Shown here: in pieces, positions 1-64,000 of the stretch
Layout of the letters: the number at the start of each line of letters is the position of its first letter
Position numbering within the stretch: position 1 is the first letter of the stretch
Assembly: GCF_012843435.1 (NCBI RefSeq)
Contig: NZ_JABAFC010000005.1
Coordinates: 62,001 to 126,000, forward strand
DNA from: Psychrobacillus sp. BL-248-WT-3
GTDB lineage: Bacteria > Bacillota > Bacilli > Bacillales_A > Planococcaceae
DNA: 64,000 nucleotides
Direction: 5' to 3'
The notes under the pieces: model-generated
Databases searched by the model: none
What the model saw: the letters and a program-made list of their open reading frames with translations, nothing else
Told to the model about the DNA's origin: nothing
Program-made: the position numbers and the translations under genes

Positions 1-16
1 AGTTTCTAAATAAGAA
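1..16. other. placeholder for no feature
   Basis: No feature is claimed by this entry. Confidence 0.
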
Positions 17-111
17 GGCATTACTGGAATAACAATTCCTATCCCTGACATTACAATAAACATATTGAACATCAGAATATATAATGCGAATTTATTTCTT
101 TTCTCTGTCAT
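1..111 (-). CDS. MFS transporter, N-terminal fragment (runs off the left edge)
   Basis: Only the first 37 codons are in the window. They start at ATG (109-111, read on the minus strand) with an AGGAGT ribosome binding site about 6 bases upstream. The peptide begins MTEKRNKFALYILMFNMFIV and continues into a hydrophobic stretch ending IPVMPSYLE. A short charged N-terminus, a first membrane helix and this ending are typical of Bacillales drug-efflux major facilitator proteins. The substrate cannot be told from the fragment. It points away from the pot operon, so the two are independent units. Confidence 0.7.
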   Translation of the reverse strand, partial: MTEKRNKFALYILMFNMFIVMSGIGIVIPVMPSYLET

Positions 112-285
112 AACGACTCCTGCTTTCTCTCGTACTATTATTCATCTATCGATAATATCATATTTTCCCATTAATACATACTTTCGTGTCCCGAAAAGTT
201 ATACAATTTTCTTCAATTAGAGTACTGTGTAAAATAAATAATAGCAATATAAAGTATTAATGATATAGCTGGTTTAAGCATATAC

Positions 286-350
286 AGAGGACGCTTTCGA
301 CGGGGGAAGTGGATAAGTCATCATTCGTCGCGACAATGAACGTAAGAGTA
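286..350 (-). repeat. possible degenerate copy of the REP-like repeat
   Basis: Reading on the minus strand, a GAAAGCGTCC-like core (GGACGCTTTC on the plus strand at about 289-298) lies in an otherwise gene-free stretch. It resembles the right half of the GC-rich repeats at 6693 and 18871, but the rest has decayed. No other feature is seen between 112 and 443. Confidence 0.3.
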
Positions 351-443
351 GGATTAGATTGAATGATCTGCAATGATATTTATGAAGACTAATTTTAATA
401 AAAATTGGGAGGTTGTTCAATAAAATAGCTTACTTCGCGCCAT

Positions 444-495
444 AAAAAAAATACCCCCCAACAGGTAAACAGTTTCATCTGTCTACCTATTGGGG
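444..495 (-). terminator. terminator of the pot operon
   Basis: On the minus strand an interrupted stem (CCCCAA with TTGGGG, AGGTA with TACCT, ACAG with CTGT) is followed by a U-run (A-run at 444-450 on the plus strand). It lies 51 bases after the potD stop codon. Confidence 0.85.
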
Positions 496-545
496 AGCAT
501 ATCAAAATTAATTTCACGTTTTAATTTATAATTAATATGTTGAAA

Positions 546-1619
546 TTAATTATCTCCCATTTTAAATTTCAAGAATAATTCATTGTAGTGGCCTAGCATT
601 TCGAGACCTAGATTTTTGTATACTTCTAAATTATCTCTAGCTTCCTCCGTAGGATAGAAACGCTCGTCTGCGATAACCTCTTCATCCATTATTTCCATCG
701 CTTCAGTATTAGGAGTGGAATAACCAACATAATCTGCATTTTGGGCAGCAACCTCTGCATCTAACATGAAGTTAATGAATGCATGAGCACCATCGACATT
801 AGCGGAGGTTTTTGGAATTACCATATTATCAAACCATAAATTAGAGCCTTCTTCAGGAACAGAATAGTCTAGTTCTTCATTTTCCCACATCATGTCAGCA
901 GCTTGTCCAGACCAAGTAAGGGCTACAGCTGCTTCCTCATTTACCATCAGCTGCGTTACTTCATCGCCAATAATAGCCTTTACATTAGGAGTCAAGCCTT
1001 GAAGCTTTTCAAGAGCACTTTGAAGCTCATTTTCATCAGTAGAGTTTAAGGAATAACCTAGGCTATTTAATCCCATTCCAATAACCTCACGTGCTCCATC
1101 TACTAACAATACTTTGCCTTCTAAGGATGGATCCCATAAATTATCCCAGCTTTCAAATGTTTGTCCCTCCAATAGGGAAGGATTATAAACAATTCCTACT
1201 GTTCCCCAAAAATAAGGGATAGAAAACTCATTTTTAGGGTCAAAAGGTAAATCTAAAAAGTAAGGATCCACATTTTGTAGATTCGGTAACTTGGAAGGAT
1301 CGATTGGCAAGAGTAAATCATTTTCCTTCATTTTTTCAATAGCATACTCTGAAGGGACAGCTATATCATAGGAAGTCCCACCTTGTTCAATTTTTGTCAT
1401 CATGGCTTCGTTTGAATCAAAGGTTTCATAAACCACACGATATCCGGTTTCTTCTTCAAACTGGTTTATCAACTCAGGATCAATGTATTCTCCCCAGTTA
1501 AAGACAGTAACAGTATCACTACCGGCATTATTTGCACTTTTTCCTAAATAATCGTTTGTGATAAATAATACGATACATACAACTATAATGGCTACAGCTG
1601 CTCTTACAATCTCTTTCAT
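546..1619 (-). CDS. potD: spermidine/putrescine-binding protein PotD
   Basis: Extracellular substrate-binding component of the polyamine ABC importer. The 357 residues begin with a short charged N-terminus and a hydrophobic segment (about 5-22). Then comes the family signature VFNWGEYIDPELINQFEEET, the first strand and helix of PotD/PotF-type binding proteins. The later stretch ending in VALTWSG is also typical. Most Gram-positive PotD proteins are lipoproteins. Here the hydrophobic segment has Cys15 but no recognisable L-A/S-G/A-C lipobox, so the protein may be held by an uncleaved signal anchor. It is the last gene of potABCD and overlaps potC by 4 bases (ATGA), implying translational coupling. 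Confidence 0.93.
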   Translation of the reverse strand: MKEIVRAAVAIIVVCIVLFITNDYLGKSANNAGSDTVTVFNWGEYIDPELINQFEEETGYRVVYETFDSNEAMMTKIEQGGTSYDIAVPSEYAIEKMKENDLLLPIDPSKLPNLQNVDPYFLDLPFDPKNEFSIPYFWGTVGIVYNPSLLEGQTFESWDNLWDPSLEGKVLLVDGAREVIGMGLNSLGYSLNSTDENELQSALEKLQGLTPNVKAIIGDEVTQLMVNEEAAVALTWSGQAADMMWENEELDYSVPEEGSNLWFDNMVIPKTSANVDGAHAFINFMLDAEVAAQNADYVGYSTPNTEAMEIMDEEVIADERFYPTEEARDNLEVYKNLGLEMLGHYNELFLKFKMGDN

Positions 1620-2422
1620 TTACGTATCCCCATTCCTGTCAGGTTTTTACCGCCTCGTTGGCTAATGAAGTAGTAACCTACAACTAAGAACAATGTTACG
1701 ATAAAAATAATACCTGAAAGTGCATTTATCGTTAAAGTAATTCCAGCTCGAGCCATGGAGTATATTTCAACAGATAGAGTACTAAAACCATTTCCTGTTA
1801 CAAAAAAGGTGACTGCAAAATCATCTAAAGAATAAGTAAGTGCCATAAAGAAACCTGCGAAAATACCTGGCTTGATGAAAGGGATGATAACCCTTCTTAA
1901 AATGTCTCTTCTAGTTGCACCTAAGTCAGCTGCCGCATCGATTAATGAGCTGTTCATCTCTTGTAGCTTTGGAAGTACCATTAAAACAACAATAGGAATA
2001 CTAAAAGCAATATGAGAAATAAGCACAGAGGCAAATCCTAGCTTAACGCCCACCATAGTGAAAAGAATTAAAAATGACGCACCAATGACAACGTCAGGAC
2101 TTACGATTAACACGTTATTTAACGATAAAATCGAATTTCTTAATGATTTGTTTCTAATATAAACGATTCCTAAGGAACCTAGAACTCCAATAGCCGTTGA
2201 AATTAAAGCAGATAGTAATGCGACTATAACTGTGTTTATAAGTATCATAATTAAGCGAGTATCAGAAAATACTGCTGCGTAATGCTCCCAAGTAAAGGAG
2301 TCAAATTCATTCATCGTACCGCCGCTGTTAAATGAATAGAATATCAAATAAAAAATAGGAGCATAAAGAATGACGAAAATAAGGACTAAATATATTTTTG
2401 CTGCCTTACTTGTGTTTCCCAT
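1616..2422 (-). CDS. potC: polyamine ABC transporter permease PotC
   Basis: Membrane subunit of the polyamine importer, 268 residues with about six hydrophobic helices. The cytoplasmic EAA-like loop that docks with the ATPase is visible at about residues 160-180 (DAAADLGATRRDILRRVIIP). It starts inside the 3' end of potB (17-base overlap) and overlaps potD by 4 bases. With PotB it forms the heteromeric channel for spermidine or putrescine uptake. Length and motif order match the PotC family. Confidence 0.94.
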   Translation of the reverse strand: MGNTSKAAKIYLVLIFVILYAPIFYLIFYSFNSGGTMNEFDSFTWEHYAAVFSDTRLIMILINTVIVALLSALISTAIGVLGSLGIVYIRNKSLRNSILSLNNVLIVSPDVVIGASFLILFTMVGVKLGFASVLISHIAFSIPIVVLMVLPKLQEMNSSLIDAAADLGATRRDILRRVIIPFIKPGIFAGFFMALTYSLDDFAVTFFVTGNGFSTLSVEIYSMARAGITLTINALSGIIFIVTLFLVVGYYFISQRGGKNLTGMGIRK

Positions 2423-3230
2423 TGGAAGTTGCCCCCTTATCTCTTTGCCCTGTAATAATCATTACGATTACCATGAAGATGATTAAGAATACAGCGATCG
2501 TTGAACCCATTCCCCAGTTTTGAGTTACGAGGAATTGTTGCTCAATAGCTGTTCCTAAAGTAATTACTTTGTTACCAGCGATTAAGCGGGTAATCATAAA
2601 TAGGGATAAAGAGGGAATAAATACTGCTTGAACTCCAGCCTTTACACCATTTGTTGTTAAAGGGAAGATAACCTTTCTAAAGGTTGTCCAACCAGAAGCT
2701 CCCAAATCTTTACTTGCATCAATAAGAGAAGGATTTAACTTATCGAGTGAGTTAAAGATCGGAAGAATCATAAATGGTATAAAAATATATACCGAAACGA
2801 AAATAAAACTGAAATCAGTAAATAGTATTTGTTGCTCTCCTATACCGAATACATTTAAGAAAGCATTAATTGGGCCGTATAAGCCGAAAATACCGATAAA
2901 GGCATATGTTTTTAATAATAGGTTTATCCATGATGGAATGATGATTAAAAGTAACCATAATTGTTTATGCTTTGTTTTAGTCAAAAGATAAGCTGTTGGA
3001 TATGCGATTAATAATGAGAACAAAGTAATTAGGAACGCATACCAGAAAGAGCTAAGTGTTAGTTTTAAATAAACAGACGTAAAGAAATTTTGATAGTTAT
3101 CTAAAGTAAAGTTTCCGCTTAAATCGAAGAAGGAATAATAAGCGATTAATGCAATTGGAGCTATTACAAATAACAGAATCCAAGCATAGTAGGGTATTAG
3201 ATAAAGTGCCCTAGCTTTTTTAGTTTCCAT
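2406..3230 (-). CDS. potB: polyamine ABC transporter permease PotB
   Basis: Second membrane subunit of the polyamine importer, 274 residues and strongly hydrophobic. The EAA-like loop reads [20 protein letters not shown]. The N-terminus ([20 protein letters not shown]) leads directly into the first helix, as in PotB/PotH proteins. It overlaps potA by 11 bases and potC by 17 bases, so the four transporter genes are tightly coupled. Confidence 0.94.
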
Positions 3231-4326
3231 AAGCGTCTTCTCCGTAAGATTCTAGGCGTTTATCAAACTCTTCTTCTGTTTCATTCAGACGCATAACATG
3301 AATAGACTCTGGATCAAAATTTAAGCCAATCATTTCACCTACGGCTGCCTTTTTAGTTGAATGTACTAACCACTCATTTCCTTCTTCATCATAAGTGGAA
3401 AGCTCATAGTGAACTCCTCTAAACAATTGGGTATCTACTTTAACTTTCATTTTTCCTTTATCAATCGTTGTGATTTCTAAATCCTCTGGACGAATAACAA
3501 TATCGACTTTTTCATTTGGGTTTAGACCTTGGTCTACACATTCAAATTCCTTGCCACCGATACGAACACGGAAATCTGCTACCATTGTTCCTTCAACGAT
3601 ATTAGACTCCCCAATAAAGTCTGCAACAAAACGATTAATCGGTTCATCGTAAATATCCATAGGCGTACCACTTTGTTCAATGTTCCCAGCATTTAGGACA
3701 AAGATTTCATCCGACATTGCAAGTGCTTCCTCTTGGTCATGGGTAACGAAGATAAATGTTTTACCTAGACGTTGTTGCAGCTCACGAAGCTCGTATTGCA
3801 TCTCGGATCGTAGTTTTAAGTCTAATGCTGAAAGGGGCTCATCTAGTAGTATAATTTCAGGGTCATTGACAATAGCTCTAGCAATAGCGACACGTTGTCT
3901 TTGTCCTCCAGACATCTCTGCTATTTCTCTATTTTCATAGCCGTTTAGGTTAACGAATTTTAACGCCTCTAATACTCTGTCCTCTATTTCTTTTTTCCCT
4001 AATTTTTTGATACGTAGCCCGAATGCTACATTTTCAAATACATTTAAGTGAGGGAACAAAGCGTAGTCCTGAAACACTGTATTTACTTGGCGTTGGTTAG
4101 CTGGCACATTGTTAATTAGCTTCCCGTTAAGATAGATACTGCCATTTGATGGCTGCATGAAACCAGCTATTAAGCGAAGGATAGTTGTTTTCCCACAACC
4201 AGATGGGCCTAACAATGTATAAAACTTTCCACGCTCTAATTCAAAATTAATGTCTTTAAGAACTGTTGTGTCCTCATCATAAAATTTAGTAACATTTTCA
4301 AAGCGAATAATAGGTGTCTCTGACAT
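3220..4326 (-). CDS. potA: polyamine ABC transporter ATP-binding protein PotA
   Basis: ATPase of the polyamine importer, 368 residues. The Walker A motif GPSGCGKTT is at about 40-48. The ABC signature reads [14 protein letters not shown], with Met in place of the usual Leu, followed by Walker B (IILLDEP) and the switch histidine (FVTHDQEEA). The C-terminal third is a TOBE-like regulatory domain (IVIRPEDL). An AGGG ribosome binding site precedes the ATG. It is the first transporter gene and lies 15 bases after the regulator gene, so all five genes are probably one transcript. Confidence 0.96.
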
Positions 4327-4341
4327 AATAACCCTCCATTT

Positions 4342-4884
4342 TCATAAATAAGAATTCGTGACGACATAAATAACCTTGGAGATATCATCTGATGCATTTT
4401 TCAAAAGATGATGATCTGCCGCTTCAAAATAGAGGGACTCTCCAGCCGAAGCAAAGTAGTGTTGTTTGCCAAGTTGTAACTCGACGCGACCTTGTAAAAC
4501 ATATATAAAAGTTTGAGATAAGGAAGGTTCAAACTCTTTAAACTGACCGCCTTTATCAAAAGTGATCAATACTGGCTCCATATCGTTTTCATTGGATTCA
4601 GAAATAAGCCAGTGAAGCTTGTACTTTTTTTCTTCATCTATGTAAACAGTCTGCTCCTCTTCTTGGAAAACCACCTTAGTTCTACTATGTTCATCGTCAA
4701 AGAAATCCTTAGGCTTACAACCTAAAACATTTAGGATAGAAAAAAGTGTTTCAATGGAGGGAGAATTTAGATCTCTTTCCAGCTGGGATATGAAACCCTT
4801 GCTTAAGTCCGTTCTCTCGCCTAGTTCTTCCTGTGTTAGACCTTTTTTCAGCCTTAACTGTTTAATTTTTCTACCAATTTGCAT
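4342..4884 (-). CDS. XRE/cupin transcriptional regulator of the pot operon
   Basis: 180-residue regulator. An N-terminal helix-turn-helix (IGRKIKQLRLKKGLTQEELG, about 3-22, to about 57) is joined to a C-terminal cupin barrel (LQGRVELQLGKQHYFASAGE). This is the architecture of PuuR-type polyamine repressors and other XRE-cupin proteins. ATG 4884 is chosen because it has an AAGGAG site upstream and begins at the conserved MQIGRKIKQLR. Upstream in-frame starts lack such a site. Being first in the operon suggests autoregulation together with potABCD, probably in response to polyamines (inference). The direct repeats at 4935-4970 are the likely operator. Confidence 0.9.
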   Translation of the reverse strand: MQIGRKIKQLRLKKGLTQEELGERTDLSKGFISQLERDLNSPSIETLFSILNVLGCKPKDFFDDEHSRTKVVFQEEEQTVYIDEEKKYKLHWLISESNENDMEPVLITFDKGGQFKEFEPSLSQTFIYVLQGRVELQLGKQHYFASAGESLYFEAADHHLLKNASDDISKVIYVVTNSYL

Positions 4885-4934
4885 GTAATTACGCTCCTTC
4901 TCTTTTGTAAAATAAAGAGCTTTTCCATAAAACA

Positions 4935-4970
4935 AAGTTTATTTTAACATAACTTTAAGTTTACTTTAAC
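4935..4970 (-). promoter_or_regulatory. direct-repeat operator overlapping a probable promoter
   Basis: Two 14-base repeats, GTTAAAGTAAACTT and GTTAAAATAAACTT on the minus strand (4957-4970 and 4935-4948), match at 13 of 14 positions and are exactly 22 bases apart, two helical turns. A weak -35/-10 pair (TTAAAG, 17 bases, TAAAAT) falls within them. The position, about 50 bases before the regulator start codon, suits binding by two dimers of the XRE-cupin repressor. Confidence 0.55.
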
Positions 4971-5074
4971 AACTTTTTAAAGATAATACAAAAAAAAAAT
5001 TTTCCAACTATTAGATGCAACTGTCTCTTAGTTGCATAGACTGAATATGGATGACGGATAAAGGAGAGATATGG

Positions 5075-5518
5075 ATGAATTTGAGAGAGGAGTTACCGGA
5101 GTTTCCTATTACGACTAAATGGTTAAACGGCTCATGGACAAAGGGACAGTTATTAGGTACAAAGCCTTTGCTTGTCTATTTTTGGTCTGTTAGCTGTGAT
5201 GCCTGTAAGGTTGCTCCACCATTAATAAATAAATGGAAAGAGAAGTATGAAAATCAGTTTAATGTCATTGCTATTCATATGCCTAGGTCTCCTGAAGATG
5301 CGAGTAAAAGCTTGGTGAAGTCGACAGCTTCTGCTGCAGGAATTTATGACTCGATTTGTCTAGATCATGATTTGGTGCTATCTGAAATGTACCAGTGTAA
5401 GCTTGTACCAAATTTTTATTTGTTTGATAAAAAAGGTCGACTGCGACACAGACAGGCTGGCGAGAGAGGGCTGCAAATGTTGGAAAAGCGACTTGTCCTC
5501 TTGATAAAAGAGATCTAA
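5075..5518 (+). CDS. cytoplasmic thioredoxin-like/TlpA-type protein
   Basis: 147 residues with a thioredoxin fold. The active-site motif is CDAC in FWSVSCDACKVAPP, and the cis-proline loop reads VPNFYLFDKKGRL. There is no signal peptide or membrane helix, so it should act in the cytoplasm, unlike ResA or StoA. ATG 5075 is preferred because GGAGAG lies 6 bases upstream. The family includes peroxiredoxin-like and disulfide-reducing proteins, and the partner is unknown. It stands alone between the pot regulator (divergent) and ktrC. Confidence 0.8.
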   Translation: MNLREELPEFPITTKWLNGSWTKGQLLGTKPLLVYFWSVSCDACKVAPPLINKWKEKYENQFNVIAIHMPRSPEDASKSLVKSTASAAGIYDSICLDHDLVLSEMYQCKLVPNFYLFDKKGRLRHRQAGERGLQMLEKRLVLLIKEI

Positions 5519-5620
5519 TTTTTAATAATAAGCATGGGTTTAAAAAATGATGGAAATCTAGATAGCAGTAGAACCACTGTTGTGTTAAACTAATGGCAAT
5601 TAGTTCTAGGAGGCGCAGCT

Positions 5621-6280
5621 ATGCAGAAGGAATTTGTTGTTATTGGTTTAGGTCGTTTTGGTGGAAGTATCGTCAAAGAGTTAATGGAGCAGGGCGCCGA
5701 TGTTATGGCCATTGATAAGGTACAAGAAAGAGTTGATGAATTTGCCTCCATAGCAACCCAAGCAGTGATTGCGGATACGACAGACGAAGCAGTCTTAAAA
5801 TCGCTCGGGATTAGAAACTTTGAGCATGTTATTGTTGCAATAGGTGATGATATTCAATCTAGTATTCTTACAACGCTTATGCTAAAAGAAATAGGTGTGA
5901 AGAAAATTACAGTAAAAGCTCAAAATGATTATCACGAAAAAGTGTTACGTAAAATTGGAGCCGATCAAGTAGTTCATCCAGAGCGGGACATGGGGATACG
6001 AATCGCTCATAACATTCTGTCCAACAATGTCTTAGATTATTTGGAGCTTTCCGATGAGCATTCTATTATGGAGATTAAAGTAAATGAAAAAATTGCTGGA
6101 TTCTCTATAGTGGACTTGGATATACGAGCTAGATACGGTATTAATATAGTTGCAGTAAAAAGGGGAAAAGAGATTATTGTATCTCCACAGGCACAGGATA
6201 AGATGCAGCTGAATGATGTGCTCATCATCATTGGAGCAGACGTGGATATCAATCGTTTCGAAAAGAAGGTTCTTTCTTAA
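5621..6280 (+). CDS. ktrC: potassium-uptake regulatory subunit KtrC (RCK domains)
   Basis: Cytoplasmic ring-forming regulator of a Ktr potassium channel. The N-terminal Rossmann fold has GLGRFGG at residues 9-15, which binds ATP/ADP or NAD(H). The C-terminal RCK_C (TrkA-C) domain, about 135-219, binds c-di-AMP in characterised relatives. Length 219 matches KtrA/KtrC. KtrC rather than KtrA is chosen from synteny with rnjA, since B. subtilis ktrC (ykqB) lies near rnjA. The partner membrane subunit is not in the window. The ribosome binding site is AGGAGGCG. Confidence 0.88.
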   Translation: MQKEFVVIGLGRFGGSIVKELMEQGADVMAIDKVQERVDEFASIATQAVIADTTDEAVLKSLGIRNFEHVIVAIGDDIQSSILTTLMLKEIGVKKITVKAQNDYHEKVLRKIGADQVVHPERDMGIRIAHNILSNNVLDYLELSDEHSIMEIKVNEKIAGFSIVDLDIRARYGINIVAVKRGKEIIVSPQAQDKMQLNDVLIIIGADVDINRFEKKVLS

Positions 6281-6438
6281 ATAAATGAAGTGTTCATTCT
6301 GTCGAAAAATTAGTTGGCAGCTTTTTGCTGGATGAGCGATATGCTATCAGTCTATCCATCACGGGATATTTTAATAGACTCGTTTATCCAGCTAGATTTA
6401 AGGACATCAATTTATAACCGCAATCTCCCAAAAAGTAG

Positions 6439-6466
6439 TTGCTTTCCTACTTTTTTCCCTTACAAT
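6439..6466 (+). promoter_or_regulatory. sigma-A-type promoter of the tRNA gene
   Basis: TTGCTT (6439-6444), a 16-base spacer and TACAAT (6461-6466) place a transcription start about 12 bases before the tRNA. Confidence 0.55.
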
Positions 6467-6485
6467 ATTATTACATGATCTAAAC

Positions 6486-6558
6486 GGGGCATTAGCTCAG
6501 CTGGGAGAGCACAACACTGGCAGTGTTGGGGTCAGGGGTTCAAGTCCCCTATGTTCCA
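6486..6558 (+). tRNA. tRNA-Ala (anticodon GGC)
   Basis: A complete cloverleaf can be folded: acceptor GGGGCAT with ATGTTCC, D stem GCTC/GAGC, anticodon stem CAACA/TGTTG with loop CTGGCAG (anticodon GGC at 6519-6521), and T arm with TTCAAGT. The G3-U70 wobble pair that identifies alanine tRNAs is present. CCA is not encoded (the next bases are TCA), so it must be added after transcription. It reads GCC and GCU codons. Confidence 0.97.
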
Positions 6559-6589
6559 TCATTTTGTTTACTATAGAGTAAGTAACTTA

Positions 6590-6621
6590 GCGAGTAGGGT
6601 ATGTTTACCTACTCGCTTTTT
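6590..6621 (+). terminator. terminator after tRNA-Ala
   Basis: A GCGAGTAGG/CCTACTCGC stem is followed by a T-run, 32 bases after the tRNA 3' end. Confidence 0.9.
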
Positions 6622-6692
6622 GTATGCATAAAATTTTTTGTATTATTTTTGTAAACAGCATTTTACCGATTAAACACGAACATTTTCTCTAT

Positions 6693-6830
6693 ATTGATTG
6701 TAGCGGTAGGCGGCGACTCCAGCGGGAGGAGGGAGACAGATAAGGCATCACAACCACGCGCGTAAGCGATGGGGGGGTGGCTTTTCGCTCCCCCCGCGGA
6801 AAGCGTCCGAGATATGAGCGAAAATCAATA
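6693..6830 (+). repeat. REP-like GC-rich intergenic repeat, copy A
   Basis: The element opens with ATTGATTG and a GGCGACTCCAGCGGGA block and ends with GCGGAAAGCGTCC and AAAATCAAT. It can fold into a long interrupted hairpin and is far more GC-rich than its surroundings. It shares both ends with copy B (18871-18995). Related GGCGACTCC...GGAAAGCG repeats are known as dispersed non-coding elements in Bacillales genomes. Confidence 0.75.
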
Positions 6831-6912
6831 CTACTTTATTGACTAAAGCATTTAATTTTCATTATTCTCTTTTAATTATTCGTGTTTACTATAAATAAGC
6901 AATTATAAAATT

Positions 6913-6961
6913 AAAAAACGACTGCAATCACGCACGAAAACCTCGTGGATGATTGCAGTCG
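6913..6961 (-). terminator. terminator of rnjA-rpoY
   Basis: A 12-base perfect stem, CGACTGCAATCA with TGATTGCAGTCG, is followed on the minus strand by a U-run (A-run at 6913-6918). It lies 41 bases after the rnjA stop. Confidence 0.9.
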
Positions 6962-7001
6962 AAGATATTTAGTAGAAAGCTACTAGATTAGATTATACTA
7001 T

Positions 7002-8669
7002 TTACACTTCCATAATGATTGGTAAAATCATTGGACGGCGTTTAGTCTTTTCATATAAATAAGGGCTTAAAACATCTGTAATTTCGTTTTTCAATTCAGA
7101 CCATTCTATTGCTTTGTCTTGAATGGTAAATCTTAAATGTTTATTTAGCATTTGCTGTGCTTCATTAATCATGGTGCCAGATTCACGCATATACACGAAT
7201 CCTCTAGAAATAATATCTGGACCCGAAACAATTTTCTTTCTTTCCATATCCGCACTAACAACTACTATTACTAAGCCTTCTTCAGAAAGAATTCTACGAT
7301 CTCTTAATACAATATTACCAATATCCCCGATACCACTACCATCAATATAGACATCTCCAGATGGGATACGTCCTGCGATATGTGCTTCGTTGGAGCTTAA
7401 AGCTAAAACTTGTCCATTCTCCATAATAAACGTGTTTTCGATAGGAACATCACAATCTGCCGCTAATTCTGTATGGATTTTTAACATACGGAACTCACCG
7501 TGGATTGGCATAAAGAATTTTGGCTTCATCAAACGTAGCATTAGCTTTTGTTCTTCCTGAGAGCCATGCCCAGAAGTATGGACATTGTTCAAGGAACCAT
7601 GAATAACTTCAGCACCCGCACGGAATAACAGATTAATCGTTCTATTAACGCTTGCTCTGTTACCTGGGATAGGAGAAGAAGAAAATACTACGGTATCTCC
7701 TGGCTGAATCTGAATTTGTCGGTGAGTACCATTAGCAATTCGAGAAAGAGCTGCCATTGGTTCCCCTTGACTACCTGTACAGAGGATTAAAACTTCGTTA
7801 GCAGGTAATCGGTTTAATGCGCTTGTATCAATGAACATTTCCTTAGGGGCTGTAATATAACCTAGCTCTCGTCCAATTGTAATATTGTTGTCCATACTTC
7901 TTCCGAAAACAGCAATTTTGCGATTATGATGAATCGCAGCGTCTATTACTTGTTGAAGTCTATGGATATTCGAAGCAAAGGTTGCAAAAATAATACGACC
8001 ATTTACTTTACGGAAAATGGAATCCATACTTTCTCCAACTTTGCGTTCGGACATTGTGAAGTTAGGAACTTCAGCATTAGTACTATCTGAAAGAAGACAA
8101 AGAACGCCATCACGACCGATTTCGGCCATTTTCGTTAAGTTTGCAGGTTCGCCGACAGGAGTAAAGTCAAATTTGAAATCTCCTGTATGCACAATATTAC
8201 CAGGTGGAGTTTTTACCACAATTCCAAAAGCATCAGGTATACTATGCGTAGTTCTAAAAAAGCTTACAGCTGTTTTTCTGAACTTAATCACATCGTCTTC
8301 TTCGATTACATTCATTTTCGTTTGACGAAGTAAGCCATGCTCTTCTAGCTTGTTTCGAAGCAGACCCAATGCTAGCTTACTTCCGTAAACTGGGACATTG
8401 AGTTGCTTTAGTAAGTAAGGAATTCCACCAATATGGTCTTCATGTCCGTGGGTAATAAAAAGGCCTTTAATCTTGTCCACATTTTTGACTAAATAAGTAT
8501 AGTCTGGGATCACATAATCGATTCCTAAAAGATCATCCTCTGGGAATTTAATACCAGCATCAATTAGAATAATTTCATCTTGAAATTGAACGCCATACGT
8601 ATTTTTGCCGATTTCACCTAGTCCGCCGAGGGCGAAAACAGCTGTTTGGTCATTTTTTACAAATTTCAT
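7002..8669 (-). CDS. rnjA: ribonuclease J1
   Basis: Metallo-beta-lactamase/beta-CASP ribonuclease with 5'-3' exonuclease and endonuclease activity, central to mRNA turnover and rRNA maturation in Bacillales. In the 555 residues the zinc-binding motif HGHEDH is at 74-79. The beta-CASP region follows (about 200-370), including CTGSQGEP, then [10 protein letters not shown] and a C-terminal domain. Length matches B. subtilis RNase J1 (555). It begins 3 bases after rpoY with only a weak ribosome binding site, suggesting translational coupling as in other Bacillales. Confidence 0.97.
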
Positions 8670-8672
8670 GAA

Positions 8673-8882
8673 TTACAACTCTTCTACTTTGAAATTTGGA
8701 CTTGCTTGTTCGTATTCCAAGTGGTTACCTTCAAGCAGCTGGATAAGTTCAATGTTATACTTGCGGTCTATAAGAAGTGAACGAACCTCACGCTCTGATT
8801 CAGCCTCTACGTATAAGCTTTTAGTGTTTTCGCGAACTGGTACCTCTAGTGCGTTTTCTTGATAATAAACTTTATAAATCAT
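8673..8882 (-). CDS. rpoY: RNA polymerase epsilon subunit RpoY
   Basis: 69-residue small auxiliary subunit of Firmicutes RNA polymerase (formerly YkzG), beginning [22 protein letters not shown] 8882 has an AAGGAG site and gives exactly the family length. The partnership with rnjA is conserved in B. subtilis (ykzG-rnjA), supporting orthology. In characterised species it binds the polymerase core and has a Gp2-like fold. Confidence 0.95.
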
Positions 8883-8950
8883 TTTTATACTCTCCTTTTT
8901 CACGTTCAAAATAAATCAATTCTCTTTATATTATCACGCTACTTATTTAA

Positions 8951-8982
8951 AATAAAGAAAAGCCCTCCAATTTTTGAAGGGC
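8951..8982 (-). terminator. terminator of the small-peptide gene
   Basis: On the minus strand GCCCTTC...GGAGGGC is followed by TTTTCTTTATTTT. It starts 12 bases after the 23-codon reading frame and separates it from rpoY. Confidence 0.8.
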
Positions 8983-8994
8983 AAGACATTTGAC

Positions 8995-9066
8995 TTAAGC
9001 AATAGTTTTGTTTCTGAGCATTCCGCCGAGTCGCCGCAACAGTTTTCTTTTCAAGCGTTTCAACAT
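8995..9066 (-). CDS. putative 23-residue cationic amphipathic peptide
   Basis: A short frame starts at ATG 9066 with AGGAGTGG upstream and begins MLKRLKRKLLRRLGG. It carries nine Lys/Arg and no acidic residue. Leucines fall at positions 2, 5, 9, 10 and 13, giving an amphipathic helix on a wheel. It has its own near-consensus promoter (9089-9117) and its own terminator (8951-8982), so it is a complete transcription unit of about 130 bases. The family is not recognised. It could act at membranes or bind nucleic acid, or the RNA itself could be the functional product. Confidence 0.6.
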   Translation of the reverse strand: MLKRLKRKLLRRLGGMLRNKTIA

Positions 9067-9088
9067 GGCAATCCACTCCTTATGACGT

Positions 9089-9117
9089 ATTATATATGAA
9101 ATTGTGGAGTTTGTAAA
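9089..9117 (-). promoter_or_regulatory. sigma-A promoter of the small-peptide gene
   Basis: On the minus strand TTTACA (9112-9117), a 17-base spacer and a perfect TATAAT (9089-9094). The start of transcription falls just before the ribosome binding site, giving a very short leader. Confidence 0.75.
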
Positions 9118-9169
9118 GGATTTTAACAGAAAAGTCAAATAATTTAACTTGAAAAGGGAGAAAAAAATA

Positions 9170-9943
9170 ATGGAAAAAAAAGTATTGATTTTCGATATAG
9201 ATGGAACCATTTTAGATTTAGAGAAAAATATTCCTGAAGGGGTAGAAGAAGCATTTAGACAAGCGAGAGAAAATGGACATATTACTGTAATCGCTACTGG
9301 GAGAGCACCATTTCTTGCTAAAGCAATCGTAGATCAACTTCAAATTGATTCTTATATAACTTATAATGGTCAAATTGTTCAATTTGAGGGCAAAACCATA
9401 CATAAAGGTGTTATAGATAAGGAAGAGCTTAAAAAACTTTCGGAGTTTGCAGCTTTGAAAGACCAACCTTTAGTATATATGGACAGTCATGAGATGGTTT
9501 CTAATGTACCTGATCATCAAGATGTAATTGAAAGTATTTCAACTTTAAAGGTCGGTTTTCCTAGACAGGCAGAAAACTTTTATTTAAATAATGATATTCA
9601 TCAGGCGCTTGTCTTTTGTGAAGAAGAAGTACAAGAGGAGTATGAACGTGCATTTCCTAACTTGTCCTTTGTAAGATGGCACAGAGTATCTTGTGATGTG
9701 CTCCCTAAAGGCATGTCTAAAGCTGTTGGGATTGAGATACTTTTAGAATACTTAGGAGAAACTCGTCAAAATGCAGTTGCATTCGGGGACGGATTAAATG
9801 ATGTAGAAATGCTGAAGTTCGTAGGTACAGGTGTAGCTATGGGAAATGCTGTAGATGAACTTAAAAAACACGCAACAATCGTTACAGAACATGTCTCAGA
9901 AAATGGTTTAGTAAATGCGATGAGGCAATTAAAGCTAATTTAA
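9170..9943 (+). CDS. ykrA: Cof-type HAD phosphatase YkrA
   Basis: 257-residue haloacid dehalogenase-superfamily phosphatase of the Cof (IIB cap) type. The nucleophile motif FDIDGTILD has Asp9 and Asp11. A PKGMSKAVGIE segment supplies the Lys, and the C-terminal FGDGLNDVEML binds Mg2+. ATG 9170 has AGGGAG at the right distance, while an upstream TTG (9149) would overlap this site. Such enzymes dephosphorylate sugar phosphates or cofactors, and the specific substrate is unknown. Its place between rpoY and def matches B. subtilis ykrA. Confidence 0.88.
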   Translation: MEKKVLIFDIDGTILDLEKNIPEGVEEAFRQARENGHITVIATGRAPFLAKAIVDQLQIDSYITYNGQIVQFEGKTIHKGVIDKEELKKLSEFAALKDQPLVYMDSHEMVSNVPDHQDVIESISTLKVGFPRQAENFYLNNDIHQALVFCEEEVQEEYERAFPNLSFVRWHRVSCDVLPKGMSKAVGIEILLEYLGETRQNAVAFGDGLNDVEMLKFVGTGVAMGNAVDELKKHATIVTEHVSENGLVNAMRQLKLI

Positions 9944-9954
9944 AGGAGTATCAC

Positions 9955-10890
9955 ATGATAGAGCAAAGTAATAAGTACGTATTAGTATATGGCGATGCCT
10001 TTGTTGACTATATTTCAAAGGATCAGACAAATAAGAGCTTTAAAAAGTTTTTAGGGGGAGCCACTGTAAATGTAGCTGCAGGTATTGGCAGACTAGGCTC
10101 TTCTTCCTCTTTTATAACTATTATCGGAGAAGATGATACCTCTAAATTTGTGAAAAGGGAGCTAGAAGCAGAAGGAGTTGACCTTTCTTATATACAGGTC
10201 GACCCGGAAAAATCTATAAGTGGAGTTTATGTGCACTTAACAGAAAATAACGATCGTCATTTTCATACTTATTTAGATGATACCCCTGACTTACAAGTAG
10301 ATTTCTCTATGATAGACTTGAATGCTTTTTATCAAGCAAGTGCTTTCCATTTTTGCTCCGGGACATTATTTCATGCAATCGCTAGAGAGACTACTAGAAA
10401 AATAGTAGATGAAGTGAAGAAATCTAGTGCGCTAATATCGTTTGATGCTAATATTCGCCCTTTAAGATGGAATACTGAACAGCAATGCAGAGAGACAATT
10501 TGTTCGTTTCTTCATGACGTAGATATATTTAAAATCACGGAGGAAGAACTTCTCTTTTTAACTCAAGCTAATACTCAATTAGAGGGTCTTAATAGATTAG
10601 CGGAATATAATATTTCCGTAATCCTTGTAACAGTTGGAGCAAATGGAACATACGCCATGATCGAAGGGGAACTGGTTCATATTCCAACTGAAAAGGTAAT
10701 AGCTGTTGATACAACCGGTGCTGGAGATGCATTTATGGCAGGAATTCTATCAAAAATCCAGTCAGAAGGTAAGCCTGAAACTAGAGAAGAATGGATCAGA
10801 TATATTGCTTTTGGGAATAAGCTCGGATCTATTTGTGCTACAAACTTTGGAGCGTTGTCTGCTATGCCAAAATTGTCCGATATAAACTAA
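9955..10890 (+). CDS. PfkB-family sugar kinase (fructokinase-like)
   Basis: 311-residue ribokinase/PfkB kinase. The N-terminal GGATVNVAAGIGRLG substrate loop and the C-terminal DTTGAGDAFMAGI, with the catalytic Asp in the anion-hole GAGD, are both intact. Overall similarity in layout is to fructokinases and 2-keto-3-deoxygluconate kinases. The substrate is not determinable from context, because no transporter or sugar enzyme is adjacent. It follows ykrA by 11 bases with AAAGGAG upstream, so the two probably share a transcript and may act together on sugar phosphates (inference). Confidence 0.85.
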   Translation: MIEQSNKYVLVYGDAFVDYISKDQTNKSFKKFLGGATVNVAAGIGRLGSSSSFITIIGEDDTSKFVKRELEAEGVDLSYIQVDPEKSISGVYVHLTENNDRHFHTYLDDTPDLQVDFSMIDLNAFYQASAFHFCSGTLFHAIARETTRKIVDEVKKSSALISFDANIRPLRWNTEQQCRETICSFLHDVDIFKITEEELLFLTQANTQLEGLNRLAEYNISVILVTVGANGTYAMIEGELVHIPTEKVIAVDTTGAGDAFMAGILSKIQSEGKPETREEWIRYIAFGNKLGSICATNFGALSAMPKLSDIN

Positions 10891-10925
10891 TGGGTAGTTG
10901 CTTTAGGAGCGGAGCATTTATTAGT

Positions 10926-10962
10926 AAAAAAAGATTGGTCTCCGTAGAGGCCAATCTTTTTA
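10926..10962. terminator. bidirectional terminator between the sugar kinase and def
   Basis: A GATTGGTCTC/GAGGCCAATC stem with a CGTA loop is flanked by A-run and T-run, so it can serve both converging genes. Confidence 0.88.
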
Positions 10963-10963
10963 A

Positions 10964-11521
10964 TTATTTATTTTCGTAAGGAAATGCATCTGCTATTTCC
11001 GCATAAGGATTTTGTGGATTAATATGGTCATAAAACATAATGCCATTCAAATGGTCTAATTCATGTTGGAAGGCGATAGCAGCCAGACCTTTTAGACGTT
11101 TCTTAAATGGAGTTCCATCTGGATAAAATCCAGTTGCTGTAATTCTGGCATATCGAGGAACATACCCTTCAATAACTTCGTCTACAGATAGACAGCCTTC
11201 ACCAGAAGGTATATATGTTTTTTCTACGGAATGGCTAATAATTTTAGGGTTAACTGCAACAAAGCTTATTTCCTGATCGTTCTCATCCATTAGGTGTATG
11301 GCAAACATTCTTTTAGATTGGTTTACTTGGGGTGCAGCAATTCCAATTCCAGGACGAAGGTTGTATTTTTTCACCATTTCATCATCTTGGCTATTTATAA
11401 CGTACTCCAATAAATCATGTGCCAGAGCTTTTTCATCCTCAGTGAGTGGAAAGGTAAGCTCTTCCGTTTTCTTGCGTAGAGTAGGATGTCCATCTCTAAT
11501 AATGTTAGGCATTAAAATCAT
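10964..11521 (-). CDS. def: peptide deformylase
   Basis: Metalloenzyme that removes the formyl group from nascent proteins. All three family motifs are visible in 185 residues: GIGIAAPQ, EGCLS (metal Cys) and QHELDHLNG (two metal His and the catalytic Glu). ATG 11521, preceded by AAAGGA, gives the type II length seen in B. subtilis DefB/YkrB (184), and the position next to ykyA and pdhA also matches that gene. An upstream in-frame ATG at 11545 overlaps the ribosome binding site. Confidence 0.96.
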   Translation of the reverse strand: MILMPNIIRDGHPTLRKKTEELTFPLTEDEKALAHDLLEYVINSQDDEMVKKYNLRPGIGIAAPQVNQSKRMFAIHLMDENDQEISFVAVNPKIISHSVEKTYIPSGEGCLSVDEVIEGYVPRYARITATGFYPDGTPFKKRLKGLAAIAFQHELDHLNGIMFYDHINPQNPYAEIADAFPYENK

Positions 11522-11655
11522 CTTGATCGTCCTTTCAAATTTCATATTTCTATTATATCGAATTATGTCGTTTTACTAAACAAAAAGGTATATAAGTCAG
11601 TTGAATTTAGTAACTAGAACAATTATAGTTGAAAATGGGTATAGGAGGTTACGGA

Positions 11656-12300
11656 ATGAAAAAATTAATATTCGTGGTTCCTTTCATGTCACTTTTACTA
11701 TTGTCTGCCTGCTCTTTTGGAGAAAGTACTCAGGAAAAATTATCTGATGTTTTAACTGAAATCTATGAAGCAGAAGAAGGCTATAGAGAAGTTCAGACTT
11801 CCTTGAAGGAAACAGAGTTAAAGGAACAGGGAAATTTTCAAAGCATGATGGAATTAACTCAGGACCAAAAAGAAGAGCTTAGTGCTCAAGTAGATGCAAC
11901 TGCTAATCTATTAGAAGAACGTATGACACTGGTAGAAAAAGAAAAAGATTCCATTTCGAAAGCAAAGGAGAAGCTTACAGACCTAGAGTCAGTTATTTCT
12001 GATGCTAAAGAGGAATCCGAAAAGGAAAGTATCCGTTCAGTAGAAGATGCTTTTAAAAATCGATATGATTCGTATGATAAGTTGGTTGAACAATATAACT
12101 CTCTTGCAAGCTTACAAGACGCTCTTTATAATATGCTTTTAGATGAAGAAGCGGACGTATCTAAAATTCAAGAGCAGGTTGCAGAGGTTAATAAGCAGAA
12201 TGAAGCTGTGCAACAAGCAGTTCAAGAATTTAATGATTTAACAAAACAATTAAATGAAGTAAAAGATCAGGCTTTTTCCACACTTCAAAAAGAAGAATAA
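11656..12300 (+). CDS. ykyA: YkyA-family lipoprotein
   Basis: 214-residue putative cell-wall-associated lipoprotein. The signal peptide has a lipobox LLSAC, so the mature protein starts at Cys. The rest is almost entirely alpha-helical and Glu/Lys/Gln-rich, with heptad-like spacing typical of extended coiled coils. ATG 11656 is chosen for AGGAGGT 6 bases upstream and because it gives a clean signal peptide. Position between def and pdhA matches B. subtilis ykyA. Function is not established. Confidence 0.88.
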   Translation: MKKLIFVVPFMSLLLLSACSFGESTQEKLSDVLTEIYEAEEGYREVQTSLKETELKEQGNFQSMMELTQDQKEELSAQVDATANLLEERMTLVEKEKDSISKAKEKLTDLESVISDAKEESEKESIRSVEDAFKNRYDSYDKLVEQYNSLASLQDALYNMLLDEEADVSKIQEQVAEVNKQNEAVQQAVQEFNDLTKQLNEVKDQAFSTLQKEE

Positions 12301-12322
12301 TAGATTGCCTTATGAATAGTTG

Positions 12323-12367
12323 CCCCGCAAATGTTAGTAACATAATTAACATTTGCGGGGTATTTTT
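12323..12367 (+). terminator. terminator of ykyA
   Basis: A perfect 14-base stem, CCCCGCAAATGTTA with its complement, is followed by TATTTTT. Confidence 0.93.
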
Positions 12368-12446
12368 ATATTTAGGCTCTGATAAAGGGGAGGGTTGATT
12401 TATATGATGCAAATAAATTTTTAAATCTGAAGGTTGATTTCCGCAC

Positions 12447-12470
12447 CACCCAGAAGCTTTCCTCTGGGTG
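12447..12470. repeat. isolated perfect hairpin, possibly a decayed REP-like copy
   Basis: CACCCAGA and TCTGGGTG form an 8-base perfect stem around an 8-base loop with no T-run. Nearby TTTCCGC and GAGCGA fragments recall the repeats at 6693 and 18871, but the match is weak. The rest of 12471-12810 holds no gene that I can support. A pair of AGGTGGT direct repeats 20 bases apart lies at 12634-12660. Confidence 0.35.
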
Positions 12471-12810
12471 AGCGATAAGCTCAACATTAGGAGTCAAAAC
12501 ATATAGAGACTGATTATTAATGGTCGAGTTGTAACGGAAAGTGAATCACTAGAATTTTTATTAGAGTTATCCTATTAATCTTTAAGGTGATTTTCTATGA
12601 GCATAAAAATAAAAAATGTGTAAAAAATAGAAGAGGTGGTATGTATATCGAAAAGGTGGTTTATATACCAGTATAGAAATTCTGTTTGAAAAAGGTGTAA
12701 TAAAAATCAGGCGATTTCTTCAAACTGATATAGTACAGATTAAATTAATGAGTAGTACAGAATTAAACTTTTTTAATATTCTAATATAAAAATGGTAGAG
12801 TTCTAGATGA

Positions 12811-12839
12811 TTGACCGACCATTTATTCTTGAGTATACT
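12811..12839 (+). promoter_or_regulatory. sigma-A promoter of the pdh operon
   Basis: TTGACC (12811-12816), a 17-base spacer and TATACT (12834-12839). This predicts a leader of about 65 bases before pdhA. Confidence 0.8.
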
Positions 12840-12841
12840 AA

Positions 12842-14023
<1,182 letters not shown>

Positions 14024-14026
14024 CCA

Positions 14027-15004
14027 ATGGCGCAAATGACGATGATTCAAGCGATTACGGATGCTCTCCGTACTGAGCTTAAAAATGATGAAAATGTGTT
14101 AGTCTTCGGCGAAGACGTTGGTAATAACGGCGGAGTATTCCGTGCAACTGAAGGGCTACAAAAAGAATTTGGGGAAGACCGCGTATTTGATACTCCACTT
14201 GCAGAGTCAGGTATTGGTGGACTGGCAGTTGGTCTTTCATTACAAGGATTCCGTCCAGTTCCTGAAATCCAGTTCTTTGGTTTCGTATATGAAGTGATGG
14301 ATTCCATTAGTGGGCAATTATCTCGTATGCGTTTCCGGACAGGTGGTGCTTTTAATGCGCCAGTAACTATTCGTTCACCTTTTGGTGGAGGAGTTCATAC
14401 ACCAGAAATGCACGCAGATAGCTTGGAGCTTTTAATGACTTCAACTCCTGGTGTGAAAGTAGTTATTCCATCTACACCTTACGATGCAAAGGGTTTACTA
14501 ATATCCGCTATTCGTGATAATGATCCAGTTATTTTCTTAGAACATATGAAATTATATCGTTCTTTCCGAGGCGAAGTTCCTGAGGAAGAGTATACTATTC
14601 CTCTCGGCAAAGCAGACGTGAAACGTGAAGGTACTGATTTAACGATCATTGCTTATGGTGCAATGGTTCAAGAAAGCTTAAAAGCAGCTGAGGAACTAGA
14701 AAAAGAAGGACACTCTGTGGAAGTTGTGGATCTTCGTACTGTACAACCATTAGATATCGAAACAATCATTGCTTCTGTAGAAAAAACAAACCGCGCAATT
14801 GTTGTACAAGAAGCGCAAAAACAAGCAGGTATTGCAGCAAACGTAGTAGCAGAAATTACTGAAAGAGCAATTCTAAGCCTAGAGGCTCCAGTTCTACGTG
14901 TAGCAGCACCAGATACTGTATTCCCATTCTCTCAAGCAGAGACAGTTTGGTTGCCAAACTCTAAAGATATAATAGAAACTGCGAAGAAAGTATTAAATTT
15001 CTAA
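14027..15004 (+). CDS. pdhB: pyruvate dehydrogenase E1 component, beta subunit
   Basis: 325-residue transketolase-like partner of PdhA, completing the alpha2beta2 E1. Conserved features include the N-terminal [20 protein letters not shown] and [12 protein letters not shown], which line the thiamine site, and the C-terminal transketolase domain ([15 protein letters not shown]). It begins 3 bases after pdhA with AAGGAGTCG inside the pdhA 3' end, so the two are co-translated. Confidence 0.97.
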
Positions 15005-15034
15005 AAGAAACGAACAATAGAAAGGGTGAGCACT

Positions 15035-16390
15035 TTGGCATTTGAATTCCGCCTACCGGATATTGGAGAAGGTATACATGAAGGAGAAATCGTTAAATGG
15101 TTTGTTAAAGCTGGTGACGAAGTTGATGAGGACGATATCCTTTGCGAAGTACAAAATGATAAAGCTGTCGTAGAAATTCCTTCACCTGTAAAAGGAAAAG
15201 TAACAGACGTGTTGGTAAGCGAAGGAACTGTTGCTGTAGTTGGCGACGTACTAGTTAAGTTGGATGCACCTGGCTATGAGGATCTTCAATTTAAAGGCGA
15301 TCATAGTGGTGAAGAAAAAACAGAAGCTCAGGTTCAATCTACTTTAGAGGATGGTAAGGAAGTGGAGAAAGAACCTGTAGATGCTTCTAAAAACCAACAA
15401 CCACCTACTAAAACAGAGGCTAAAGCATCTACGAATGAATCGAAGCCTGAGCCAAAAGGCGACACTCGTGTAATTGCGATGCCTTCCGTTCGTAAATTTG
15501 CACGTGAAAATGAAGTGAATATTGCAGACGTAAATGGTACAGGGAAAAACGGTCGAGTTTTAAAAGAAGATATTGAAGCATTCTTATCTGGAGATCAATC
15601 AGTAGAAGAAACAAAATCTTCTCCAGCTCAAGCAAAAGAGGAAGTGCAAGAAACAAAATCTTCTGCACCAGTTAGCTTAGAAGGAGAATTCCCTGAAACT
15701 CGTGAGAAACTATCTCCAATGCGTAAGGCAATTGCAAAAGCAATGGTTAATTCCAAGCATACTGCACCACATGTAACGCTTATGGATGAAGTGGATGTTA
15801 CTGAGCTAGTTGCACATCGCAAGAAATTCAAAGAAATAGCTGCAGAGAAAAATATCAAGTTAACTTATTTACCTTATGTAGTGAAAGCTTTAGTAAGTAC
15901 ATTGCGTGAATTCCCAGCCTTAAATACTTCGTATGATGACGATTCAAACGAAGTTATCCATAAGCATTACTACAACATAGGGATTGCAGCTGACACGGAC
16001 AAAGGTTTATTAGTACCTGTAATTAAAAATGCAGATCGTAAATCAGTATTTGCCATCTCTGATGAAATCAACACTTTAGCAACTAAAGCTCGAGACGGTA
16101 AACTAGCTCCAGCTGAGATGAAAGGTGCATCATGCTCAATTTCTAATATTGGCTCTGCTGGTGGACAATGGTTTACACCTGTTATCAACCATCCGGAAGT
16201 GGCAATCCTCGGAATTGGTCGAATTTCAGAAAAACCTGTAATAAAAAATAGTGAAATTGTAGCCGCTCCTGTGTTAGCATTATCATTGAGCTTTGATCAT
16301 CGCATGATCGATGGTGCGACTGCCCAACATGCGTTGAACCATATAAAACGTTTATTAAGCAGTCCAGAATTATTATTAATGGAGGCGTAA
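15035..16390 (+). CDS. pdhC: dihydrolipoamide acetyltransferase (PDH E2)
   Basis: Core of the pyruvate dehydrogenase complex, about 451 residues. It has one lipoyl domain (about 2-80) with lipoyl Lys43 in [10 protein letters not shown] charged, flexible linker follows, then a peripheral-subunit-binding domain ([20 protein letters not shown]), a second linker and the catalytic acyltransferase domain with the active-site motif DHRMIDG. TTG 15035 is preferred to GTG 15026 because it gives the conserved [13 protein letters not shown] start and leaves the AAAGGGTG site at a normal distance. GTG 15026 would overlap that site. Confidence 0.95.
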
Positions 16391-16393
16391 AAA

Positions 16394-17806
16394 ATGGTCG
16401 TAGGAGATTTCCCGATTGAAACAGACACTTTAGTAATAGGTTCAGGTCCTGGAGGTTATGTAGCTGCAATTCGTGCTGCACAAACAGGACAAAAGGTAGT
16501 AGTTGTAGAGAAAGAACATATCGGTGGAGTATGCTTAAACGTAGGGTGTATCCCTTCTAAAGCGTTAATCTCAGTTGGTCACCGTTTTGAACAAGCAAAA
16601 CATTCAGATGACATGGGTATCACGGCATCTGATGTTAAAATTGACTTTTCAAAAGCACAAGCTTTCAAAGAAAGTGTTGTGAAAAAATTAACTAGCGGTG
16701 TTTCCGGATTATTAAAAGGTAACAATATTGAAGTGGTTTCTGGTGAAGCTTACTTTGTTGATGCAAATACAGTTCGTGTAATGGATGAGAAGTCTGCACA
16801 AACTTATACTTTTAAACATGCGATAATCGCTACTGGATCTCGTCCAGTAGAAATTCCAACATTTAAATATACAAAACGTGTTATTAACTCAACTGGTGCT
16901 TTAAATCTTCAAGAGGTACCTGAAAAATTAGTAGTAATTGGTGGAGGGTACATTGGAACTGAGTTAGGTTCTGCATATGCTAACCTAGGTTCACAAGTTA
17001 CAATTATCGAAGGCGGAGACGATATTTTAGCTGGCTTCGAAAAACAAATGACTACTATTGTTAAAAAAGGCTTGAAGAAAAAAGGCGTAGATATGGTAGT
17101 GAAAGCATCTGCAAAAGGTGTTGAAGAATCTGATACTGGCGTAGTCGTAACTTATGAAGTTGGTGGAGAAGAGAAAAAAGTGGAAGCTGACTATGTATTA
17201 GTTACAGTTGGCCGCCGCCCTAACACCGATGAAATTGGTTTAGAAGAGCTTGGTATTAAATTTGCAGAACGCGGATTAATCGAAGTAGATAAGCAATGTC
17301 GCACTAGCATTAGCAATATCTTTGCTATCGGTGATGTAGTAGCGGGGCCACAGCTTGCTCACAAAGCTTCTTATGAAGGTAAAGTAGCTGCTGAAGCGAT
17401 TGCTGGTCAATCATCTGTTGTAGATTATCTTGCAATTCCAGCTGTTTGCTTCACAGATCCAGAGCTAGCTACAGTTGGTTTATCTGAAGCACAAGCAAAA
17501 GAACAAGGATTTGATGTAGCAGCTGGTAAGTTCCCGTTCGGAGCTAACGGTCGTGCACTTGCTCTTAACGCGACAGAAGGCTTTGTAAAACTTGTTTCAC
17601 GTAAAGAAGATGGATTATTACTTGGCGCTCAAATCGTAGGTCAAGGTGCATCTGATATGATCGCTGAACTTGGTTTAGCAATTGAAGCAGGTATGACGGT
17701 TGAGGATATCGCTATGACTATTCATGCACATCCAACGCTTGGAGAAATTGCAATGGAAGCTGCAGAAGTAGTAATGGGTCACCCAATCCATATTCTATCT
17801 AAATAA
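16394..17806 (+). CDS. pdhD: dihydrolipoamide dehydrogenase (PDH E3)
   Basis: FAD-dependent disulfide oxidoreductase that reoxidises dihydrolipoamide and makes NADH, 470 residues. Visible are the FAD motif [10 protein letters not shown], the redox disulfide CLNVGC, the NAD motif GGGYIGTE, a second FAD contact (IFAIGDV) and the His-Glu active-site pair in HAHPTLGE. It follows pdhC by 3 bases. As the E3 subunit it may also serve other 2-oxoacid complexes. Confidence 0.97.
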
Positions 17807-17820
17807 TAAGTAGGTCGATA

Positions 17821-17856
17821 AAACCGTGTAGAAATACTCTACACGGTTTTCTTTTT
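17821..17856 (+). terminator. terminator of the pdh operon
   Basis: A perfect 12-base stem (AAACCGTGTAGA) with a 5-base loop is followed by TTTTCTTTTT. Confidence 0.93.
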
Positions 17857-17895
17857 GACTGTTAGAATGGAAATAGAAGGGATATGGTGATTATA

Positions 17896-18732
17896 TTGAA
17901 ACTTACAACTTGGTTATTACCCGCAGCACTAACTTTTTTATTAGTAGGATGTAATGCAGAAACAACGGAAGTTCAAAAAGAGCTTGGAGAAAAAAATGAA
18001 GTTAATAAAGAAACGGTAGAAACAAAGCCGGAAGAAACTGAAAAAGTGGAAGAAATAAAGCCTGTAGAGGAAGTTATTGAGGAAGAACCAGTTTCAGAAA
18101 TAAAGTATGAAATTAATGAGGCAAATTGGACAATAAAACCAATTGCTGATGCGAATCCTAAGGCTGTGCTTTTAACGATTGACGATGCTCCAGATAAATA
18201 TGCTGTCGAAATGGCGAAAACATTAAAAGAACTTGATGCTCCAGCTATCTTTTTTGTGAATGGTCATTTCATAGATTCAGAGGAAGAACAAGCTAATTTA
18301 AAAGAGATATATGATTTAGGCTTTTCTATTGGAAATCACACTCAAACACACGCGAATTTAAAAAATAGCAGTGAAGAACAGCAACAAGAAGAAATAATTA
18401 AAGTAAACGAGACGATAGAAGCAGTGATCGGTGAGAAGCCTAAATTTTTCCGAGCTCCTTTTGGTGTAAATACTGATTTTAGTAAGTCCTTGGTTCATCA
18501 AGAAGGAATGGTCTTGATGAATTGGACATATGGATACGATTGGGAGAAACAATATATGGAGGCTAATAGTTTAGCAGATATTATGGTTAATACGGAGTAT
18601 CTAGTAGACGGAGCAAATTTGCTAATGCATGATCGAGAATGGACCGCAGCAGCTCTTTCGAAAATTGTAGAAGGCTTACGAGCAAAAGGGTATGAATTGA
18701 TTGATCCAAAAACTATTAAAACGATAGAATAA
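17896..18732 (+). CDS. polysaccharide deacetylase lipoprotein
   Basis: About 278 residues. A lipoprotein signal (MKLTTWLLPAALTFLLVGC) leads to a Glu/Lys-rich spacer (about 25-75) and a NodB-homology domain. Its motifs are LLTIDDAPD (catalytic and metal Asp), GNHTQTH (two metal His), FRAPFG, and LLMHD near the end. The family removes acetyl groups from cell-wall glycans at the outer face of the membrane. TTG 17896 is preferred because it gives a standard signal peptide. ATG 17884 is only two bases from AAGGGA. The glycan substrate is unknown. Confidence 0.85.
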   Translation: MKLTTWLLPAALTFLLVGCNAETTEVQKELGEKNEVNKETVETKPEETEKVEEIKPVEEVIEEEPVSEIKYEINEANWTIKPIADANPKAVLLTIDDAPDKYAVEMAKTLKELDAPAIFFVNGHFIDSEEEQANLKEIYDLGFSIGNHTQTHANLKNSSEEQQQEEIIKVNETIEAVIGEKPKFFRAPFGVNTDFSKSLVHQEGMVLMNWTYGYDWEKQYMEANSLADIMVNTEYLVDGANLLMHDREWTAAALSKIVEGLRAKGYELIDPKTIKTIE

Positions 18733-18752
18733 TTTTTCGAATCTAGTTCTGA

Positions 18753-18790
18753 CAAAATACCTCGAGATATAAATCTTTTGAGGTATTTTG
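18753..18790 (+). terminator. terminator of the deacetylase gene
   Basis: CAAAATACCTC and GAGGTATTTTG form an 11-base stem followed by TTATTT. Confidence 0.85.
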
Positions 18791-18870
18791 TTATTTGGAA
18801 TGATATTGAGGTAAATTCCTCTAATCTAGTTTTTAGACGCTACATTAAGTTTCTCATATGAAAATACTAG

Positions 18871-18995
18871 TTGATTGGAGTGGAAGGTGGCGACTCCAGC
18901 CGGAATAGCATGAGGTGAAGACCCCGCAGGAGCGTAGCGACGAGGAGGCTGAGGCCATGCTGGCGGAAAGCGTCCACCTGGAAGGCAAATCATCC
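18871..18995 (+). repeat. REP-like GC-rich intergenic repeat, copy B
   Basis: Begins TTGATTGGAGTGGAAGGTGGCG. It contains GACTCCAGCCGGAATAGCATG, a central ACCCCGCAGGAGCG block and a right half GGCCATGCTGGCGGAAAGCGTCC. Left and right halves pair (AGCATG with CATGCT, GGTGG with CCACC), so the element is a long imperfect palindrome. It is the best-preserved copy in the window. The rest of 18733-19122 contains the deacetylase terminator and the cidA leader. Confidence 0.8.
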
Positions 18996-19122
18996 GATTC
19001 ATTCCAAACAAGTAAACTGATTTTCTACTCATGGACATACTAAAAGAGAAGGCGTAAAATTATTTCTATTATCAGCGTTTATGGAGGTGAAACTTTAAAA
19101 GAATAAACTTTTAAAGTACATA

Positions 19123-19506
19123 ATGAACAAAATAAAAAAAGTAGGTCGAATCATTTTTCAAGTAATTATTCTTTATTTATTCTCTACTCTAGGATCTTTT
19201 GTAGTGGAATTATTACCGTTTTCCTTTCCTGGAAGTATTGCTGGATTATTAATACTATTAGCGTGCCTCCTGCTAAAAATACTTCCAGCCAATCTTATAA
19301 AAGATGGGGCTGGTTTTTTACTTGCATTTCTTGCCTTATTCTTTGTGCCGGCGACCGCAGGGATAATGGATTACCCTCAGTTAGCCTCGTTAAAAGGGGT
19401 TTTTATAATAATCGCTTTAATAATTAGTACAATGTTTACAATTGTAGTAGCAGGAAAGGTATGTCAATACTTTGAAAGTAAAATAGTAGGGGAGGATTTG
19501 AAATGA
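19123..19506 (+). CDS. CidA/LrgA-family holin-like membrane protein
   Basis: 127 residues with four predicted membrane segments. The family signature region FPGSIAGLLILLACLLLKIL and the following GAGFLLAFLALFFVPATAGIMDY are intact. CidA/LrgA proteins form membrane oligomers linked to murein hydrolase control, cell lysis and, in some species, pyruvate uptake. Length suits the B. subtilis YwbH (CidA) type better than LrgA/PftA (about 146). It overlaps the CidB/LrgB gene by 4 bases. The ATG has no good ribosome binding site close by. A strong GGAGGTG lies 33 bases upstream (see findings). Confidence 0.87.
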   Translation: MNKIKKVGRIIFQVIILYLFSTLGSFVVELLPFSFPGSIAGLLILLACLLLKILPANLIKDGAGFLLAFLALFFVPATAGIMDYPQLASLKGVFIIIALIISTMFTIVVAGKVCQYFESKIVGEDLK

Positions 19507-20180
19507 TTTCTCTAGCGATGGTAATTGGTACAATCATTATTTTTATAGGGATGACTTTTCTCTATAGAAGGTTCACCTATCCTTTACTATTACCTATTTT
19601 AACTACTACGATTATCCTTGTAGTAGTGTTAAGTTTTTCAGGAGTTTCTTACGATACATATATGTCAGGTGCCAAGTGGATTGATGCAATGCTCGGACCA
19701 GCGGTAGTAGGGATGGCTTACCCTTTATATATACAGCGAGAAAAAATTATAAAAAACAAGGTGACGATTATATTAGGTGTTACTGTAGCAATGCTTTCTG
19801 GACTAATTAGTATTGTTATAATAGCTAAACTTATGTCTTTTGAGGAGTTTCTTCAAAAATCCTTATTACCAAAGTCAATTACTTCTCCAATTGCGATGCC
19901 TATTAGCGAATCAATTGGGGGTATTCCAACTTTGACAGCAGTTTTTGTAATTTTAGCTGGTTTAATAGGAGCATTAGCTGGACCGTTTCTCTTTAAACTA
20001 TTTCACATAGATACCGCAATCAGCAGGGGGATATCTATAGGTAGTGCATCGCATGGCATCGGCTTATCTAAGCTATCCGAGTATGGGGAAGAGACGATGA
20101 CGATGGGGTCAGTGGCAATGACTCTTAGTGCTATTTTAGGGGCCTTTATATGTCCAGTGTTTGCCTTTTTAATTTTTTGA
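19503..20180 (+). CDS. CidB/LrgB-family membrane protein
   Basis: 225-residue polytopic partner of the CidA-like protein. It carries the conserved PKSITSPIAMPISESIGGIPTLT and GSASHGIGLSKL segments, hallmarks of the LrgB/CidB family. The ATGA overlap indicates coupling. No CidR/LysR-type or LytSR regulator gene is adjacent, so control cannot be inferred from the window. Confidence 0.9.
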   Translation: MISLAMVIGTIIIFIGMTFLYRRFTYPLLLPILTTTIILVVVLSFSGVSYDTYMSGAKWIDAMLGPAVVGMAYPLYIQREKIIKNKVTIILGVTVAMLSGLISIVIIAKLMSFEEFLQKSLLPKSITSPIAMPISESIGGIPTLTAVFVILAGLIGALAGPFLFKLFHIDTAISRGISIGSASHGIGLSKLSEYGEETMTMGSVAMTLSAILGAFICPVFAFLIF

Positions 20181-20187
20181 TTCTATT

Positions 20188-20231
20188 AAAAAACAGACTT
20201 TGACGACGTTAGCCGTCAAAAGTCTGTTTTT
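20188..20231. terminator. bidirectional terminator between cidB-like gene and speA
   Basis: An AAAACAGACTTTGACG stem with its near-perfect complement encloses an ACGTTAGC loop, and is flanked by A- and T-runs. It serves two converging genes. Confidence 0.9.
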
Positions 20232-20255
20232 GATTGGAGCTGAAAGTTTAATATA

Positions 20256-21725
20256 CTAAATGATAGCCTGATGCTCTTTAATAACATGAATCATTTCTAA
20301 TGTGTCGTCTTCTGGTCCCTGTACTGGTAAGCCTGCCTCTAGGTTCATCAAGATATAGTCAATATTTCCTTGAGTAATTATTTCCCCGGGAATAAAAATA
20401 GGAATACCAGGAGGGTAGACCATTACGAATTCAGCAGAAATACGGCCACTGGCTTCTAATAGTGGAATAGATTCAGTTTCTGCGTAAAATGCATCTCGAG
20501 GTGACATAGCTAAACCAGGGATGTCTGGTAAGGTTACAGCTGATTCTACTATTGTTGCTGCAGATTCATATGCCACTACCATTCTCGATAATGCATTAAC
20601 AAGCATGTCTACTTCTTTTTTTGTATCTCCTAGCGTAATCAGGCAAAGGATATTATATAAATCAGAAAGCTCTACTTCAATATTCGCTTTTTCTCTAAGC
20701 CAAATTTCAGCTTCAAATCCAGTGATTCCTAAATTTTTAACGCTAATTAGTAGCTTAGTTGGATCCATATCGTAAGTAGCGGAGGATTGTAATATTTCTC
20801 TTCCTACACAATGGATATGTTCAATTTCATTTATACGTTTACGAGTTTCCTCAGCAATTTCGATTGCTTCGCCTATTAAATCCTCTCCATGTATAGCTAA
20901 CTGTCTTCTAGCGGTATCTAGAGAAGCTAAAAGAGGATAGGATGTAGAAGTCGTTGTAAGCATGGAAAGGATTGATTGTACCCTTTTTGCAGAAACTAGT
21001 CCTTCTCTTACATTCAGGACGGAGCTTTGAGTCATAGATCCTCCAAGTTTGTGTACAGATGTTGCGGCCATATCAGCACCGGCAGACATTGCCGAAATAG
21101 GAAGGTCATTATGAAAGTGGATATGTACACCATGAGCTTCATCCACTACTACAGGTATACCGTGCGCATGAGAAATATCTACAATTCTCTTTAAATCGGC
21201 TGCTAAACCAAAATAAGTTGGGTTGATAACAAGTAAACCTTTTGCATCTGGATGTGCTTCTATTGCTTTTTCTACGGATTCCACAGAAATACCATGCGAA
21301 ACACCAAGTTCTTTATCTACCTCGGGATGTATAAATACGGGTATAGCACCTGCAAATACAATGGCAGACATAATAGATTTATGAACATTTCGTGGAACAA
21401 GGATCTTATCCCCAGGTCCACAAATAGTAAGGATCATTGTCATAATAGCTCCACTCGTACCTTGAACAGAGAAAAAGGTTTCATCTGCTCCAAAAGCTTC
21501 TGCAGCTAGATGTTGAGCTTTTTTGATGGCTCCTTTTGGAGAATGTAGGTCATCTAATGGAGCTATATTGATTAAATCAATTGAAAGTACATTATCTCCA
21601 ACAAACTCTCGAAATGCAGGGTCCATCCCTTTCCCTTTCTTATGACCAGGAATGTGGAACTGAATTGGATGACGATTTCGATGCTTCAATAAAGCATCGA
21701 AGATAGGAGTTTCTAATTGTGACAA
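20256..21725 (-). CDS. speA: Orn/Lys/Arg decarboxylase, probable arginine decarboxylase
   Basis: PLP-dependent fold-type I decarboxylase, 489 residues (B. subtilis SpeA has 490). The N-terminal PIQFHIPGHKKGKG signature, VVDEAHGVHIHF and the PLP lysine in SVHKLGGSMTQSS are present, with the family C-terminal domain from about 375. SpeA makes agmatine for polyamine synthesis, and its place shortly after pdhABCD matches B. subtilis speA. Lysine specificity (CadA-like) cannot be excluded by eye. The start is TTG with GAGGTGG upstream. It may be linked metabolically to the pot operon. Confidence 0.88.
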   Translation of the reverse strand: MSQLETPIFDALLKHRNRHPIQFHIPGHKKGKGMDPAFREFVGDNVLSIDLINIAPLDDLHSPKGAIKKAQHLAAEAFGADETFFSVQGTSGAIMTMILTICGPGDKILVPRNVHKSIMSAIVFAGAIPVFIHPEVDKELGVSHGISVESVEKAIEAHPDAKGLLVINPTYFGLAADLKRIVDISHAHGIPVVVDEAHGVHIHFHNDLPISAMSAGADMAATSVHKLGGSMTQSSVLNVREGLVSAKRVQSILSMLTTTSTSYPLLASLDTARRQLAIHGEDLIGEAIEIAEETRKRINEIEHIHCVGREILQSSATYDMDPTKLLISVKNLGITGFEAEIWLREKANIEVELSDLYNILCLITLGDTKKEVDMLVNALSRMVVAYESAATIVESAVTLPDIPGLAMSPRDAFYAETESIPLLEASGRISAEFVMVYPPGIPIFIPGEIITQGNIDYILMNLEAGLPVQGPEDDTLEMIHVIKEHQAII

Positions 21726-22174
21726 CGCTTATACCACCTCTAATTAAATTTTTGTGCATGTAAACGATTCTAGTAATTATTAATAGAGACGTTGATGCAA
21801 TGTTAAAAACAAAAGAATTATAGCATTTAAGGAAATTTATTACTATAAAAATAATTCAAAATTATTAAGATGCATTAATTTTGCTGGACAAATAGAAAAG
21901 AAATCGAGAGGTTTGCTTCTACAAGTATTTTAAAAGTCATTTGTTTTTAAAATCATTTTATAATGAAGAACAGTTAACAAGCATTTAAGCAGTAAACGAT
22001 AACCTTATGCAAACTTGTATGTTTTTCCTACGGACTTGTCTTGTTAGAGTCTTCTAATACATACATAACCTACTTTAAGGATTTAAAACGGCTCATTTAA
22101 AATTCTATCCTTTAATAGATAGATTGAATCCTAATTAAATTTTCTTTACACTACTATAAAGGGAGGGGATTAGT
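21726..22174. other. gene-free divergent spacer between speA and the NMO-like gene
   Basis: About 450 bases of AT-rich sequence. It holds the two ribosome binding sites (next to each start) but no reading frame, stable hairpin or strong promoter that I can defend. The long, unstructured spacer may contain unrecognised control sites for speA. Confidence 0.5.
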
Positions 22175-23134
22175 TTGTCATTTCAAACAAGGGTTACAGA
22201 TCTATTAGGAACAAAATATCCTATAGTACAAGGTGGACTAGCATATCTTGCGTATTCGGATCTATGCATTGCGGTTTCAGAAGCGGGTGGCTTAGGACAG
22301 ATAACTGCTATGAGTCTCTCAACACCGGAGGAGCTTCGCCAAGAGATTGATAAAGTGAGAGAACATACAAATAAACCTTTTGGCGTAAACTTTGCTATTG
22401 GGCAAACAGGTAGACCTTATGAACATATGCTTGAAGTCGCTATCGAAGAAAACGTTCCAGTAGTTTCAATGACTGGAGGCAATCCTGCGCCAATTTTAGA
22501 TGCCCTAGATAAGACGAATATCAAAAAGCTTGTTTTAGTCGCATCTAAGCGACAGGCTTTAAAAGCAGAACAGCTAGGGGCCGACGCTGTGATGGTTGTA
22601 GGGCAAGAGGGTGGCGGTCACTTAGGGAGAGATGATATTGGAACTATGGTACTTATCCCTCAAGTTGTAGATGCTGTTTCATTACCTGTCATTGCTTCTG
22701 GTGGCATTGGAGATGGGCGAGGCTGGATGGCTGCTCATGCTCTAGGAGCAGAAGGGATAGAAATGGGGACTCGTTTTATCGCAACAAAGGAATGTATCCA
22801 TGCATCGGAAGCATATAAAAATGCCATATTATCAAAAGAGGAAACAGATACAGTTGTTATTAAAAAAGAGCTAGGGTCGCCAGCAAGGGCTATCCGTAAT
22901 AGTTGGACCGAAACTATTTTGACTATGGAAAAGGAAAACCCTACATATGAGCATTTGAAGCATCATATTAGTGGAGAAGCCAACAAGCAATTTATTTATA
23001 ACGGTTTCGAAGACCAAGGCTTTGCTTGGGCAGGGCAAGTAATAGGTATGATTCATGACATTCCTACAACGAAAGAGCTCATCGACAGAATGGCAGCTGA
23101 GGCACTAGATATACGAAAAAAATGGAAATTATAG
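22175..23134 (+). CDS. FMN-dependent nitronate monooxygenase/FabK-like oxidoreductase
   Basis: 319-residue TIM-barrel flavoprotein of the nitronate monooxygenase/2-nitropropane dioxygenase family, which also includes the enoyl-ACP reductase FabK. FMN-binding segments visible are [37 protein letters not shown] and [12 protein letters not shown] 22175 has GGGAGGGG upstream. It is close to the B. subtilis YrpB type. Both functions fit the motifs. As pdh, fabK-like and speA neighbours give no guidance, the catalytic role stays open. Confidence 0.85.
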
Positions 23135-23145
23135 GAGAGTTGAAA

Positions 23146-23415
23146 ATGGAATACACATACCCTTTTTCGTTAGATTGGTCTACAAAAGAAATAGTAGACG
23201 TAGTACAGTTTTTTGAAGCAATTGAAAATGCTTATGAAAAAGGCATAAAGCGAGAAGAACTGATGAATAAATATCGTCGCTTTAAAGAAATAGTTCCGTC
23301 TATAGCGGAAGAAAAGACATATTTTCGGGAGTTTGAAAAAGAAAGTGGATATGCAAGCTTCCCAATCATAAAAAAAATGAAAGAACAAACTAACGAAGCA
23401 ATTATAAAGGGATAA
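23146..23415 (+). CDS. yktA: UPF0223 family protein YktA
   Basis: 89-residue cytoplasmic protein of unknown function with the family pattern [21 protein letters not shown] and a helical C-terminus. ATG 23146 has AGGAGAG upstream and gives the usual length. Position between speA and yktB agrees with B. subtilis. It begins just after the NMO-like gene (11 bases), so it is likely co-transcribed with it. Confidence 0.88.
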
Positions 23416-23423
23416 AGTAATCC

Positions 23424-23445
23424 CTCCTTAAAAAGGAGGGAAAGC
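23424..23445. terminator. short hairpin between converging yktA and yktB
   Basis: CCCTCCTT and AAGGAGGG form a perfect 8-base stem. There is no long T-run on either side, so termination strength is uncertain. Confidence 0.55.
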
Positions 23446-23450
23446 TTGTC

Positions 23451-24080
23451 TTATTTTATATTGGTCATAGTTTTGTAAATGGGTAGAAGCTGTTCAAACG
23501 TATTTTCTACTAAGTCGAATAATTCTGTTTCTGTTAATTTAACAGCTTCTTCTTTAGGTATATGACGCCCAACTAAAAATTCACCCTTTTTAACGTCTCT
23601 CAGACGCGTTAGAAGCTCTTCTACTCCCTCTTGATTAACTTCCCTCAAGGAAGAGGCCTCTGGCTTCATATGGTCCCCAGAAACGATAAAATCATCTGGA
23701 AGCTTTTTAAATAGACTCATTTGTTGCAGCAAACGCTCTGCAATTGCAACTTTATCGGGTGCTTCATAAATAACTGCTACTATGATAAATAAATGCGTAC
23801 CCCATAAGCCAATTTGAAAATGAGGCAAAGCCTTGTAACCACGTTTGTAAGGAGCAAAAGCTACCCAACTATCCTTTGGAGGGTTAACTGATCGACGAGC
23901 GTGCTTAGCTACATGGCTAAAAAACTCATCTCCAAGAACACCAGAAAAATAAAGGCTATATTGTTTACCAAGTTCTTCAAACTTAGGTCGAACATTCTCT
24001 ATAAGAGCAGTCATTCTATTTTCTAATCCTTCAATTTGAAACACTTCAAAATCTTTTTCTTGCCAAAAAGTTTTACTCAT
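23451..24080 (-). CDS. yktB: UPF0637/DUF1054 family protein YktB
   Basis: 209-residue protein with the YktB pattern, including KTFWQEKDFEVFQIEGLENRM at the start and HFQIGLWGTHLFIIVAVIYE in the core. A structure is known for the family, but the function is not. The start has AAGGAG upstream. Orientation opposite to yktA as in B. subtilis supports orthology. Confidence 0.88.
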   Translation of the reverse strand: MSKTFWQEKDFEVFQIEGLENRMTALIENVRPKFEELGKQYSLYFSGVLGDEFFSHVAKHARRSVNPPKDSWVAFAPYKRGYKALPHFQIGLWGTHLFIIVAVIYEAPDKVAIAERLLQQMSLFKKLPDDFIVSGDHMKPEASSLREVNQEGVEELLTRLRDVKKGEFLVGRHIPKEEAVKLTETELFDLVENTFEQLLPIYKTMTNIK

Positions 24081-24232
24081 ATATTAACTCCTTTCAATTT
24101 CTATGTTTATTTTAGCGGATTTTTGGGTAAAAATCTTGTAAGCAGTATTTATTAACACAAATCGATTTGTAGCATAATGTAAGTATAAAGTTCTGAATAT
24201 TAAGATAAAATGATTATGGAGAGGTGTTAACT

Positions 24233-24430
24233 ATGAAACAGGTTGTGCATATAATTCGTAAATATGATATGGAAAAGGAAAAAATTCAAACATTGAAATT
24301 GGAAATGGATTATCAATTAGCTACTTTATACGATGCAATGCAAGATGGAGACCAAGAAGTAATTAGCGAAGCGAAGATGCGATTAACAGAGCTTCATCAG
24401 TCACTGGATGAACTAAATGCGTTTACTTAA
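24233..24430 (+). CDS. small helical protein, YkzI-like
   Basis: 65 residues, almost all helical and highly charged (KYDMEKEKIQTLKLEMDYQL). ATG 24233 has GAGAGGTG upstream. The gene sits between yktB and suhB, where B. subtilis has ykzI, and the size fits. Orthology rests on position and size only. It is followed by its own terminator. Confidence 0.65.
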   Translation: MKQVVHIIRKYDMEKEKIQTLKLEMDYQLATLYDAMQDGDQEVISEAKMRLTELHQSLDELNAFT

Positions 24431-24458
24431 GTTGTCGTCACTAATAGCACCATGAAAA

Positions 24459-24497
24459 ACACCAGCTAATCTTGAAAGACAGCCGGTGTTTTTTTCT
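24459..24497 (+). terminator. terminator of the ykzI-like gene
   Basis: AACACCAGCT and AGCCGGTGTT, with one mismatch, are followed by seven T residues. Confidence 0.88.
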
Positions 24498-24568
24498 TTA
24501 TACTAAGACTAAGTATATGCAAAGCATGTATGACGGTCAGTTAACAGGAACATAGAAGGGGTGGTAAC

Positions 24569-25360
24569 ATGGACTTACATATGCTTGATAAGTATGCAAA
24601 ATCATTGATTAAACAAGCTGCGACTCAAATAAGAAGCTCATTCTCGGAGGAGTTAATTATCGAATCTAAGTCGGAAGCGAATGACTTAGTTACTAATATT
24701 GATAAGGAAACAGAAAAGTTTTTTATTAGACATATTAAAAAAGATTTTCCAAACCATCGTATATTTGGAGAGGAAGGGTTTGGAGATAAGATAGAAAATT
24801 TGGATGGCTACGTTTGGATGCTAGATCCAATTGATGGGACTACTAACTTTATTCACTTCAAGAAAAACTTTGCTATATCGTTAGGTATTTACAAGGACGG
24901 CGAAGGAATTCTTGGTTATATTTATAATGTTATGGATGATGATTTACTAAGTGCTGCTTCGGGACAAGGGGCATACCTAAACGACGTGAGGATCCCTCGG
25001 CTTGAGAGTACGACAGTAGAGAAATCTATTATAGGGGTGAATGCTAGTTGGGTTGTACCAAATCGAATGGTGCATCACGATGGAATGATAGAGCTCGTGC
25101 AAACGTCTAGAGGAACTAGATCCTTTGGGTCTGCTGCAATTGAGATTGCCTATGTAGCCACTGGAAGATTAGATGCATATTTGTCCATGAGACTTTCACC
25201 ATGGGATATCGCTGGAGGAATGGTAATAGCAAACGAAGTGGGAGCAGTTGTTACTAACTTATCTAACGAGCCTATAAATCTGTTAAAACAAAATTCATTT
25301 ATAGTCTCTAAGCCTAATCTTCATGAACAACTATTATCAAAATATATTATTTTAAAATAA
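24569..25360 (+). CDS. suhB: inositol monophosphatase family protein
   Basis: 263-residue Mg2+-dependent phosphatase. Motif I is WMLDPIDGTTNFIH and motif II is LSPWDIAGGMVIANE, with the metal Glu in FGEEGFGD. Family members hydrolyse inositol phosphates or related sugar and nucleotide phosphates. The B. subtilis gene in this position (yktC/suhB) is an inositol-1-monophosphatase. It has AGGGGTGG upstream of the ATG. Confidence 0.88.
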   Translation: MDLHMLDKYAKSLIKQAATQIRSSFSEELIIESKSEANDLVTNIDKETEKFFIRHIKKDFPNHRIFGEEGFGDKIENLDGYVWMLDPIDGTTNFIHFKKNFAISLGIYKDGEGILGYIYNVMDDDLLSAASGQGAYLNDVRIPRLESTTVEKSIIGVNASWVVPNRMVHHDGMIELVQTSRGTRSFGSAAIEIAYVATGRLDAYLSMRLSPWDIAGGMVIANEVGAVVTNLSNEPINLLKQNSFIVSKPNLHEQLLSKYIILK

Positions 25361-25456
25361 ATGAGTTCGTTTCATATATTTAAAAAATATAATAGAATCA
25401 TATAAAATTATATTGTCGAAAACCATACAAGTAATCGTTGATAAGAATTAAGGCTT

Positions 25457-25500
25457 TAAAAAAAGAGACTGGTCAGTGACGTTAGTCAGGACCAGCCTCT
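25457..25500 (-). terminator. terminator of ylaF
   Basis: On the minus strand AGAGGCTGGTC and GACCAGTCTCT form a long stem ending in a U-run. The loop includes CTAACGTC, also found in the terminator at 20188-20231. Confidence 0.85.
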
Positions 25501-25569
25501 ACTGAAGTAGAAAGAATTGATAAACTACCCAGCTATAATTATAAAAAACTCGGGCTTATTTAGATTTTC

Positions 25570-25758
25570 CTATTCTAATAACCCTTGTTCACGCATTTTC
25601 TTTTTCGTTTTAAAGCCAAATCCCATTACTACAAATAACATTGCTAAAAACAATAATGCTAACGGAATATTACGTAATGCAATAGCAACTCCTATTAAAC
25701 CCATAGACAACATTGCGCCTAGAGAAAACAATACAAAAACCCATTTAATGTTACTCAA
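25570..25758 (-). CDS. ylaF: small membrane protein YlaF (DUF5325)
   Basis: 62 residues with two membrane helices (VFVLFSLGAMLSMGLIGVAIA and IPLALLFLAMLFVVMGFGF) and a basic tail. TTG 25758 is chosen over an upstream in-frame start because GGGGGT lies 7 bases before it and the length then equals B. subtilis YlaF. It is divergent from typA, as in B. subtilis. Function is unknown. Confidence 0.82.
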   Translation of the reverse strand: MSNIKWVFVLFSLGAMLSMGLIGVAIALRNIPLALLFLAMLFVVMGFGFKTKKKMREQGLLE

Positions 25759-25814
25759 AACAATTACCCCCAAGAAAATAATTAAAAATATTATAACTTT
25801 AGTTCTACTTGTGT

Positions 25815-25820
25815 TATAAT
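25815..25820 (+). promoter_or_regulatory. extended -10 promoter of typA
   Basis: TGTTATAAT supplies a perfect -10 with the TGn extension. No good -35 is seen. The start codon of typA lies about 42 bases downstream. Confidence 0.55.
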
Positions 25821-25861
25821 AGCACAGTTATGGACATGAAAAAAGAATATGGAGTGGAAAT

Positions 25862-27709
25862 ATGACAAAATTACGTCAAGATTTAAGAAACATAGCTATT
25901 ATAGCACACGTTGACCATGGAAAAACGACTTTAGTCGATCAATTATTAAAACAATCAGGAACGTTCCGTTCTAATGAACACGTTGACGAAAGAGCAATGG
26001 ACTCAAACGATATAGAGCGCGAGCGTGGAATTACTATATTAGCAAAAAACACAGCTGTAAATTATGAAGACACACGCATCAATATTTTGGATACACCTGG
26101 CCATGCTGATTTTGGTGGAGAAGTAGAGCGTATCTTAAAAATGGTAGATGGTGTTTTACTAGTTGTAGATGCATATGAAGGTTGTATGCCTCAAACACGT
26201 TTTGTATTGAAGAAAGCATTAGAACAAAAATTAATACCAATAGTTGTAGTTAACAAAGTAGATAAAGATTCTGCTCGTCCACTAGAAGTAGTAGATGAAG
26301 TATTAGAACTTTTCATAGAGTTAGGTGCAGATGACGATCAATTAGACTTCCCAGTAGTATATGCTTCAGGTGTTAATGGGACTGCTTCTTTAGACGCTGA
26401 CCCAGCTAACCAAGAAGAAGATATGAAGTGTTTATTTGAGAAAATCATTGAATCTATTCCAGCGCCAATTGATAATTCAGATGAGCCATTACAGTTCCAG
26501 GTTGCATTACTTGACTATAATGACTATGTAGGCCGTATCGGTATTGGTCGCGTATTCCGCGGTACAATTGAAGTAGGTCAACAAGTTTCATTAATGAAAT
26601 TAGATGGCAAAGTTAAAAATTACCGTGTTTCTAAATTGTTTGGTTTCTTCGGTTTAAAACGTGTAGAGATTGAATCTGCAAAAGCTGGAGATTTAATAGC
26701 GGTTTCTGGTATGGAAGAAATTAACGTAGGGGAAACAGTTTGTCCTACAGACCATCCTGACGCTTTAATTCCATTACGTATCGATGAGCCAACGCTACAA
26801 ATGACATTCTTAACAAATAACTCACCGTTTGCTGGTCGTGAAGGTAAATGGGTTACATCTCGTAAAATTGAAGAACGTCTTCGTTCACAATTACAAACAG
26901 ATGTTTCTTTACGAGTAGAAGATACAGATTCACCTGATGCTTGGGTTGTTTCTGGTCGTGGAGAACTCCACTTATCTATATTAATAGAGAACATGCGTCG
27001 TGAAGGTTTTGAGCTTCAAGTATCTAAACCTGAAGTTATTATTCGTGAAATTGATGGCAAAAAATGTGAGCCGGTTGAACGCGTTCAAATTGATGTACCA
27101 GAAGACTGTGTAGGTTCAATCATTGAGTCTATGGGTACACGTAAAGGCGAAATGGTAGATATGATTAATAGTGGGAATGGCCAAGTACGTTTGATTTTCA
27201 TGGTTCCTGCCCGTGGATTAATCGGATATTCAACTGAATTCATGTCCTTGACTAAAGGGTTCGGAATCATTAACCATACATTTGACAGCTACCAACCAGT
27301 AGTGGCAGGTCGCGTTGGCGGACGTCACCAAGGTGTACTTGTTTCTATGGAAACAGGAAAAGCAACAACTTATGGTATGATGCAAATTGAAGACCGTGGA
27401 ACTCTATTCGTAGAGCCAGGTACTGAAATTTATGAAGGTATGATTGTTGGTGAAAATACTCGTGATGCTGATATCACAGTAAATATAACTAAAATGAAAC
27501 AAAAAACAAACATTCGTTCAGCAAATAAAGACCAAACAAATGTTATTAAACGCCCACGTATCTTAACTTTAGAAGAAGCATTAGAATTCCTTGGCGATGA
27601 TGAATACCTGGAAGTAACACCAGAGTCTATTCGCTTACGTAAAAAAATTCTTGAGAAGAGCGAACGTGAACGCGTAACGAAGAAAAAGAAAAGTGCAGAT
27701 CAGGAATAG
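25862..27709 (+). CDS. typA: ribosome-associated GTPase TypA/BipA
   Basis: 615-residue translational GTPase related to EF-G that helps 50S assembly and growth at low temperature or under stress. The G motifs are [10 protein letters not shown] (G1), RGITI (G2), DTPGHADF (G3) and [12 protein letters not shown] (G4). Beta-barrel and EF-G-like domains and the family-specific C-terminal domain with [10 protein letters not shown] follow. Length is typical. It is followed 21 bases later by ylaH, as in B. subtilis (ylaG-ylaH). Confidence 0.97.
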
Positions 27710-27730
27710 GAACTGAAAGGGTGACAAGCC

Positions 27731-28054
27731 TTGGAGGAACAAGATCTAGTAATGGGTAGAATGTCTTCTATCGCTAGGTTTATATATGAAACAATGCCCA
27801 ACTTTACTGTATCAGGCTATGTTTTATTTATCGTCATATTTTTATTGTCGGTGCTAGTGTACAAGCTTGGATTTGCAAAGAAGTTAGTGTTTAAGCAAAA
27901 TGTAGTTATCTATATTTTCCTTTTGTTAGGTTGCTTAATGTTGACCTTCTTAGCATTTTTCCTTCCGGTAGTGGAAGCATTGTTAGTTGCTGCATTGATA
28001 TTAATCATATATAAAATACGATTAAATCTAGAAAAAAGAGGTTCGACTACTTAG
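27731..28054 (+). CDS. ylaH: membrane protein YlaH
   Basis: 107 residues with three membrane segments and a basic C-terminus. The TTG start has AAAGGGTG upstream. Size, topology and position right after typA match B. subtilis YlaH. Function is unknown. Confidence 0.83.
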
Positions 28055-28107
28055 GTAGACTACTTTAAATCTATAAACGAGGCTGAGACATAATCCACCT
28101 CAAAATT

Positions 28108-28157
28108 AAAAGCAGATCAAATTTTACGATGAGTAAAATTCGGTCTGCTTTCTTTTT
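28108..28157 (+). terminator. terminator of ylaH
   Basis: A long stem (AAAGCAGA...TCTGCTTT with AATTTTAC/GTAAAATT inside) is followed by CTTTTT. It is preceded by GAGGCTGAGACATAA (28079-28093), a motif often seen before terminators in Bacillales (from memory). Confidence 0.88.
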
Positions 28158-28209
28158 ATATCTTCTTCCGAAACCATGTAGAGATTATCTGCTTATAGAA
28201 GTAATATTA

Positions 28210-28287
28210 GTTGTTCGGAGTGAAGGTTGCGACTACTAGAAAGAGACTATAGGCCACAGGAAAGCGTTCACAGTAACGGAGAACAAT
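28210..28287 (+). repeat. short, decayed REP-like copy D
   Basis: TTGTTCGGAGTGAAGGTTGCGACT at the left and GGAAAGCGTTCAC...GGAGAACAA at the right correspond to the two ends of copy B, with the centre deleted. The ends still pair (TTGTTC with GAACAA). I see nothing else in 28160-28540 except the leader of the signal peptidase gene. Confidence 0.5.
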
Positions 28288-28549
28288 GGCTACCCCAGTT
28301 AGGCGTTCTAGGAAAGACGAAGTTAGACGAAGCTCTTGGGCTCGCATCCATGGTCACAAATTTTAGAAAATATGCAGTACGAGGATGGCATCTCATTATA
28401 TATTTTCAAGGCTCTGTTAAAGGCTAGGGTTGTTTTTTCGTGAAGCGATTTAGTTTGTGAAATGTTATACTTAAACTAATGAGGTAGTTTAGTTTAAGTA
28501 GTAGGTATTATTAAATGTAAGTGTTTATAAAGAGAAAGGGGTTATGACG

Positions 28550-29116
28550 TTGAGAAAAACAAAAGAAAAAAATGAATTATTTGAATGGATAAAGACAATA
28601 GGAATTGCACTTTTATTTGCATTTGGTATTCGATTTTTCCTATTTGAACCTATTGTGGTTGACGGTGCCTCTATGATGCCAACGTTTGAAAATGGTGACA
28701 AAGTAGTAGTGAACAAAATCGGACCAGAATTGATTGATTATCAAAGATTTGATGTAATTGTATTTGAAGCCAAAGAAGATACTAACTACATCAAACGTAT
28801 TATTGGTATTCCTGGTGACCGCATTGCTTATGAAAACGATGAACTTTTTATTAACGGTGAGAGGTACGAAGAACCCTACTTAGAGGAATATAAAAAAGCT
28901 TTGTTAGACAATGATACACTTACTGGAGACTTTACATTAGAGGAAAAATTAGGTGAAACAACTGTACCAGATGGTACTTTTTTTGTACTAGGAGATAATC
29001 GCCGTGATAGCACAGATAGCAGGGACCCTCGTGTTGGATTTGTTTCAGAGGAAAAAATATTAGGTACCGCAAAAATAGTATTTTTACCCCTAGATAATTT
29101 AAAGATAATAAAATGA
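28550..29116 (+). CDS. type I signal peptidase
   Basis: 188-residue membrane serine protease that cleaves secretory signal peptides. A basic N-terminus and a single anchor (IKTIGIALLFAFGIRFFLF) are followed by box B with the nucleophile Ser in VDGASMMPT, box D with the general base Lys in YIKRIIGIPGD, and box E GDNRRDSTDSR. The single membrane anchor is the Gram-positive SipS/SipT form. TTG 28550 sits 8 bases from AAAGGGG. ATG 28544 is only 2 bases away. The family has several paralogues, so no symbol is assigned. Confidence 0.9.
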   Translation: MRKTKEKNELFEWIKTIGIALLFAFGIRFFLFEPIVVDGASMMPTFENGDKVVVNKIGPELIDYQRFDVIVFEAKEDTNYIKRIIGIPGDRIAYENDELFINGERYEEPYLEEYKKALLDNDTLTGDFTLEEKLGETTVPDGTFFVLGDNRRDSTDSRDPRVGFVSEEKILGTAKIVFLPLDNLKIIK

Positions 29117-29192
29117 TAAAGTGGTTTGTAAGTGAAATGAGGAAATATTTATTAAGCTAACGAGTGCTTTAGTAAAAACTCAGTATCAAAGT

Positions 29193-29228
29193 AAAATGAG
29201 CCAGGAGGAAATATCCTAGCTCATTTTT
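29193..29228 (+). terminator. terminator after the signal peptidase gene
   Basis: AAAATGAGC/GCTCATTTT with AGGA/TCCT inside, ending in T residues. Confidence 0.8.
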
Positions 29229-29280
29229 ATGTGTATTTAAAATCAACCTTTACCTTTAACATAGCCACTTTCAAAATAAA

Positions 29281-29321
29281 ACGCAAAAAGAGAATTCCAC
29301 AAAGCAATTCTCTTTTTGCGT
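29281..29321. terminator. second hairpin in the 29117-29461 spacer
   Basis: CGCAAAAAGAGAATT and AATTCTCTTTTTGCG form a perfect 15-base stem with a 9-base loop. The A/T-rich arms could work in either direction. Confidence 0.6.
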
Positions 29322-29377
29322 AAAATGAAACTAATTATGTACTAGCTTCGTTTTTATTCTCTTATAAGTAAAAGCAG

Positions 29378-29426
29378 AAAAAAAGACCTAGAAATTTTCT
29401 GTAAGTAAAAATTTTAGGTCTTTTTG
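29378..29426. terminator. third hairpin, probable ylaI terminator
   Basis: AAAAAGACCTA...TAGGTCTTTTT with an internal AAATTTT/AAAATTTT stem, symmetrical enough for both strands. It lies 36 bases after the ylaI stop on the minus strand. Confidence 0.75.
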
Positions 29427-29461
29427 ATTTGGAAGATAAGTATGGTCCTAGTCTTGATTAA

Positions 29462-29665
29462 TTAAAACTCATTTTCAATTAATCGAGAACTTTTGTAGGA
29501 GATATACTTACCAGTAGCTAGGCGTTCCTTCGTTTTATACTCGATTCGATCATGACATTCTTCGCACATATAAGTATGAATAGGTCGATTTCTTAGTTTT
29601 TTTGCTAGTGGTAAATCAGAAGAAATTTCATCAATTCGATCGCATATCACACATTGCACTTTCAT
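29462..29665 (-). CDS. ylaI: zinc-ribbon-like protein YlaI (DUF2197)
   Basis: 67 residues with two Cys pairs (VQCVICDRID and YMCEECHDRIEYK), which should bind one zinc. ATG 29665 has AGGAGTG upstream and begins MKVQCVIC. Size and the ylaH-ylaI-ylaN-ftsW neighbourhood match B. subtilis. Function is unknown. It is 2 bases downstream of the hypothetical gene that follows in this list, so they form one operon. Confidence 0.85.
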   Translation of the reverse strand: MKVQCVICDRIDEISSDLPLAKKLRNRPIHTYMCEECHDRIEYKTKERLATGKYISYKSSRLIENEF

Positions 29666-29676
29666 ATACAACACTC

Positions 29677-30174
29677 CTACTCTAATCGAAATGCAGTTAC
29701 GTATCTAATCGGATCATTCAGGTTAGTTCCATCTTTTTTTATAATATGGACGGGACCATCTTCACGAAGTGGCTTGCCCTTGTGACTAAATTTAACTAGA
29801 ATATCATCCATTTCATCTAAGGAGATAGTATGATTTCCTTCGCTTGTTTCAATTATTAAGTGCTTTGCCTCTTTTAATGGTTCAGCATTTTGGATAAATG
29901 GTTTTAGCTCAATGCCATAAGTGTTAGAAAGCATTTTAGTCTTTTCATACTTCTTTTCTGATTTTAATGTAGGGGGATTTGTAGATCCCTCTATAATCTC
30001 ACGAGACCAATGAGCTGAAGTGACCTTTGTGTATTCCTCGTCTAAATCTTTATACTCGTATTTTCCTTCAAAAAACTCATCTAGGTCAATTCTTCGATCG
30101 TCAAAAATCCACACAGTGGGATCCAACGTTATATTAAATTTAACTGCTCCTGTAATAGGTATTATAAATTCCAT
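29677..30174 (-). CDS. conserved hypothetical protein (165 residues)
   Basis: Soluble, acidic protein with no signal peptide. The N-terminal half contains WIFDDRRIDLDEFFEGK and a later PPTLKSEKKYEK block. The C-terminal half has DDILVKFSHKGKPLREDGPVHIIKKDGTN, a beta-rich pattern with a GPVHII segment. Similar proteins occur next to ylaI in other Bacillales (from memory, and sometimes labelled peptidyl-prolyl isomerase without clear support). I do not recognise the function. GAGG upstream supports the ATG. Confidence 0.75.
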   Translation of the reverse strand: MEFIIPITGAVKFNITLDPTVWIFDDRRIDLDEFFEGKYEYKDLDEEYTKVTSAHWSREIIEGSTNPPTLKSEKKYEKTKMLSNTYGIELKPFIQNAEPLKEAKHLIIETSEGNHTISLDEMDDILVKFSHKGKPLREDGPVHIIKKDGTNLNDPIRYVTAFRLE

Positions 30175-30352
30175 GCAAATTGCCTCCTCTTAACTGTCTA
30201 ATCTATATTAGTATACAGATAAAAGGTGAAATTTAAAAAGAATATTTCCTTTTCGATTAAACCTAAGCGAGAGAACACTTGCAATTTTTCCAATCAAAAG
30301 ATACACTTTAGGGAGGTAAAGAACAAGAAATAATAATAATGGGGGCGTCCTC

Positions 30353-30634
30353 ATGGATACTAATATAGAACTTTCCTATCAAGATAAAGCTTTAGTGCTC
30401 TTAAAAAAAGATGCTGAAAAAATTGCCCAATTGATAAAAGTGCAAATGGATAACTTAACAATGCCTCAATGCCCTCTTTATGAAGAGGTTTTAGACACGC
30501 AAATGTTTGGATTATCTCGTGAAATAGATTTCGCGGTAAAACTTGGACTTTTAGAAAAAAGTGAAGGTAAAGAGATTATTGCTTCACTTGAAAAAGAGTT
30601 GTCTGTTTTACACGAGATTCACACAGAAAAATAA
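30353..30634 (+). CDS. ylaN: YlaN family protein (UPF0358), iron/Fur-linked
   Basis: 93-residue helical protein with the YlaN pattern ([45 protein letters not shown]). YlaN homologues in B. subtilis and Staphylococcus aureus have been linked to iron homeostasis and modulation of Fur. ATG 30353 has GGGGGCG upstream. Position directly before ftsW matches B. subtilis ylaN-ftsW. Confidence 0.93.
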
Positions 30635-30638
30635 TGTT

Positions 30639-30673
30639 AAAACTCAAACAAGCAGACTGTTTGAGTTTTTTTC
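30639..30673 (+). terminator. terminator of ylaN
   Basis: AAACTCAAACA and TGTTTGAGTTT form a perfect stem followed by seven T residues, just before ftsW. Confidence 0.92.
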
Positions 30674-30697
30674 TATAAAGAAATTGAGGTCTTTCAT

Positions 30698-31864
30698 ATG
30701 AATGCTTATATAAAACGTTTTATTAAAAACTTTGACTATCCTGTATTTTTTGTTTACATCGCTCTTTGTTTATTCGGTCTAGTAATGATATATAGTGCGA
30801 GCATGGTTTGGTCCGTTGAAAGGTATGGATGGACCCCAGATTATTTCTTCAATAAGCAAAAGCTTAATTTGTTATTATCTTTGCCTGTGTTTTTTTTAGC
30901 TGCGTTGTTTCCGTACAAACATTATAAGAGTCGATTTATGATGCAGTTGATGCTTGGAGTAATGTTTATCCTACTCATTCTCGTTCATTTTATTGGAGTA
31001 GGTGGAGAAAGTGGATCCCAAAGTTGGCTGAGTTTAGGTTTTGGTAATGTACAGCCATCAGAAATTGCTAAAATTGTAATAGTCTTATACTTTGCTAGTA
31101 TCTTTACGAAAAAATATCAAAATGGCACGCTAGACAAGCTAAATGAGTCTGTAGGTCCTCCTTTGTTAGTTTTAACTTTTGTGTTTGTTCTCATTATGCT
31201 TGAAACTGATGTGGGTAATACAATGATTATAAGTTTTGTAGCCATTTCAGTTATTGCCGCAAGTGGCATTAAATTCAAATCATACTCCAAATTGATAGGA
31301 TTAATCAGTATACTAATAGTTATTGCCTTAACTTTTATATATTTCTTAAAGGACTCTCTTCTTACAGAACGCAGGTTAGGTAGACTTGAAGCTTTTTTCA
31401 ATCCTTTTGATTATGAACAGGGCTTCGGCTACCAAATAGTAAATGGATATATTGCTATTGGATCAGGCGGGCTGACAGGGCTGGGCTTGGGAAATTCTAA
31501 CCAAAAGTATGGATATTTACCAGAGCCACATACAGATTTTATCATGGCCATTATTGCTGAGGAGTTAGGCTTGGTAGGTGTTCTGATTGTGTTATGCGGT
31601 TTGTTCTTCCTAGTGTTTAAGGCGATAATGATTAGTATAAAAACTAGAGATCCTCAGGCTAGAATGATAGCTGCTGGAATCGCAAGCATCATAGGGTTTC
31701 AAACATTTGTCAACCTTGGCGGTATGCTTGGAATAATCCCGCTTACTGGTGTACCACTTCCTTTTATAAGTTACGGGGGGACCTCCATCATTATCTTATC
31801 TGCTGCCATTGGTATACTGATGAATGTGTCAATGTTTGTTAAACTTGAAAAGACTAAATCATAA
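30698..31864 (+). CDS. ftsW: peptidoglycan polymerase FtsW (SEDS family)
   Basis: 388-residue polytopic SEDS glycosyltransferase that polymerises septal peptidoglycan from lipid II with a partner PBP. About ten membrane segments are visible. Typical motifs are NVQPSEIAKI, ETDVGNTMI (catalytic Asp region), LPEPHTDFIMAIIAEELG and VPLPFISYGGTS. Synteny (ylaN-ftsW-pycA) supports FtsW rather than RodA or SpoVE. It is followed 15 bases later by pyc. Confidence 0.94.
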   Translation: MNAYIKRFIKNFDYPVFFVYIALCLFGLVMIYSASMVWSVERYGWTPDYFFNKQKLNLLLSLPVFFLAALFPYKHYKSRFMMQLMLGVMFILLILVHFIGVGGESGSQSWLSLGFGNVQPSEIAKIVIVLYFASIFTKKYQNGTLDKLNESVGPPLLVLTFVFVLIMLETDVGNTMIISFVAISVIAASGIKFKSYSKLIGLISILIVIALTFIYFLKDSLLTERRLGRLEAFFNPFDYEQGFGYQIVNGYIAIGSGGLTGLGLGNSNQKYGYLPEPHTDFIMAIIAEELGLVGVLIVLCGLFFLVFKAIMISIKTRDPQARMIAAGIASIIGFQTFVNLGGMLGIIPLTGVPLPFISYGGTSIIILSAAIGILMNVSMFVKLEKTKS

Positions 31865-31879
31865 GGAGTGTGCAATGGG

Positions 31880-34800
31880 ATGAATAATATTAAAAAAATA
31901 GTAGTAGCAAATAGAGGCGAGATTGCTATTCGTATATTTCGTGCTTGTACCGAGTTAAATTTGCGTACCGTAGCTATTTATTCAAAAGAAGATAGCGGTT
32001 CCTTCCACCGCTTTAAATCAGATGAGTCTTACTTGGTGGGTAAAGATAAAAAACCGATCGATGCTTATCTAGACATTGAAGATATTATTCGCATTGCAAA
32101 AGAAAGTAAGGCCGATGCTATACATCCAGGCTACGGTTTTCTATCAGAAAACGTAGAGTTCGCAAAAAGATGTGAAGAAGAAGGCATTATTTTTATTGGT
32201 CCAACATCTAAGCATTTAGATATGTTTGGAGATAAGGTAAAGGCACGAGAACAAGCTGTAAAAGCTGGAATTCCTGTTATACCGGGAAGTGATGGACCAC
32301 TAGAAGACATGGAATCCATTCGTGATTTTGGTAAAAAGCATGGCTACCCTCTAATGATTAAAGCTTCTCTTGGTGGTGGTGGTCGTGGAATGAGAGTAGT
32401 ACAAACTGAGGAAGATCTTGAGAGCGCTTACGATAGAGCAAAATCAGAAGCAAAAGCGGCTTTTGGCTCTGATGAGGTTTACGTAGAAAAGTGTGTATAT
32501 GAGCCAAAGCATATTGAGGTTCAAATTTTAGGAGATAAAGAAGGAAACCTAATCCATCTATACGAGCGAGATTGTTCTATTCAACGTAGGCATCAAAAGG
32601 TTGTAGAGATTGCTCCTTCCAATTCATTAAGTCCTAAGTTAAGAGATGAAATATGTCAGGCAGCTGTAAAGTTGATGAATAATGTAGGTTATATAAATGC
32701 AGGAACTGTAGAATTTTTAGTGACGGATGATGAATATTATTTTATCGAAGTAAACCCACGCATCCAGGTAGAACATACGATTACAGAAATGATCACGGGA
32801 ATAGATATTGTTCATGCTCAAATAAAAATAGCAGATGGGATCCCTTTAAATGCTCCTGAAATGGGTATACCTGACCAAGCTGACATTCCGTTATTTGGTT
32901 TTGCAATTCAATCGCGTGTAACTACTGAGGATCCTTTGAATAATTTCATGCCAGATACAGGTAAATTAGCCGTTTATCGTTCAGGAGGAGGATTTGGGGT
33001 CCGTCTAGATGCAGGTAATGGCTTCCAAGGTGCTATTATTTCTCCATATTATGATTCTTTGCTAGTAAAAGTTTCCACATGGGGAATGTCATTTAAAGAA
33101 GCAGCAGCTAAAATGGATCGGAATTTACAAGAATTCAGGATCCGTGGTATTAAAACAAACATACCATTCCTAGAAAATGTAGTTAAACACCCTTCGTTCC
33201 TGTCAGGGAAATTTAATACAAGTTTTATAGATTCTACACCTGAATTATTCCTGTTTCCTAAAAGAAAGGATAGAGGGACTAAACTATTAAATTACATTGG
33301 TAATGTAACGGTTAATGGGTTTCCAGGTATAGAGAAAAAGATAAAACCAGAGTTCGGCTCGGTTAGAAAGCCAACTTTCGATTTATCCTCTAACCCACCA
33401 GCAGGGACAAAAGATATTTTAGATCAGCGAGGCGTTGATGGTCTGATTCAGTGGGTAAAGGAGCAGAAGGATGTTCTATTGACAGATACGACATTCCGAG
33501 ATGCCCACCAGTCTTTACTTGCAACTCGAGTGCGCTCTTTCGATATGTTTAATATTGCCAAAGAATCTGCACATGGTATGCATAATCTTTTCTCATATGA
33601 AATGTGGGGAGGAGCAACGTTTGATGTAGCTTATCGCTTCTTGAAGGAAAATCCTTGGGACCGCTTGATCAAAATGCGTGAAATGATCCCAAACACTTTA
33701 TTTCAAATGCTATTCCGAGGAGCAAATGCAGTAGGCTATAAAAACTATCCTGATAATGTGATTCGTGAATTTATAGCAAAATCTGCTGAAGCAGGAGTAG
33801 ACGTATTCCGAATATTTGATAGCCTTAACTGGATAAAAGGAATGGAAGTAGCGATTGATGCTACGCGTCAATCCGGTAAGATTGCAGAGGCAGCTATTTG
33901 TTACACTGGAGACATTTTAAATGACTCTAGAGACAAATATACCGTTCAATACTATAAAGACATGGCAAAAGAGTTAGAGGCTTTAGGGGCTCATATTTTA
34001 GCGATTAAGGATATGGCAGGATTGTTAAAACCGGAAGCAGCCTATCGTTTAGTGTCAGAATTAAAAGAAAGCGTAGATATTCCAATCCATCTACATACAC
34101 ATGATACAAGTGGAAATGGTATTTATACTTATGCTAAAGCAATTGATGCTGGAGTAGATATTGTTGATACAGCATTGGGAACTATGGCTGGATTAACATC
34201 ACAACCTAGTGCTAGTAGCTTAAGCTATGCCATGCAGGGATCTGGTCGCAATGTTATTGGTAATGTCGAAGCATTTGAAAAACTTTCTAGCTACTGGGAA
34301 GATGTTCGTAAATATTATCAAGACTTTGAAAGTGGCATGATTAGCCCGCATTCTGAAATATATGTCCATGAGATGCCTGGAGGTCAGTATAGCAATCTTC
34401 AGCAGCAAGCGAAGGCTGTAGGACTAGGGGATAGATGGGAAGAAGTAAAATCGATGTATTCACGAGTGAATCTTTTATTTGGAGACATCGTAAAGGTTAC
34501 CCCTTCGTCTAAAATTGTTGGAGACATGGCTTTATTTATGGTTCAAAATAACCTAGATGAGCTATCCGTTGTTACGAGAGGGAAGAAAATTGACTTTCCA
34601 GACTCTGTTATCGAATTTTTTGAAGGATATATCGGACAACCTCATGGTGGTTTCCCTGAAGAGCTTCAAAAAGTGGTTTTAAAGGATCGTGAACCTATTA
34701 CAGTGAGACCAGGTGAACTATTAGAGCCAGTAGACTTTAATGCGGTTAAAGAGCTTCTATTCAACAAATTAGAGCGTCCGGTAAATAGTCAGGAAATATT

Positions 34801-35317
34801 AGCTTATACTTTATATCCAAAAGTGTTTGATGAGTACTGTGCAACTGAGAAAAACTTCGGTGACGTCTCGGTTCTTGATACGCCTACTTTCTTGTATGGA
34901 ATGAGACTGGGTGAGGAGATTGAGGTAGAAATAGAGGTTGGTAAAACCTTGATCATTAAACTAGTTTCAATTAGTAAACCAGACAAAGAAGGAAATAGAA
35001 TTATCTATTTCGAGCTAAACGGCCAGCCACGGGAAATAACTATCCAGGATATGAACATGGAAGTTAGTAGTTTTTCTAAGCTTAAAGCTGAACCGTCTAA
35101 TGAAAGCCACATTGGTGCTACTATGCCAGGAACTGTATTGAAAGTAGAGGTTGCCACGGGTGATGAAGTAAGACGTGGTCAGCATCTAATTATTACAGAA
35201 GCAATGAAAATGGAGACGACCGTCCAAGCTCCATTTGATGGCATTGTAAAAGCTATCCATGTAGGAGCAGGCGAAGCAATTGCAACCGGTGATTTATTAA
35301 TTGAAATGGAAAAATAA
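31880..35317 (+). CDS. pyc: pyruvate carboxylase
   Basis: Biotin enzyme that carboxylates pyruvate to oxaloacetate (anaplerosis), 1145 residues. The N-terminal biotin carboxylase domain (about 1-455) has the ATP-grasp glycine loop LGGGGRGMRVV. The central carboxyltransferase domain (about 530-800) has TDTTFRDAHQSLLATRVR. The C-terminal biotin domain has EAMKMET. ATG 31880 lies 11 bases from AAGGAG and gives MNNIKKIVVANRGEIAIRIF. It may be co-transcribed with ftsW. The acetyl-CoA made by the nearby pdh operon is the usual activator. Confidence 0.97.
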   Translation: MNNIKKIVVANRGEIAIRIFRACTELNLRTVAIYSKEDSGSFHRFKSDESYLVGKDKKPIDAYLDIEDIIRIAKESKADAIHPGYGFLSENVEFAKRCEEEGIIFIGPTSKHLDMFGDKVKAREQAVKAGIPVIPGSDGPLEDMESIRDFGKKHGYPLMIKASLGGGGRGMRVVQTEEDLESAYDRAKSEAKAAFGSDEVYVEKCVYEPKHIEVQILGDKEGNLIHLYERDCSIQRRHQKVVEIAPSNSLSPKLRDEICQAAVKLMNNVGYINAGTVEFLVTDDEYYFIEVNPRIQVEHTITEMITGIDIVHAQIKIADGIPLNAPEMGIPDQADIPLFGFAIQSRVTTEDPLNNFMPDTGKLAVYRSGGGFGVRLDAGNGFQGAIISPYYDSLLVKVSTWGMSFKEAAAKMDRNLQEFRIRGIKTNIPFLENVVKHPSFLSGKFNTSFIDSTPELFLFPKRKDRGTKLLNYIGNVTVNGFPGIEKKIKPEFGSVRKPTFDLSSNPPAGTKDILDQRGVDGLIQWVKEQKDVLLTDTTFRDAHQSLLATRVRSFDMFNIAKESAHGMHNLFSYEMWGGATFDVAYRFLKENPWDRLIKMREMIPNTLFQMLFRGANAVGYKNYPDNVIREFIAKSAEAGVDVFRIFDSLNWIKGMEVAIDATRQSGKIAEAAICYTGDILNDSRDKYTVQYYKDMAKELEALGAHILAIKDMAGLLKPEAAYRLVSELKESVDIPIHLHTHDTSGNGIYTYAKAIDAGVDIVDTALGTMAGLTSQPSASSLSYAMQGSGRNVIGNVEAFEKLSSYWEDVRKYYQDFESGMISPHSEIYVHEMPGGQYSNLQQQAKAVGLGDRWEEVKSMYSRVNLLFGDIVKVTPSSKIVGDMALFMVQNNLDELSVVTRGKKIDFPDSVIEFFEGYIGQPHGGFPEELQKVVLKDREPITVRPGELLEPVDFNAVKELLFNKLERPVNSQEILAYTLYPKVFDEYCATEKNFGDVSVLDTPTFLYGMRLGEEIEVEIEVGKTLIIKLVSISKPDKEGNRIIYFELNGQPREITIQDMNMEVSSFSKLKAEPSNESHIGATMPGTVLKVEVATGDEVRRGQHLIITEAMKMETTVQAPFDGIVKAIHVGAGEAIATGDLLIEMEK

Positions 35318-35363
35318 TAAGTAAAATAGCTTAAAGGTATCAGAGTTAAAATATATGATATCT

Positions 35364-35416
35364 AAGACTGTAGGCAAACACCGTGATTTATGGATTTTGC
35401 CTACAGTCTTTTCTTT
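35364..35416 (+). terminator. terminator of pyc
   Basis: AAGACTGTAGGCAAA and TTTGCCTACAGTCTT form a perfect 15-base stem, followed by TTCTTTT. Confidence 0.93.
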
Positions 35417-35532
35417 TAAAAAGGAGATAAAGTTGATTACCAGATGCGAGCGAATCTTCTATAGGATATTAAGCAAGCTGGTAAGCTATTGGATTCTTTA
35501 GTCCATATATGTCTTTATTGAGTTGACCAATG

Positions 35533-35583
35533 AAAAAAAACGTAAGCATGCTAGAAGGATACTAGTCTGCTTACGTTTTTTTA
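35533..35583. terminator. bidirectional hairpin in the pyc-ctaA gap, probable ctaA terminator
   Basis: AAAACGTAAGCA/TGCTTACGTTTT with CTAG/CTAG inside, flanked by A- and T-runs. Nothing else is seen in 35417-35532. Confidence 0.8.
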
Positions 35584-35628
35584 AAAGAAAAGAAGAATCT
35601 TACTGCTAAGTCTATTTTACTTCTGTAT

Positions 35629-36540
35629 TTAGTTGCTTGTTTTACTTCTCGATAACAATAATATGAGATAACATAACAAACCAAATAAAAGAGAAATAAA
35701 TAAAGAATGAAGTAAGGCGATATAAAGGTTTAATTTAGTTAATACTACAACCATACCTGTAACTACCTGGCAGGACACAAGTATGAGGGAAATAATCCAG
35801 CCCCAGTAGATTGCACGTTGATCCTTATAGTTCTTGATGACATGAATAGCAATGATTAAAATCCAGATAAAGATTAGGCCGGCAGCTGCTCTGTGCCCCA
35901 TTTGAACCCATTCATACATATTGGTTGGTAAGGCAAAGCTATCATTGTTACATAGTGGCCAGTCATTACAGATTAAACTTGACTCGGTATGACGAACTAA
36001 TGCCCCCGTGTATATAACAATGTAGGAATATAAGGCCACGCCAATGGTATGAAATCTCAGTGTCTTACCGATTTTAATCTTATCAGTATCAAATTTTCTG
36101 TCTACCTCGAAAATTAGAAGTGTCAAAAGTAATACTGCTGCAAAGGAAATTAGGGAAATTCCAAAATGAAGTGCGAGGATAAAGTCGCCCTGTCCCCATT
36201 TAACTTGAGCGGCTCCGATTAATGCTTGCAACACAAGGAAAAAGAAAGCCATAAAGGATAAGAACTTAGTCTCACGAACATGACCCAATGCGCGCCAAGC
36301 CCATACGGATAATGCTACAATTAATATTCCAACTGCCCCTGTAACTAGGCGATGTGAAAACTCAATTAAAACTTCAGCGGTAATTACATCTGGTATAAGC
36401 TGTCCATTACAGCCAGGCCAATGTCTACCACAACCCATGCCGCTGTCAGTCTTTGTAACAAGTGCTCCACCTAAAAGAATTAGGAGCATACCAATTGTTG
36501 AAGCTACAGCTAGCCATTTTAAATATTTGTTTATATGCAA
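35629..36540 (-). CDS. ctaA: heme A synthase
   Basis: 303-residue integral membrane enzyme that oxidises heme O to heme A. About eight helices are visible. Two conserved loop cysteine pairs are present, [13 protein letters not shown] near residue 35 and [10 protein letters not shown] in the second half, as in B. subtilis CtaA. Heme-ligand histidines lie in FSHRLV and MGHRAA. It is divergent from ctaB, the usual Bacillus arrangement, and supplies heme A to the caa3 oxidase encoded next door. Confidence 0.96.
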
Positions 36541-36865
36541 TACGTCACCTACTTTATGTATATATTGCTCGCTTAATAAAAGCGGTATCTGCTACTAGAT
36601 AATATCGAAACCTGAGCAAAAATACAATGTAAAACAACGAAACACTTAAATAAGACAAACTCTATTCACAAATTGTTCATAAAATCGTTAATTAGTATTC
36701 ACACATGAGGGGGGCAAATGATTTACTATTGATATGTTCAGTTTAGAAACATAAATTACTAGGTACTATTATGCGAAAATTCTTTTCAGTGTAGAAATAT
36801 GTTATAGTTTTCGCTATAGTATAAGGTAGCGGAATATGCTTACAACTTTGAAAGGAGGGTGCAGC

Positions 36866-37789
36866 ATGTCAAATGGTCATACTATAACCGCTACGACCAA
36901 AACCGACAGAGATCCGGTAACTTCTTCTTTTTTGAAAGACTTCCTTTCATTGATTAAAATTGGAATTGTCAATTCTAATTTAGTTACTACTTTTACAGGT
37001 TTATGGTTAGCTTTCCAGTTTACGAATACAAACTTTCTTCACGAGCTAGATTTATTGTTTTTCACGCTTTTTGGTTCCGCGTTAATAATTGCAGGTTCCG
37101 CTGCGATGAACAATTTTATCGATCGTGATATCGACCCAGTGATGAAGAGTAAGAAGGGTAGACCAACTGTCACAGGTAGATTTAACCCGACAGCCGTGCT
37201 CATTACTTCTTTCACGTTTTTAGTTGTAGGTGAGGCTTTCTTATTTATGGCATCTACTTCCGCAGGTATATGGGGATTAGCTGGTATAATCAGTTATGTC
37301 GTTTTGTACTCTATGTGGTCGAAAAGAAAGCATGTCAGTAATACTATTGTGGGTAGTATCTCTGGTGCAATCCCACCGGTAATCGGCTGGGCGGCTGTAG
37401 AGCCAGGTTTAAGTTTAGGAGCATTAGGCTTGTTCTTCATTATGTTTGCTTGGCAACCACCTCATTTCTACGCTTTGGCTATGAAACGTGTGGAAGAATA
37501 CCGTGCAGCTAATATTCCAATGCTACCTGTAGTCAAAGGTTTCAAGCGTACAAAGGTTTCTATGCTACTGTGGGTGATTTTACTATTCCCACTTCCACTA
37601 TTTTTGATGGAACTAGGAACAGCTTTTGTTGTACTTGCAACAGCGTTAAACATTGGATGGCTAGTTTTAGCTGTTAAAGGATTTAAAGTAGAAGACGATA
37701 TTAAATGGGCGACTAAAATGTTCGTTTATTCATTGAACTACATGACAATTCTATTTGTATCAATGATTATCTTCTCTATGTTTGTTTAA
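36866..37789 (+). CDS. ctaB: protoheme IX farnesyltransferase (heme O synthase)
   Basis: 307-residue UbiA-superfamily prenyltransferase that adds farnesyl to heme B. The prenyl-diphosphate motif reads NNFIDRDIDPVMKSKKGRPTV, and the second Asp-rich loop region follows LPVVKGFKRTK. ATG 36866 has an excellent AAAGGAGGGTG site. An in-frame upstream ATG (36836) would place that site inside the gene. The 325-base gap to ctaA should hold divergent promoters. AT-rich TATAGT-like boxes occur near 36811-36831, but I cannot fix them. Confidence 0.95.
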   Translation: MSNGHTITATTKTDRDPVTSSFLKDFLSLIKIGIVNSNLVTTFTGLWLAFQFTNTNFLHELDLLFFTLFGSALIIAGSAAMNNFIDRDIDPVMKSKKGRPTVTGRFNPTAVLITSFTFLVVGEAFLFMASTSAGIWGLAGIISYVVLYSMWSKRKHVSNTIVGSISGAIPPVIGWAAVEPGLSLGALGLFFIMFAWQPPHFYALAMKRVEEYRAANIPMLPVVKGFKRTKVSMLLWVILLFPLPLFLMELGTAFVVLATALNIGWLVLAVKGFKVEDDIKWATKMFVYSLNYMTILFVSMIIFSMFV

Positions 37790-37886
37790 TTTTTGGGATT
37801 CTTTCTTAGTCAACAAGAATTCATATAAAAGAACCACAGTCCAAATGTACTTGAAAACAATAATGAAAGAGGGGTTTGATTTAGCT

Positions 37887-38972
37887 ATGATGAAAGGGCT
37901 TAAAAAATGGCGACTTTTTTCACTGTTAGCAGCTCTTACGATTTTTCTGTCGGGTTGTGGCGAAGAATATTTATCAACGCTATCACCTGCGGGAGAAGTC
38001 GGAAGAGATCAATTTAATCTATTACTACTAGCATCAGCTATTATGGCATTAGTTATTATAGTAGTAGTGATAATTTATGTAATTGCTCTAACGAGATATA
38101 GTCGCAAAAAGGTTGGAGAAGATGTGATTCCTAAACAGGTTGAGGGAAGTCACACACTTGAAATTATTTGGACAGTTATTCCAATTATACTTTTAGTTAT
38201 TCTTGCAATTCCAACTGTTTATTACACGTATAAGCATGCAGATGTTGCAGCTATGGATCAAGTGGATGAAGAAGGAAACAAAACAAACCTAACAGTAAAC
38301 GTAACTGCAAAGTTATACTGGTGGGAATTTGAGTATCCGGACTTAGGAATAGTAACTGCACAAGAACTAGTTGTTCCTACAGATGAGCAAGTATTCTTCA
38401 ATTTGAAGGCTGCTGATGTAAAACACTCATTCTGGATTCCATCAATCGGTGGTAAATTAGATACAAACGTTGAAAACGTAAACAAATTCTACCTTGTATT
38501 CGATAAAGAATCTGCAGGATTAGAAGATGGAGTTTTCTACGGAAAATGTGCTGAATTATGTGGACCATCCCATGCATTAATGGACTTTAAAGTAAAATCA
38601 ATGAATCGTGAAGATTTCAATGAGTGGGCAGAAGCAATGAAAACCACTGTACATACTGCAGAAGGGGATCTTGCTCAACAAGGGGAAGAATTATTCCAAA
38701 CAGCTACTTGTATTGGATGTCACGCAACTGGTGGCGAAGGTATGGCTGGTCAAATGGGACCAAGCTTAGCTACATTTGGAGATCGTAACCGCGTAGCAGG
38801 CTTCATGGAACACAATAAAGAAAATATAAAAAAATGGATCAGTGATCCTCAAGAGTATAAACCAGGTAACATCATGCCTGCTGATGAACAATTAAATGGC
38901 GGTAAACCATTTACAGACGAGCAATTAGATGCTCTTGCAGAATACTTAATGGGACTATCTATTGAAAAATAA
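37887..38972 (+). CDS. ctaC: caa3 cytochrome c oxidase subunit II with fused cytochrome c
   Basis: 361 residues. A lipoprotein signal (lipobox FLSGC) is followed by two membrane helices and a periplasm-facing cupredoxin domain. Its binuclear CuA site is HSFWIPSIGG plus CAELCGPSHALM. A C-terminal cytochrome c domain has the heme motif CIGCH and a Met ligand (probably in GNIMPADEQL). The fused cytochrome c defines the caa3 type, which takes electrons directly from cytochrome c. ATG 37887 follows GAGGGG by 10 bases. An upstream in-frame start (37782) would overlap ctaB and precede the signal peptide with 35 unlikely residues. Confidence 0.95.
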   Translation: MMKGLKKWRLFSLLAALTIFLSGCGEEYLSTLSPAGEVGRDQFNLLLLASAIMALVIIVVVIIYVIALTRYSRKKVGEDVIPKQVEGSHTLEIIWTVIPIILLVILAIPTVYYTYKHADVAAMDQVDEEGNKTNLTVNVTAKLYWWEFEYPDLGIVTAQELVVPTDEQVFFNLKAADVKHSFWIPSIGGKLDTNVENVNKFYLVFDKESAGLEDGVFYGKCAELCGPSHALMDFKVKSMNREDFNEWAEAMKTTVHTAEGDLAQQGEELFQTATCIGCHATGGEGMAGQMGPSLATFGDRNRVAGFMEHNKENIKKWISDPQEYKPGNIMPADEQLNGGKPFTDEQLDALAEYLMGLSIEK

Positions 38973-39005
38973 TTCCATAGATAAAAATGAGGGAGGTAAA
39001 AAGTT

Positions 39006-40868
39006 GTGAGTTCTATAGCTAAGAAAAAAGGCTTTGGCGCAACTTTATGGGACTATTTGACAACAGTAGACCATAAAAAGATTGCTGTCCTGTATCTCGC
39101 TGCCGGTGGTTTGTTCTTCGTAATCGGTGGTATCGAGGCAATGCTTATTCGTATCCAATTGGCTAAACCGGATAACGACTTTGTAAGTGCAGGTCTTTTC
39201 AATGAAATTATAACAATGCATGGTACAACGATGATTTTCCTTGCAGCCATGCCGATATTATTTGGTTATATGAATGCCGTCGTGCCACTACAAATCGGTG
39301 CACGTGACGTAGCATTCCCGTTCTTAAACGCACTTGGATTTTGGTTATTCTTATTTGGTGGTATCTTCCTAAACCTTTCTTGGTTTATGGGTGGAGCTCC
39401 TGATGCTGGTTGGACTTCTTATGCATCACTGTCCTTAGCATCCCCTGGTCACGGTATTGACTTCTATGCACTCGGACTACAAATATCCGGTGCTGGTACG
39501 TATATTGCCGGGATTAACTTCCTTGTAACAATTATTAATATGCGTGCGCCTGGTATGACTTATATGCGTATGCCATTGTTCACTTGGACTACATTTGTGG
39601 CAAGTGCATTAATTTTATTTGCATTCCCACCACTTACAATCGGTCTTTTCTTCCTTATCATCGACCGTATGTTTGGAGGACAATTCTTCAACCATGAAAT
39701 GGGAGGAAATACAATTATCTGGGAGCATTTATTCTGGATATTTGGACATCCTGAGGTATATATTCTGATTTTACCTGCTTTCGGTATTTTCTCAGAAATC
39801 TTCTCATTATTTGCTCGTAAACGTCTATTTGGATATTCATCCATGGTATTTGCGACAGTATTGATTGGATTCTTAGGATTCATGGTTTGGGCCCATCACA
39901 TGTTTACAGTTGGATTAGGGCCAACAGCTAACGCAATTTTTGCAGTTGCAACAATGGCAATTGCTGTACCAACTGGTATGAAAATATTTAACTGGCTGCT
40001 TACAATTTGGGGAGGAAGTATTAAAGTTACAGTTCCGATGCTTTACGCATTAGGATTTATCCCTTCATTCGTAGCAGGTGGTGTAACTGGTGTCATGCAA
40101 GCCGCGGCTCCACTTGACTACCAAGTACATGATTCTTACTTTATCGTTGCCCATTTCCATTATGTAATCGTTGGTGGGGTAGTACTAGCTATCTTAGCTG
40201 CATTACATTTATATTGGCCTTTAATGTTCAACCAAATGTTAAGTGAAAAATTAGGTAAGTGGACTTTCTGGTTCTTCTTTATCGGTTTCCATCTAACATT
40301 CTTTGTTCAACATTTCTTAGGATTAATGGGTATGCCACGTCGTGTATTCACTTTTGGAGCAGATCAAGGTTGGGACTTATTCAACGCAATCAGTTCCGGT
40401 GGTGCCGTATTTATGGCAATCGGTGTAATTATCCTTGTAATTAATATCATTATGACAATTGCTAAAAATGAAAAAGTTGGAAATGACCCTTGGGAAGATG
40501 GACGTACATTGGAGTGGGCTATTCCACAACCAATTCCATTCTACAACTTTAAACAAACTCCACTAGTTCGTGGTTTAGATACTTTCTGGATTGAAAAACA
40601 AGAAGGAAACAAAGAAGGCATGACATATGCAGAGCCAATTTCGGATATCCATATGCCTAACAATTCTTTCATTCCTTTCGTAATGACATTAGGTTTATTT
40701 ATCGCAGCGTTCGGTGCACTTTACAATGGCGAAAAAGATTGGGCTGTTCCAGTATTAGTACTAGGACTTGCAATTACAGTTGCTTCTATGGCTGTTCGTT
40801 CATTGAAAGACGACCACGGATATCACATTCATAAAGAAGATTTAATGAATGACAAAGGGGGTAAATAA
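39006..40868 (+). CDS. ctaD: caa3 cytochrome c oxidase subunit I
   Basis: 620-residue catalytic subunit of the heme-copper oxidase, reducing O2 and pumping protons. The CuB ligands and Tyr are in WIFGHPEVYILILPAFG, AHHMFTVG holds two more CuB His, and VAHFHYVIVGG holds the heme a3 and a ligands. At least twelve membrane helices are visible. The GTG start has GGGAGGT upstream. The genes ctaC-D-E-F are tightly packed and form one operon. Confidence 0.97.
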   Translation: MSSIAKKKGFGATLWDYLTTVDHKKIAVLYLAAGGLFFVIGGIEAMLIRIQLAKPDNDFVSAGLFNEIITMHGTTMIFLAAMPILFGYMNAVVPLQIGARDVAFPFLNALGFWLFLFGGIFLNLSWFMGGAPDAGWTSYASLSLASPGHGIDFYALGLQISGAGTYIAGINFLVTIINMRAPGMTYMRMPLFTWTTFVASALILFAFPPLTIGLFFLIIDRMFGGQFFNHEMGGNTIIWEHLFWIFGHPEVYILILPAFGIFSEIFSLFARKRLFGYSSMVFATVLIGFLGFMVWAHHMFTVGLGPTANAIFAVATMAIAVPTGMKIFNWLLTIWGGSIKVTVPMLYALGFIPSFVAGGVTGVMQAAAPLDYQVHDSYFIVAHFHYVIVGGVVLAILAALHLYWPLMFNQMLSEKLGKWTFWFFFIGFHLTFFVQHFLGLMGMPRRVFTFGADQGWDLFNAISSGGAVFMAIGVIILVINIIMTIAKNEKVGNDPWEDGRTLEWAIPQPIPFYNFKQTPLVRGLDTFWIEKQEGNKEGMTYAEPISDIHMPNNSFIPFVMTLGLFIAAFGALYNGEKDWAVPVLVLGLAITVASMAVRSLKDDHGYHIHKEDLMNDKGGK

Positions 40869-40869
40869 G

Positions 40870-41496
40870 ATGGACGTGAATAAAAAGTACACCCCACAAA
40901 CTTGGCCAGATCATCCAGAACAAGCAACAATGGAAGGTAAGAATAAATTCTTAGGTTTCTGGTTGTTCTTAGCCGGTGAAACTGTACTATTTTCTAGTTT
41001 GTTTGCTACTTATTTAGCCCTTAAAAATAAAGGGCCAGAGGGTATGGAATTCAGTACAAATACGTTATTTGAATTACCTCTAGTTTTTATCATGACAATG
41101 ATTCTGTTAACTTCATCGTTAACAAGTGTTTATGCTATGTACCATATGAAAAACCATAATTTCCGCGGTACACAAACTTGGATGGCTATTACTGTAGTGT
41201 TAGGTCTAGTTTTCCTAGGATTAGAAATTTATGAGTTCAATCACTATGTACATTTAGGATTCCACTATGGACAAAGTGCTTTCTCAACAGCTTTCTTTAC
41301 TTTAGTTGGTACTCACGGTCTTCACGTAGTTATTGGTTTAGGATGGATCATCTTATTACTTCTACGTAATGCTAAACGTGGATTCAACTTATACAATGCA
41401 CCAAAATATTATACTGCATCTTTATACTGGCACTTTATTGACGTTGTGTGGGTATTCATCTTTACAGTAGTATACTTGATGGGAGTGGTGAACTAA
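40870..41496 (+). CDS. ctaE: caa3 cytochrome c oxidase subunit III
   Basis: 208-residue membrane subunit with five helices, including LGFWLFLAGETVLFSSLFATYLA at the start and GTHGLHVVIGLGWI. ATG 40870 has AAAGGGGG upstream, within the end of ctaD, and the genes are one base apart. Length fits Bacillus CtaE. Confidence 0.96.
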   Translation: MDVNKKYTPQTWPDHPEQATMEGKNKFLGFWLFLAGETVLFSSLFATYLALKNKGPEGMEFSTNTLFELPLVFIMTMILLTSSLTSVYAMYHMKNHNFRGTQTWMAITVVLGLVFLGLEIYEFNHYVHLGFHYGQSAFSTAFFTLVGTHGLHVVIGLGWIILLLLRNAKRGFNLYNAPKYYTASLYWHFIDVVWVFIFTVVYLMGVVN

Positions 41497-41831
41497 TGTC
41501 TTCACATGACAATCATGTTTACGTTAGATCTCAAACTGAATTTGAATATTTGAAGCGAAAAAGAAGAGAGAATATGCGTACACAAGTAACGACATTCTCT
41601 ATCATGATTTTCTTGACGTTAATTTCATTTACAGCAGTAGTAGCAGATTTCTCAAAATACTACATTATCCCAATCATTTTATTGTTAGCTGCAGTTCAAG
41701 TAGTGTTACAACTTTACTACTTCATGCATATGAGTGAAAAAAATCATAACATTCCTGCTTATTTCATCTATTTTGCAGCAATGGTTGGTTTTACATTCCT
41801 ACTAACTTTCATAACAATTGTTTGGTGGTAA
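41496..41831 (+). CDS. ctaF: caa3 cytochrome c oxidase subunit IV
   Basis: 111-residue small subunit with three membrane helices. Its ATG shares the last base of the ctaE stop codon (TAATG), a one-base overlap that implies re-initiation. Includes YYFMHMSEK, typical of the family. Last gene of ctaBCDEF. Confidence 0.93.
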   Translation: MSSHDNHVYVRSQTEFEYLKRKRRENMRTQVTTFSIMIFLTLISFTAVVADFSKYYIIPIILLLAAVQVVLQLYYFMHMSEKNHNIPAYFIYFAAMVGFTFLLTFITIVWW

Positions 41832-41835
41832 TACT

Positions 41836-41870
41836 AAAAGAGCTAAGATTTTTCTTAGCTCTTTTTTTTT
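41836..41870 (+). terminator. terminator of ctaBCDEF
   Basis: AAAAGAGCTAAG and CTTAGCTCTTTT form a perfect stem followed by further T residues. Confidence 0.93.
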
Positions 41871-42087
41871 AGATAAAATAACTTCATAATTCCTGTTTTA
41901 ATATAAAAATACGGACTAAATTCAACTTCTGGGATGCTTTCCAGGTGCACGTTATGATATATTATCTGCACCAATGGAGGTGACGCCTGTCTCTGAATCA
42001 TTAATAGAACTGATCGTGCAATTAACCGGCAGAGAGTGATTCATGAAATTTGATTTCATTATCATCGCCTTTATATCTAAATCAATG

Positions 42088-42104
42088 TGTGACAGTCTGT
42101 CACA
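42088..42104. promoter_or_regulatory. 17-bp perfect palindrome, probable operator upstream of ctaG
   Basis: TGTGACAG and CTGTCACA surround a single T. It ends 37 bases before the -35 box of the ctaG promoter, a position often used by activators. The TGTGA...TCACA ends recall Crp/Fnr sites, but the spacing is 7 rather than 6 bases. Nothing else is recognised in 41871-42087 apart from GC-richer, REP-like traces near 41935-41955. Confidence 0.5.
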
Positions 42105-42141
42105 AATTTTATAATAGTAATAATTGTCATAGTTCGTTCAT

Positions 42142-42170
42142 TTGATGTTAATTGAACTGCCCTATATAAT
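42142..42170 (+). promoter_or_regulatory. sigma-A promoter of ctaG
   Basis: TTGATG (42142-42147), a 17-base spacer and a perfect TATAAT (42165-42170), about 33 bases before the start codon. So ctaG is transcribed independently of ctaBCDEF. Confidence 0.8.
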
Positions 42171-42202
42171 AGGGGTAGCAACTTAAAAAGGAGCGTATAA
42201 GT

Positions 42203-43114
42203 ATGTCTATTAGCATATTCGGCTTCCAAGCTTTATGGAGTCCTATTCTTTTAGGATTATTAGTTTGTATAGCTATTTTATATTTCTTGATTACTGTCAA
42301 ATGGAGAAATGACTTTAAAGTTTCCGAGCCACTAAAAAGAAAAGAAGCAATTTATTTTATTTCTGGTTTAGTTCTTTTATATATTGTAAAAGGCTCTCCT
42401 ATGGATTTAATGGCACATATCATGTTTACATTCCATATGGTTCAGATGGCACTTCTGTTATTACTAGTACCACCCTTACTTATGAAAGGGATTCCATGGT
42501 GGGTATGGAAAGTGGTTCTTGAGTTACCGGTATTAAGAAAGCTCATTCCTTTCTTTACAAAGCCGCTGTTATCATTAGTATTATTTACTATGACTTTCTC
42601 GTTGTATCATATTCCTTTGGTTTTTGATGCTATTAAGATGAACGAGGTTCTTCACGGGGCTTATACTTTAATGCTATTTTTAACGGCTGTCTTTATGTGG
42701 TGGTCCATTGTGGACGTGCTGGAGTCGGAAAAAAAATTACATGGCCTAAAGAAAATTGGTTTTATCGTTGCGAGTGCAGTATTAATCACCCCAGCGTGTG
42801 CACTAATCATTTTCTCAAATAGTCCAATGTATGACACATATACAGACTCTGATGTTTGGTTAAAGAACATGGAGTTATGTGTACCTACAGATACATTAGC
42901 CGGTCTAAACCTATCTGGTCCTGAGTTGTTCTCTAACTTAGATCCACTAGAGGATCAACAGCTGGGCGGAATAGTAATGAAAATTATTCAAGAAATTATA
43001 TATGCTGCATTCTTATTCTCCATCTTCTTTGCATGGTATAAAAATGAGCAGGATAATGCAGATCAAATAACTCAAAAAGCATTAGACGACTTAAAGGTAC
43101 AAGCTAAACTATAA
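42203..43114 (+). CDS. ctaG: cytochrome c oxidase assembly factor CtaG
   Basis: 303-residue membrane protein with about seven helices, of the Bacillus caa3_CtaG family, needed for active caa3 oxidase, probably in copper delivery. Typical segments are VKGSPMDLMAHIMFTFHMVQM with conserved His/Met, FSLYHIPLVFDAI and a C-terminal DPLEDQQLGGIVMKI. The ribosome binding site is AAAGGAGCG. It is followed 24 bases later by yozB. Confidence 0.93.
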   Translation: MSISIFGFQALWSPILLGLLVCIAILYFLITVKWRNDFKVSEPLKRKEAIYFISGLVLLYIVKGSPMDLMAHIMFTFHMVQMALLLLLVPPLLMKGIPWWVWKVVLELPVLRKLIPFFTKPLLSLVLFTMTFSLYHIPLVFDAIKMNEVLHGAYTLMLFLTAVFMWWSIVDVLESEKKLHGLKKIGFIVASAVLITPACALIIFSNSPMYDTYTDSDVWLKNMELCVPTDTLAGLNLSGPELFSNLDPLEDQQLGGIVMKIIQEIIYAAFLFSIFFAWYKNEQDNADQITQKALDDLKVQAKL

Positions 43115-43138
43115 TTTTTATATATGAGGAGAATGAGA

Positions 43139-43600
43139 ATGAGTGTTCCAGTATTACCTACAATCAGCACATTTTTTATTGTTTTAAGTGCTGTGCTTGT
43201 TGCGGTTGGTTGGATTTTAGTTAAGCAGAGAAAAATAGAAGCTCATAAAAAAACAATGTTTGCAGCCGCAATCTCAGCGCTTACGTTTTTCATAATTTAT
43301 GTGTCTCGAACATTATTTATAGGAAATACAGCCTTTGGTGGGCCGGATGATATTAAAATTTACTATACGGTATTTTTAATATTCCATATTATTTTAGCCA
43401 CTACTGGGGCAGTATTTGGATTAGTTACAATTTATTTAGGATATAAGAACAATATAAAGAAACACCGTAAGCTTGGACCTATTACTAGTGTTATATGGTT
43501 CTTTGTCGCAATCACAGGAGTGGCAGTGTATTCATTGCTTTATATATTCTATAAAGGTGGGGACACAACCTCCGTGTTCAAAGCAATTCTCGGTGGATAA
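43139..43600 (+). CDS. DUF420 membrane protein YozB/CtaM
   Basis: 153 residues with four membrane helices and the DUF420 pattern (RKIEAHKKTMFAAAISALTFF, FHIILATTGAVFGL, KKHRKLGPITSVIWFFVAITG), including conserved His. The S. aureus homologue, CtaM, is needed for a heme-copper oxidase. Here it follows ctaG directly, which supports a role in oxidase assembly. ATG 43139 has GAGGAG upstream. Confidence 0.87.
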   Translation: MSVPVLPTISTFFIVLSAVLVAVGWILVKQRKIEAHKKTMFAAAISALTFFIIYVSRTLFIGNTAFGGPDDIKIYYTVFLIFHIILATTGAVFGLVTIYLGYKNNIKKHRKLGPITSVIWFFVAITGVAVYSLLYIFYKGGDTTSVFKAILGG

Positions 43601-43701
43601 TAACTTATATTTCTTGTAGTTAGTAGACTCATTTCTAAGCAAGGGAATTTCAATAAGAAATAGAATGACAAGGCTTGGGGTAAAATTAGTCTCAGCAACA
43701 T

Positions 43702-43740
43702 AAAAAGGTGAAATTGCGACATGCAATTTCACCTTTTTTG
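43702..43740. terminator. bidirectional terminator between yozB and ytvI
   Basis: AAAAAGGTGAAATTG and CAATTTCACCTTTTT form a perfect 15-base stem with A- and T-runs on both sides. Confidence 0.92.
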
Positions 43741-43761
43741 TGTTGTATATTTGTAATCAAA

Positions 43762-44826
43762 TTATAATTTAAAATTTAATCGAATCATGCCCGCTTCTCT
43801 TGCGGTTATAAATAATATGACGACAAGTGGCCCGATTAGGAACCCAAGGAAGCCAAACAATTTAGCACCTATAAACATGGCGATAAGAATCGCTAAAGGG
43901 GATATACCCATTTGACTACCCATTAACTTAGGCTCTACAGCTCTTCTAATTATAAGTAAAATTATAGCAAGAACCGTAAGCTTTGTGGCGAATACAGTAT
44001 CACCTACAAGGAATAAATATCCTGCCCATGGAGCCAATACTGCAATGGAACCTAAAATAGGAATAACATCTATGATCCAAATAACTAGAGACATTATGAT
44101 GGCTATTTTAAATGGAACAATAAATAACAATCCTATTAAAGAAACGCCTAAAATGATGAAGCTAGCTAATATTTGAGCCTTCATAAAGCCAATGGTTACT
44201 TTCTTTACGCTAGAAGTCATGACGCGTACCTTTTCAGCAGTCCCATCCTTCAGAAAGAAAAAGAATTTTTGGCTTAGGTTTTCTAGGTCTAACATAAATA
44301 GAAAAAGAGCAATTATAAAAACTATGAAGTTTATAAGAAACTCAGGAATATTAGTTAGCAGGGCCGAAATATTTGAGTAGCTTAAAAGATCTAGAAGCGC
44401 ATCCTTCATACTTGTTAAGGTAGCATTAAACTTATCCTGTATGGACTGTACTACTTCAAGAGGTAGTCCTTCGGTATACTGAAAGACGTTATTCTGAATA
44501 TTTATCCATATCCCAGTCAAACTATTAAGATGATAAGGGATTACTTTTGAAGTATAAAGGAGTTGGCTTATAAGCTTAGTTACAATGAAATATAAGAGAG
44601 CCGAAATGATGGTTAGAAAAAAAATGAAGTTGGTAATAACTGCAGGTTTTCGTTTCCATTTAAATACCCTTTGAGTAAACTTTACAACTGGTTCAATAAC
44701 TATCGCAGTAAGTAACGCTAAAATAATCGGAACTGACACTGGTAGGATGAAAATAGAAATGAACAGAATAAAAATAAATAGGATTATATACTTAATGTTT
44801 TCTTTTTTAAACGCTTTGAAAACCAT
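43762..44826 (-). CDS. AI-2E/YtvI-type membrane protein, probably sporulation-linked
   Basis: 354-residue polytopic protein of the AI-2E exporter (PerM) superfamily. It has N-terminal helix pairs, a long extracytoplasmic section (about 95-150) and the conserved C-terminal block WIIDVIPILGSIAVLAPWAG, with VEPKLMGSQMGISPLAILIAMFIGAKLFGFLGFLIGPLV. Length and the GSQMGI pattern resemble B. subtilis YtvI, a sporulation membrane protein. Other paralogues exist, so the name is tentative. Confidence 0.75.
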   Translation of the reverse strand: MVFKAFKKENIKYIILFIFILFISIFILPVSVPIILALLTAIVIEPVVKFTQRVFKWKRKPAVITNFIFFLTIISALLYFIVTKLISQLLYTSKVIPYHLNSLTGIWINIQNNVFQYTEGLPLEVVQSIQDKFNATLTSMKDALLDLLSYSNISALLTNIPEFLINFIVFIIALFLFMLDLENLSQKFFFFLKDGTAEKVRVMTSSVKKVTIGFMKAQILASFIILGVSLIGLLFIVPFKIAIIMSLVIWIIDVIPILGSIAVLAPWAGYLFLVGDTVFATKLTVLAIILLIIRRAVEPKLMGSQMGISPLAILIAMFIGAKLFGFLGFLIGPLVVILFITAREAGMIRLNFKL

Positions 44827-44889
44827 TCTATTTTGCTCCTTTATAGATCGTTCCTTTAAGTATATACAAGGAATACCAGTTTTAACAGA

Positions 44890-44924
44890 TAAAAAAACGT
44901 TAGAGAAATTTTTCTCTAACGTTT
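44890..44924 (-). terminator. terminator of the yugN-like gene
   Basis: On the minus strand ACGTTAGAGAAA and TTTCTCTAACGT form a perfect 12-base stem, ending in a run of T residues. Confidence 0.92.
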
Positions 44925-44930
44925 CATTAG

Positions 44931-45296
44931 TTAACCTTGGATAGCAAATTCATCTAATTCAGCTTTTAAAGCTGTTAGAGTAGTTACACAAGATTTAACT
45001 AAATGGTTCGGGAATACTTCACCTTCACCGTATTCCACACCATGCGGATAATAGTGTTTTCCTAAAACCGGTTTTAAAAGTGTAATGTTAGCTTCGTGTG
45101 CACCAACATCTCCTTCTTTTGTAAAACCGAATATACGAAGGTAGAATATACCCTCTTTAATTTCGAATTTCTTATCGTAAGTCACACGTTCATAATCCCA
45201 TTGTCCGGCGCGGATTAAACCATGTTTTTTCATTATGTCGTCTAATACATTTAAGTCTAAGACTTTGTCTTCTATACCTGTATTTTCAAAATACAT
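44931..45296 (-). CDS. YugN-like family protein
   Basis: 121-residue soluble protein of the YugN-like family, with GQWDYERVTYDKKFEIKEG and a C-terminal helix. ATG 45296 follows AAGGAGGA. A structure is known in the family but not the function. Genes on either side are membrane or wall-related and give no clear hint. Confidence 0.78.
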   Translation of the reverse strand: MYFENTGIEDKVLDLNVLDDIMKKHGLIRAGQWDYERVTYDKKFEIKEGIFYLRIFGFTKEGDVGAHEANITLLKPVLGKHYYPHGVEYGEGEVFPNHLVKSCVTTLTALKAELDEFAIQG

Positions 45297-45449
45297 CGAA
45301 TTGTCCTCCTTCACATTGAAGTTATACTAAGAATCTGTTCTTATTAATATTAATTCAAATTCAAAAATGTTGCAATGACAACATTGTGTATTTGTACATA
45401 TCCTTGATATACTAATGAAAATGAAGGAACTTCGAAGGAGCCAAAAAAG

Positions 45450-46517
45450 TTGAAAACTTTATTTCATATTTTAGTTGGCATGGCTATTATATTATTAATA
45501 TTCATATATTTTGATTCACCAGTTCGAGAAAATGATTTAATAACAGGTTCAAATAATAACGGCCAGCTAATTCCAGTTGAAAGAGAAGAAGTAGTCGAAA
45601 CCGTTAGTATATTCACCAGGCCGAAGGAGGGAATCTCCACTTTAATAGGTAAGTCAGTAAAGGAAGTGAGGGCCCTTTATGGAAATCCTGCTAGAATAGA
45701 CCCTTCCATTTATGGATATGAATGGTGGGTATATAATAAGACTTTCTCCGACTATATGTTAATAGGAGTTAAAGAAGACAAAGTAACACAAGCATTTGCA
45801 ATAGGAAATCATGTTGATACTTCCCCTTACAAGATTGGTCAGTCTCTTGAAGACATCTACCGGTTCACACTAGTGCAATCCGAAGTAACGATGAATATTG
45901 GCGACAACACATATATATTTTCCTTAAACGAAAATGATATTAAAACTAGACTGCTGGTTCAATTTGATGATTTGTTCGCGATGCTCTATATTGATCAAAA
46001 GGATCAACAGCTAGAGGCTGTCAGATTTAGTGACTCACAAACTCTTCTCATGCATAAACCGTATGATATTTTATATAGTGGGGAAGTCATTGAATCTAAA
46101 ACACCATCTTCCAATCTTCAAGTAAAGGCGGATAGAGCTACTGCTATCCAAGTTGTGGAGATAACAAATATTTTAAGGCTTCGACATGGGTTACGTGTTT
46201 TAGAATCAGACGTTAACCTCCAGAACTTGGCTGATATGCACAGTGAAGAGATGGCAAAGAATAATATTGTTACAAATGATAACTTTGAGATACCAAGGTT
46301 TAAAGATAAGCTTAAAGAAGCATCACTGGATTTTAATCGCGCTGGTGGTAATACTGCAGCTTTTTATTTTGATGCTGGAGAAGCTGTGAATGGTTGGTTG
46401 AATTCCCCAGACCATCGACAAACTTTATTAGGTAGGTCATATACTCATACCGGTGTAGGAGTTTACAGTAATTACTATACGCAAAACTTTATTGAGAAAA
46501 AAGATAATCTAGAATGA
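45450..46517 (+). CDS. ylbC: CAP-domain protein YlbC
   Basis: 355 residues. An N-terminal membrane anchor (about 4-20) precedes a CAP-associated N-terminal domain (LIGKSVKEVRALYGNPARID onward) and a C-terminal CAP/SCP domain (EITNILRLRHGLRVLESD, DMHSEEMAKNN, NSPDHRQTLL). Exported CAP proteins are often wall-associated. TTG 45450 has GAAGGAG upstream. Architecture and position after the cta genes match B. subtilis YlbC. It ends one base before the converging aspartokinase-like gene. Confidence 0.88.
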   Translation: MKTLFHILVGMAIILLIFIYFDSPVRENDLITGSNNNGQLIPVEREEVVETVSIFTRPKEGISTLIGKSVKEVRALYGNPARIDPSIYGYEWWVYNKTFSDYMLIGVKEDKVTQAFAIGNHVDTSPYKIGQSLEDIYRFTLVQSEVTMNIGDNTYIFSLNENDIKTRLLVQFDDLFAMLYIDQKDQQLEAVRFSDSQTLLMHKPYDILYSGEVIESKTPSSNLQVKADRATAIQVVEITNILRLRHGLRVLESDVNLQNLADMHSEEMAKNNIVTNDNFEIPRFKDKLKEASLDFNRAGGNTAAFYFDAGEAVNGWLNSPDHRQTLLGRSYTHTGVGVYSNYYTQNFIEKKDNLE

Positions 46518-47249
46518 TTATAGATGAACAAAAGTACCATTTGTTTCTTCGTACAAAGAGCGAATATGAAGTGGGACACTATGAAGGGCAGCAAAATTTG
46601 CTGCTCTTTTTTGTATGACTTCTACAGGTTCATTTATTTTAAGTTGGAGCTCATCATACGTCATATGGGATATTAACTCCACTTCGCTATTAGTAGAAGG
46701 ATCTGCTGACATCACTCCTGGCACATTCTTGTAAAATTCTACAACATCTGCTTTTAAATAATAGCCATATACGACAGCCGTTAAATCACTTCCTCCTCTT
46801 CCAAGGGTAGTAAAATTGTTACTACCTTCTGTAACTCCTTGAAACCCAGGAACTACGATACATGGGTAGTCCTCAAATGTTTTTAAAATTTGTGTGGTGT
46901 CTACATTATCTATATTTGCATTGCCAAATTCTTCGTTAGTAATAATCCCAGCATTTTTACCATACAAAATAGTTGATTGAACACCGTTTTGTTTCAATTC
47001 TGCTACTAGTACAGATGCACTAATGAGCTCTCCACATGCAGAAAGTAAATCTGTCTCTACACTGTGTGGCGAGCTTGGTATAAGGTCAAGCAATGTATCG
47101 GTAGAGTAATGCTGACCTCTTCTTCCCATGGCGGATACAACAACTAACACTTTCTTATGGGCAGTGATTGCTTTTTGGATTCTTTCGATGACTAATTGTC
47201 TATTCGAAGTATCCTGCATCGCAATTCCTCCATATTTTTGCACAATCAT
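46518..47249 (-). CDS. aspartokinase-like protein with catalytic domain only
   Basis: 243 residues of the amino acid kinase fold. The N-terminal VQKYGGIAM replaces the usual KYGGTS(V), and TTLGRGGSDLTAV and FYKNVPGVMSADP follow. Bacterial aspartokinases run to about 400 residues with two C-terminal ACT domains. Here the protein stops after the kinase domain, so lysine or threonine feedback inhibition through ACT domains should be absent. A DAP- or lysine-pathway role would suit the divergent MurE-like gene (inference). It could also be an inactive relative. ATG 47249 begins MIVQKYGG. Confidence 0.75.
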   Translation of the reverse strand: MIVQKYGGIAMQDTSNRQLVIERIQKAITAHKKVLVVVSAMGRRGQHYSTDTLLDLIPSSPHSVETDLLSACGELISASVLVAELKQNGVQSTILYGKNAGIITNEEFGNANIDNVDTTQILKTFEDYPCIVVPGFQGVTEGSNNFTTLGRGGSDLTAVVYGYYLKADVVEFYKNVPGVMSADPSTNSEVELISHMTYDELQLKINEPVEVIQKRAANFAALHSVPLHIRSLYEETNGTFVHL

Positions 47250-47271
47250 ATTTTCAACCACTCTTTTCGTG

Positions 47272-47299
47272 ACATTTCAAACACTCCGTTCATAAAATA
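47272..47299 (+). promoter_or_regulatory. possible SigK/mother-cell promoter for the MurE-like gene
   Basis: AC (47272-47273), 17 bases, then CATAAAATA (47291-47299) fits the known SigK pattern AC-16/17-CATAnnnTA. A start near 47306 would give a leader of about 50 bases. No sigma-A promoter is evident here. Confidence 0.45.
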
Positions 47300-47313
47300 C
47301 AAGGAATTCATTT

Positions 47314-47340
47314 TACTGTATGCGATTTAACAAGAATGGT
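47314..47340 (-). promoter_or_regulatory. possible SigK/SigE promoter for the aspartokinase-like gene
   Basis: On the minus strand AC (47339-47340), 16 bases, then CATACAGTA (47314-47322). The -10 fits both SigK (CATAnnnTA) and SigE (CATACAnT). It faces the opposite promoter, with the two -10 boxes only 14 bases apart. Confidence 0.45.
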
Positions 47341-47357
47341 GTAGGGAGTGAGCTACT

Positions 47358-48812
47358 ATTTATCCAATAAAAGAGCTATTAGAGGGTCTGGAATATAAGA
47401 TATTTGGAGATTTAAATGGTATAACGGTTCATCGTTTTATAGATCATTCCAAACAAATACAGCTTGGAGATGTATTTGTCTGGGAATCCAACAATCGTAC
47501 CTTTGTAGAAGAAGCAATCCAAAGAGGGGCTAATCTAGTCATTACTCAGCATTATATTCCAGACTGTAGTGTTCCACAAATCGTTCTTCCATCAGATATG
47601 TTTTTGCTAAAAGACAAGATTGCGTATTTAACCTATAAAAAATATGGACAAAAAATAAAGACAGTAGGCATTACAGGTACCAATGGCAAAACTACCGTTG
47701 CTTCTTTTATTGGGCAGCTATTGAAGCAACAACAGAAGTCAGTATGTGTAATTGGTACTCTAGGGGTCTATGTGAATGGTGAAAAATTGGAAAGACAATT
47801 TAGAAACAATACCACTCTACCTTTTTATGATTTCATCCAGGTAGTGAGGTATTGTTATGACCATGATGTGGAATACATCGTATTAGAAGCCTCTTCTCAA
47901 GGCTTGTTGGATAACCGATTAGGAAGTTATCCAATGGACGTAGCTGTATTTTTAAATATTGGAAAAGACCATCTAGAGTTTCATGGCGGGATGGTGCCAT
48001 ATAAAAAATCTAAGGAGCTACTCATTCCATTAGCGAGAAAGCTAGTAGTTAATAATAATGATGAATGGTGTCGTTCAATTGCACAAAAAGCATATATACC
48101 AACAATTCGATTCGGAAATCAGAAAGGTAACGATGTAATTTTTAGTAATGAAAAATATTTAAATGAAGAAGTTAAGTATGAATATGAAGTAAATGGAAAA
48201 GAGACGTCTGTCATCATGAGGAATAGTGGATATCATAATGGGATGAATTTAGCTGCTGCACTTGGTGCAATGTTAGGGCTTGGCCTCCCATGTGAGATGA
48301 TCTATCCAGTAAATTTACCGGCTGGAAGGCTACAAAGGGTACAGAATAATAAGGGGATTGAAGTATTGATAGACTACGCACATACACCTGATGCATTAGA
48401 AGCTTGTTTGTCTTCTATTACAGTTTATGCGAAGAAAAATATATTCGTTGTCTTTGGGTGTGGAGGAAATCGTGATAAGCAAAAGAGAAAATGGATGGGA
48501 GAGGTAGCTTCCAAATATGCTACTAAGGCAATTATCACTTCTGATAACCCACGAAATGAGGAACCAGAAGCAATTATCGCAGAGATTATTCAAGGGATAG
48601 ACCCTAGCAAGGTAATGGTGGAAGCTAATCGAAGAAATGCAATTCGCTTGGCATTAGCTACCGCTCAAGAAGGAGACGTCGTTCTAATAGCGGGAAAAGG
48701 GCATGAAAAAGAACAAATTATTAAAGAAGTTGTTTTACCCTTTTCTGATCTTGAAGTAGTTCAGTCTTATTTTGATGAAGGTGTAATAACAAAAAATGAT
48801 CCGGTTGCATGA
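47358..48812 (+). CDS. second MurE-like ligase, predicted meso-DAP-adding
   Basis: Mur ligase of about 484 residues if started at ATT 47358. This ATT lies 9 bases after GGGAGTGAG, and the frame is open from TGA 47349-47351. No ATG, GTG or TTG occurs in frame before 47598, which would cut off the N-terminal UDP-binding domain. Motifs: GITGTNGKTT (about 104-113), a YKKSKELL lysine likely to be carbamoylated, HTPDALE, then DNPR (about 396-399) and GKGHE. In MurE, DNPR and the Glu of GKGHE mark meso-diaminopimelate specificity. It lies outside any dcw cluster and diverges from an aspartokinase-like gene. Confidence 0.82.
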   Translation: MYPIKELLEGLEYKIFGDLNGITVHRFIDHSKQIQLGDVFVWESNNRTFVEEAIQRGANLVITQHYIPDCSVPQIVLPSDMFLLKDKIAYLTYKKYGQKIKTVGITGTNGKTTVASFIGQLLKQQQKSVCVIGTLGVYVNGEKLERQFRNNTTLPFYDFIQVVRYCYDHDVEYIVLEASSQGLLDNRLGSYPMDVAVFLNIGKDHLEFHGGMVPYKKSKELLIPLARKLVVNNNDEWCRSIAQKAYIPTIRFGNQKGNDVIFSNEKYLNEEVKYEYEVNGKETSVIMRNSGYHNGMNLAAALGAMLGLGLPCEMIYPVNLPAGRLQRVQNNKGIEVLIDYAHTPDALEACLSSITVYAKKNIFVVFGCGGNRDKQKRKWMGEVASKYATKAIITSDNPRNEEPEAIIAEIIQGIDPSKVMVEANRRNAIRLALATAQEGDVVLIAGKGHEKEQIIKEVVLPFSDLEVVQSYFDEGVITKNDPVA

Positions 48813-49258
48813 GCAATCTTTTTCCCATCCGGTTGGGTAACCGTGCATTCCATTACTAGCGTTTGTCTTCCTTTATGTAAGTACGTAGATGTAGCAATCA
48901 GTTGCTTTTCGGATGAAGCTTTTATGTAGTTAATCGTCATATTAGTTGTAACGGCACCTTTTCCTTCTGGATGAAGGTCTTTGTTCACTAAAAATCCCAT
49001 AGCATTATCGACCAAAGTTGCAATGACACCACCATGAGGCATATCAAAGCTGTTATGAATTAGTGGGGTAACAGGAAGTGTTACAATACATTGGTTGTCC
49101 TCAAAACGAGTGTCCATTTGAAACGTCGCATTTAGGTATGTAGGGGCAAGTCCTTCTTGTTTCTTTTTTAATCCGGTAAGGAAGTCTGTCAGTAAGCCTT
49201 TTTCCGTTTCTGAAGCTTCTTTTGTAACTTGTTCAAATAGAGTTTGTAAATTTTCCAT
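48767..49258 (-). CDS. PaaI-type hotdog thioesterase
   Basis: 163-residue hotdog-fold acyl-CoA thioesterase. The active-site region reads HNSFDMPHGGVIATLVDNAMG, with TTNMTINYIKAS in the core beta sheet. Members hydrolyse medium-chain or aryl acyl-CoA, and the substrate is unknown here. The stop lies inside the 3' end of the converging MurE-like gene (46-base overlap), so the two transcripts share an antisense region. Confidence 0.87.
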   Translation of the reverse strand: MENLQTLFEQVTKEASETEKGLLTDFLTGLKKKQEGLAPTYLNATFQMDTRFEDNQCIVTLPVTPLIHNSFDMPHGGVIATLVDNAMGFLVNKDLHPEGKGAVTTNMTINYIKASSEKQLIATSTYLHKGRQTLVMECTVTQPDGKKIAHATGSFFVITPSSK

Positions 49259-49342
49259 AGAAATTCTCCTAACACTTAAGTTATTAGTTTAACAATTGTC
49301 TCCAGTTTTCTGTTATGATAAACAGGATTGGAGGTTTTATTT

Positions 49343-49792
49343 ATGATTATGACTGATGAATGGGTGGATATAATGGATCACTCAGACCTATTATGTACAA
49401 TGATTTTATCCTCTGAACCATTTTACCTTTACTTAAATGCACATCGTGCTGTATATACAAAACCTGAACTAGTGCGGGAAATCAACAGCTTTACCCGACT
49501 GAAGGACCAATATGAAGAGGTTCAACGCTTTGGAAAATACCATCCAGATTACTCAAGAGTCATGAAAGACATTCGTGTAACTAAACGTAATCTTGATATG
49601 GTAGATGAAATAGCAGCTCTTAAGGTGGCTGAAAACGAGTTACAGGACCTCCTCGATGAGGTAAGCTTGATTATTGGTAAAACAGTCTCAGAAGGAGTCA
49701 AAGTACCTGTAAGTAATCCATTTTTCGCTTCTAGCGGTTCAAGCTGCGGTAGTGGCTGTGGAACCGGCGGGTCGTGCTCTTGCTCAGCTTAA
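49343..49792 (+). CDS. ylbF: RicF/YlbF, regulator of biofilm formation, competence and sporulation
   Basis: 149 residues of the YlbF/YmcA family, with a helical N-terminal domain and a Cys-rich tail (SSCGSGCGTGGSCSCSA) that can bind an iron-sulfur cluster. In B. subtilis YlbF (RicF), YmcA and YaaT form a complex that promotes RNase Y-dependent mRNA maturation and Spo0A-linked development. ATG 49343 has TTGGAGGT upstream. Confidence 0.92.
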   Translation: MIMTDEWVDIMDHSDLLCTMILSSEPFYLYLNAHRAVYTKPELVREINSFTRLKDQYEEVQRFGKYHPDYSRVMKDIRVTKRNLDMVDEIAALKVAENELQDLLDEVSLIIGKTVSEGVKVPVSNPFFASSGSSCGSGCGTGGSCSCSA

Positions 49793-49855
49793 GAAAATCA
49801 CAAAATTAAAAGTCAGCTAATCAAACAAATGGATAGCTGCACCAAATAAATTAGG

Positions 49856-49890
49856 AAGGATGTGTACATTAATTGTGCACATCCTTTTTT
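49856..49890 (+). terminator. terminator of ylbF
   Basis: AGGATGTG and CACATCCT form the stem with an ACA/TGT inner pair, followed by seven T residues. It may also serve the converging phosphodiesterase gene. Confidence 0.88.
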
Positions 49891-49903
49891 TACTCATAAA
49901 ATT

Positions 49904-50806
49904 CTAGTTCAACTTTAATACATCAATTGCTAGGTCAGGTCTATCTGTAATAATCCCTTTTGCTCCATTTTGAATAAGCTTTTTCATTACCTCTGGATCA
50001 TTGATGGTCCAATAATGTACTGGGATATTTAAAGTAGATAAAAATTTTATAAATCCAGGACTGTCCAGAGAAACCATTTTGGCTCTTAGCGGTAACTGAA
50101 AAATGTCCGCCTTGGGATGATATAAATGTCTAAATTGTGAAGTGTAAGCTGTGTATGCTTTTTTGACTTCTTTTTCTCCGGCACCTAAAGCAACTCTGTT
50201 TTGAGCGTAGAGGTTGAACCGATCAATTTGTTCATCAAAGAAGCTTGTTACAACTACCCGATCAAAGGCTTGTTTTTCTTCTATCAATCTCCATAGCTTA
50301 GATGGCATCAGACTACCTTCATAAGTTGCGGGGTTGTCCTTTATGTCCATATTAATGAGCATTTGTGGATAAGCATCGATTAACTCACCAAGTGTTACCA
50401 CTCGTTCACCTTTGCCTCTATAAGAAAAGCCATCTTTTATATCTTTAAAATGATACCCTATATCTGCATCTCTAAGCTCAGACAACGTGTAGTCTGCAAC
50501 CTTGCCTGTAAGATCTGTTGTTCTTTCTAATGTTTCGTCATGAAATACAATGATTTCTTCGTCTTTAGTTAATCTCAAATCAATTTCAAAGCCATGGACT
50601 CCTAATTTTGCAGCATTATCAAAAGCAGCCATGGAGCCTTCAGGAGCAAGGGCTAGTCCTCCTCGATGTGCAAGAATAATGGGATGTTCATACTTTAATG
50701 CTTCCTTTGAAGGGCGGCTATCAGGCTTTGATAAAGCTTTTGTACTAGCCCAAGCGGCACCTGCAGCAGCAGCAATTGCAAGAGCTACATTAGATTTTTT
50801 CCCCAT
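49904..50806 (-). CDS. glycerophosphodiester phosphodiesterase family protein
   Basis: 300 residues. A short N-terminal hydrophobic segment (VALAIAAAAGAAWAST) is followed by a GDPD TIM barrel. It carries the catalytic pair LAHRGG...PEGSMAAF and GFEIDLRLTKDEEIIVFHDETLERTT. The His, Glu and Asp metal ligands are present. Members hydrolyse glycerophosphodiesters or related lipids and teichoic acid fragments. The ribosome binding site is AAAGGGGG. The gene is inserted between ylbF and ylbG, which are adjacent in B. subtilis. Confidence 0.88.
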   Translation of the reverse strand: MGKKSNVALAIAAAAGAAWASTKALSKPDSRPSKEALKYEHPIILAHRGGLALAPEGSMAAFDNAAKLGVHGFEIDLRLTKDEEIIVFHDETLERTTDLTGKVADYTLSELRDADIGYHFKDIKDGFSYRGKGERVVTLGELIDAYPQMLINMDIKDNPATYEGSLMPSKLWRLIEEKQAFDRVVVTSFFDEQIDRFNLYAQNRVALGAGEKEVKKAYTAYTSQFRHLYHPKADIFQLPLRAKMVSLDSPGFIKFLSTLNIPVHYWTINDPEVMKKLIQNGAKGIITDRPDLAIDVLKLN

Positions 50807-50984
50807 ATTTTAATCCCCCTTTTTGGACTTATTCAAATTGTAGCAAGATAATAAGAACTTAACTCACTTATGTTTGCGACGATTTCTTTAATTATAGCCA
50901 ATTGATATTTAGCTGTCAGCTAGTTGTTGTTGCTATCAAAATCCTCCATATGTTATTCTTGAAGGAAGAAATGAGGGGAAGCGT

Positions 50985-51257
50985 ATGACAGAAAGACAAG
51001 GACTAATTGTCTATGTGCATCATTTAAAGCAGGCTAAATCTTTAAGAAAATACGGGCATGTCCATTATATTTCTAAAAAAATGAAATATGTCGTTTTATA
51101 TTGTGATCAGGATCAGATAGAAGCGGCTAAACAAAAGATGAATAAACTTCCTTTTGTAAAAGAAATATTAGAGTCCTATCGTCCGTTTGTAAAAACAGAA
51201 TTTGAAAATAGTAAACCAGATAAAGCTAAAGAGTATGATTATAAAATCGGTCTATAG
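50985..51257 (+). CDS. ylbG: UPF0298 family protein YlbG
   Basis: 90-residue cytoplasmic protein beginning [20 protein letters not shown], with [10 protein letters not shown] in the core, typical of YlbG. Function is unknown. GAGGGGAAG precedes the ATG. Position before rsmD agrees with B. subtilis, except for the two insertions that follow. Confidence 0.9.
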
Positions 51258-51261
51258 CATT

Positions 51262-51648
51262 TTATTGGAATGGTGGTATATAATGGTTTAATCTTAGGAT
51301 TCCAATGATATACTGATAAAATAAATGCGTATCTGCAAACGTCGAGGAATGCTTAATAGATATTTGTATTGGTTCAACCTGTAACTCGTTTAAAGTTTCT
51401 TTAAATGTACTTAGTCTTTTGGATTCTGGCTGTGACTGGGGAATGCCCTCACGGCAAATGTAAATTGGGAAAAATTTGGTATCATTTATGGGTTTTAGAG
51501 CAATTGCTATAGAAATATAGTCCTTCCCATTTTTGGGTGAAGAGAAGATAAATGCTCTGTAAATACGTTCCTTGTTTACACGTGCTAATTCACATAGCTC
51601 AAATGTATCTCCGTAACCTTCGCCAAGTTCTATAAAACGTTGGATCAA
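51262..51648 (-). CDS. conserved hypothetical protein (about 128 residues)
   Basis: Soluble protein beginning MIQRFIELGEGYGDTFELC if started at TTG 51648, which has AAAGGA 11 bases upstream. The alternative GTG 51657 is too close to that site. I recall similar small proteins beside ylbG in other Bacillales, sometimes labelled methylthioribose kinase. No kinase motif is visible, so I do not adopt that name. Function not recognised. Confidence 0.65.
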   Translation of the reverse strand: MIQRFIELGEGYGDTFELCELARVNKERIYRAFIFSSPKNGKDYISIAIALKPINDTKFFPIYICREGIPQSQPESKRLSTFKETLNELQVEPIQISIKHSSTFADTHLFYQYIIGILRLNHYIPPFQ

Positions 51649-51700
51649 TGAAAACACTTCCTTTCCAATTCATCTTACCACTATGTTGGAGGACAATTCC

Positions 51701-53116
51701 ATGAAAATTATTGTAGGCTTTATATCTATGCTTTTAGTAGTAACAAATTGCGTTTTATTATTATTTCAATATGAGGTGTACTCCTCCAATATAGATGAAG
51801 AAGTACAGGACTTTTCATATGAGCAAGAAGTAGATATCCAATTATTTGAAAATAGTATACAAGTAAATCATCACTTTTTTAACTTACCAAAGGAGAAAGT
51901 CTCTATTTTATGGCCAATTGCTAGTGAAAATAGGAGCTGTTTAAACGGTGCTGGAAACAGCTGTAAACGTTTTGCAGAAGACTTGAGTAGCTTTCTTGAA
52001 GATGAAGTCTCCAGTCAAAGTGTATCCTATACTTTTCCTTTGCCAAATGGCTTAAAAGAAGGAGTCGTTCTTTCTGATTTTCTCTTAAAGCTAGAAAATG
52101 GTGATGTAACCTATACAACATTACATATAACAGACTCTTTAAAAAGAGGCGGAATGTGGGTAAGTGGACTACCTAAGATTGGTAACTCTTCTTTAGACTT
52201 AATTGACTACTCACTTTCTATTGGAGAAGGTACTGTACAAGAGTTATATTGGCAACAAGAAGCTTTACCGATTCAATACCAAAATGATCATTATTCGGTC
52301 TATTCCAAGGAGCCGGTAGCGGCTGGTCTACAAAAGCTTTTAGATGAATTACAATTACCTAACACTAGACATTCTTCTATTTTAGTTGAGGATAATAAGT
52401 ACAAAGTGAACGCATCCAATATTTTATTTTTGGAAAATGAGGACTTGCCTTCTATACAGAGAGATATAGCTGTTAAAAATATTCAGGATGGCTATAATTT
52501 ACCGACCGAAAATCTTTTGCTAGCAGAAGTAGTAAGCAGCTTTCTAATGGAGTCTCCTGTGGGGGCTGAAAAGTCAATATGGATGTATGAGACCTTAACT
52601 AATTATTTGACTAATAGTCAATTGTCCGAATGGAAGTCCTTGTTGGAAAATCAGAAGGAGTTAAGTGCGGAGAAGTTGGATAAGCTATTGTCATCTCTTC
52701 TGGATTCCAAAACTTCATTTTTCGAATGGAATGATCTGCAAAACGACAAGTTCCCATTGTTGTTTGAAGATTCACGACCTGTATATATTAACGATGGCAT
52801 ACAAAAGGACATCGACGTCCTATTTAAGGATGGAAAGGTTTTGTATGCAGCAGAACCATTATTAGATGTGTTGGGCTATACGTATGACGACACAGATAAA
52901 GGTTTATACGTCCAAAATGAAACTAGGGCATTTAGATTTCCTATTCAAGAACCATTTTATGTTTATAATCAAAAAAGATATGATGCCATGTCCGAGCCCT
53001 TTGAAAAAATCGGTTCAAAATTTTATATAGAAGAGACGTGGATGATTCGTTTGTTTTTGTTGAACATAGATAAAGAGGACGGACGAATTCATTTACAAGA
53101 AGAAACGTCTAATTAA
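51701..53116 (+). CDS. exported or membrane-anchored protein of unknown function (471 residues)
   Basis: An N-terminal membrane helix (IIVGFISMLLVVTNCVLLLF) is followed by a long extracytoplasmic region. The middle is beta-rich and contains NRSCLNGAGNSCKRF with two Cys. The last 100 residues (DGIQKDIDVLFKDGKVLYAA...LLDVLGYTYDDTDKGLYVQ) resemble the stalk domain of copper-amine-oxidase-like N-terminal modules, common in Firmicute surface proteins. ATG 51701 has TTGGAGGAC upstream. It lies 16 bases before rsmD, so it may be co-transcribed with it. No B. subtilis counterpart at this place is known to me. Confidence 0.7.
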   Translation: MKIIVGFISMLLVVTNCVLLLFQYEVYSSNIDEEVQDFSYEQEVDIQLFENSIQVNHHFFNLPKEKVSILWPIASENRSCLNGAGNSCKRFAEDLSSFLEDEVSSQSVSYTFPLPNGLKEGVVLSDFLLKLENGDVTYTTLHITDSLKRGGMWVSGLPKIGNSSLDLIDYSLSIGEGTVQELYWQQEALPIQYQNDHYSVYSKEPVAAGLQKLLDELQLPNTRHSSILVEDNKYKVNASNILFLENEDLPSIQRDIAVKNIQDGYNLPTENLLLAEVVSSFLMESPVGAEKSIWMYETLTNYLTNSQLSEWKSLLENQKELSAEKLDKLLSSLLDSKTSFFEWNDLQNDKFPLLFEDSRPVYINDGIQKDIDVLFKDGKVLYAAEPLLDVLGYTYDDTDKGLYVQNETRAFRFPIQEPFYVYNQKRYDAMSEPFEKIGSKFYIEETWMIRLFLLNIDKEDGRIHLQEETSN

Positions 53117-53132
53117 TGCTGGGAGAAATAGT

Positions 53133-54189
<1,057 letters not shown>

Positions 54190-54216
54190 CCTTGCCCTCG
54201 GGCAAGGTATTTTTTT
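54190..54216 (+). terminator. terminator of rsmD-coaD
   Basis: CCTTGCC and GGCAAGG with a CTCG loop, followed by TATTTTTTT, start on the base after the coaD stop codon. Confidence 0.9.
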
Positions 54217-54231
54217 GCCTCCGATCAATAT

Positions 54232-54278
54232 ATGACAGAAGTGTTACTGGTGCCTGGCACCAGTAACACTTCTGTCAT
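54232..54278. repeat. perfect 47-bp palindrome, copy 1 (core GGTGCCTGGCACC)
   Basis: Two 23-base arms are exactly complementary around a single T at 54255. It ends directly at the ylbJ stop codon. Copy 2 at 59921-59967 matches at 18 of 23 arm positions, with the same 13-base core. No T-run follows on either strand, so it is not a classic terminator. It resembles a small dispersed palindromic element. Confidence 0.8.
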
Positions 54279-55157
54279 TTAGCCAAGTATGAAAAATAGT
54301 GGAATGATGAGCATGTTGAGCAAACGGAACATGAGGTATTTCCGAATGGGTATGCCTGCTTTTTGAGCAAGAACAATTATTTGCATATGAATACTTAAAC
54401 CGCTAAAAGCAATAATAAGAGCAATGATAAAAGGAAGATAGTAGGATCCTGATAGTATTTGTCCGGCAAGGCTAATCCCACCCGTCATTTCAAAAAGTGA
54501 GGATACAAAAACTAGGACAGTTGGTGAAATAGTTGGGATGATTTCTTTTAAAGATTCAAATACGATATAGCTAATTGTAGTAAAGAAGATAACGGTCGTC
54601 CCAATAAGTAAAAGGATTTGATAGGTTTCTTTTATGCTCTCTTGGAAGGGAGAGGTGTTAGCTTCTTTTTTGTATGTATTCATTTGAATAGGCTTGGAGA
54701 AAATAATGAATACTAGTAGGAAAATAAGGTTGACTACATGAATGATGATTAATAATTTAAGCCCCGCTATTTCTGCGTTAAATATTTCAATTCCCACAAA
54801 TCCGATCACAAACATTGGGCTAGGTGCGTGGCAAATAGCTAATAGCCAGCTTGCATTCCGGGCGTTTAAGGTGCCTATTTCCTTTAAGGAGGATATAATG
54901 GCTGCTCCACTAGGGAAGCCCCCAAGAGCTGTCAGGAGGTAAATATTAAAATAAAGTTTAAATTTGTTACTGGTAGATAAAAATTTTTTCTGAGTGCGAA
55001 TAAACATTTGAGTGATCACCAAATAAGGTAATAGGTAAGGCATGAGAGAGGTAGTGAAGATGCGCATCCCTTCTAATGCACCTTTATGTGAAACTCCAGG
55101 CTGTAAAAATAAGAGAATAATAAGTGCCCAACTGCCAACTGTAACAATAATATGCAT
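54279..55157 (-). CDS. YlbJ-like sporulation membrane protein, short form
   Basis: 292 residues with about eight membrane helices. Segments such as FTTSLMPYLLPYLVITQMFI, TALGGFPSGAAIISSLKEIG and AICHAPSPMFVIGF correspond to the nucleoside-recognition (gate) domain of YlbJ. Its best-known member is B. subtilis YlbJ, a SigE-dependent sporulation protein. That protein is about 100 residues longer, so this is a shortened or divergent relative. AAGGAA precedes the ATG. Position between coaD and ylbL matches. Confidence 0.75.
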   Translation of the reverse strand: MHIIVTVGSWALIILLFLQPGVSHKGALEGMRIFTTSLMPYLLPYLVITQMFIRTQKKFLSTSNKFKLYFNIYLLTALGGFPSGAAIISSLKEIGTLNARNASWLLAICHAPSPMFVIGFVGIEIFNAEIAGLKLLIIIHVVNLIFLLVFIIFSKPIQMNTYKKEANTSPFQESIKETYQILLLIGTTVIFFTTISYIVFESLKEIIPTISPTVLVFVSSLFEMTGGISLAGQILSGSYYLPFIIALIIAFSGLSIHMQIIVLAQKAGIPIRKYLMFRLLNMLIIPLFFILG

Positions 55158-55289
55158 TTTGCGTCATTCCTTATCTCTTAAAGGAAAACATTTTTTCCTC
55201 AAAGCGTAGTTTTTGTAAGATTTCTTTCTTGAACAGAGTTACTCATTCTTTTAAATCTTCCAGAGTTAGCAATATTTTCTTAATATGTT

Positions 55290-55318
55290 TTGTCAGTCAA
55301 AATTGGAAGTGATAAACT
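55290..55318 (+). promoter_or_regulatory. probable promoter of ylbL
   Basis: TTGTCA (55290-55295), a 17-base spacer and TAAACT (55313-55318) lie about 40 bases before the ylbL start. Confidence 0.45.
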
Positions 55319-55359
55319 TATATTTATATTTAATTATTTATGAAAGAGAGGGATAACTT

Positions 55360-56406
55360 ATGAAGAAGATAAAACCAATAGTCCTTCTTTTTATTGTTGT
55401 AATTATTTTGGCATTAGGCTTCTATCCAATGGAATCCTACATTTCAAGACCAGGCGGAGCTTATGAGCTTTCACCATTGGTACATGTTGAAAATGGAGAT
55501 GAGGATGACGAGGGTACATTAAGTCTTCTAACTATTGCTCTATCAAAGGCGACTCCTCTCACGTATGCGTACGCGAAAGTAACAGATAGTCAAAAGATTT
55601 ATCCTGCCGATCAAATTCGCCAAGAGGACGAAGATGAAGAGGAATATAATGTACGTCAATTAAAGCTTATGTCTGATTCTCAGTTTAATGCTATTACGGT
55701 GGCTTTCGATCGAGCGAAAAAACCATACACCGTTATTAATCACGGAATATTTATTTTTAATGTAGTGGATGGAGGGGGCGCTCACAATATTCTAAAACCA
55801 GGAGACAAAATTTTAGAAATGGATGATTTGTCTGATCTGACTGGAGACGTGATTGCTAAGTACTTAGCAGATAAAAAAGAGGGAGATACCGTTCGTTTAA
55901 AGGTCGAGCGGGAAGAAAAGGTGCTTACTAAAGAGGTAACCCTTAAATCGGTCCCAGGGGTCCTTGAAAAGGCTGGTATTGGTATTTCCTATACTGAAAA
56001 CAAGGTAGTAGAAACCACCCCGTCTGTAGAGATTAAATCCGACGATATTGGAGGTCCATCGGCAGGTCTAATGTTTACCCTTGAGTTATTGAACCAACTG
56101 CTTCCAGAGGACATAACAAAGGGCTACGATATTGCAGGGACTGGTGAAATGCTACAAGATGGTACTGTTGGAAGGATAGGCGGAATCGACTTAAAAGTAA
56201 TTGCTGCAGATAAAAAAGGGGTGGATTTCATGTTTGCACCCGACGATGATATACCTGAAGAAATTGTTGCTAAAAACCCAGATCTTACCTCTAACTATGA
56301 AGAAGCTTTAAAAACGGCAAAAAAAATTGGCACAAAGATGAAAATTGTGCCAGTGAAAACCATTGACGATGCAATGGAATATTTAGATAACCTAGAACCT
56401 AAATGA
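55360..56406 (+). CDS. ylbL: membrane-anchored PDZ/Lon-like protease YlbL
   Basis: 348 residues. An N-terminal membrane anchor (IVLLFIVVIILALGFYPM) is followed by a PDZ domain (GGGAHNILKPGDKILEMD region) and a C-terminal Lon-type protease domain. The Ser-Lys dyad is Ser in DDIGGPSAGLMFT and Lys in GGIDLKVIAADKKG. B. subtilis YlbL, with CtpA, cleaves the DNA-damage checkpoint protein YneA. AGAGGG precedes the ATG. The gene ends next to the converging tmcAL stop. Confidence 0.93.
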   Translation: MKKIKPIVLLFIVVIILALGFYPMESYISRPGGAYELSPLVHVENGDEDDEGTLSLLTIALSKATPLTYAYAKVTDSQKIYPADQIRQEDEDEEEYNVRQLKLMSDSQFNAITVAFDRAKKPYTVINHGIFIFNVVDGGGAHNILKPGDKILEMDDLSDLTGDVIAKYLADKKEGDTVRLKVEREEKVLTKEVTLKSVPGVLEKAGIGISYTENKVVETTPSVEIKSDDIGGPSAGLMFTLELLNQLLPEDITKGYDIAGTGEMLQDGTVGRIGGIDLKVIAADKKGVDFMFAPDDDIPEEIVAKNPDLTSNYEEALKTAKKIGTKMKIVPVKTIDDAMEYLDNLEPK

Positions 56407-57621
56407 TTAAATTCTAATTGGTATCTTTCTATATTCGCTCCCAACCATGGATGAACCAAATTTAGTTTGAAGTCCTAAATAATATAGATTTGCGGCTTTA
56501 ATATCAAGCTGCAGTAGTATATTATCCTTGCTTGCAGCCACCCTACTAACTAGAGGGAGCTGCAAGTCTTTTTTTATGGATTGGAGGTAGGTCTGTCCTT
56601 TTTGACTCATTGCAAGTGGTCGGATATAGGTAGGGTACTCAATAGCTCTTAAATCTTCCCATGTAAATGCATTATAAATATGGGTCAACATTCTTTGTAT
56701 TCTTGTCCAGGTAAATCGTTTGGATTTTATTTGCTCCATAAATGGGAAGAAACTGTCATGCTTTGCAGCAGCGTTCCAAATAGCATTTTCAATGCCTTCC
56801 GTCACCTCTGCATACTTTGCAATGCTATGTTTATCCTGGCGCAAAATAATTAGGCGCAAAATAGGATAAAAACGCTCCCAGCTACCGAAACTTTCTGCCT
56901 GGTCAATCCATTTGGTTAGACCCAGAAGACTTGTGTCGGGTAAATATGGATGAATTTTAGAAAGCTCTTTTTCTTCGAAGAGCACCTTTCTAATTCCAGT
57001 GGCACTCGCTATCGATTCTGTTTTTTTAGCATCATCGTGGTAGTTAGCCACAATGCGTTGAATTGTAGTTGGCTTGATGGATGAATTTATTTGACGTGCA
57101 GCCTCCATGTAGTGGTAGCCTAAGATGTTATTTGGTTTAGACAAATCCACTAGAGGTTCAGTTGCTTCTTTTGCCAATAAAAGATATGCCTCGTTCAGTG
57201 CTTTTGGATAACTAATCCCTCTTTTTATAAACTGAGAGATAGCCTCGTTGTATTCGTTCTTTTTGAAGGTTAACAACTTAACTGTATGATTAAAAGACTC
57301 TATTGACCCTTCCTCACTTCCAAAACAAAAGCTGTCGCATTTTAATGCATCCAATAAAAAAATAGCTCCCTTAGCAAAATCACTTGCCTGTGCAGTTGCA
57401 AATGCATATGGTAACTCTATAACTAAATCGACACCAGCATCTACTGCCATTTTAGCTCTAGTCCATTTATCTACAAGCGCTGGCTCTCCACGCTGCAAGA
57501 AGTTGCCGGACATGACAGCGATTGAAAGTTCGCTATTCGTCTGTTTAATGGACTGTTGTAAATGGTGTAGATGACCATTATGAAATGGATTGTATTCTAC
57601 AACAATTCCTGTGGCTTTCAT
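56407..57621 (-). CDS. tmcAL: tRNA(Met) cytidine acetate ligase TmcAL
   Basis: 404 residues (formerly YlbM). The N-terminal nucleotidyltransferase-like domain has VEYNPFHNGHLHHLQQS (HxGH) and SGNFLQRGEPALVDKWTRA. The enzyme uses acetate and ATP to make N4-acetylcytidine at the wobble position of elongator tRNA-Met. Length and position opposite ylbN match B. subtilis ylbM. GGGGG lies just before the ATG. Confidence 0.93.
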   Translation of the reverse strand: MKATGIVVEYNPFHNGHLHHLQQSIKQTNSELSIAVMSGNFLQRGEPALVDKWTRAKMAVDAGVDLVIELPYAFATAQASDFAKGAIFLLDALKCDSFCFGSEEGSIESFNHTVKLLTFKKNEYNEAISQFIKRGISYPKALNEAYLLLAKEATEPLVDLSKPNNILGYHYMEAARQINSSIKPTTIQRIVANYHDDAKKTESIASATGIRKVLFEEKELSKIHPYLPDTSLLGLTKWIDQAESFGSWERFYPILRLIILRQDKHSIAKYAEVTEGIENAIWNAAAKHDSFFPFMEQIKSKRFTWTRIQRMLTHIYNAFTWEDLRAIEYPTYIRPLAMSQKGQTYLQSIKKDLQLPLVSRVAASKDNILLQLDIKAANLYYLGLQTKFGSSMVGSEYRKIPIRI

Positions 57622-57764
57622 TATAATTAATCCCCCTTAAATTTTCTGATCTTCTAGCTGGTAGTCTTTGCTATCGTTGTTTTGTCTGTTAAATCTGGAC
57701 CAATCTTAAATACTTTCCTTACTGAAAGTATAATGTTAAAATAAAGTAGTGACAAGAAATTATC

Positions 57765-57793
57765 TTGACATCTAAAACTAAGCATTATATAAT
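57765..57793 (+). promoter_or_regulatory. consensus sigma-A promoter of ylbN-rpmF
   Basis: TTGACA (57765-57770), 17 bases and TATAAT (57788-57793): both boxes and the spacing are perfect. This is the strongest promoter recognised in the window and fits high-level expression of a ribosomal protein operon. Confidence 0.9.
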
Positions 57794-57822
57794 CAACTTT
57801 GTTGTCTTGAGGTGATAATCGT

Positions 57823-58362
57823 ATGAAATGGGCAATTAGTCAGCTTTCTAAATATCGTGAGAATGGTCTAGATATAGATGAATTCGTGGAACTCGAAAAT
57901 GTGAAGAAGCGAAATCAAGACGTTCGAAAGATTTCACCCGTTCATGTAAAAGGGCACTGCACATTTGGTGCAGCGCAAATGACTTGTCATTTTCAGCTTT
58001 CTGGAGTTTTAACCTTACCATGTGCACGCACTTGGGAAGATGTAGAATTTCCATTTGAGATTGATTCGGATGAAGTATTCACCTGGTCCGACACTGCACT
58101 CGCTTCTGCTAAAGCGTATGATAATTATCATATCGTAGAAGGGGATGTCATTGATGTCGATCCTGTTCTGGAAGAATTAATTCTTTTAGAAATACCATTG
58201 CAAGTGTATAAAGAAGGTGCAGACCAATTTAAACACGAGGGTGGGACAGGTTGGAGCTTTACTACTGATGAAGATCTTAAAGAATTGCAAGAAGATGACC
58301 AACCAAAATTGGATCCAAGACTTGCTGATTTAGCTAAGTATTTTGATCAAACAGACGAATAA
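57823..58362 (+). CDS. ylbN: YceD/DUF177 family protein YlbN
   Basis: 179-residue protein of the DUF177 (YceD) family, typically encoded next to rpmF and involved in 23S rRNA accumulation in plants and bacteria. A GHCTFGAAQMTCHFQLSGVL segment and CARTWEDVEFPFE near the centre are characteristic. GAGGTGAT precedes the ATG. It is co-transcribed with rpmF, 24 bases downstream. Confidence 0.92.
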   Translation: MKWAISQLSKYRENGLDIDEFVELENVKKRNQDVRKISPVHVKGHCTFGAAQMTCHFQLSGVLTLPCARTWEDVEFPFEIDSDEVFTWSDTALASAKAYDNYHIVEGDVIDVDPVLEELILLEIPLQVYKEGADQFKHEGGTGWSFTTDEDLKELQEDDQPKLDPRLADLAKYFDQTDE

Positions 58363-58386
58363 TAGATCTGTAAGGAGGTGCCACCA

Positions 58387-58560
58387 ATGGCAGTACCAGC
58401 TAGAAGAACTTCTAAAACTGTAAAAAGAAAACGTCGTACACATTTTAAATTATCCGTACCTGGTATGGTTGCTTGTTCAAATTGTGGTGAAATGAAATTG
58501 GCTCACCGAGTTTGTAAATCATGCGGTCAATACAAAGGGAAAGAAGTAGTGAGCAAATAA
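58387..58560 (+). CDS. rpmF: 50S ribosomal protein L32
   Basis: 57 residues beginning [20 protein letters not shown], with two Cys pairs (CSNCGE and CKSCGQ) for zinc, so this is the zinc-binding (C+) form. ATG 58387 has an ideal TAAGGAGGTG site. Cytoplasmic component of the large subunit. Confidence 0.97.
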
Positions 58561-58577
58561 TACAGTATTTGTTCCTT

Positions 58578-58620
58578 AAAAGGCTACCAAAGAGACCATG
58601 GCTCTTCGGTAGCCTTTTTC
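58578..58620 (+). terminator. terminator of ylbN-rpmF
   Basis: AAGGCTACC...GGTAGCCTT with an inner AAGAG/CTCTT stem, followed by TTTTT. Confidence 0.93.
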
Positions 58621-58648
58621 TCTATATTCATTTTAGGAGGTACATACT

Positions 58649-59410
58649 TTGGCTTACACAATAAAAGAACAGGATAACATCCTAATATTTGAGATTGATC
58701 GACCTGACATACATAATGCTATTAACTTTGATGTTTTGGCTGGATTTAGGCAGCTTGTGACTGAGGTTAATTCAAATAAAGAAATTAAGCTTGTAGTAAT
58801 CACAGGAGCAGGAGATAAGTCTTTCTGTTCAGGAGGAGATTTATCAGTTTTTCATGAGCTAAAAACGGCGGAGGAATCTTACGCAATGCTAAGCGAAGTA
58901 GCTAAAGAACTTTACAAGGTAGCTACTCTAGAGGTACCAACAATCGCTTTAATTAATGGGACCGCAGTTGGTGGGGGATGTGAAATAGCCACATTATGCG
59001 ATTTCCGACTTGTCAAAAAGGAAGCGAAATGTGGTTTTATCCAAGGTAAACTTGCTATTACCAGTGGTTGGGGTGGAGGAACATACCTTTTTGAAAAGGG
59101 TATGAGGTATGATAAAGCGCTAAAGATGTTAACAGAAGCCACACCTTATCATTCATCGGAGCTATTAGAAATGGGTTGGGCTACCGAAGTGTTTGAGGGT
59201 GATAAAGTGATTGCTCTACAAGACTTCATCTCCAAAATGATTCTTCCCCATTCGACAGTTTTGAAGGCCTACAAAAAACAGATCATACGAAAATGGGAGC
59301 AATCTAAATTATTTGAGAGAATAATGGAAGAAGTGAAAGAATGCTCTATACTTTGGGAAGCTGATGTACACCATGAGGCAGTGAATTCTTTTTTATCAAA
59401 AAAGAAATAA
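58649..59410 (+). CDS. enoyl-CoA hydratase/isomerase family protein
   Basis: 253-residue crotonase-fold protein. The oxyanion-hole regions SFCSGGDLS and LINGTAVGGGCEIATLCDFRL are intact. The usual catalytic Glu after GGGCE is followed by the FIQGKLAITSGWGGG loop, not the standard PE-G pattern, so hydratase activity is uncertain. The TTG start has TAGGAGGT upstream. Its proximity to a biotin-dependent acyl-CoA carboxylase suggests joint work on branched-chain acyl-CoA, as with yngF and yngE/yngH in B. subtilis (inference). Confidence 0.82.
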   Translation: MAYTIKEQDNILIFEIDRPDIHNAINFDVLAGFRQLVTEVNSNKEIKLVVITGAGDKSFCSGGDLSVFHELKTAEESYAMLSEVAKELYKVATLEVPTIALINGTAVGGGCEIATLCDFRLVKKEAKCGFIQGKLAITSGWGGGTYLFEKGMRYDKALKMLTEATPYHSSELLEMGWATEVFEGDKVIALQDFISKMILPHSTVLKAYKKQIIRKWEQSKLFERIMEEVKECSILWEADVHHEAVNSFLSKKK

Positions 59411-59469
59411 AATAGAGTCTATTTATACCCACTTTGCATATATTAATAAAAAAGCAAAGGGTGATAAAT

Positions 59470-59871
59470 GTGAATGTTAAATTGAGAAAAGATAGCTGGA
59501 CCCTCGACGAAGACAATCTACTAAAAGAGATAGTACTAAAGAAAATCGAACAAGGCCACACCCAAATCTCAGGGTTTCAGGAAGCCAGCGTGTTGTTAGG
59601 GCGGTCCAAACAAGCTTGTGCATTTAGATGGAATAAAAATCTTCGCCCACAACTTTTCCCAAAAGAGGATTCCCCGAAGGTAGAAAGTTTCAAGGAGACT
59701 GTAAACGATTCCACTTCCCTTCAAAACCATTTGCAACTTGCCATGCAAAGTTATGATGAAATGAAAAATTCCTATGATGAAATAGCAAATGCATATAATT
59801 TACTAAAAAGAGATTACGAGGTACTAGTGAACTGGGCCAAACAAGGTGTTCAACACATAGAAAGAAATTAG
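59470..59871 (+). CDS. RsfA-family (SANT/Myb-like) transcription factor
   Basis: 133 residues. An N-terminal Myb/SANT-like DNA-binding domain (SWTLDEDNLLKEIVL...GRSKQACAFRWNKNLRP, about 7-55) is followed by a coiled-coil C-terminus. The family includes B. subtilis RsfA, a prespore regulator, and its paralogue YlbO, encoded after rpmF, so this is probably the YlbO counterpart. GTG 59470 is preferred because AAAGGGTGAT lies 6 bases before it. GTG 59461 would overlap that site. Confidence 0.82.
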   Translation: MNVKLRKDSWTLDEDNLLKEIVLKKIEQGHTQISGFQEASVLLGRSKQACAFRWNKNLRPQLFPKEDSPKVESFKETVNDSTSLQNHLQLAMQSYDEMKNSYDEIANAYNLLKRDYEVLVNWAKQGVQHIERN

Positions 59872-59876
59872 CAAGG

Positions 59877-59904
59877 AAGTCTCTAAAAAATAGAGACTTT
59901 TTTT
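59877..59904 (+). terminator. terminator of the rsfA-like gene
   Basis: AAGTCTCT and AGAGACTT form the stem, followed by T residues. Confidence 0.9.
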
Positions 59905-59920
59905 AATGGAAAATAATTTT

Positions 59921-59967
59921 ATATCAGAATCGTTACAGGTGCCTGGCACCTGTAACGATTTTGTAAT
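59921..59967. repeat. palindromic element, copy 2 (core GGTGCCTGGCACC)
   Basis: The arms pair perfectly over 16 bases around T 59944, then with single mismatches. It aligns with copy 1 (54232-54278) at 18 of 23 arm positions. Located between the rsfA-like terminator and the carboxylase operon. Confidence 0.75.
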
Positions 59968-60096
59968 TTTTTGTTGGTTATTTGGCCCTAGGTTATGTAG
60001 ATGAATTTAATCAATTATTATGTGAAAGTTGAATTCACTTTCAACTTTCGTATAGACTAATAGAGGGGAGAATATTTTGACAAAGGGGAGATACAT

Positions 60097-61458
60097 ATGA
60101 AAAAGCTGTTAATAGCAAATCGGGGAGAAATAGCACGACGCATTATCAAGACATGTAAACGCTTAAATATTGAAACGGTAGCAATTTATAGTGAAGCGGA
60201 CGAACAGCTTCCTTATGTAAAAGAAGCGGATTATGCTTTTCTTATTGGGCCGAGTCAGGTCCAACAGTCTTATTTAAAGGCTGATGACATAATTGAGCTT
60301 GCTATACGAGAAGGTGTAGATGCAATTCATCCAGGCTATGGTTTTTTGTCAGAAAATGCAGAGTTTGCTAGAAAAGCAGAGGCAGCTGGAATTACGTTTA
60401 TTGGCCCTAAAGCAGAAACGATTGAAAAGATGGGAGATAAAATTGAATCCCGTATAACAATGATTCATGCAAACGTGCCTGTGGTACCGGGAACTGAGGA
60501 TGGGCTTAATTCGTTGGACGAGGCACTTCAAGCAGCCAAACAGATTGGCTACCCAATTATGCTTAAGGCAAGCGCGGGTGGAGGCGGCATCGGCATGATT
60601 AAATGTGACGATGAAGCAACCCTTACCAAGCACTTTGAATCGATTAAAACTAGAGCCAAATCTTATTTTGGTAGTGATATAGTATTTTTAGAAAAATTTA
60701 TTGAAGACTCTCGCCACATTGAAGTACAAATCTTTGGGGATACAAAAGGAAACATCGTGCATTTGTTCGAACGTAATTGTTCTGTACAAAGAAGAAATCA
60801 AAAGGTTCTTGAAGAATCTCCATCTCCTAACTTCCCAGAAGAAGCCAAGAAGAAGCTGTTTGAGGCGGCAGTTAACGCGGCAAAGGCGGTCGATTATGTA
60901 AATGCTGGCACGGTGGAATTTATCGTAGACCAAAATCACCAATTTTACTTTTTAGAGATGAATACCCGTTTACAGGTAGAGCATCCAGTAACAGAAGCGG
61001 TAACAGGCTTTGATTTAGTAGAATGGCAGCTAAAGGTTGCGCAAGGTGAGGAGTTGCCAGTTAAGGAGCAAGACAAAATTACAACTAATGGGCACGCGTT
61101 TGAATTTAGAATTTACGCAGAGGATCCAAAAACGTTTTTCCCTTCTCCAGGAACAATATCTACTCTTACATGGGGAAATGATTCGGATGTAAGAATAGAT
61201 GCAGGGTATGAGGAAGGAAATAAGGTGACTCCTTTTTATGATCCAATGATTTCCAAAGTAATTATACATGCAGAAAACAGAAGATTAGCAATTGAGAAAG
61301 CACAAAAATTATTTTCTTCTGCTAAAATAGAAGGTGTAAGAACTAATATTTCACTATTTGACCAGTTTTTACATGACAGTACTTTTGAAAGTGGAGTATA
61401 TTCAACATCCGTTTTAGGGGAATGGATGGACAAACAAAGGGAGGAAATTTCAAAATGA
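60097..61458 (+). CDS. biotin carboxylase subunit of an acyl-CoA carboxylase (AccC-like)
   Basis: 453-residue ATP-grasp enzyme that carboxylates biotin. Typical features are KKLLIANRGEIARRIIKTCK at the start, the glycine loop SAGGGGIGM, NCSVQRRNQKVLEESP and EMNTRLQVEHPVTE. It overlaps the biotin carrier gene by 4 bases. This pairing, plus the carboxyltransferase downstream, matches B. subtilis yngHA-yngHB...yngE, an acyl-CoA carboxylase rather than the acetyl-CoA carboxylase of fatty acid synthesis. GGGGAG precedes the ATG. Confidence 0.92.
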   Translation: MKKLLIANRGEIARRIIKTCKRLNIETVAIYSEADEQLPYVKEADYAFLIGPSQVQQSYLKADDIIELAIREGVDAIHPGYGFLSENAEFARKAEAAGITFIGPKAETIEKMGDKIESRITMIHANVPVVPGTEDGLNSLDEALQAAKQIGYPIMLKASAGGGGIGMIKCDDEATLTKHFESIKTRAKSYFGSDIVFLEKFIEDSRHIEVQIFGDTKGNIVHLFERNCSVQRRNQKVLEESPSPNFPEEAKKKLFEAAVNAAKAVDYVNAGTVEFIVDQNHQFYFLEMNTRLQVEHPVTEAVTGFDLVEWQLKVAQGEELPVKEQDKITTNGHAFEFRIYAEDPKTFFPSPGTISTLTWGNDSDVRIDAGYEEGNKVTPFYDPMISKVIIHAENRRLAIEKAQKLFSSAKIEGVRTNISLFDQFLHDSTFESGVYSTSVLGEWMDKQREEISK

Positions 61459-61667
61459 AAAATTTAGAATCAACTATGGCAGGTACAGTATTTACGGTTA
61501 ACGTTGCAGTGGGGGACGAAGTGCAAGAAGGCCAAGTGGTTATGGTACTTGAATCGATGAAAATGGAAATTCCTGTAGAATCTAATGTCGCAGGTAAAGT
61601 ACTTGAAATAAAGGCGCAAGTTGGAGACTTCGTAAATGAGGGAGACGTATTAGTAACGTTCGAATAA
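61455..61667 (+). CDS. free-standing biotin/lipoyl attachment (BCCP) protein
   Basis: 70-residue biotinyl domain with the attachment Lys in LESMKMEIPV. Compared with AccB (about 155), it lacks the N-terminal and linker regions, like B. subtilis YngHB. AGGGAGGA precedes ATG 61455, whose first bases overlap the end of the carboxylase gene (ATGA). It carries the carboxyl group between the two enzymes of the operon. Confidence 0.92.
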   Translation: MKNLESTMAGTVFTVNVAVGDEVQEGQVVMVLESMKMEIPVESNVAGKVLEIKAQVGDFVNEGDVLVTFE

Positions 61668-61867
61668 AAACACCTCCAACACAAAAAATGTAAGTCGCGT
61701 ATTTAAAATTCTATTAGAAAATTTAAGTAGGTTTTACGAATCGTTCAATAAATGTATTTATCAATTAAAATAATTGTTTATTTTATTCTATCAAGCATTT
61801 GTATCAGTCGGAGTGTGCCCTACATACAGGGCTCGGCTGCTGCTACTTGAAACGGGGGTTTTACAAA

Positions 61868-63409
61868 GTGGGAGAAACAAAGGGGTATAACGATAAGTTA
61901 GAAGAAAAATTATCATCTATTTATGCAGGTGGACATTCAAAGTATCATGAGAAAATGAAGGAGCAGGGGAAGCTGTTTGTTCGTGATCGTTTAAACCTGT
62001 TATTTGATAATGGGGAATACGTAGAAGACGGTCGATTTGCAAATGTAGAAGCAGGTGACTTACCTGCTGATGGTGTTGTTACTGCAACTGGAAAAGTAAA
62101 TGGACAAACAGTTTGCGTAATGGCAAATGACTCTACAGTAAAAGCTGGATCATGGGGATTTAGAACAGTTGAAAAAATAATTCGAATCCAAGAAATTGCT
62201 GAAAAAAATCGTGTGCCACTATTGTATTTAGTAGACTCTGCTGGGGCACGTATTACAGACCAATTAGCAATGTTCCCTAATCGTCGAGGAGCTGGTAGAA
62301 TTTTTCACAATCAAGTGAGATTATCCGGTTTTATTCCTCAAATATGTTTGTTATTTGGACCATCAGCTGCAGGAGGGGCGTACATACCGGCTTTTTGTGA
62401 TGTTGTATTTATGGTGGAAGGAAATGCCTCGATGTACCTTGGATCTCCACGTATGGCTGAAAAAGTAATTGGAGAAAAGGTGACCTTAGAGGAAATGGGT
62501 GGGGCGCGCATGCACTGTACAGTTAGTGGAGTCGGCGACGTGCTTGTTTCCTCGGAAGAAGAAGCTATAGAAGAAGCGAAGAAGTATTTAAGCTACTTCC
62601 CTGCCAATTACACTGAAAAGCCAAAAACGGTTGAACCGAAGCAAACCAAAGAAGGTAGAACGTTAGAGGAAATTATTCCTGAAAACCAAAACGCACCTTT
62701 CGATATGTATGAAGCAATTGATGCATTAATCGATGAAGGTACTTTCTTTGATATAAAAAAACTGTTTGCTCCGGAGCTAATAACAGGATTTGCTCGAATC
62801 GAAGGGAAGCCGGTAGGAATCATAGCGAACCAACCGAAGGCAAAAGGTGGAGTCCTGTTCGTAGATTCTGCAGACAAGGCTGCTAAGTTCATTTCTCTTT
62901 GTGATGCTTTCTCCATTCCATTATTATTCTTAGCAGATGTTCCGGGCTTCATGATAGGGACAAAAGTGGAAAGGGCAGGAATTATCCGCCATGGAGCTAA
63001 GCTTATCGCTGCTATGAGCTCAGCAACTGTACCAAAGCTTTCTGTTATTGTACGAAAAGCTTATGGCGCAGGTCTTTATGCTATGGCTGGACCAGCTTTT
63101 GAACCTGATGTGTGTATCGCACTTCCTACCGCTCAAATTGCTGTTATGGGACCTGAGGCAGCGGTAAACGCTGTATATTCCAATAAGATTGAAGCAATCG
63201 AGGATCCAAAAGAACGATTGAAATTCGTTCAAGAAAAGCATGCAGAATATAAGGAAGAAATAGATATTTATAAGCTGGCATCTGAAATGATTATCGATGA
63301 AATTGTGAAGCCGAGCGATCTGCGTAACGAGCTTGCTAATCGTTTGAGATACTATGAAGACAAAGAAATTGCAATTGCACCTCGAAAACACCCAGTCCTT
63401 CCTGTATAA
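61868..63409 (+). CDS. acyl-CoA carboxylase carboxyltransferase subunit (YngE-like)
   Basis: 513-residue two-domain carboxyltransferase that transfers CO2 from carboxybiotin to an acyl-CoA. The oxyanion-hole regions are VDSAGARI...GPSAAGGAYIPAF in the N-domain and DVPGFMIGTKVERAGI and KAYGAGLYAMAG in the C-domain. The family holds propionyl-, methylcrotonyl- and geranyl-CoA carboxylases. B. subtilis YngE (511) is annotated as methylcrotonyl-CoA carboxylase. GTG 61868 has CGGGGG about 10 bases upstream. The 200-base gap after the carrier gene holds a GCCCT/AGGGC hairpin (61817-61832). Confidence 0.9.
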   Translation: MGETKGYNDKLEEKLSSIYAGGHSKYHEKMKEQGKLFVRDRLNLLFDNGEYVEDGRFANVEAGDLPADGVVTATGKVNGQTVCVMANDSTVKAGSWGFRTVEKIIRIQEIAEKNRVPLLYLVDSAGARITDQLAMFPNRRGAGRIFHNQVRLSGFIPQICLLFGPSAAGGAYIPAFCDVVFMVEGNASMYLGSPRMAEKVIGEKVTLEEMGGARMHCTVSGVGDVLVSSEEEAIEEAKKYLSYFPANYTEKPKTVEPKQTKEGRTLEEIIPENQNAPFDMYEAIDALIDEGTFFDIKKLFAPELITGFARIEGKPVGIIANQPKAKGGVLFVDSADKAAKFISLCDAFSIPLLFLADVPGFMIGTKVERAGIIRHGAKLIAAMSSATVPKLSVIVRKAYGAGLYAMAGPAFEPDVCIALPTAQIAVMGPEAAVNAVYSNKIEAIEDPKERLKFVQEKHAEYKEEIDIYKLASEMIIDEIVKPSDLRNELANRLRYYEDKEIAIAPRKHPVLPV

Positions 63410-63422
63410 TATTTTTAAACTT

Positions 63423-63449
63423 AGGTCTACCTTAAAGGTAGGCCTTTTT
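63423..63449 (+). terminator. terminator of the carboxylase operon
   Basis: AGGTCTACCTT and AAGGTAGGCCT with one wobble, followed by TTTTT. Confidence 0.88.
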
Positions 63450-63643
63450 AAAAATAAGCTTTGTTAAAGTTATTGGTTGATTTAGACTAACAATTCTTTT
63501 TATAGTGACTGTAAACATAAACAAAGGAACTTTCAAATGGCTATTAAGAACAAATATAGATGATGAAATTGGGGTTGGTGACAGTTTTTCAGCTTTGTTT
63601 ATGCGAGTAAATATTTTAGCAATCGATAAGCTGTCGCCGTTTA

Positions 63644-63680
63644 TTGATTGGAGCGCCAGACGGCGACTCCTACGGGATGA
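63644..63680 (+). repeat. REP-like repeat, copy C, truncated by an IS
   Basis: ATTGATTGGAGCGCCAGACG then GCGACTCCTACGGGATGA reproduces the left end of copies A and B. It stops abruptly where the IS231-like terminal repeat begins (63681). The rest of the copy should lie past the right edge, on the far side of the IS. Confidence 0.7.
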
Positions 63681-64000
63681 CATAGCTATCAAGTTAAGAA
63701 GTTTATAAAAACCCTCGAGGTTGGTATAGAAAACTAACCAACAGGAGGTGCTTCATATGAAAAGAACTGATTTAGACGAATGGAAACTCTTAATGGAACA
63801 ATTGTATAAACTGTTTTCCCCGGATATGTTGGATAGTTGGGCCAAAGAATCAGGATGGATCAAACGAAAACGAAAGCTTGATGCGTATTCATTTCTCCAC
63901 ATTCTTCTTTATCATTGTGGAAACCTGGCTGGCAGTTCACTACGCGAGCTAAGCCTATCATTAGAAGAAACCTGCCATATTTCTATGACTCCAGAGGCAA
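63681..64000 (+). mobile_element. IS231-like element (IS4 family), left end
   Basis: The first bases, CATAGCTATCAAGTTAAGAA, resemble the IS231 terminal inverted repeat (CATGCCCATCAACTTAAGA, from memory). A leader of about 75 bases with a GGTTGGT/ACTAACC hairpin (about 63719-63740) leads to the transposase gene. IS231 elements are known to use such hairpins to limit transposase translation and to prefer GGG-rich targets. The window ends inside the element. Confidence 0.75.
63757..64000 (+). CDS. IS4-family transposase, N-terminal fragment
   Basis: 81 codons from ATG 63757, which has an ideal AGGAGGTG site. The start MKRTDLDEWKLLMEQLYKLF and the later KLDAYSFLHILLYH...LAGSSLRELSL fit IS231/IS4 transposases. 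The frame is open to the window edge, so completeness cannot be judged. Confidence 0.8.
   Translation, partial: MKRTDLDEWKLLMEQLYKLFSPDMLDSWAKESGWIKRKRKLDAYSFLHILLYHCGNLAGSSLRELSLSLEETCHISMTPEA

Follow-up and report, generated by a model that had tools for sequence, protein, structure and literature searches.

The window, by which we mean the whole 64,000-nucleotide stretch of DNA that was analyzed, carries an additional MurE-like ligase gene, termed here MurE2. Genome comparison gives strong support to its being a sporulation gene. MurE2 is probably the mother-cell ligase that adds DAP for the spore cortex in cells that build their growing wall with a different diamino acid, and a neighboring ACT-less aspartokinase may raise the DAP flux; the DAP activity of the ligase and the role of the kinase are what we infer from the sequence. 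The features concerned are as follows.

45450..46517, + strand: YlbC-like CAP-domain gene, flanking marker (domain match; synteny)
46518..47249, - strand: ACT-less aspartokinase, 243 aa from the ATG at 47249 (AA_kinase, NCBIfam, PDB relatives)
47267..47299, + strand: promoter-like element TCGTGACAT-N15-CATAAAATA for MurE2 (pattern match)
47315..47323, - strand: CATACAGTA, -10-like box for the kinase (alignment read by eye)
47343..47348, + strand: Shine-Dalgarno sequence AGGGAG, 9 nt 5' of the MurE2 AUU (sequence)
47358..47360, + strand: AUU (ATT) start codon of MurE2 (same-genus comparison, 17/17)
47358..48812, + strand: putative MurE2 ligase gene, 484 aa from AUU (Pfam/NCBIfam, N-terminal domain, synteny, tree, pLDDT 89.9)
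48543..48554, + strand: DNPR motif of MurE2 (sequence, alignment to solved MurE)
48693..48707, + strand: GKGHE motif of MurE2 (sequence, alignment)
48767..49258, - strand: hotdog thioesterase, flanking marker (domain match; not kept in every genus)
49328..49792, + strand: YlbF, flanking marker (Com_YlbF match; synteny)

The MurE2 gene, its surroundings and its start codon

MurE2 and the kinase gene, which are divergent, sit between the YlbC-like gene and the thioesterase-YlbF pair, the last 46 nt of MurE2 being shared with the thioesterase gene. Of 56 loci, 54 have YlbC next to MurE2 and 53 have YlbF at its opposite flank, the loci without one or the other match being short stretches or holding unmatched genes. 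In B. subtilis this place is presumably occupied by ylbD-ylbE. The initial annotation had put the ligase outside any cell-wall cluster, and this was borne out: mraZ of the dcw cluster lies ~20 kb downstream of MurE2 (on L009), and no murE was found between spoVD and mraY in the dcw cluster of the window's genome. A transposase-like gene (L009:48-1133) was observed beyond the end of the window, ahead of the dcw cluster, with no plasmid match found.

MurE2 matched Pfam Mur_ligase_M and Mur_ligase_C. Scored as a 404-aa part, it gave 359.1 bits with the murE model TIGR01085 (cut-off, 257.3) and narrowly missed the DAP-ligase model NF001126 (371.5 versus 373). The P-loop TGTNGKTT, taken as a test of the MurE family, was invariant in 27/27 aligned MurE2 sequences. 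The 404-aa part corresponds to the ORF 47598-48812, which begins at the first ATG/GTG/TTG and is without an N-terminal domain. The frame is open from 47349, the upstream part codes for a MurE-type N-terminal domain that is present only if the gene is read from AUU, and solved MurE structures align with MurE2 from residue 28. Since the N-terminal domain is encoded upstream of 47598, reading must begin at the ATT at 47358-47360 for MurE2 to reach its full length of 484 aa. The annotated full-length Mur ligase with DNPR and GKGHE is thus confirmed, with the correction that it is full length only from this AUU.

It is extremely improbable that the AUU start has been misread and that translation yields a short ligase lacking the N-terminal domain, beginning at the ATG at 47598, the earliest standard start codon of the frame. 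Codons 2-80 exhibited dN < dS in 7/7 pairs (dN, 0.09 to 0.17; dS, 0.44 to 2.4), and ATT was found at the start in 17/17 same-genus genomes (16 rows in the start-codon column of the codon alignment), with the two preceding codons variable and an in-frame TGA just 5' of those two codons in 5 of the 17. The Shine-Dalgarno sequence was AGGGAG in 16/17 of these genomes and AGGAAG in L040, and the other genera have standard starts (ATG, GTG, TTG) near the matching place, as picked by script according to Shine-Dalgarno fit. The AlphaFold model of MurE2, built with 27 sequences, had a mean pLDDT of 89.9 (80 to 94 over residues 1 to 90). A second oddity of this locus that is open to test is a developmental gene whose AUU start has been retained throughout a genus.

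Distribution of MurE2 and its promoter-like element

The sample comprised 151 genomes of the family, with sporulation scored by one marker gene, spoIVA (PF09547). SpoIVA was matched in 117/151 genomes, the match of G098 being cut by a contig end, and was broken in three (G001, G038, and G053). An open MurE2 frame was present in 114/114 genomes with an unbroken spoIVA (109 by BLAST, four g3 genomes and G020 by profile), and in the remaining 37/37 genomes MurE2 was not found or was a relic, so that agreement with the spoIVA state was 151/151. By BLAST, the four g3 genomes had appeared to be exceptions; this was rejected, as a profile search and reading of the locus located MurE2 at its usual place. 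The G020 gene, an open frame of ~430 aa with a poorly matching N terminus and GKGNE, was counted as present and was placed with the MurE2 clade, on a long branch. Its profile scores were only 141 and 117 bits, so low that the profile could overlook a gene of equal divergence in the 22 non-sporing genomes other than the 12 in which the ylb site was read. Presence of the gene and sporulation are both inherited, and the 151 genomes amount to far fewer independent events.

In the three genomes with a broken spoIVA, only C-terminal pieces of MurE2 were left between intact YlbC and thioesterase-YlbF genes. Stops occurred in all three frames of the relic intervals, though the frame of the surviving piece in G001 has just one, and in G053 a kinase remnant was left beside the MurE2 relic. 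The best profile matches of the 34 SpoIVA-negative genomes scored 369 to 412 bits; the 10 of these 34 that were read were all DDPR proteins, and 18 lower matches read from at most 10 such genomes comprised 11 of a type called C11 (see below) and 7 of another type. None of the 20 MurE-like proteins from non-sporing genomes placed by FastTree (the 18 lower and 2 best matches) fell in the MurE2 clade. Similarly, the 1.5 kb upstream of ylbF held neither MurE2 nor the kinase in 12/12 non-sporing genomes read (of the 34), YlbC being present in 11. Small C-terminal Mur pieces without ylb neighbors were seen in non-sporing G087 and G012; the former is closer to the DDPR clade, and the latter, which lies where a contig ends, had a slightly higher score with one of the MurE2 queries. 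The DDPR-clade tree suggests a minimum of four losses of MurE2 (in g2, in g6, in g16, and in g7 together with g12).

The pattern TCGTGWCAT-N10-20-CATANNNTA, which was drawn from these same loci, had a single match in the window, the MurE2 element, and none in 100 shuffles. CATANNNTA was found within 110 nt upstream in 48/53 MurE2 loci, a count that left out the same-species copy L025 and copy L053. With one locus per genus the figure was 11/12, against a shuffle mean of 0.44 and maximum of 3 (300 shuffles). Among controls, the box preceded 1/20 DDPR-clade genes (their starts being approximate) and 4/53 window ORFs of at least 150 aa, one of them the kinase. It was absent in g3 loci L048 and L085, incomplete in L079, L083, and L084, and off its usual place in g4 loci L075 and L088, one of which is the genus representative. 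The same box lies upstream of spoIVA and spoVD in the window's own genome and was found in 0/16 dpaA upstream regions. On the opposite strand, the kinase box was in the same place in 16/16 same-genus rows, as read by eye. A short ORF preceding the start of the kinase gene was set aside, as it seemed to be explained by the MurE2 -35-like element on the other strand.

Upstream of MurE2, the -10-like box is enriched and the -35 is not decisive. By the usual sigma consensus CATANNNTA would be a box of the sigma-E/sigma-K type; a literature search for the consensus turned up nothing, and sigma-E and sigma-K are not separable from the CATANNNTA sequence alone.

Other MurE-like genes and the specificity motifs

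BLAST of MurE2 against the 151 genomes gave strong matches in 109 genomes and weaker ones of ~30 to 36% identity. The MurE tree across the family that had been called for resolved MurE2 as one clade and a DDPR-type MurE as another: in the 76-row tree these comprised 31 and 20 rows, respectively, each with support of 100/100. The DDPR clade occurs in non-sporing genera too. A contig scan gave 80 loci, one being a MurE2 in Sporosarcina highlanderae, which groups with g3; the other 79 were taken as other MurE from the listing, and 13 of them entered the tree.

The two clades also separated when their specificity motifs were compared, MurE2 having the DAP-type DN-x-R and GKGHE as opposed to the DDPR of the clade shared with non-sporing genera. 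The MurE2 motif is DN[PACS]R, with DNAR, DNSR, or DNCR in some orthologs, whereas DDPR was found in 22/22 DDPR-clade proteins read, from 12 genera, with D at the N414 position. The N and R of DNPR align with N414 and R416 of E. coli MurE and were invariant in 27/27 aligned MurE2 sequences. The same holds for all of R389, N414, R416, G464, and E468, which are identical in MurE2 and which we take to be the DAP contacts of the E. coli enzyme. GKGHE was likewise invariant in 27/27, the diverged G020 copy being outside this alignment. DNPR predicts, but does not prove, the use of DAP by MurE2.

A search for murE elsewhere in the window's genome, another step proposed with the initial annotation, found two further MurE-like genes, C88 and C11, so MurE2 is not its only murE. 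C88 (L010:9218-10768; 516 aa) is without DNPR or GKGHE. It was present at ≥67% identity in 17/17 genomes of the window's genus and 4/4 g2 genomes, and at ≤35% identity in the other 130. C11 (L011:6797-8285) has DDLNG and GKGNE; it is frameshifted in the window's assembly and split in two frames, and is intact in the same-species genome G095. The C11 type (DDLN[GS]) also occurs in non-sporing genera, where it made up 11/20 of the MurE-like proteins read, and its 89% identity in one case between g2 and g7 suggests transfer. A vegetative role in the window's genus was considered for it and rejected, since it coexists with a DDPR MurE in non-sporing genomes: the two occur together in four genomes (G007, G012, G026 and others by score), and the C11 type thus looks accessory. 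C88 is now likelier than C11 as the vegetative ligase of the window's genus, and we regard this role as likely; its substrate, at a guess, might be a third, less usual amino acid, for instance ornithine. At least two extra MurE-like ligases, of a DDLNS type and a VDHPG type, were also observed in several non-sporing genomes (L270-L287).

We considered whether MurE2 might instead be the ordinary vegetative DAP ligase, moved out of the dcw cluster, in a genus whose wall contains DAP. This would account for the DNPR motif, which MurE2 alone carries among the three MurE-like genes of the window's genome, for a dcw cluster devoid of murE, and for the failure to find the DDPR clade in the window's genus. 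However, in genomes with a broken or missing spoIVA, MurE2 was either a wreck or not found, though such cells still grow walls, and a sporulation-type promoter box lies upstream of it. Other candidates for the vegetative role are also at hand, C88 in all genomes of the window's genus and a DDPR MurE in 12 other genera, and we consider the explanation very improbable. Rather less improbable, though still unlikely, is that MurE2 is a sporulation ligase that does not supply cortex DAP but adds another amino acid or acts on the germ cell wall or on recycled peptide. The distribution and the promoter box argue for sporulation, not for a substrate, and the N-terminal part of MurE2 in the window's genus has diverged from that of other genera; on the other side, the DAP-type residues are invariant and the high-confidence model is that of a complete ligase. 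We therefore retain a cortex DAP ligase as the preferred reading. As proposed, MurE2 would be a MurE dedicated to sporulation, with mother-cell expression driven by a promoter of the sigma-E/sigma-K type, and, judging from its residues, would add meso-DAP to UDP-MurNAc-L-Ala-D-Glu. The vegetative MurE, of the DDPR clade in the 12 genera read and probably C88 in the window's genus, would add another diamino acid, so that the cortex precursors would still carry DAP.

The ACT-less aspartokinase and relation to known systems

The divergent aspartokinase-like protein was confirmed as annotated: its 243 aa (a GTG start at 47261 being also possible) match only the AA_kinase domain in Pfam, with the regulatory ACT domains absent. 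Its relatives are open frames of 237 to 318 aa. The best PDB relatives are aspartokinases, and the best NCBIfam model was NF006068, below a cut-off that is set for full-length enzymes. The motifs K[FY]GG, GE, and GRGGSD are kept. The best reading of the sequence is a DapG-type kinase that has lost its sensors. The gene was present in 58/151 genomes, comprising all sampled members of g1, g3, g4, g5, g11, and g17 plus G020, and was not found in six MurE2-bearing genera (g10, g13, g14, g15, g18, and g19), and is thus no obligatory partner of MurE2 in a module. One short kinase frame (288 aa, 37%) was seen in non-sporing G028.

The own-genome operon order is dpaA-dpaB-asd-gap-dapA, and no dapG or other aspartokinase was found in 5/5 dpaA-dpaB-asd-dapA operons examined (the own genome and four others). 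In the own genome the DpaA_N model gave no match, and a divergent DpaA-like gene without it (L252:2359-3141; own C23) is followed by dpaB and asd. TIGR02853 matched 150/151 genomes, none above cut-off, with best E values of ~1e-8 to 1e-26 in spore formers and ~1e-4 to 1e-8 in the others (g2 overlapping). A repeated GC-rich sequence of the GGCGCCTGCGCTTTTC type occupies L252:4861-5400, in the gap where dapG would lie; similar sequence was seen by eye near the C11 murE (L011, ~8900-9400) and none in the window.

The idea that the pair could supply DAP to the cortex is supported for the ligase by the spoIVA agreement, the relics, the promoter box, and the DAP-type motif. For the kinase, membership of a spore-cortex module did not hold in the six genera without it, and a feedback-resistant enzyme feeding DAP and dipicolinate synthesis is the weaker proposal, favored by the adjacency, the motifs, the lack of ACT domains, and the operons without dapG. 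It is quite conceivable, though we lean away from it, that the kinase is unrelated to MurE2, having only the intergenic region in common, and serves dipicolinate alone or is inactive. The six genera with MurE2 alone are in keeping with this, and the operons without dapG make a link to dipicolinate as likely. Set against it, 58/58 copies lie within 105 to 374 bp of MurE2, the remnant in G053 decays with MurE2, and K-x-GG, GE, and GRGGSD are invariant in 23/23 aligned sequences, though G020 has ERGGSD. In the reading that we prefer, the kinase would push more flux into DAP and thereby into cortex and dipicolinate, unchecked by end-product feedback.

We lean, by a narrow margin, toward a wider reading in which MurE2 would fill a gap, as the gene behind the first cortex-specific enzyme in spore formers with a lysine or ornithine wall. 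Spore formers across the family would keep an extra mother-cell MurE, leaving the cortex DAP-based whatever the growing wall uses, and a sensor-less aspartokinase, back to back with MurE2 in about half of the genera, would let DAP accumulate for cortex and dipicolinate. MurE2 is thus a testable candidate gene for an activity reportedly found about fifty years ago. It raises the question of why one and the same cell must put DAP into its cortex and yet does without it in the growing wall. A review (PMC4015370) counts the reason for the choice between lysine and DAP in different species among the unknowns, and bacteria with both kinds of wall in a single cell offer a natural experiment on this choice.

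MurE2 has in common with E. coli MurE (PDB 1e8c), the UDP-MurNAc-L-Ala-D-Glu:meso-DAP ligase, the DNPR and GKGHE motifs and the presumed DAP-contact residues. Unlike that enzyme, it is an additional MurE in the ylb region, tracks sporulation, and has a sporulation-type promoter box and, in the window's genus, an AUU start. The DDPR-clade MurE, putatively vegetative, belongs to the same enzyme family at ~30 to 36% identity but has DDPR in place of DN-x-R, occurs in non-sporing genera too, and in 19/20 cases is without the CATANNNTA box. The best PDB sequence match of MurE2 is the MurE of 4bub, presumably from Thermotoga maritima, which has DDPR as the DDPR clade does and whose record says lysine ligase. 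DapG is the aspartokinase of the B. subtilis dpa operon. The best NCBIfam match of the kinase, NF006068/PRK08210, is one that we take to be of the DapG type; unlike DapG, the kinase has no ACT domains, adjoins MurE2, and was not found in the dpa operons examined.

In Bacillus sphaericus, the vegetative wall contains lysine and the cortex DAP, and a DAP-adding activity reportedly appeared at sporulation in extracts studied by Tipper and Pratt and by Linnett and Tipper. To our knowledge no gene was assigned to it, and no published identification of such a gene was found in the literature searched, most subscription journals being outside its coverage. MurE2 is predicted to match that activity in reaction, timing, and cell type, the B. 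sphaericus case being an activity in extracts and MurE2 a gene from sequence.
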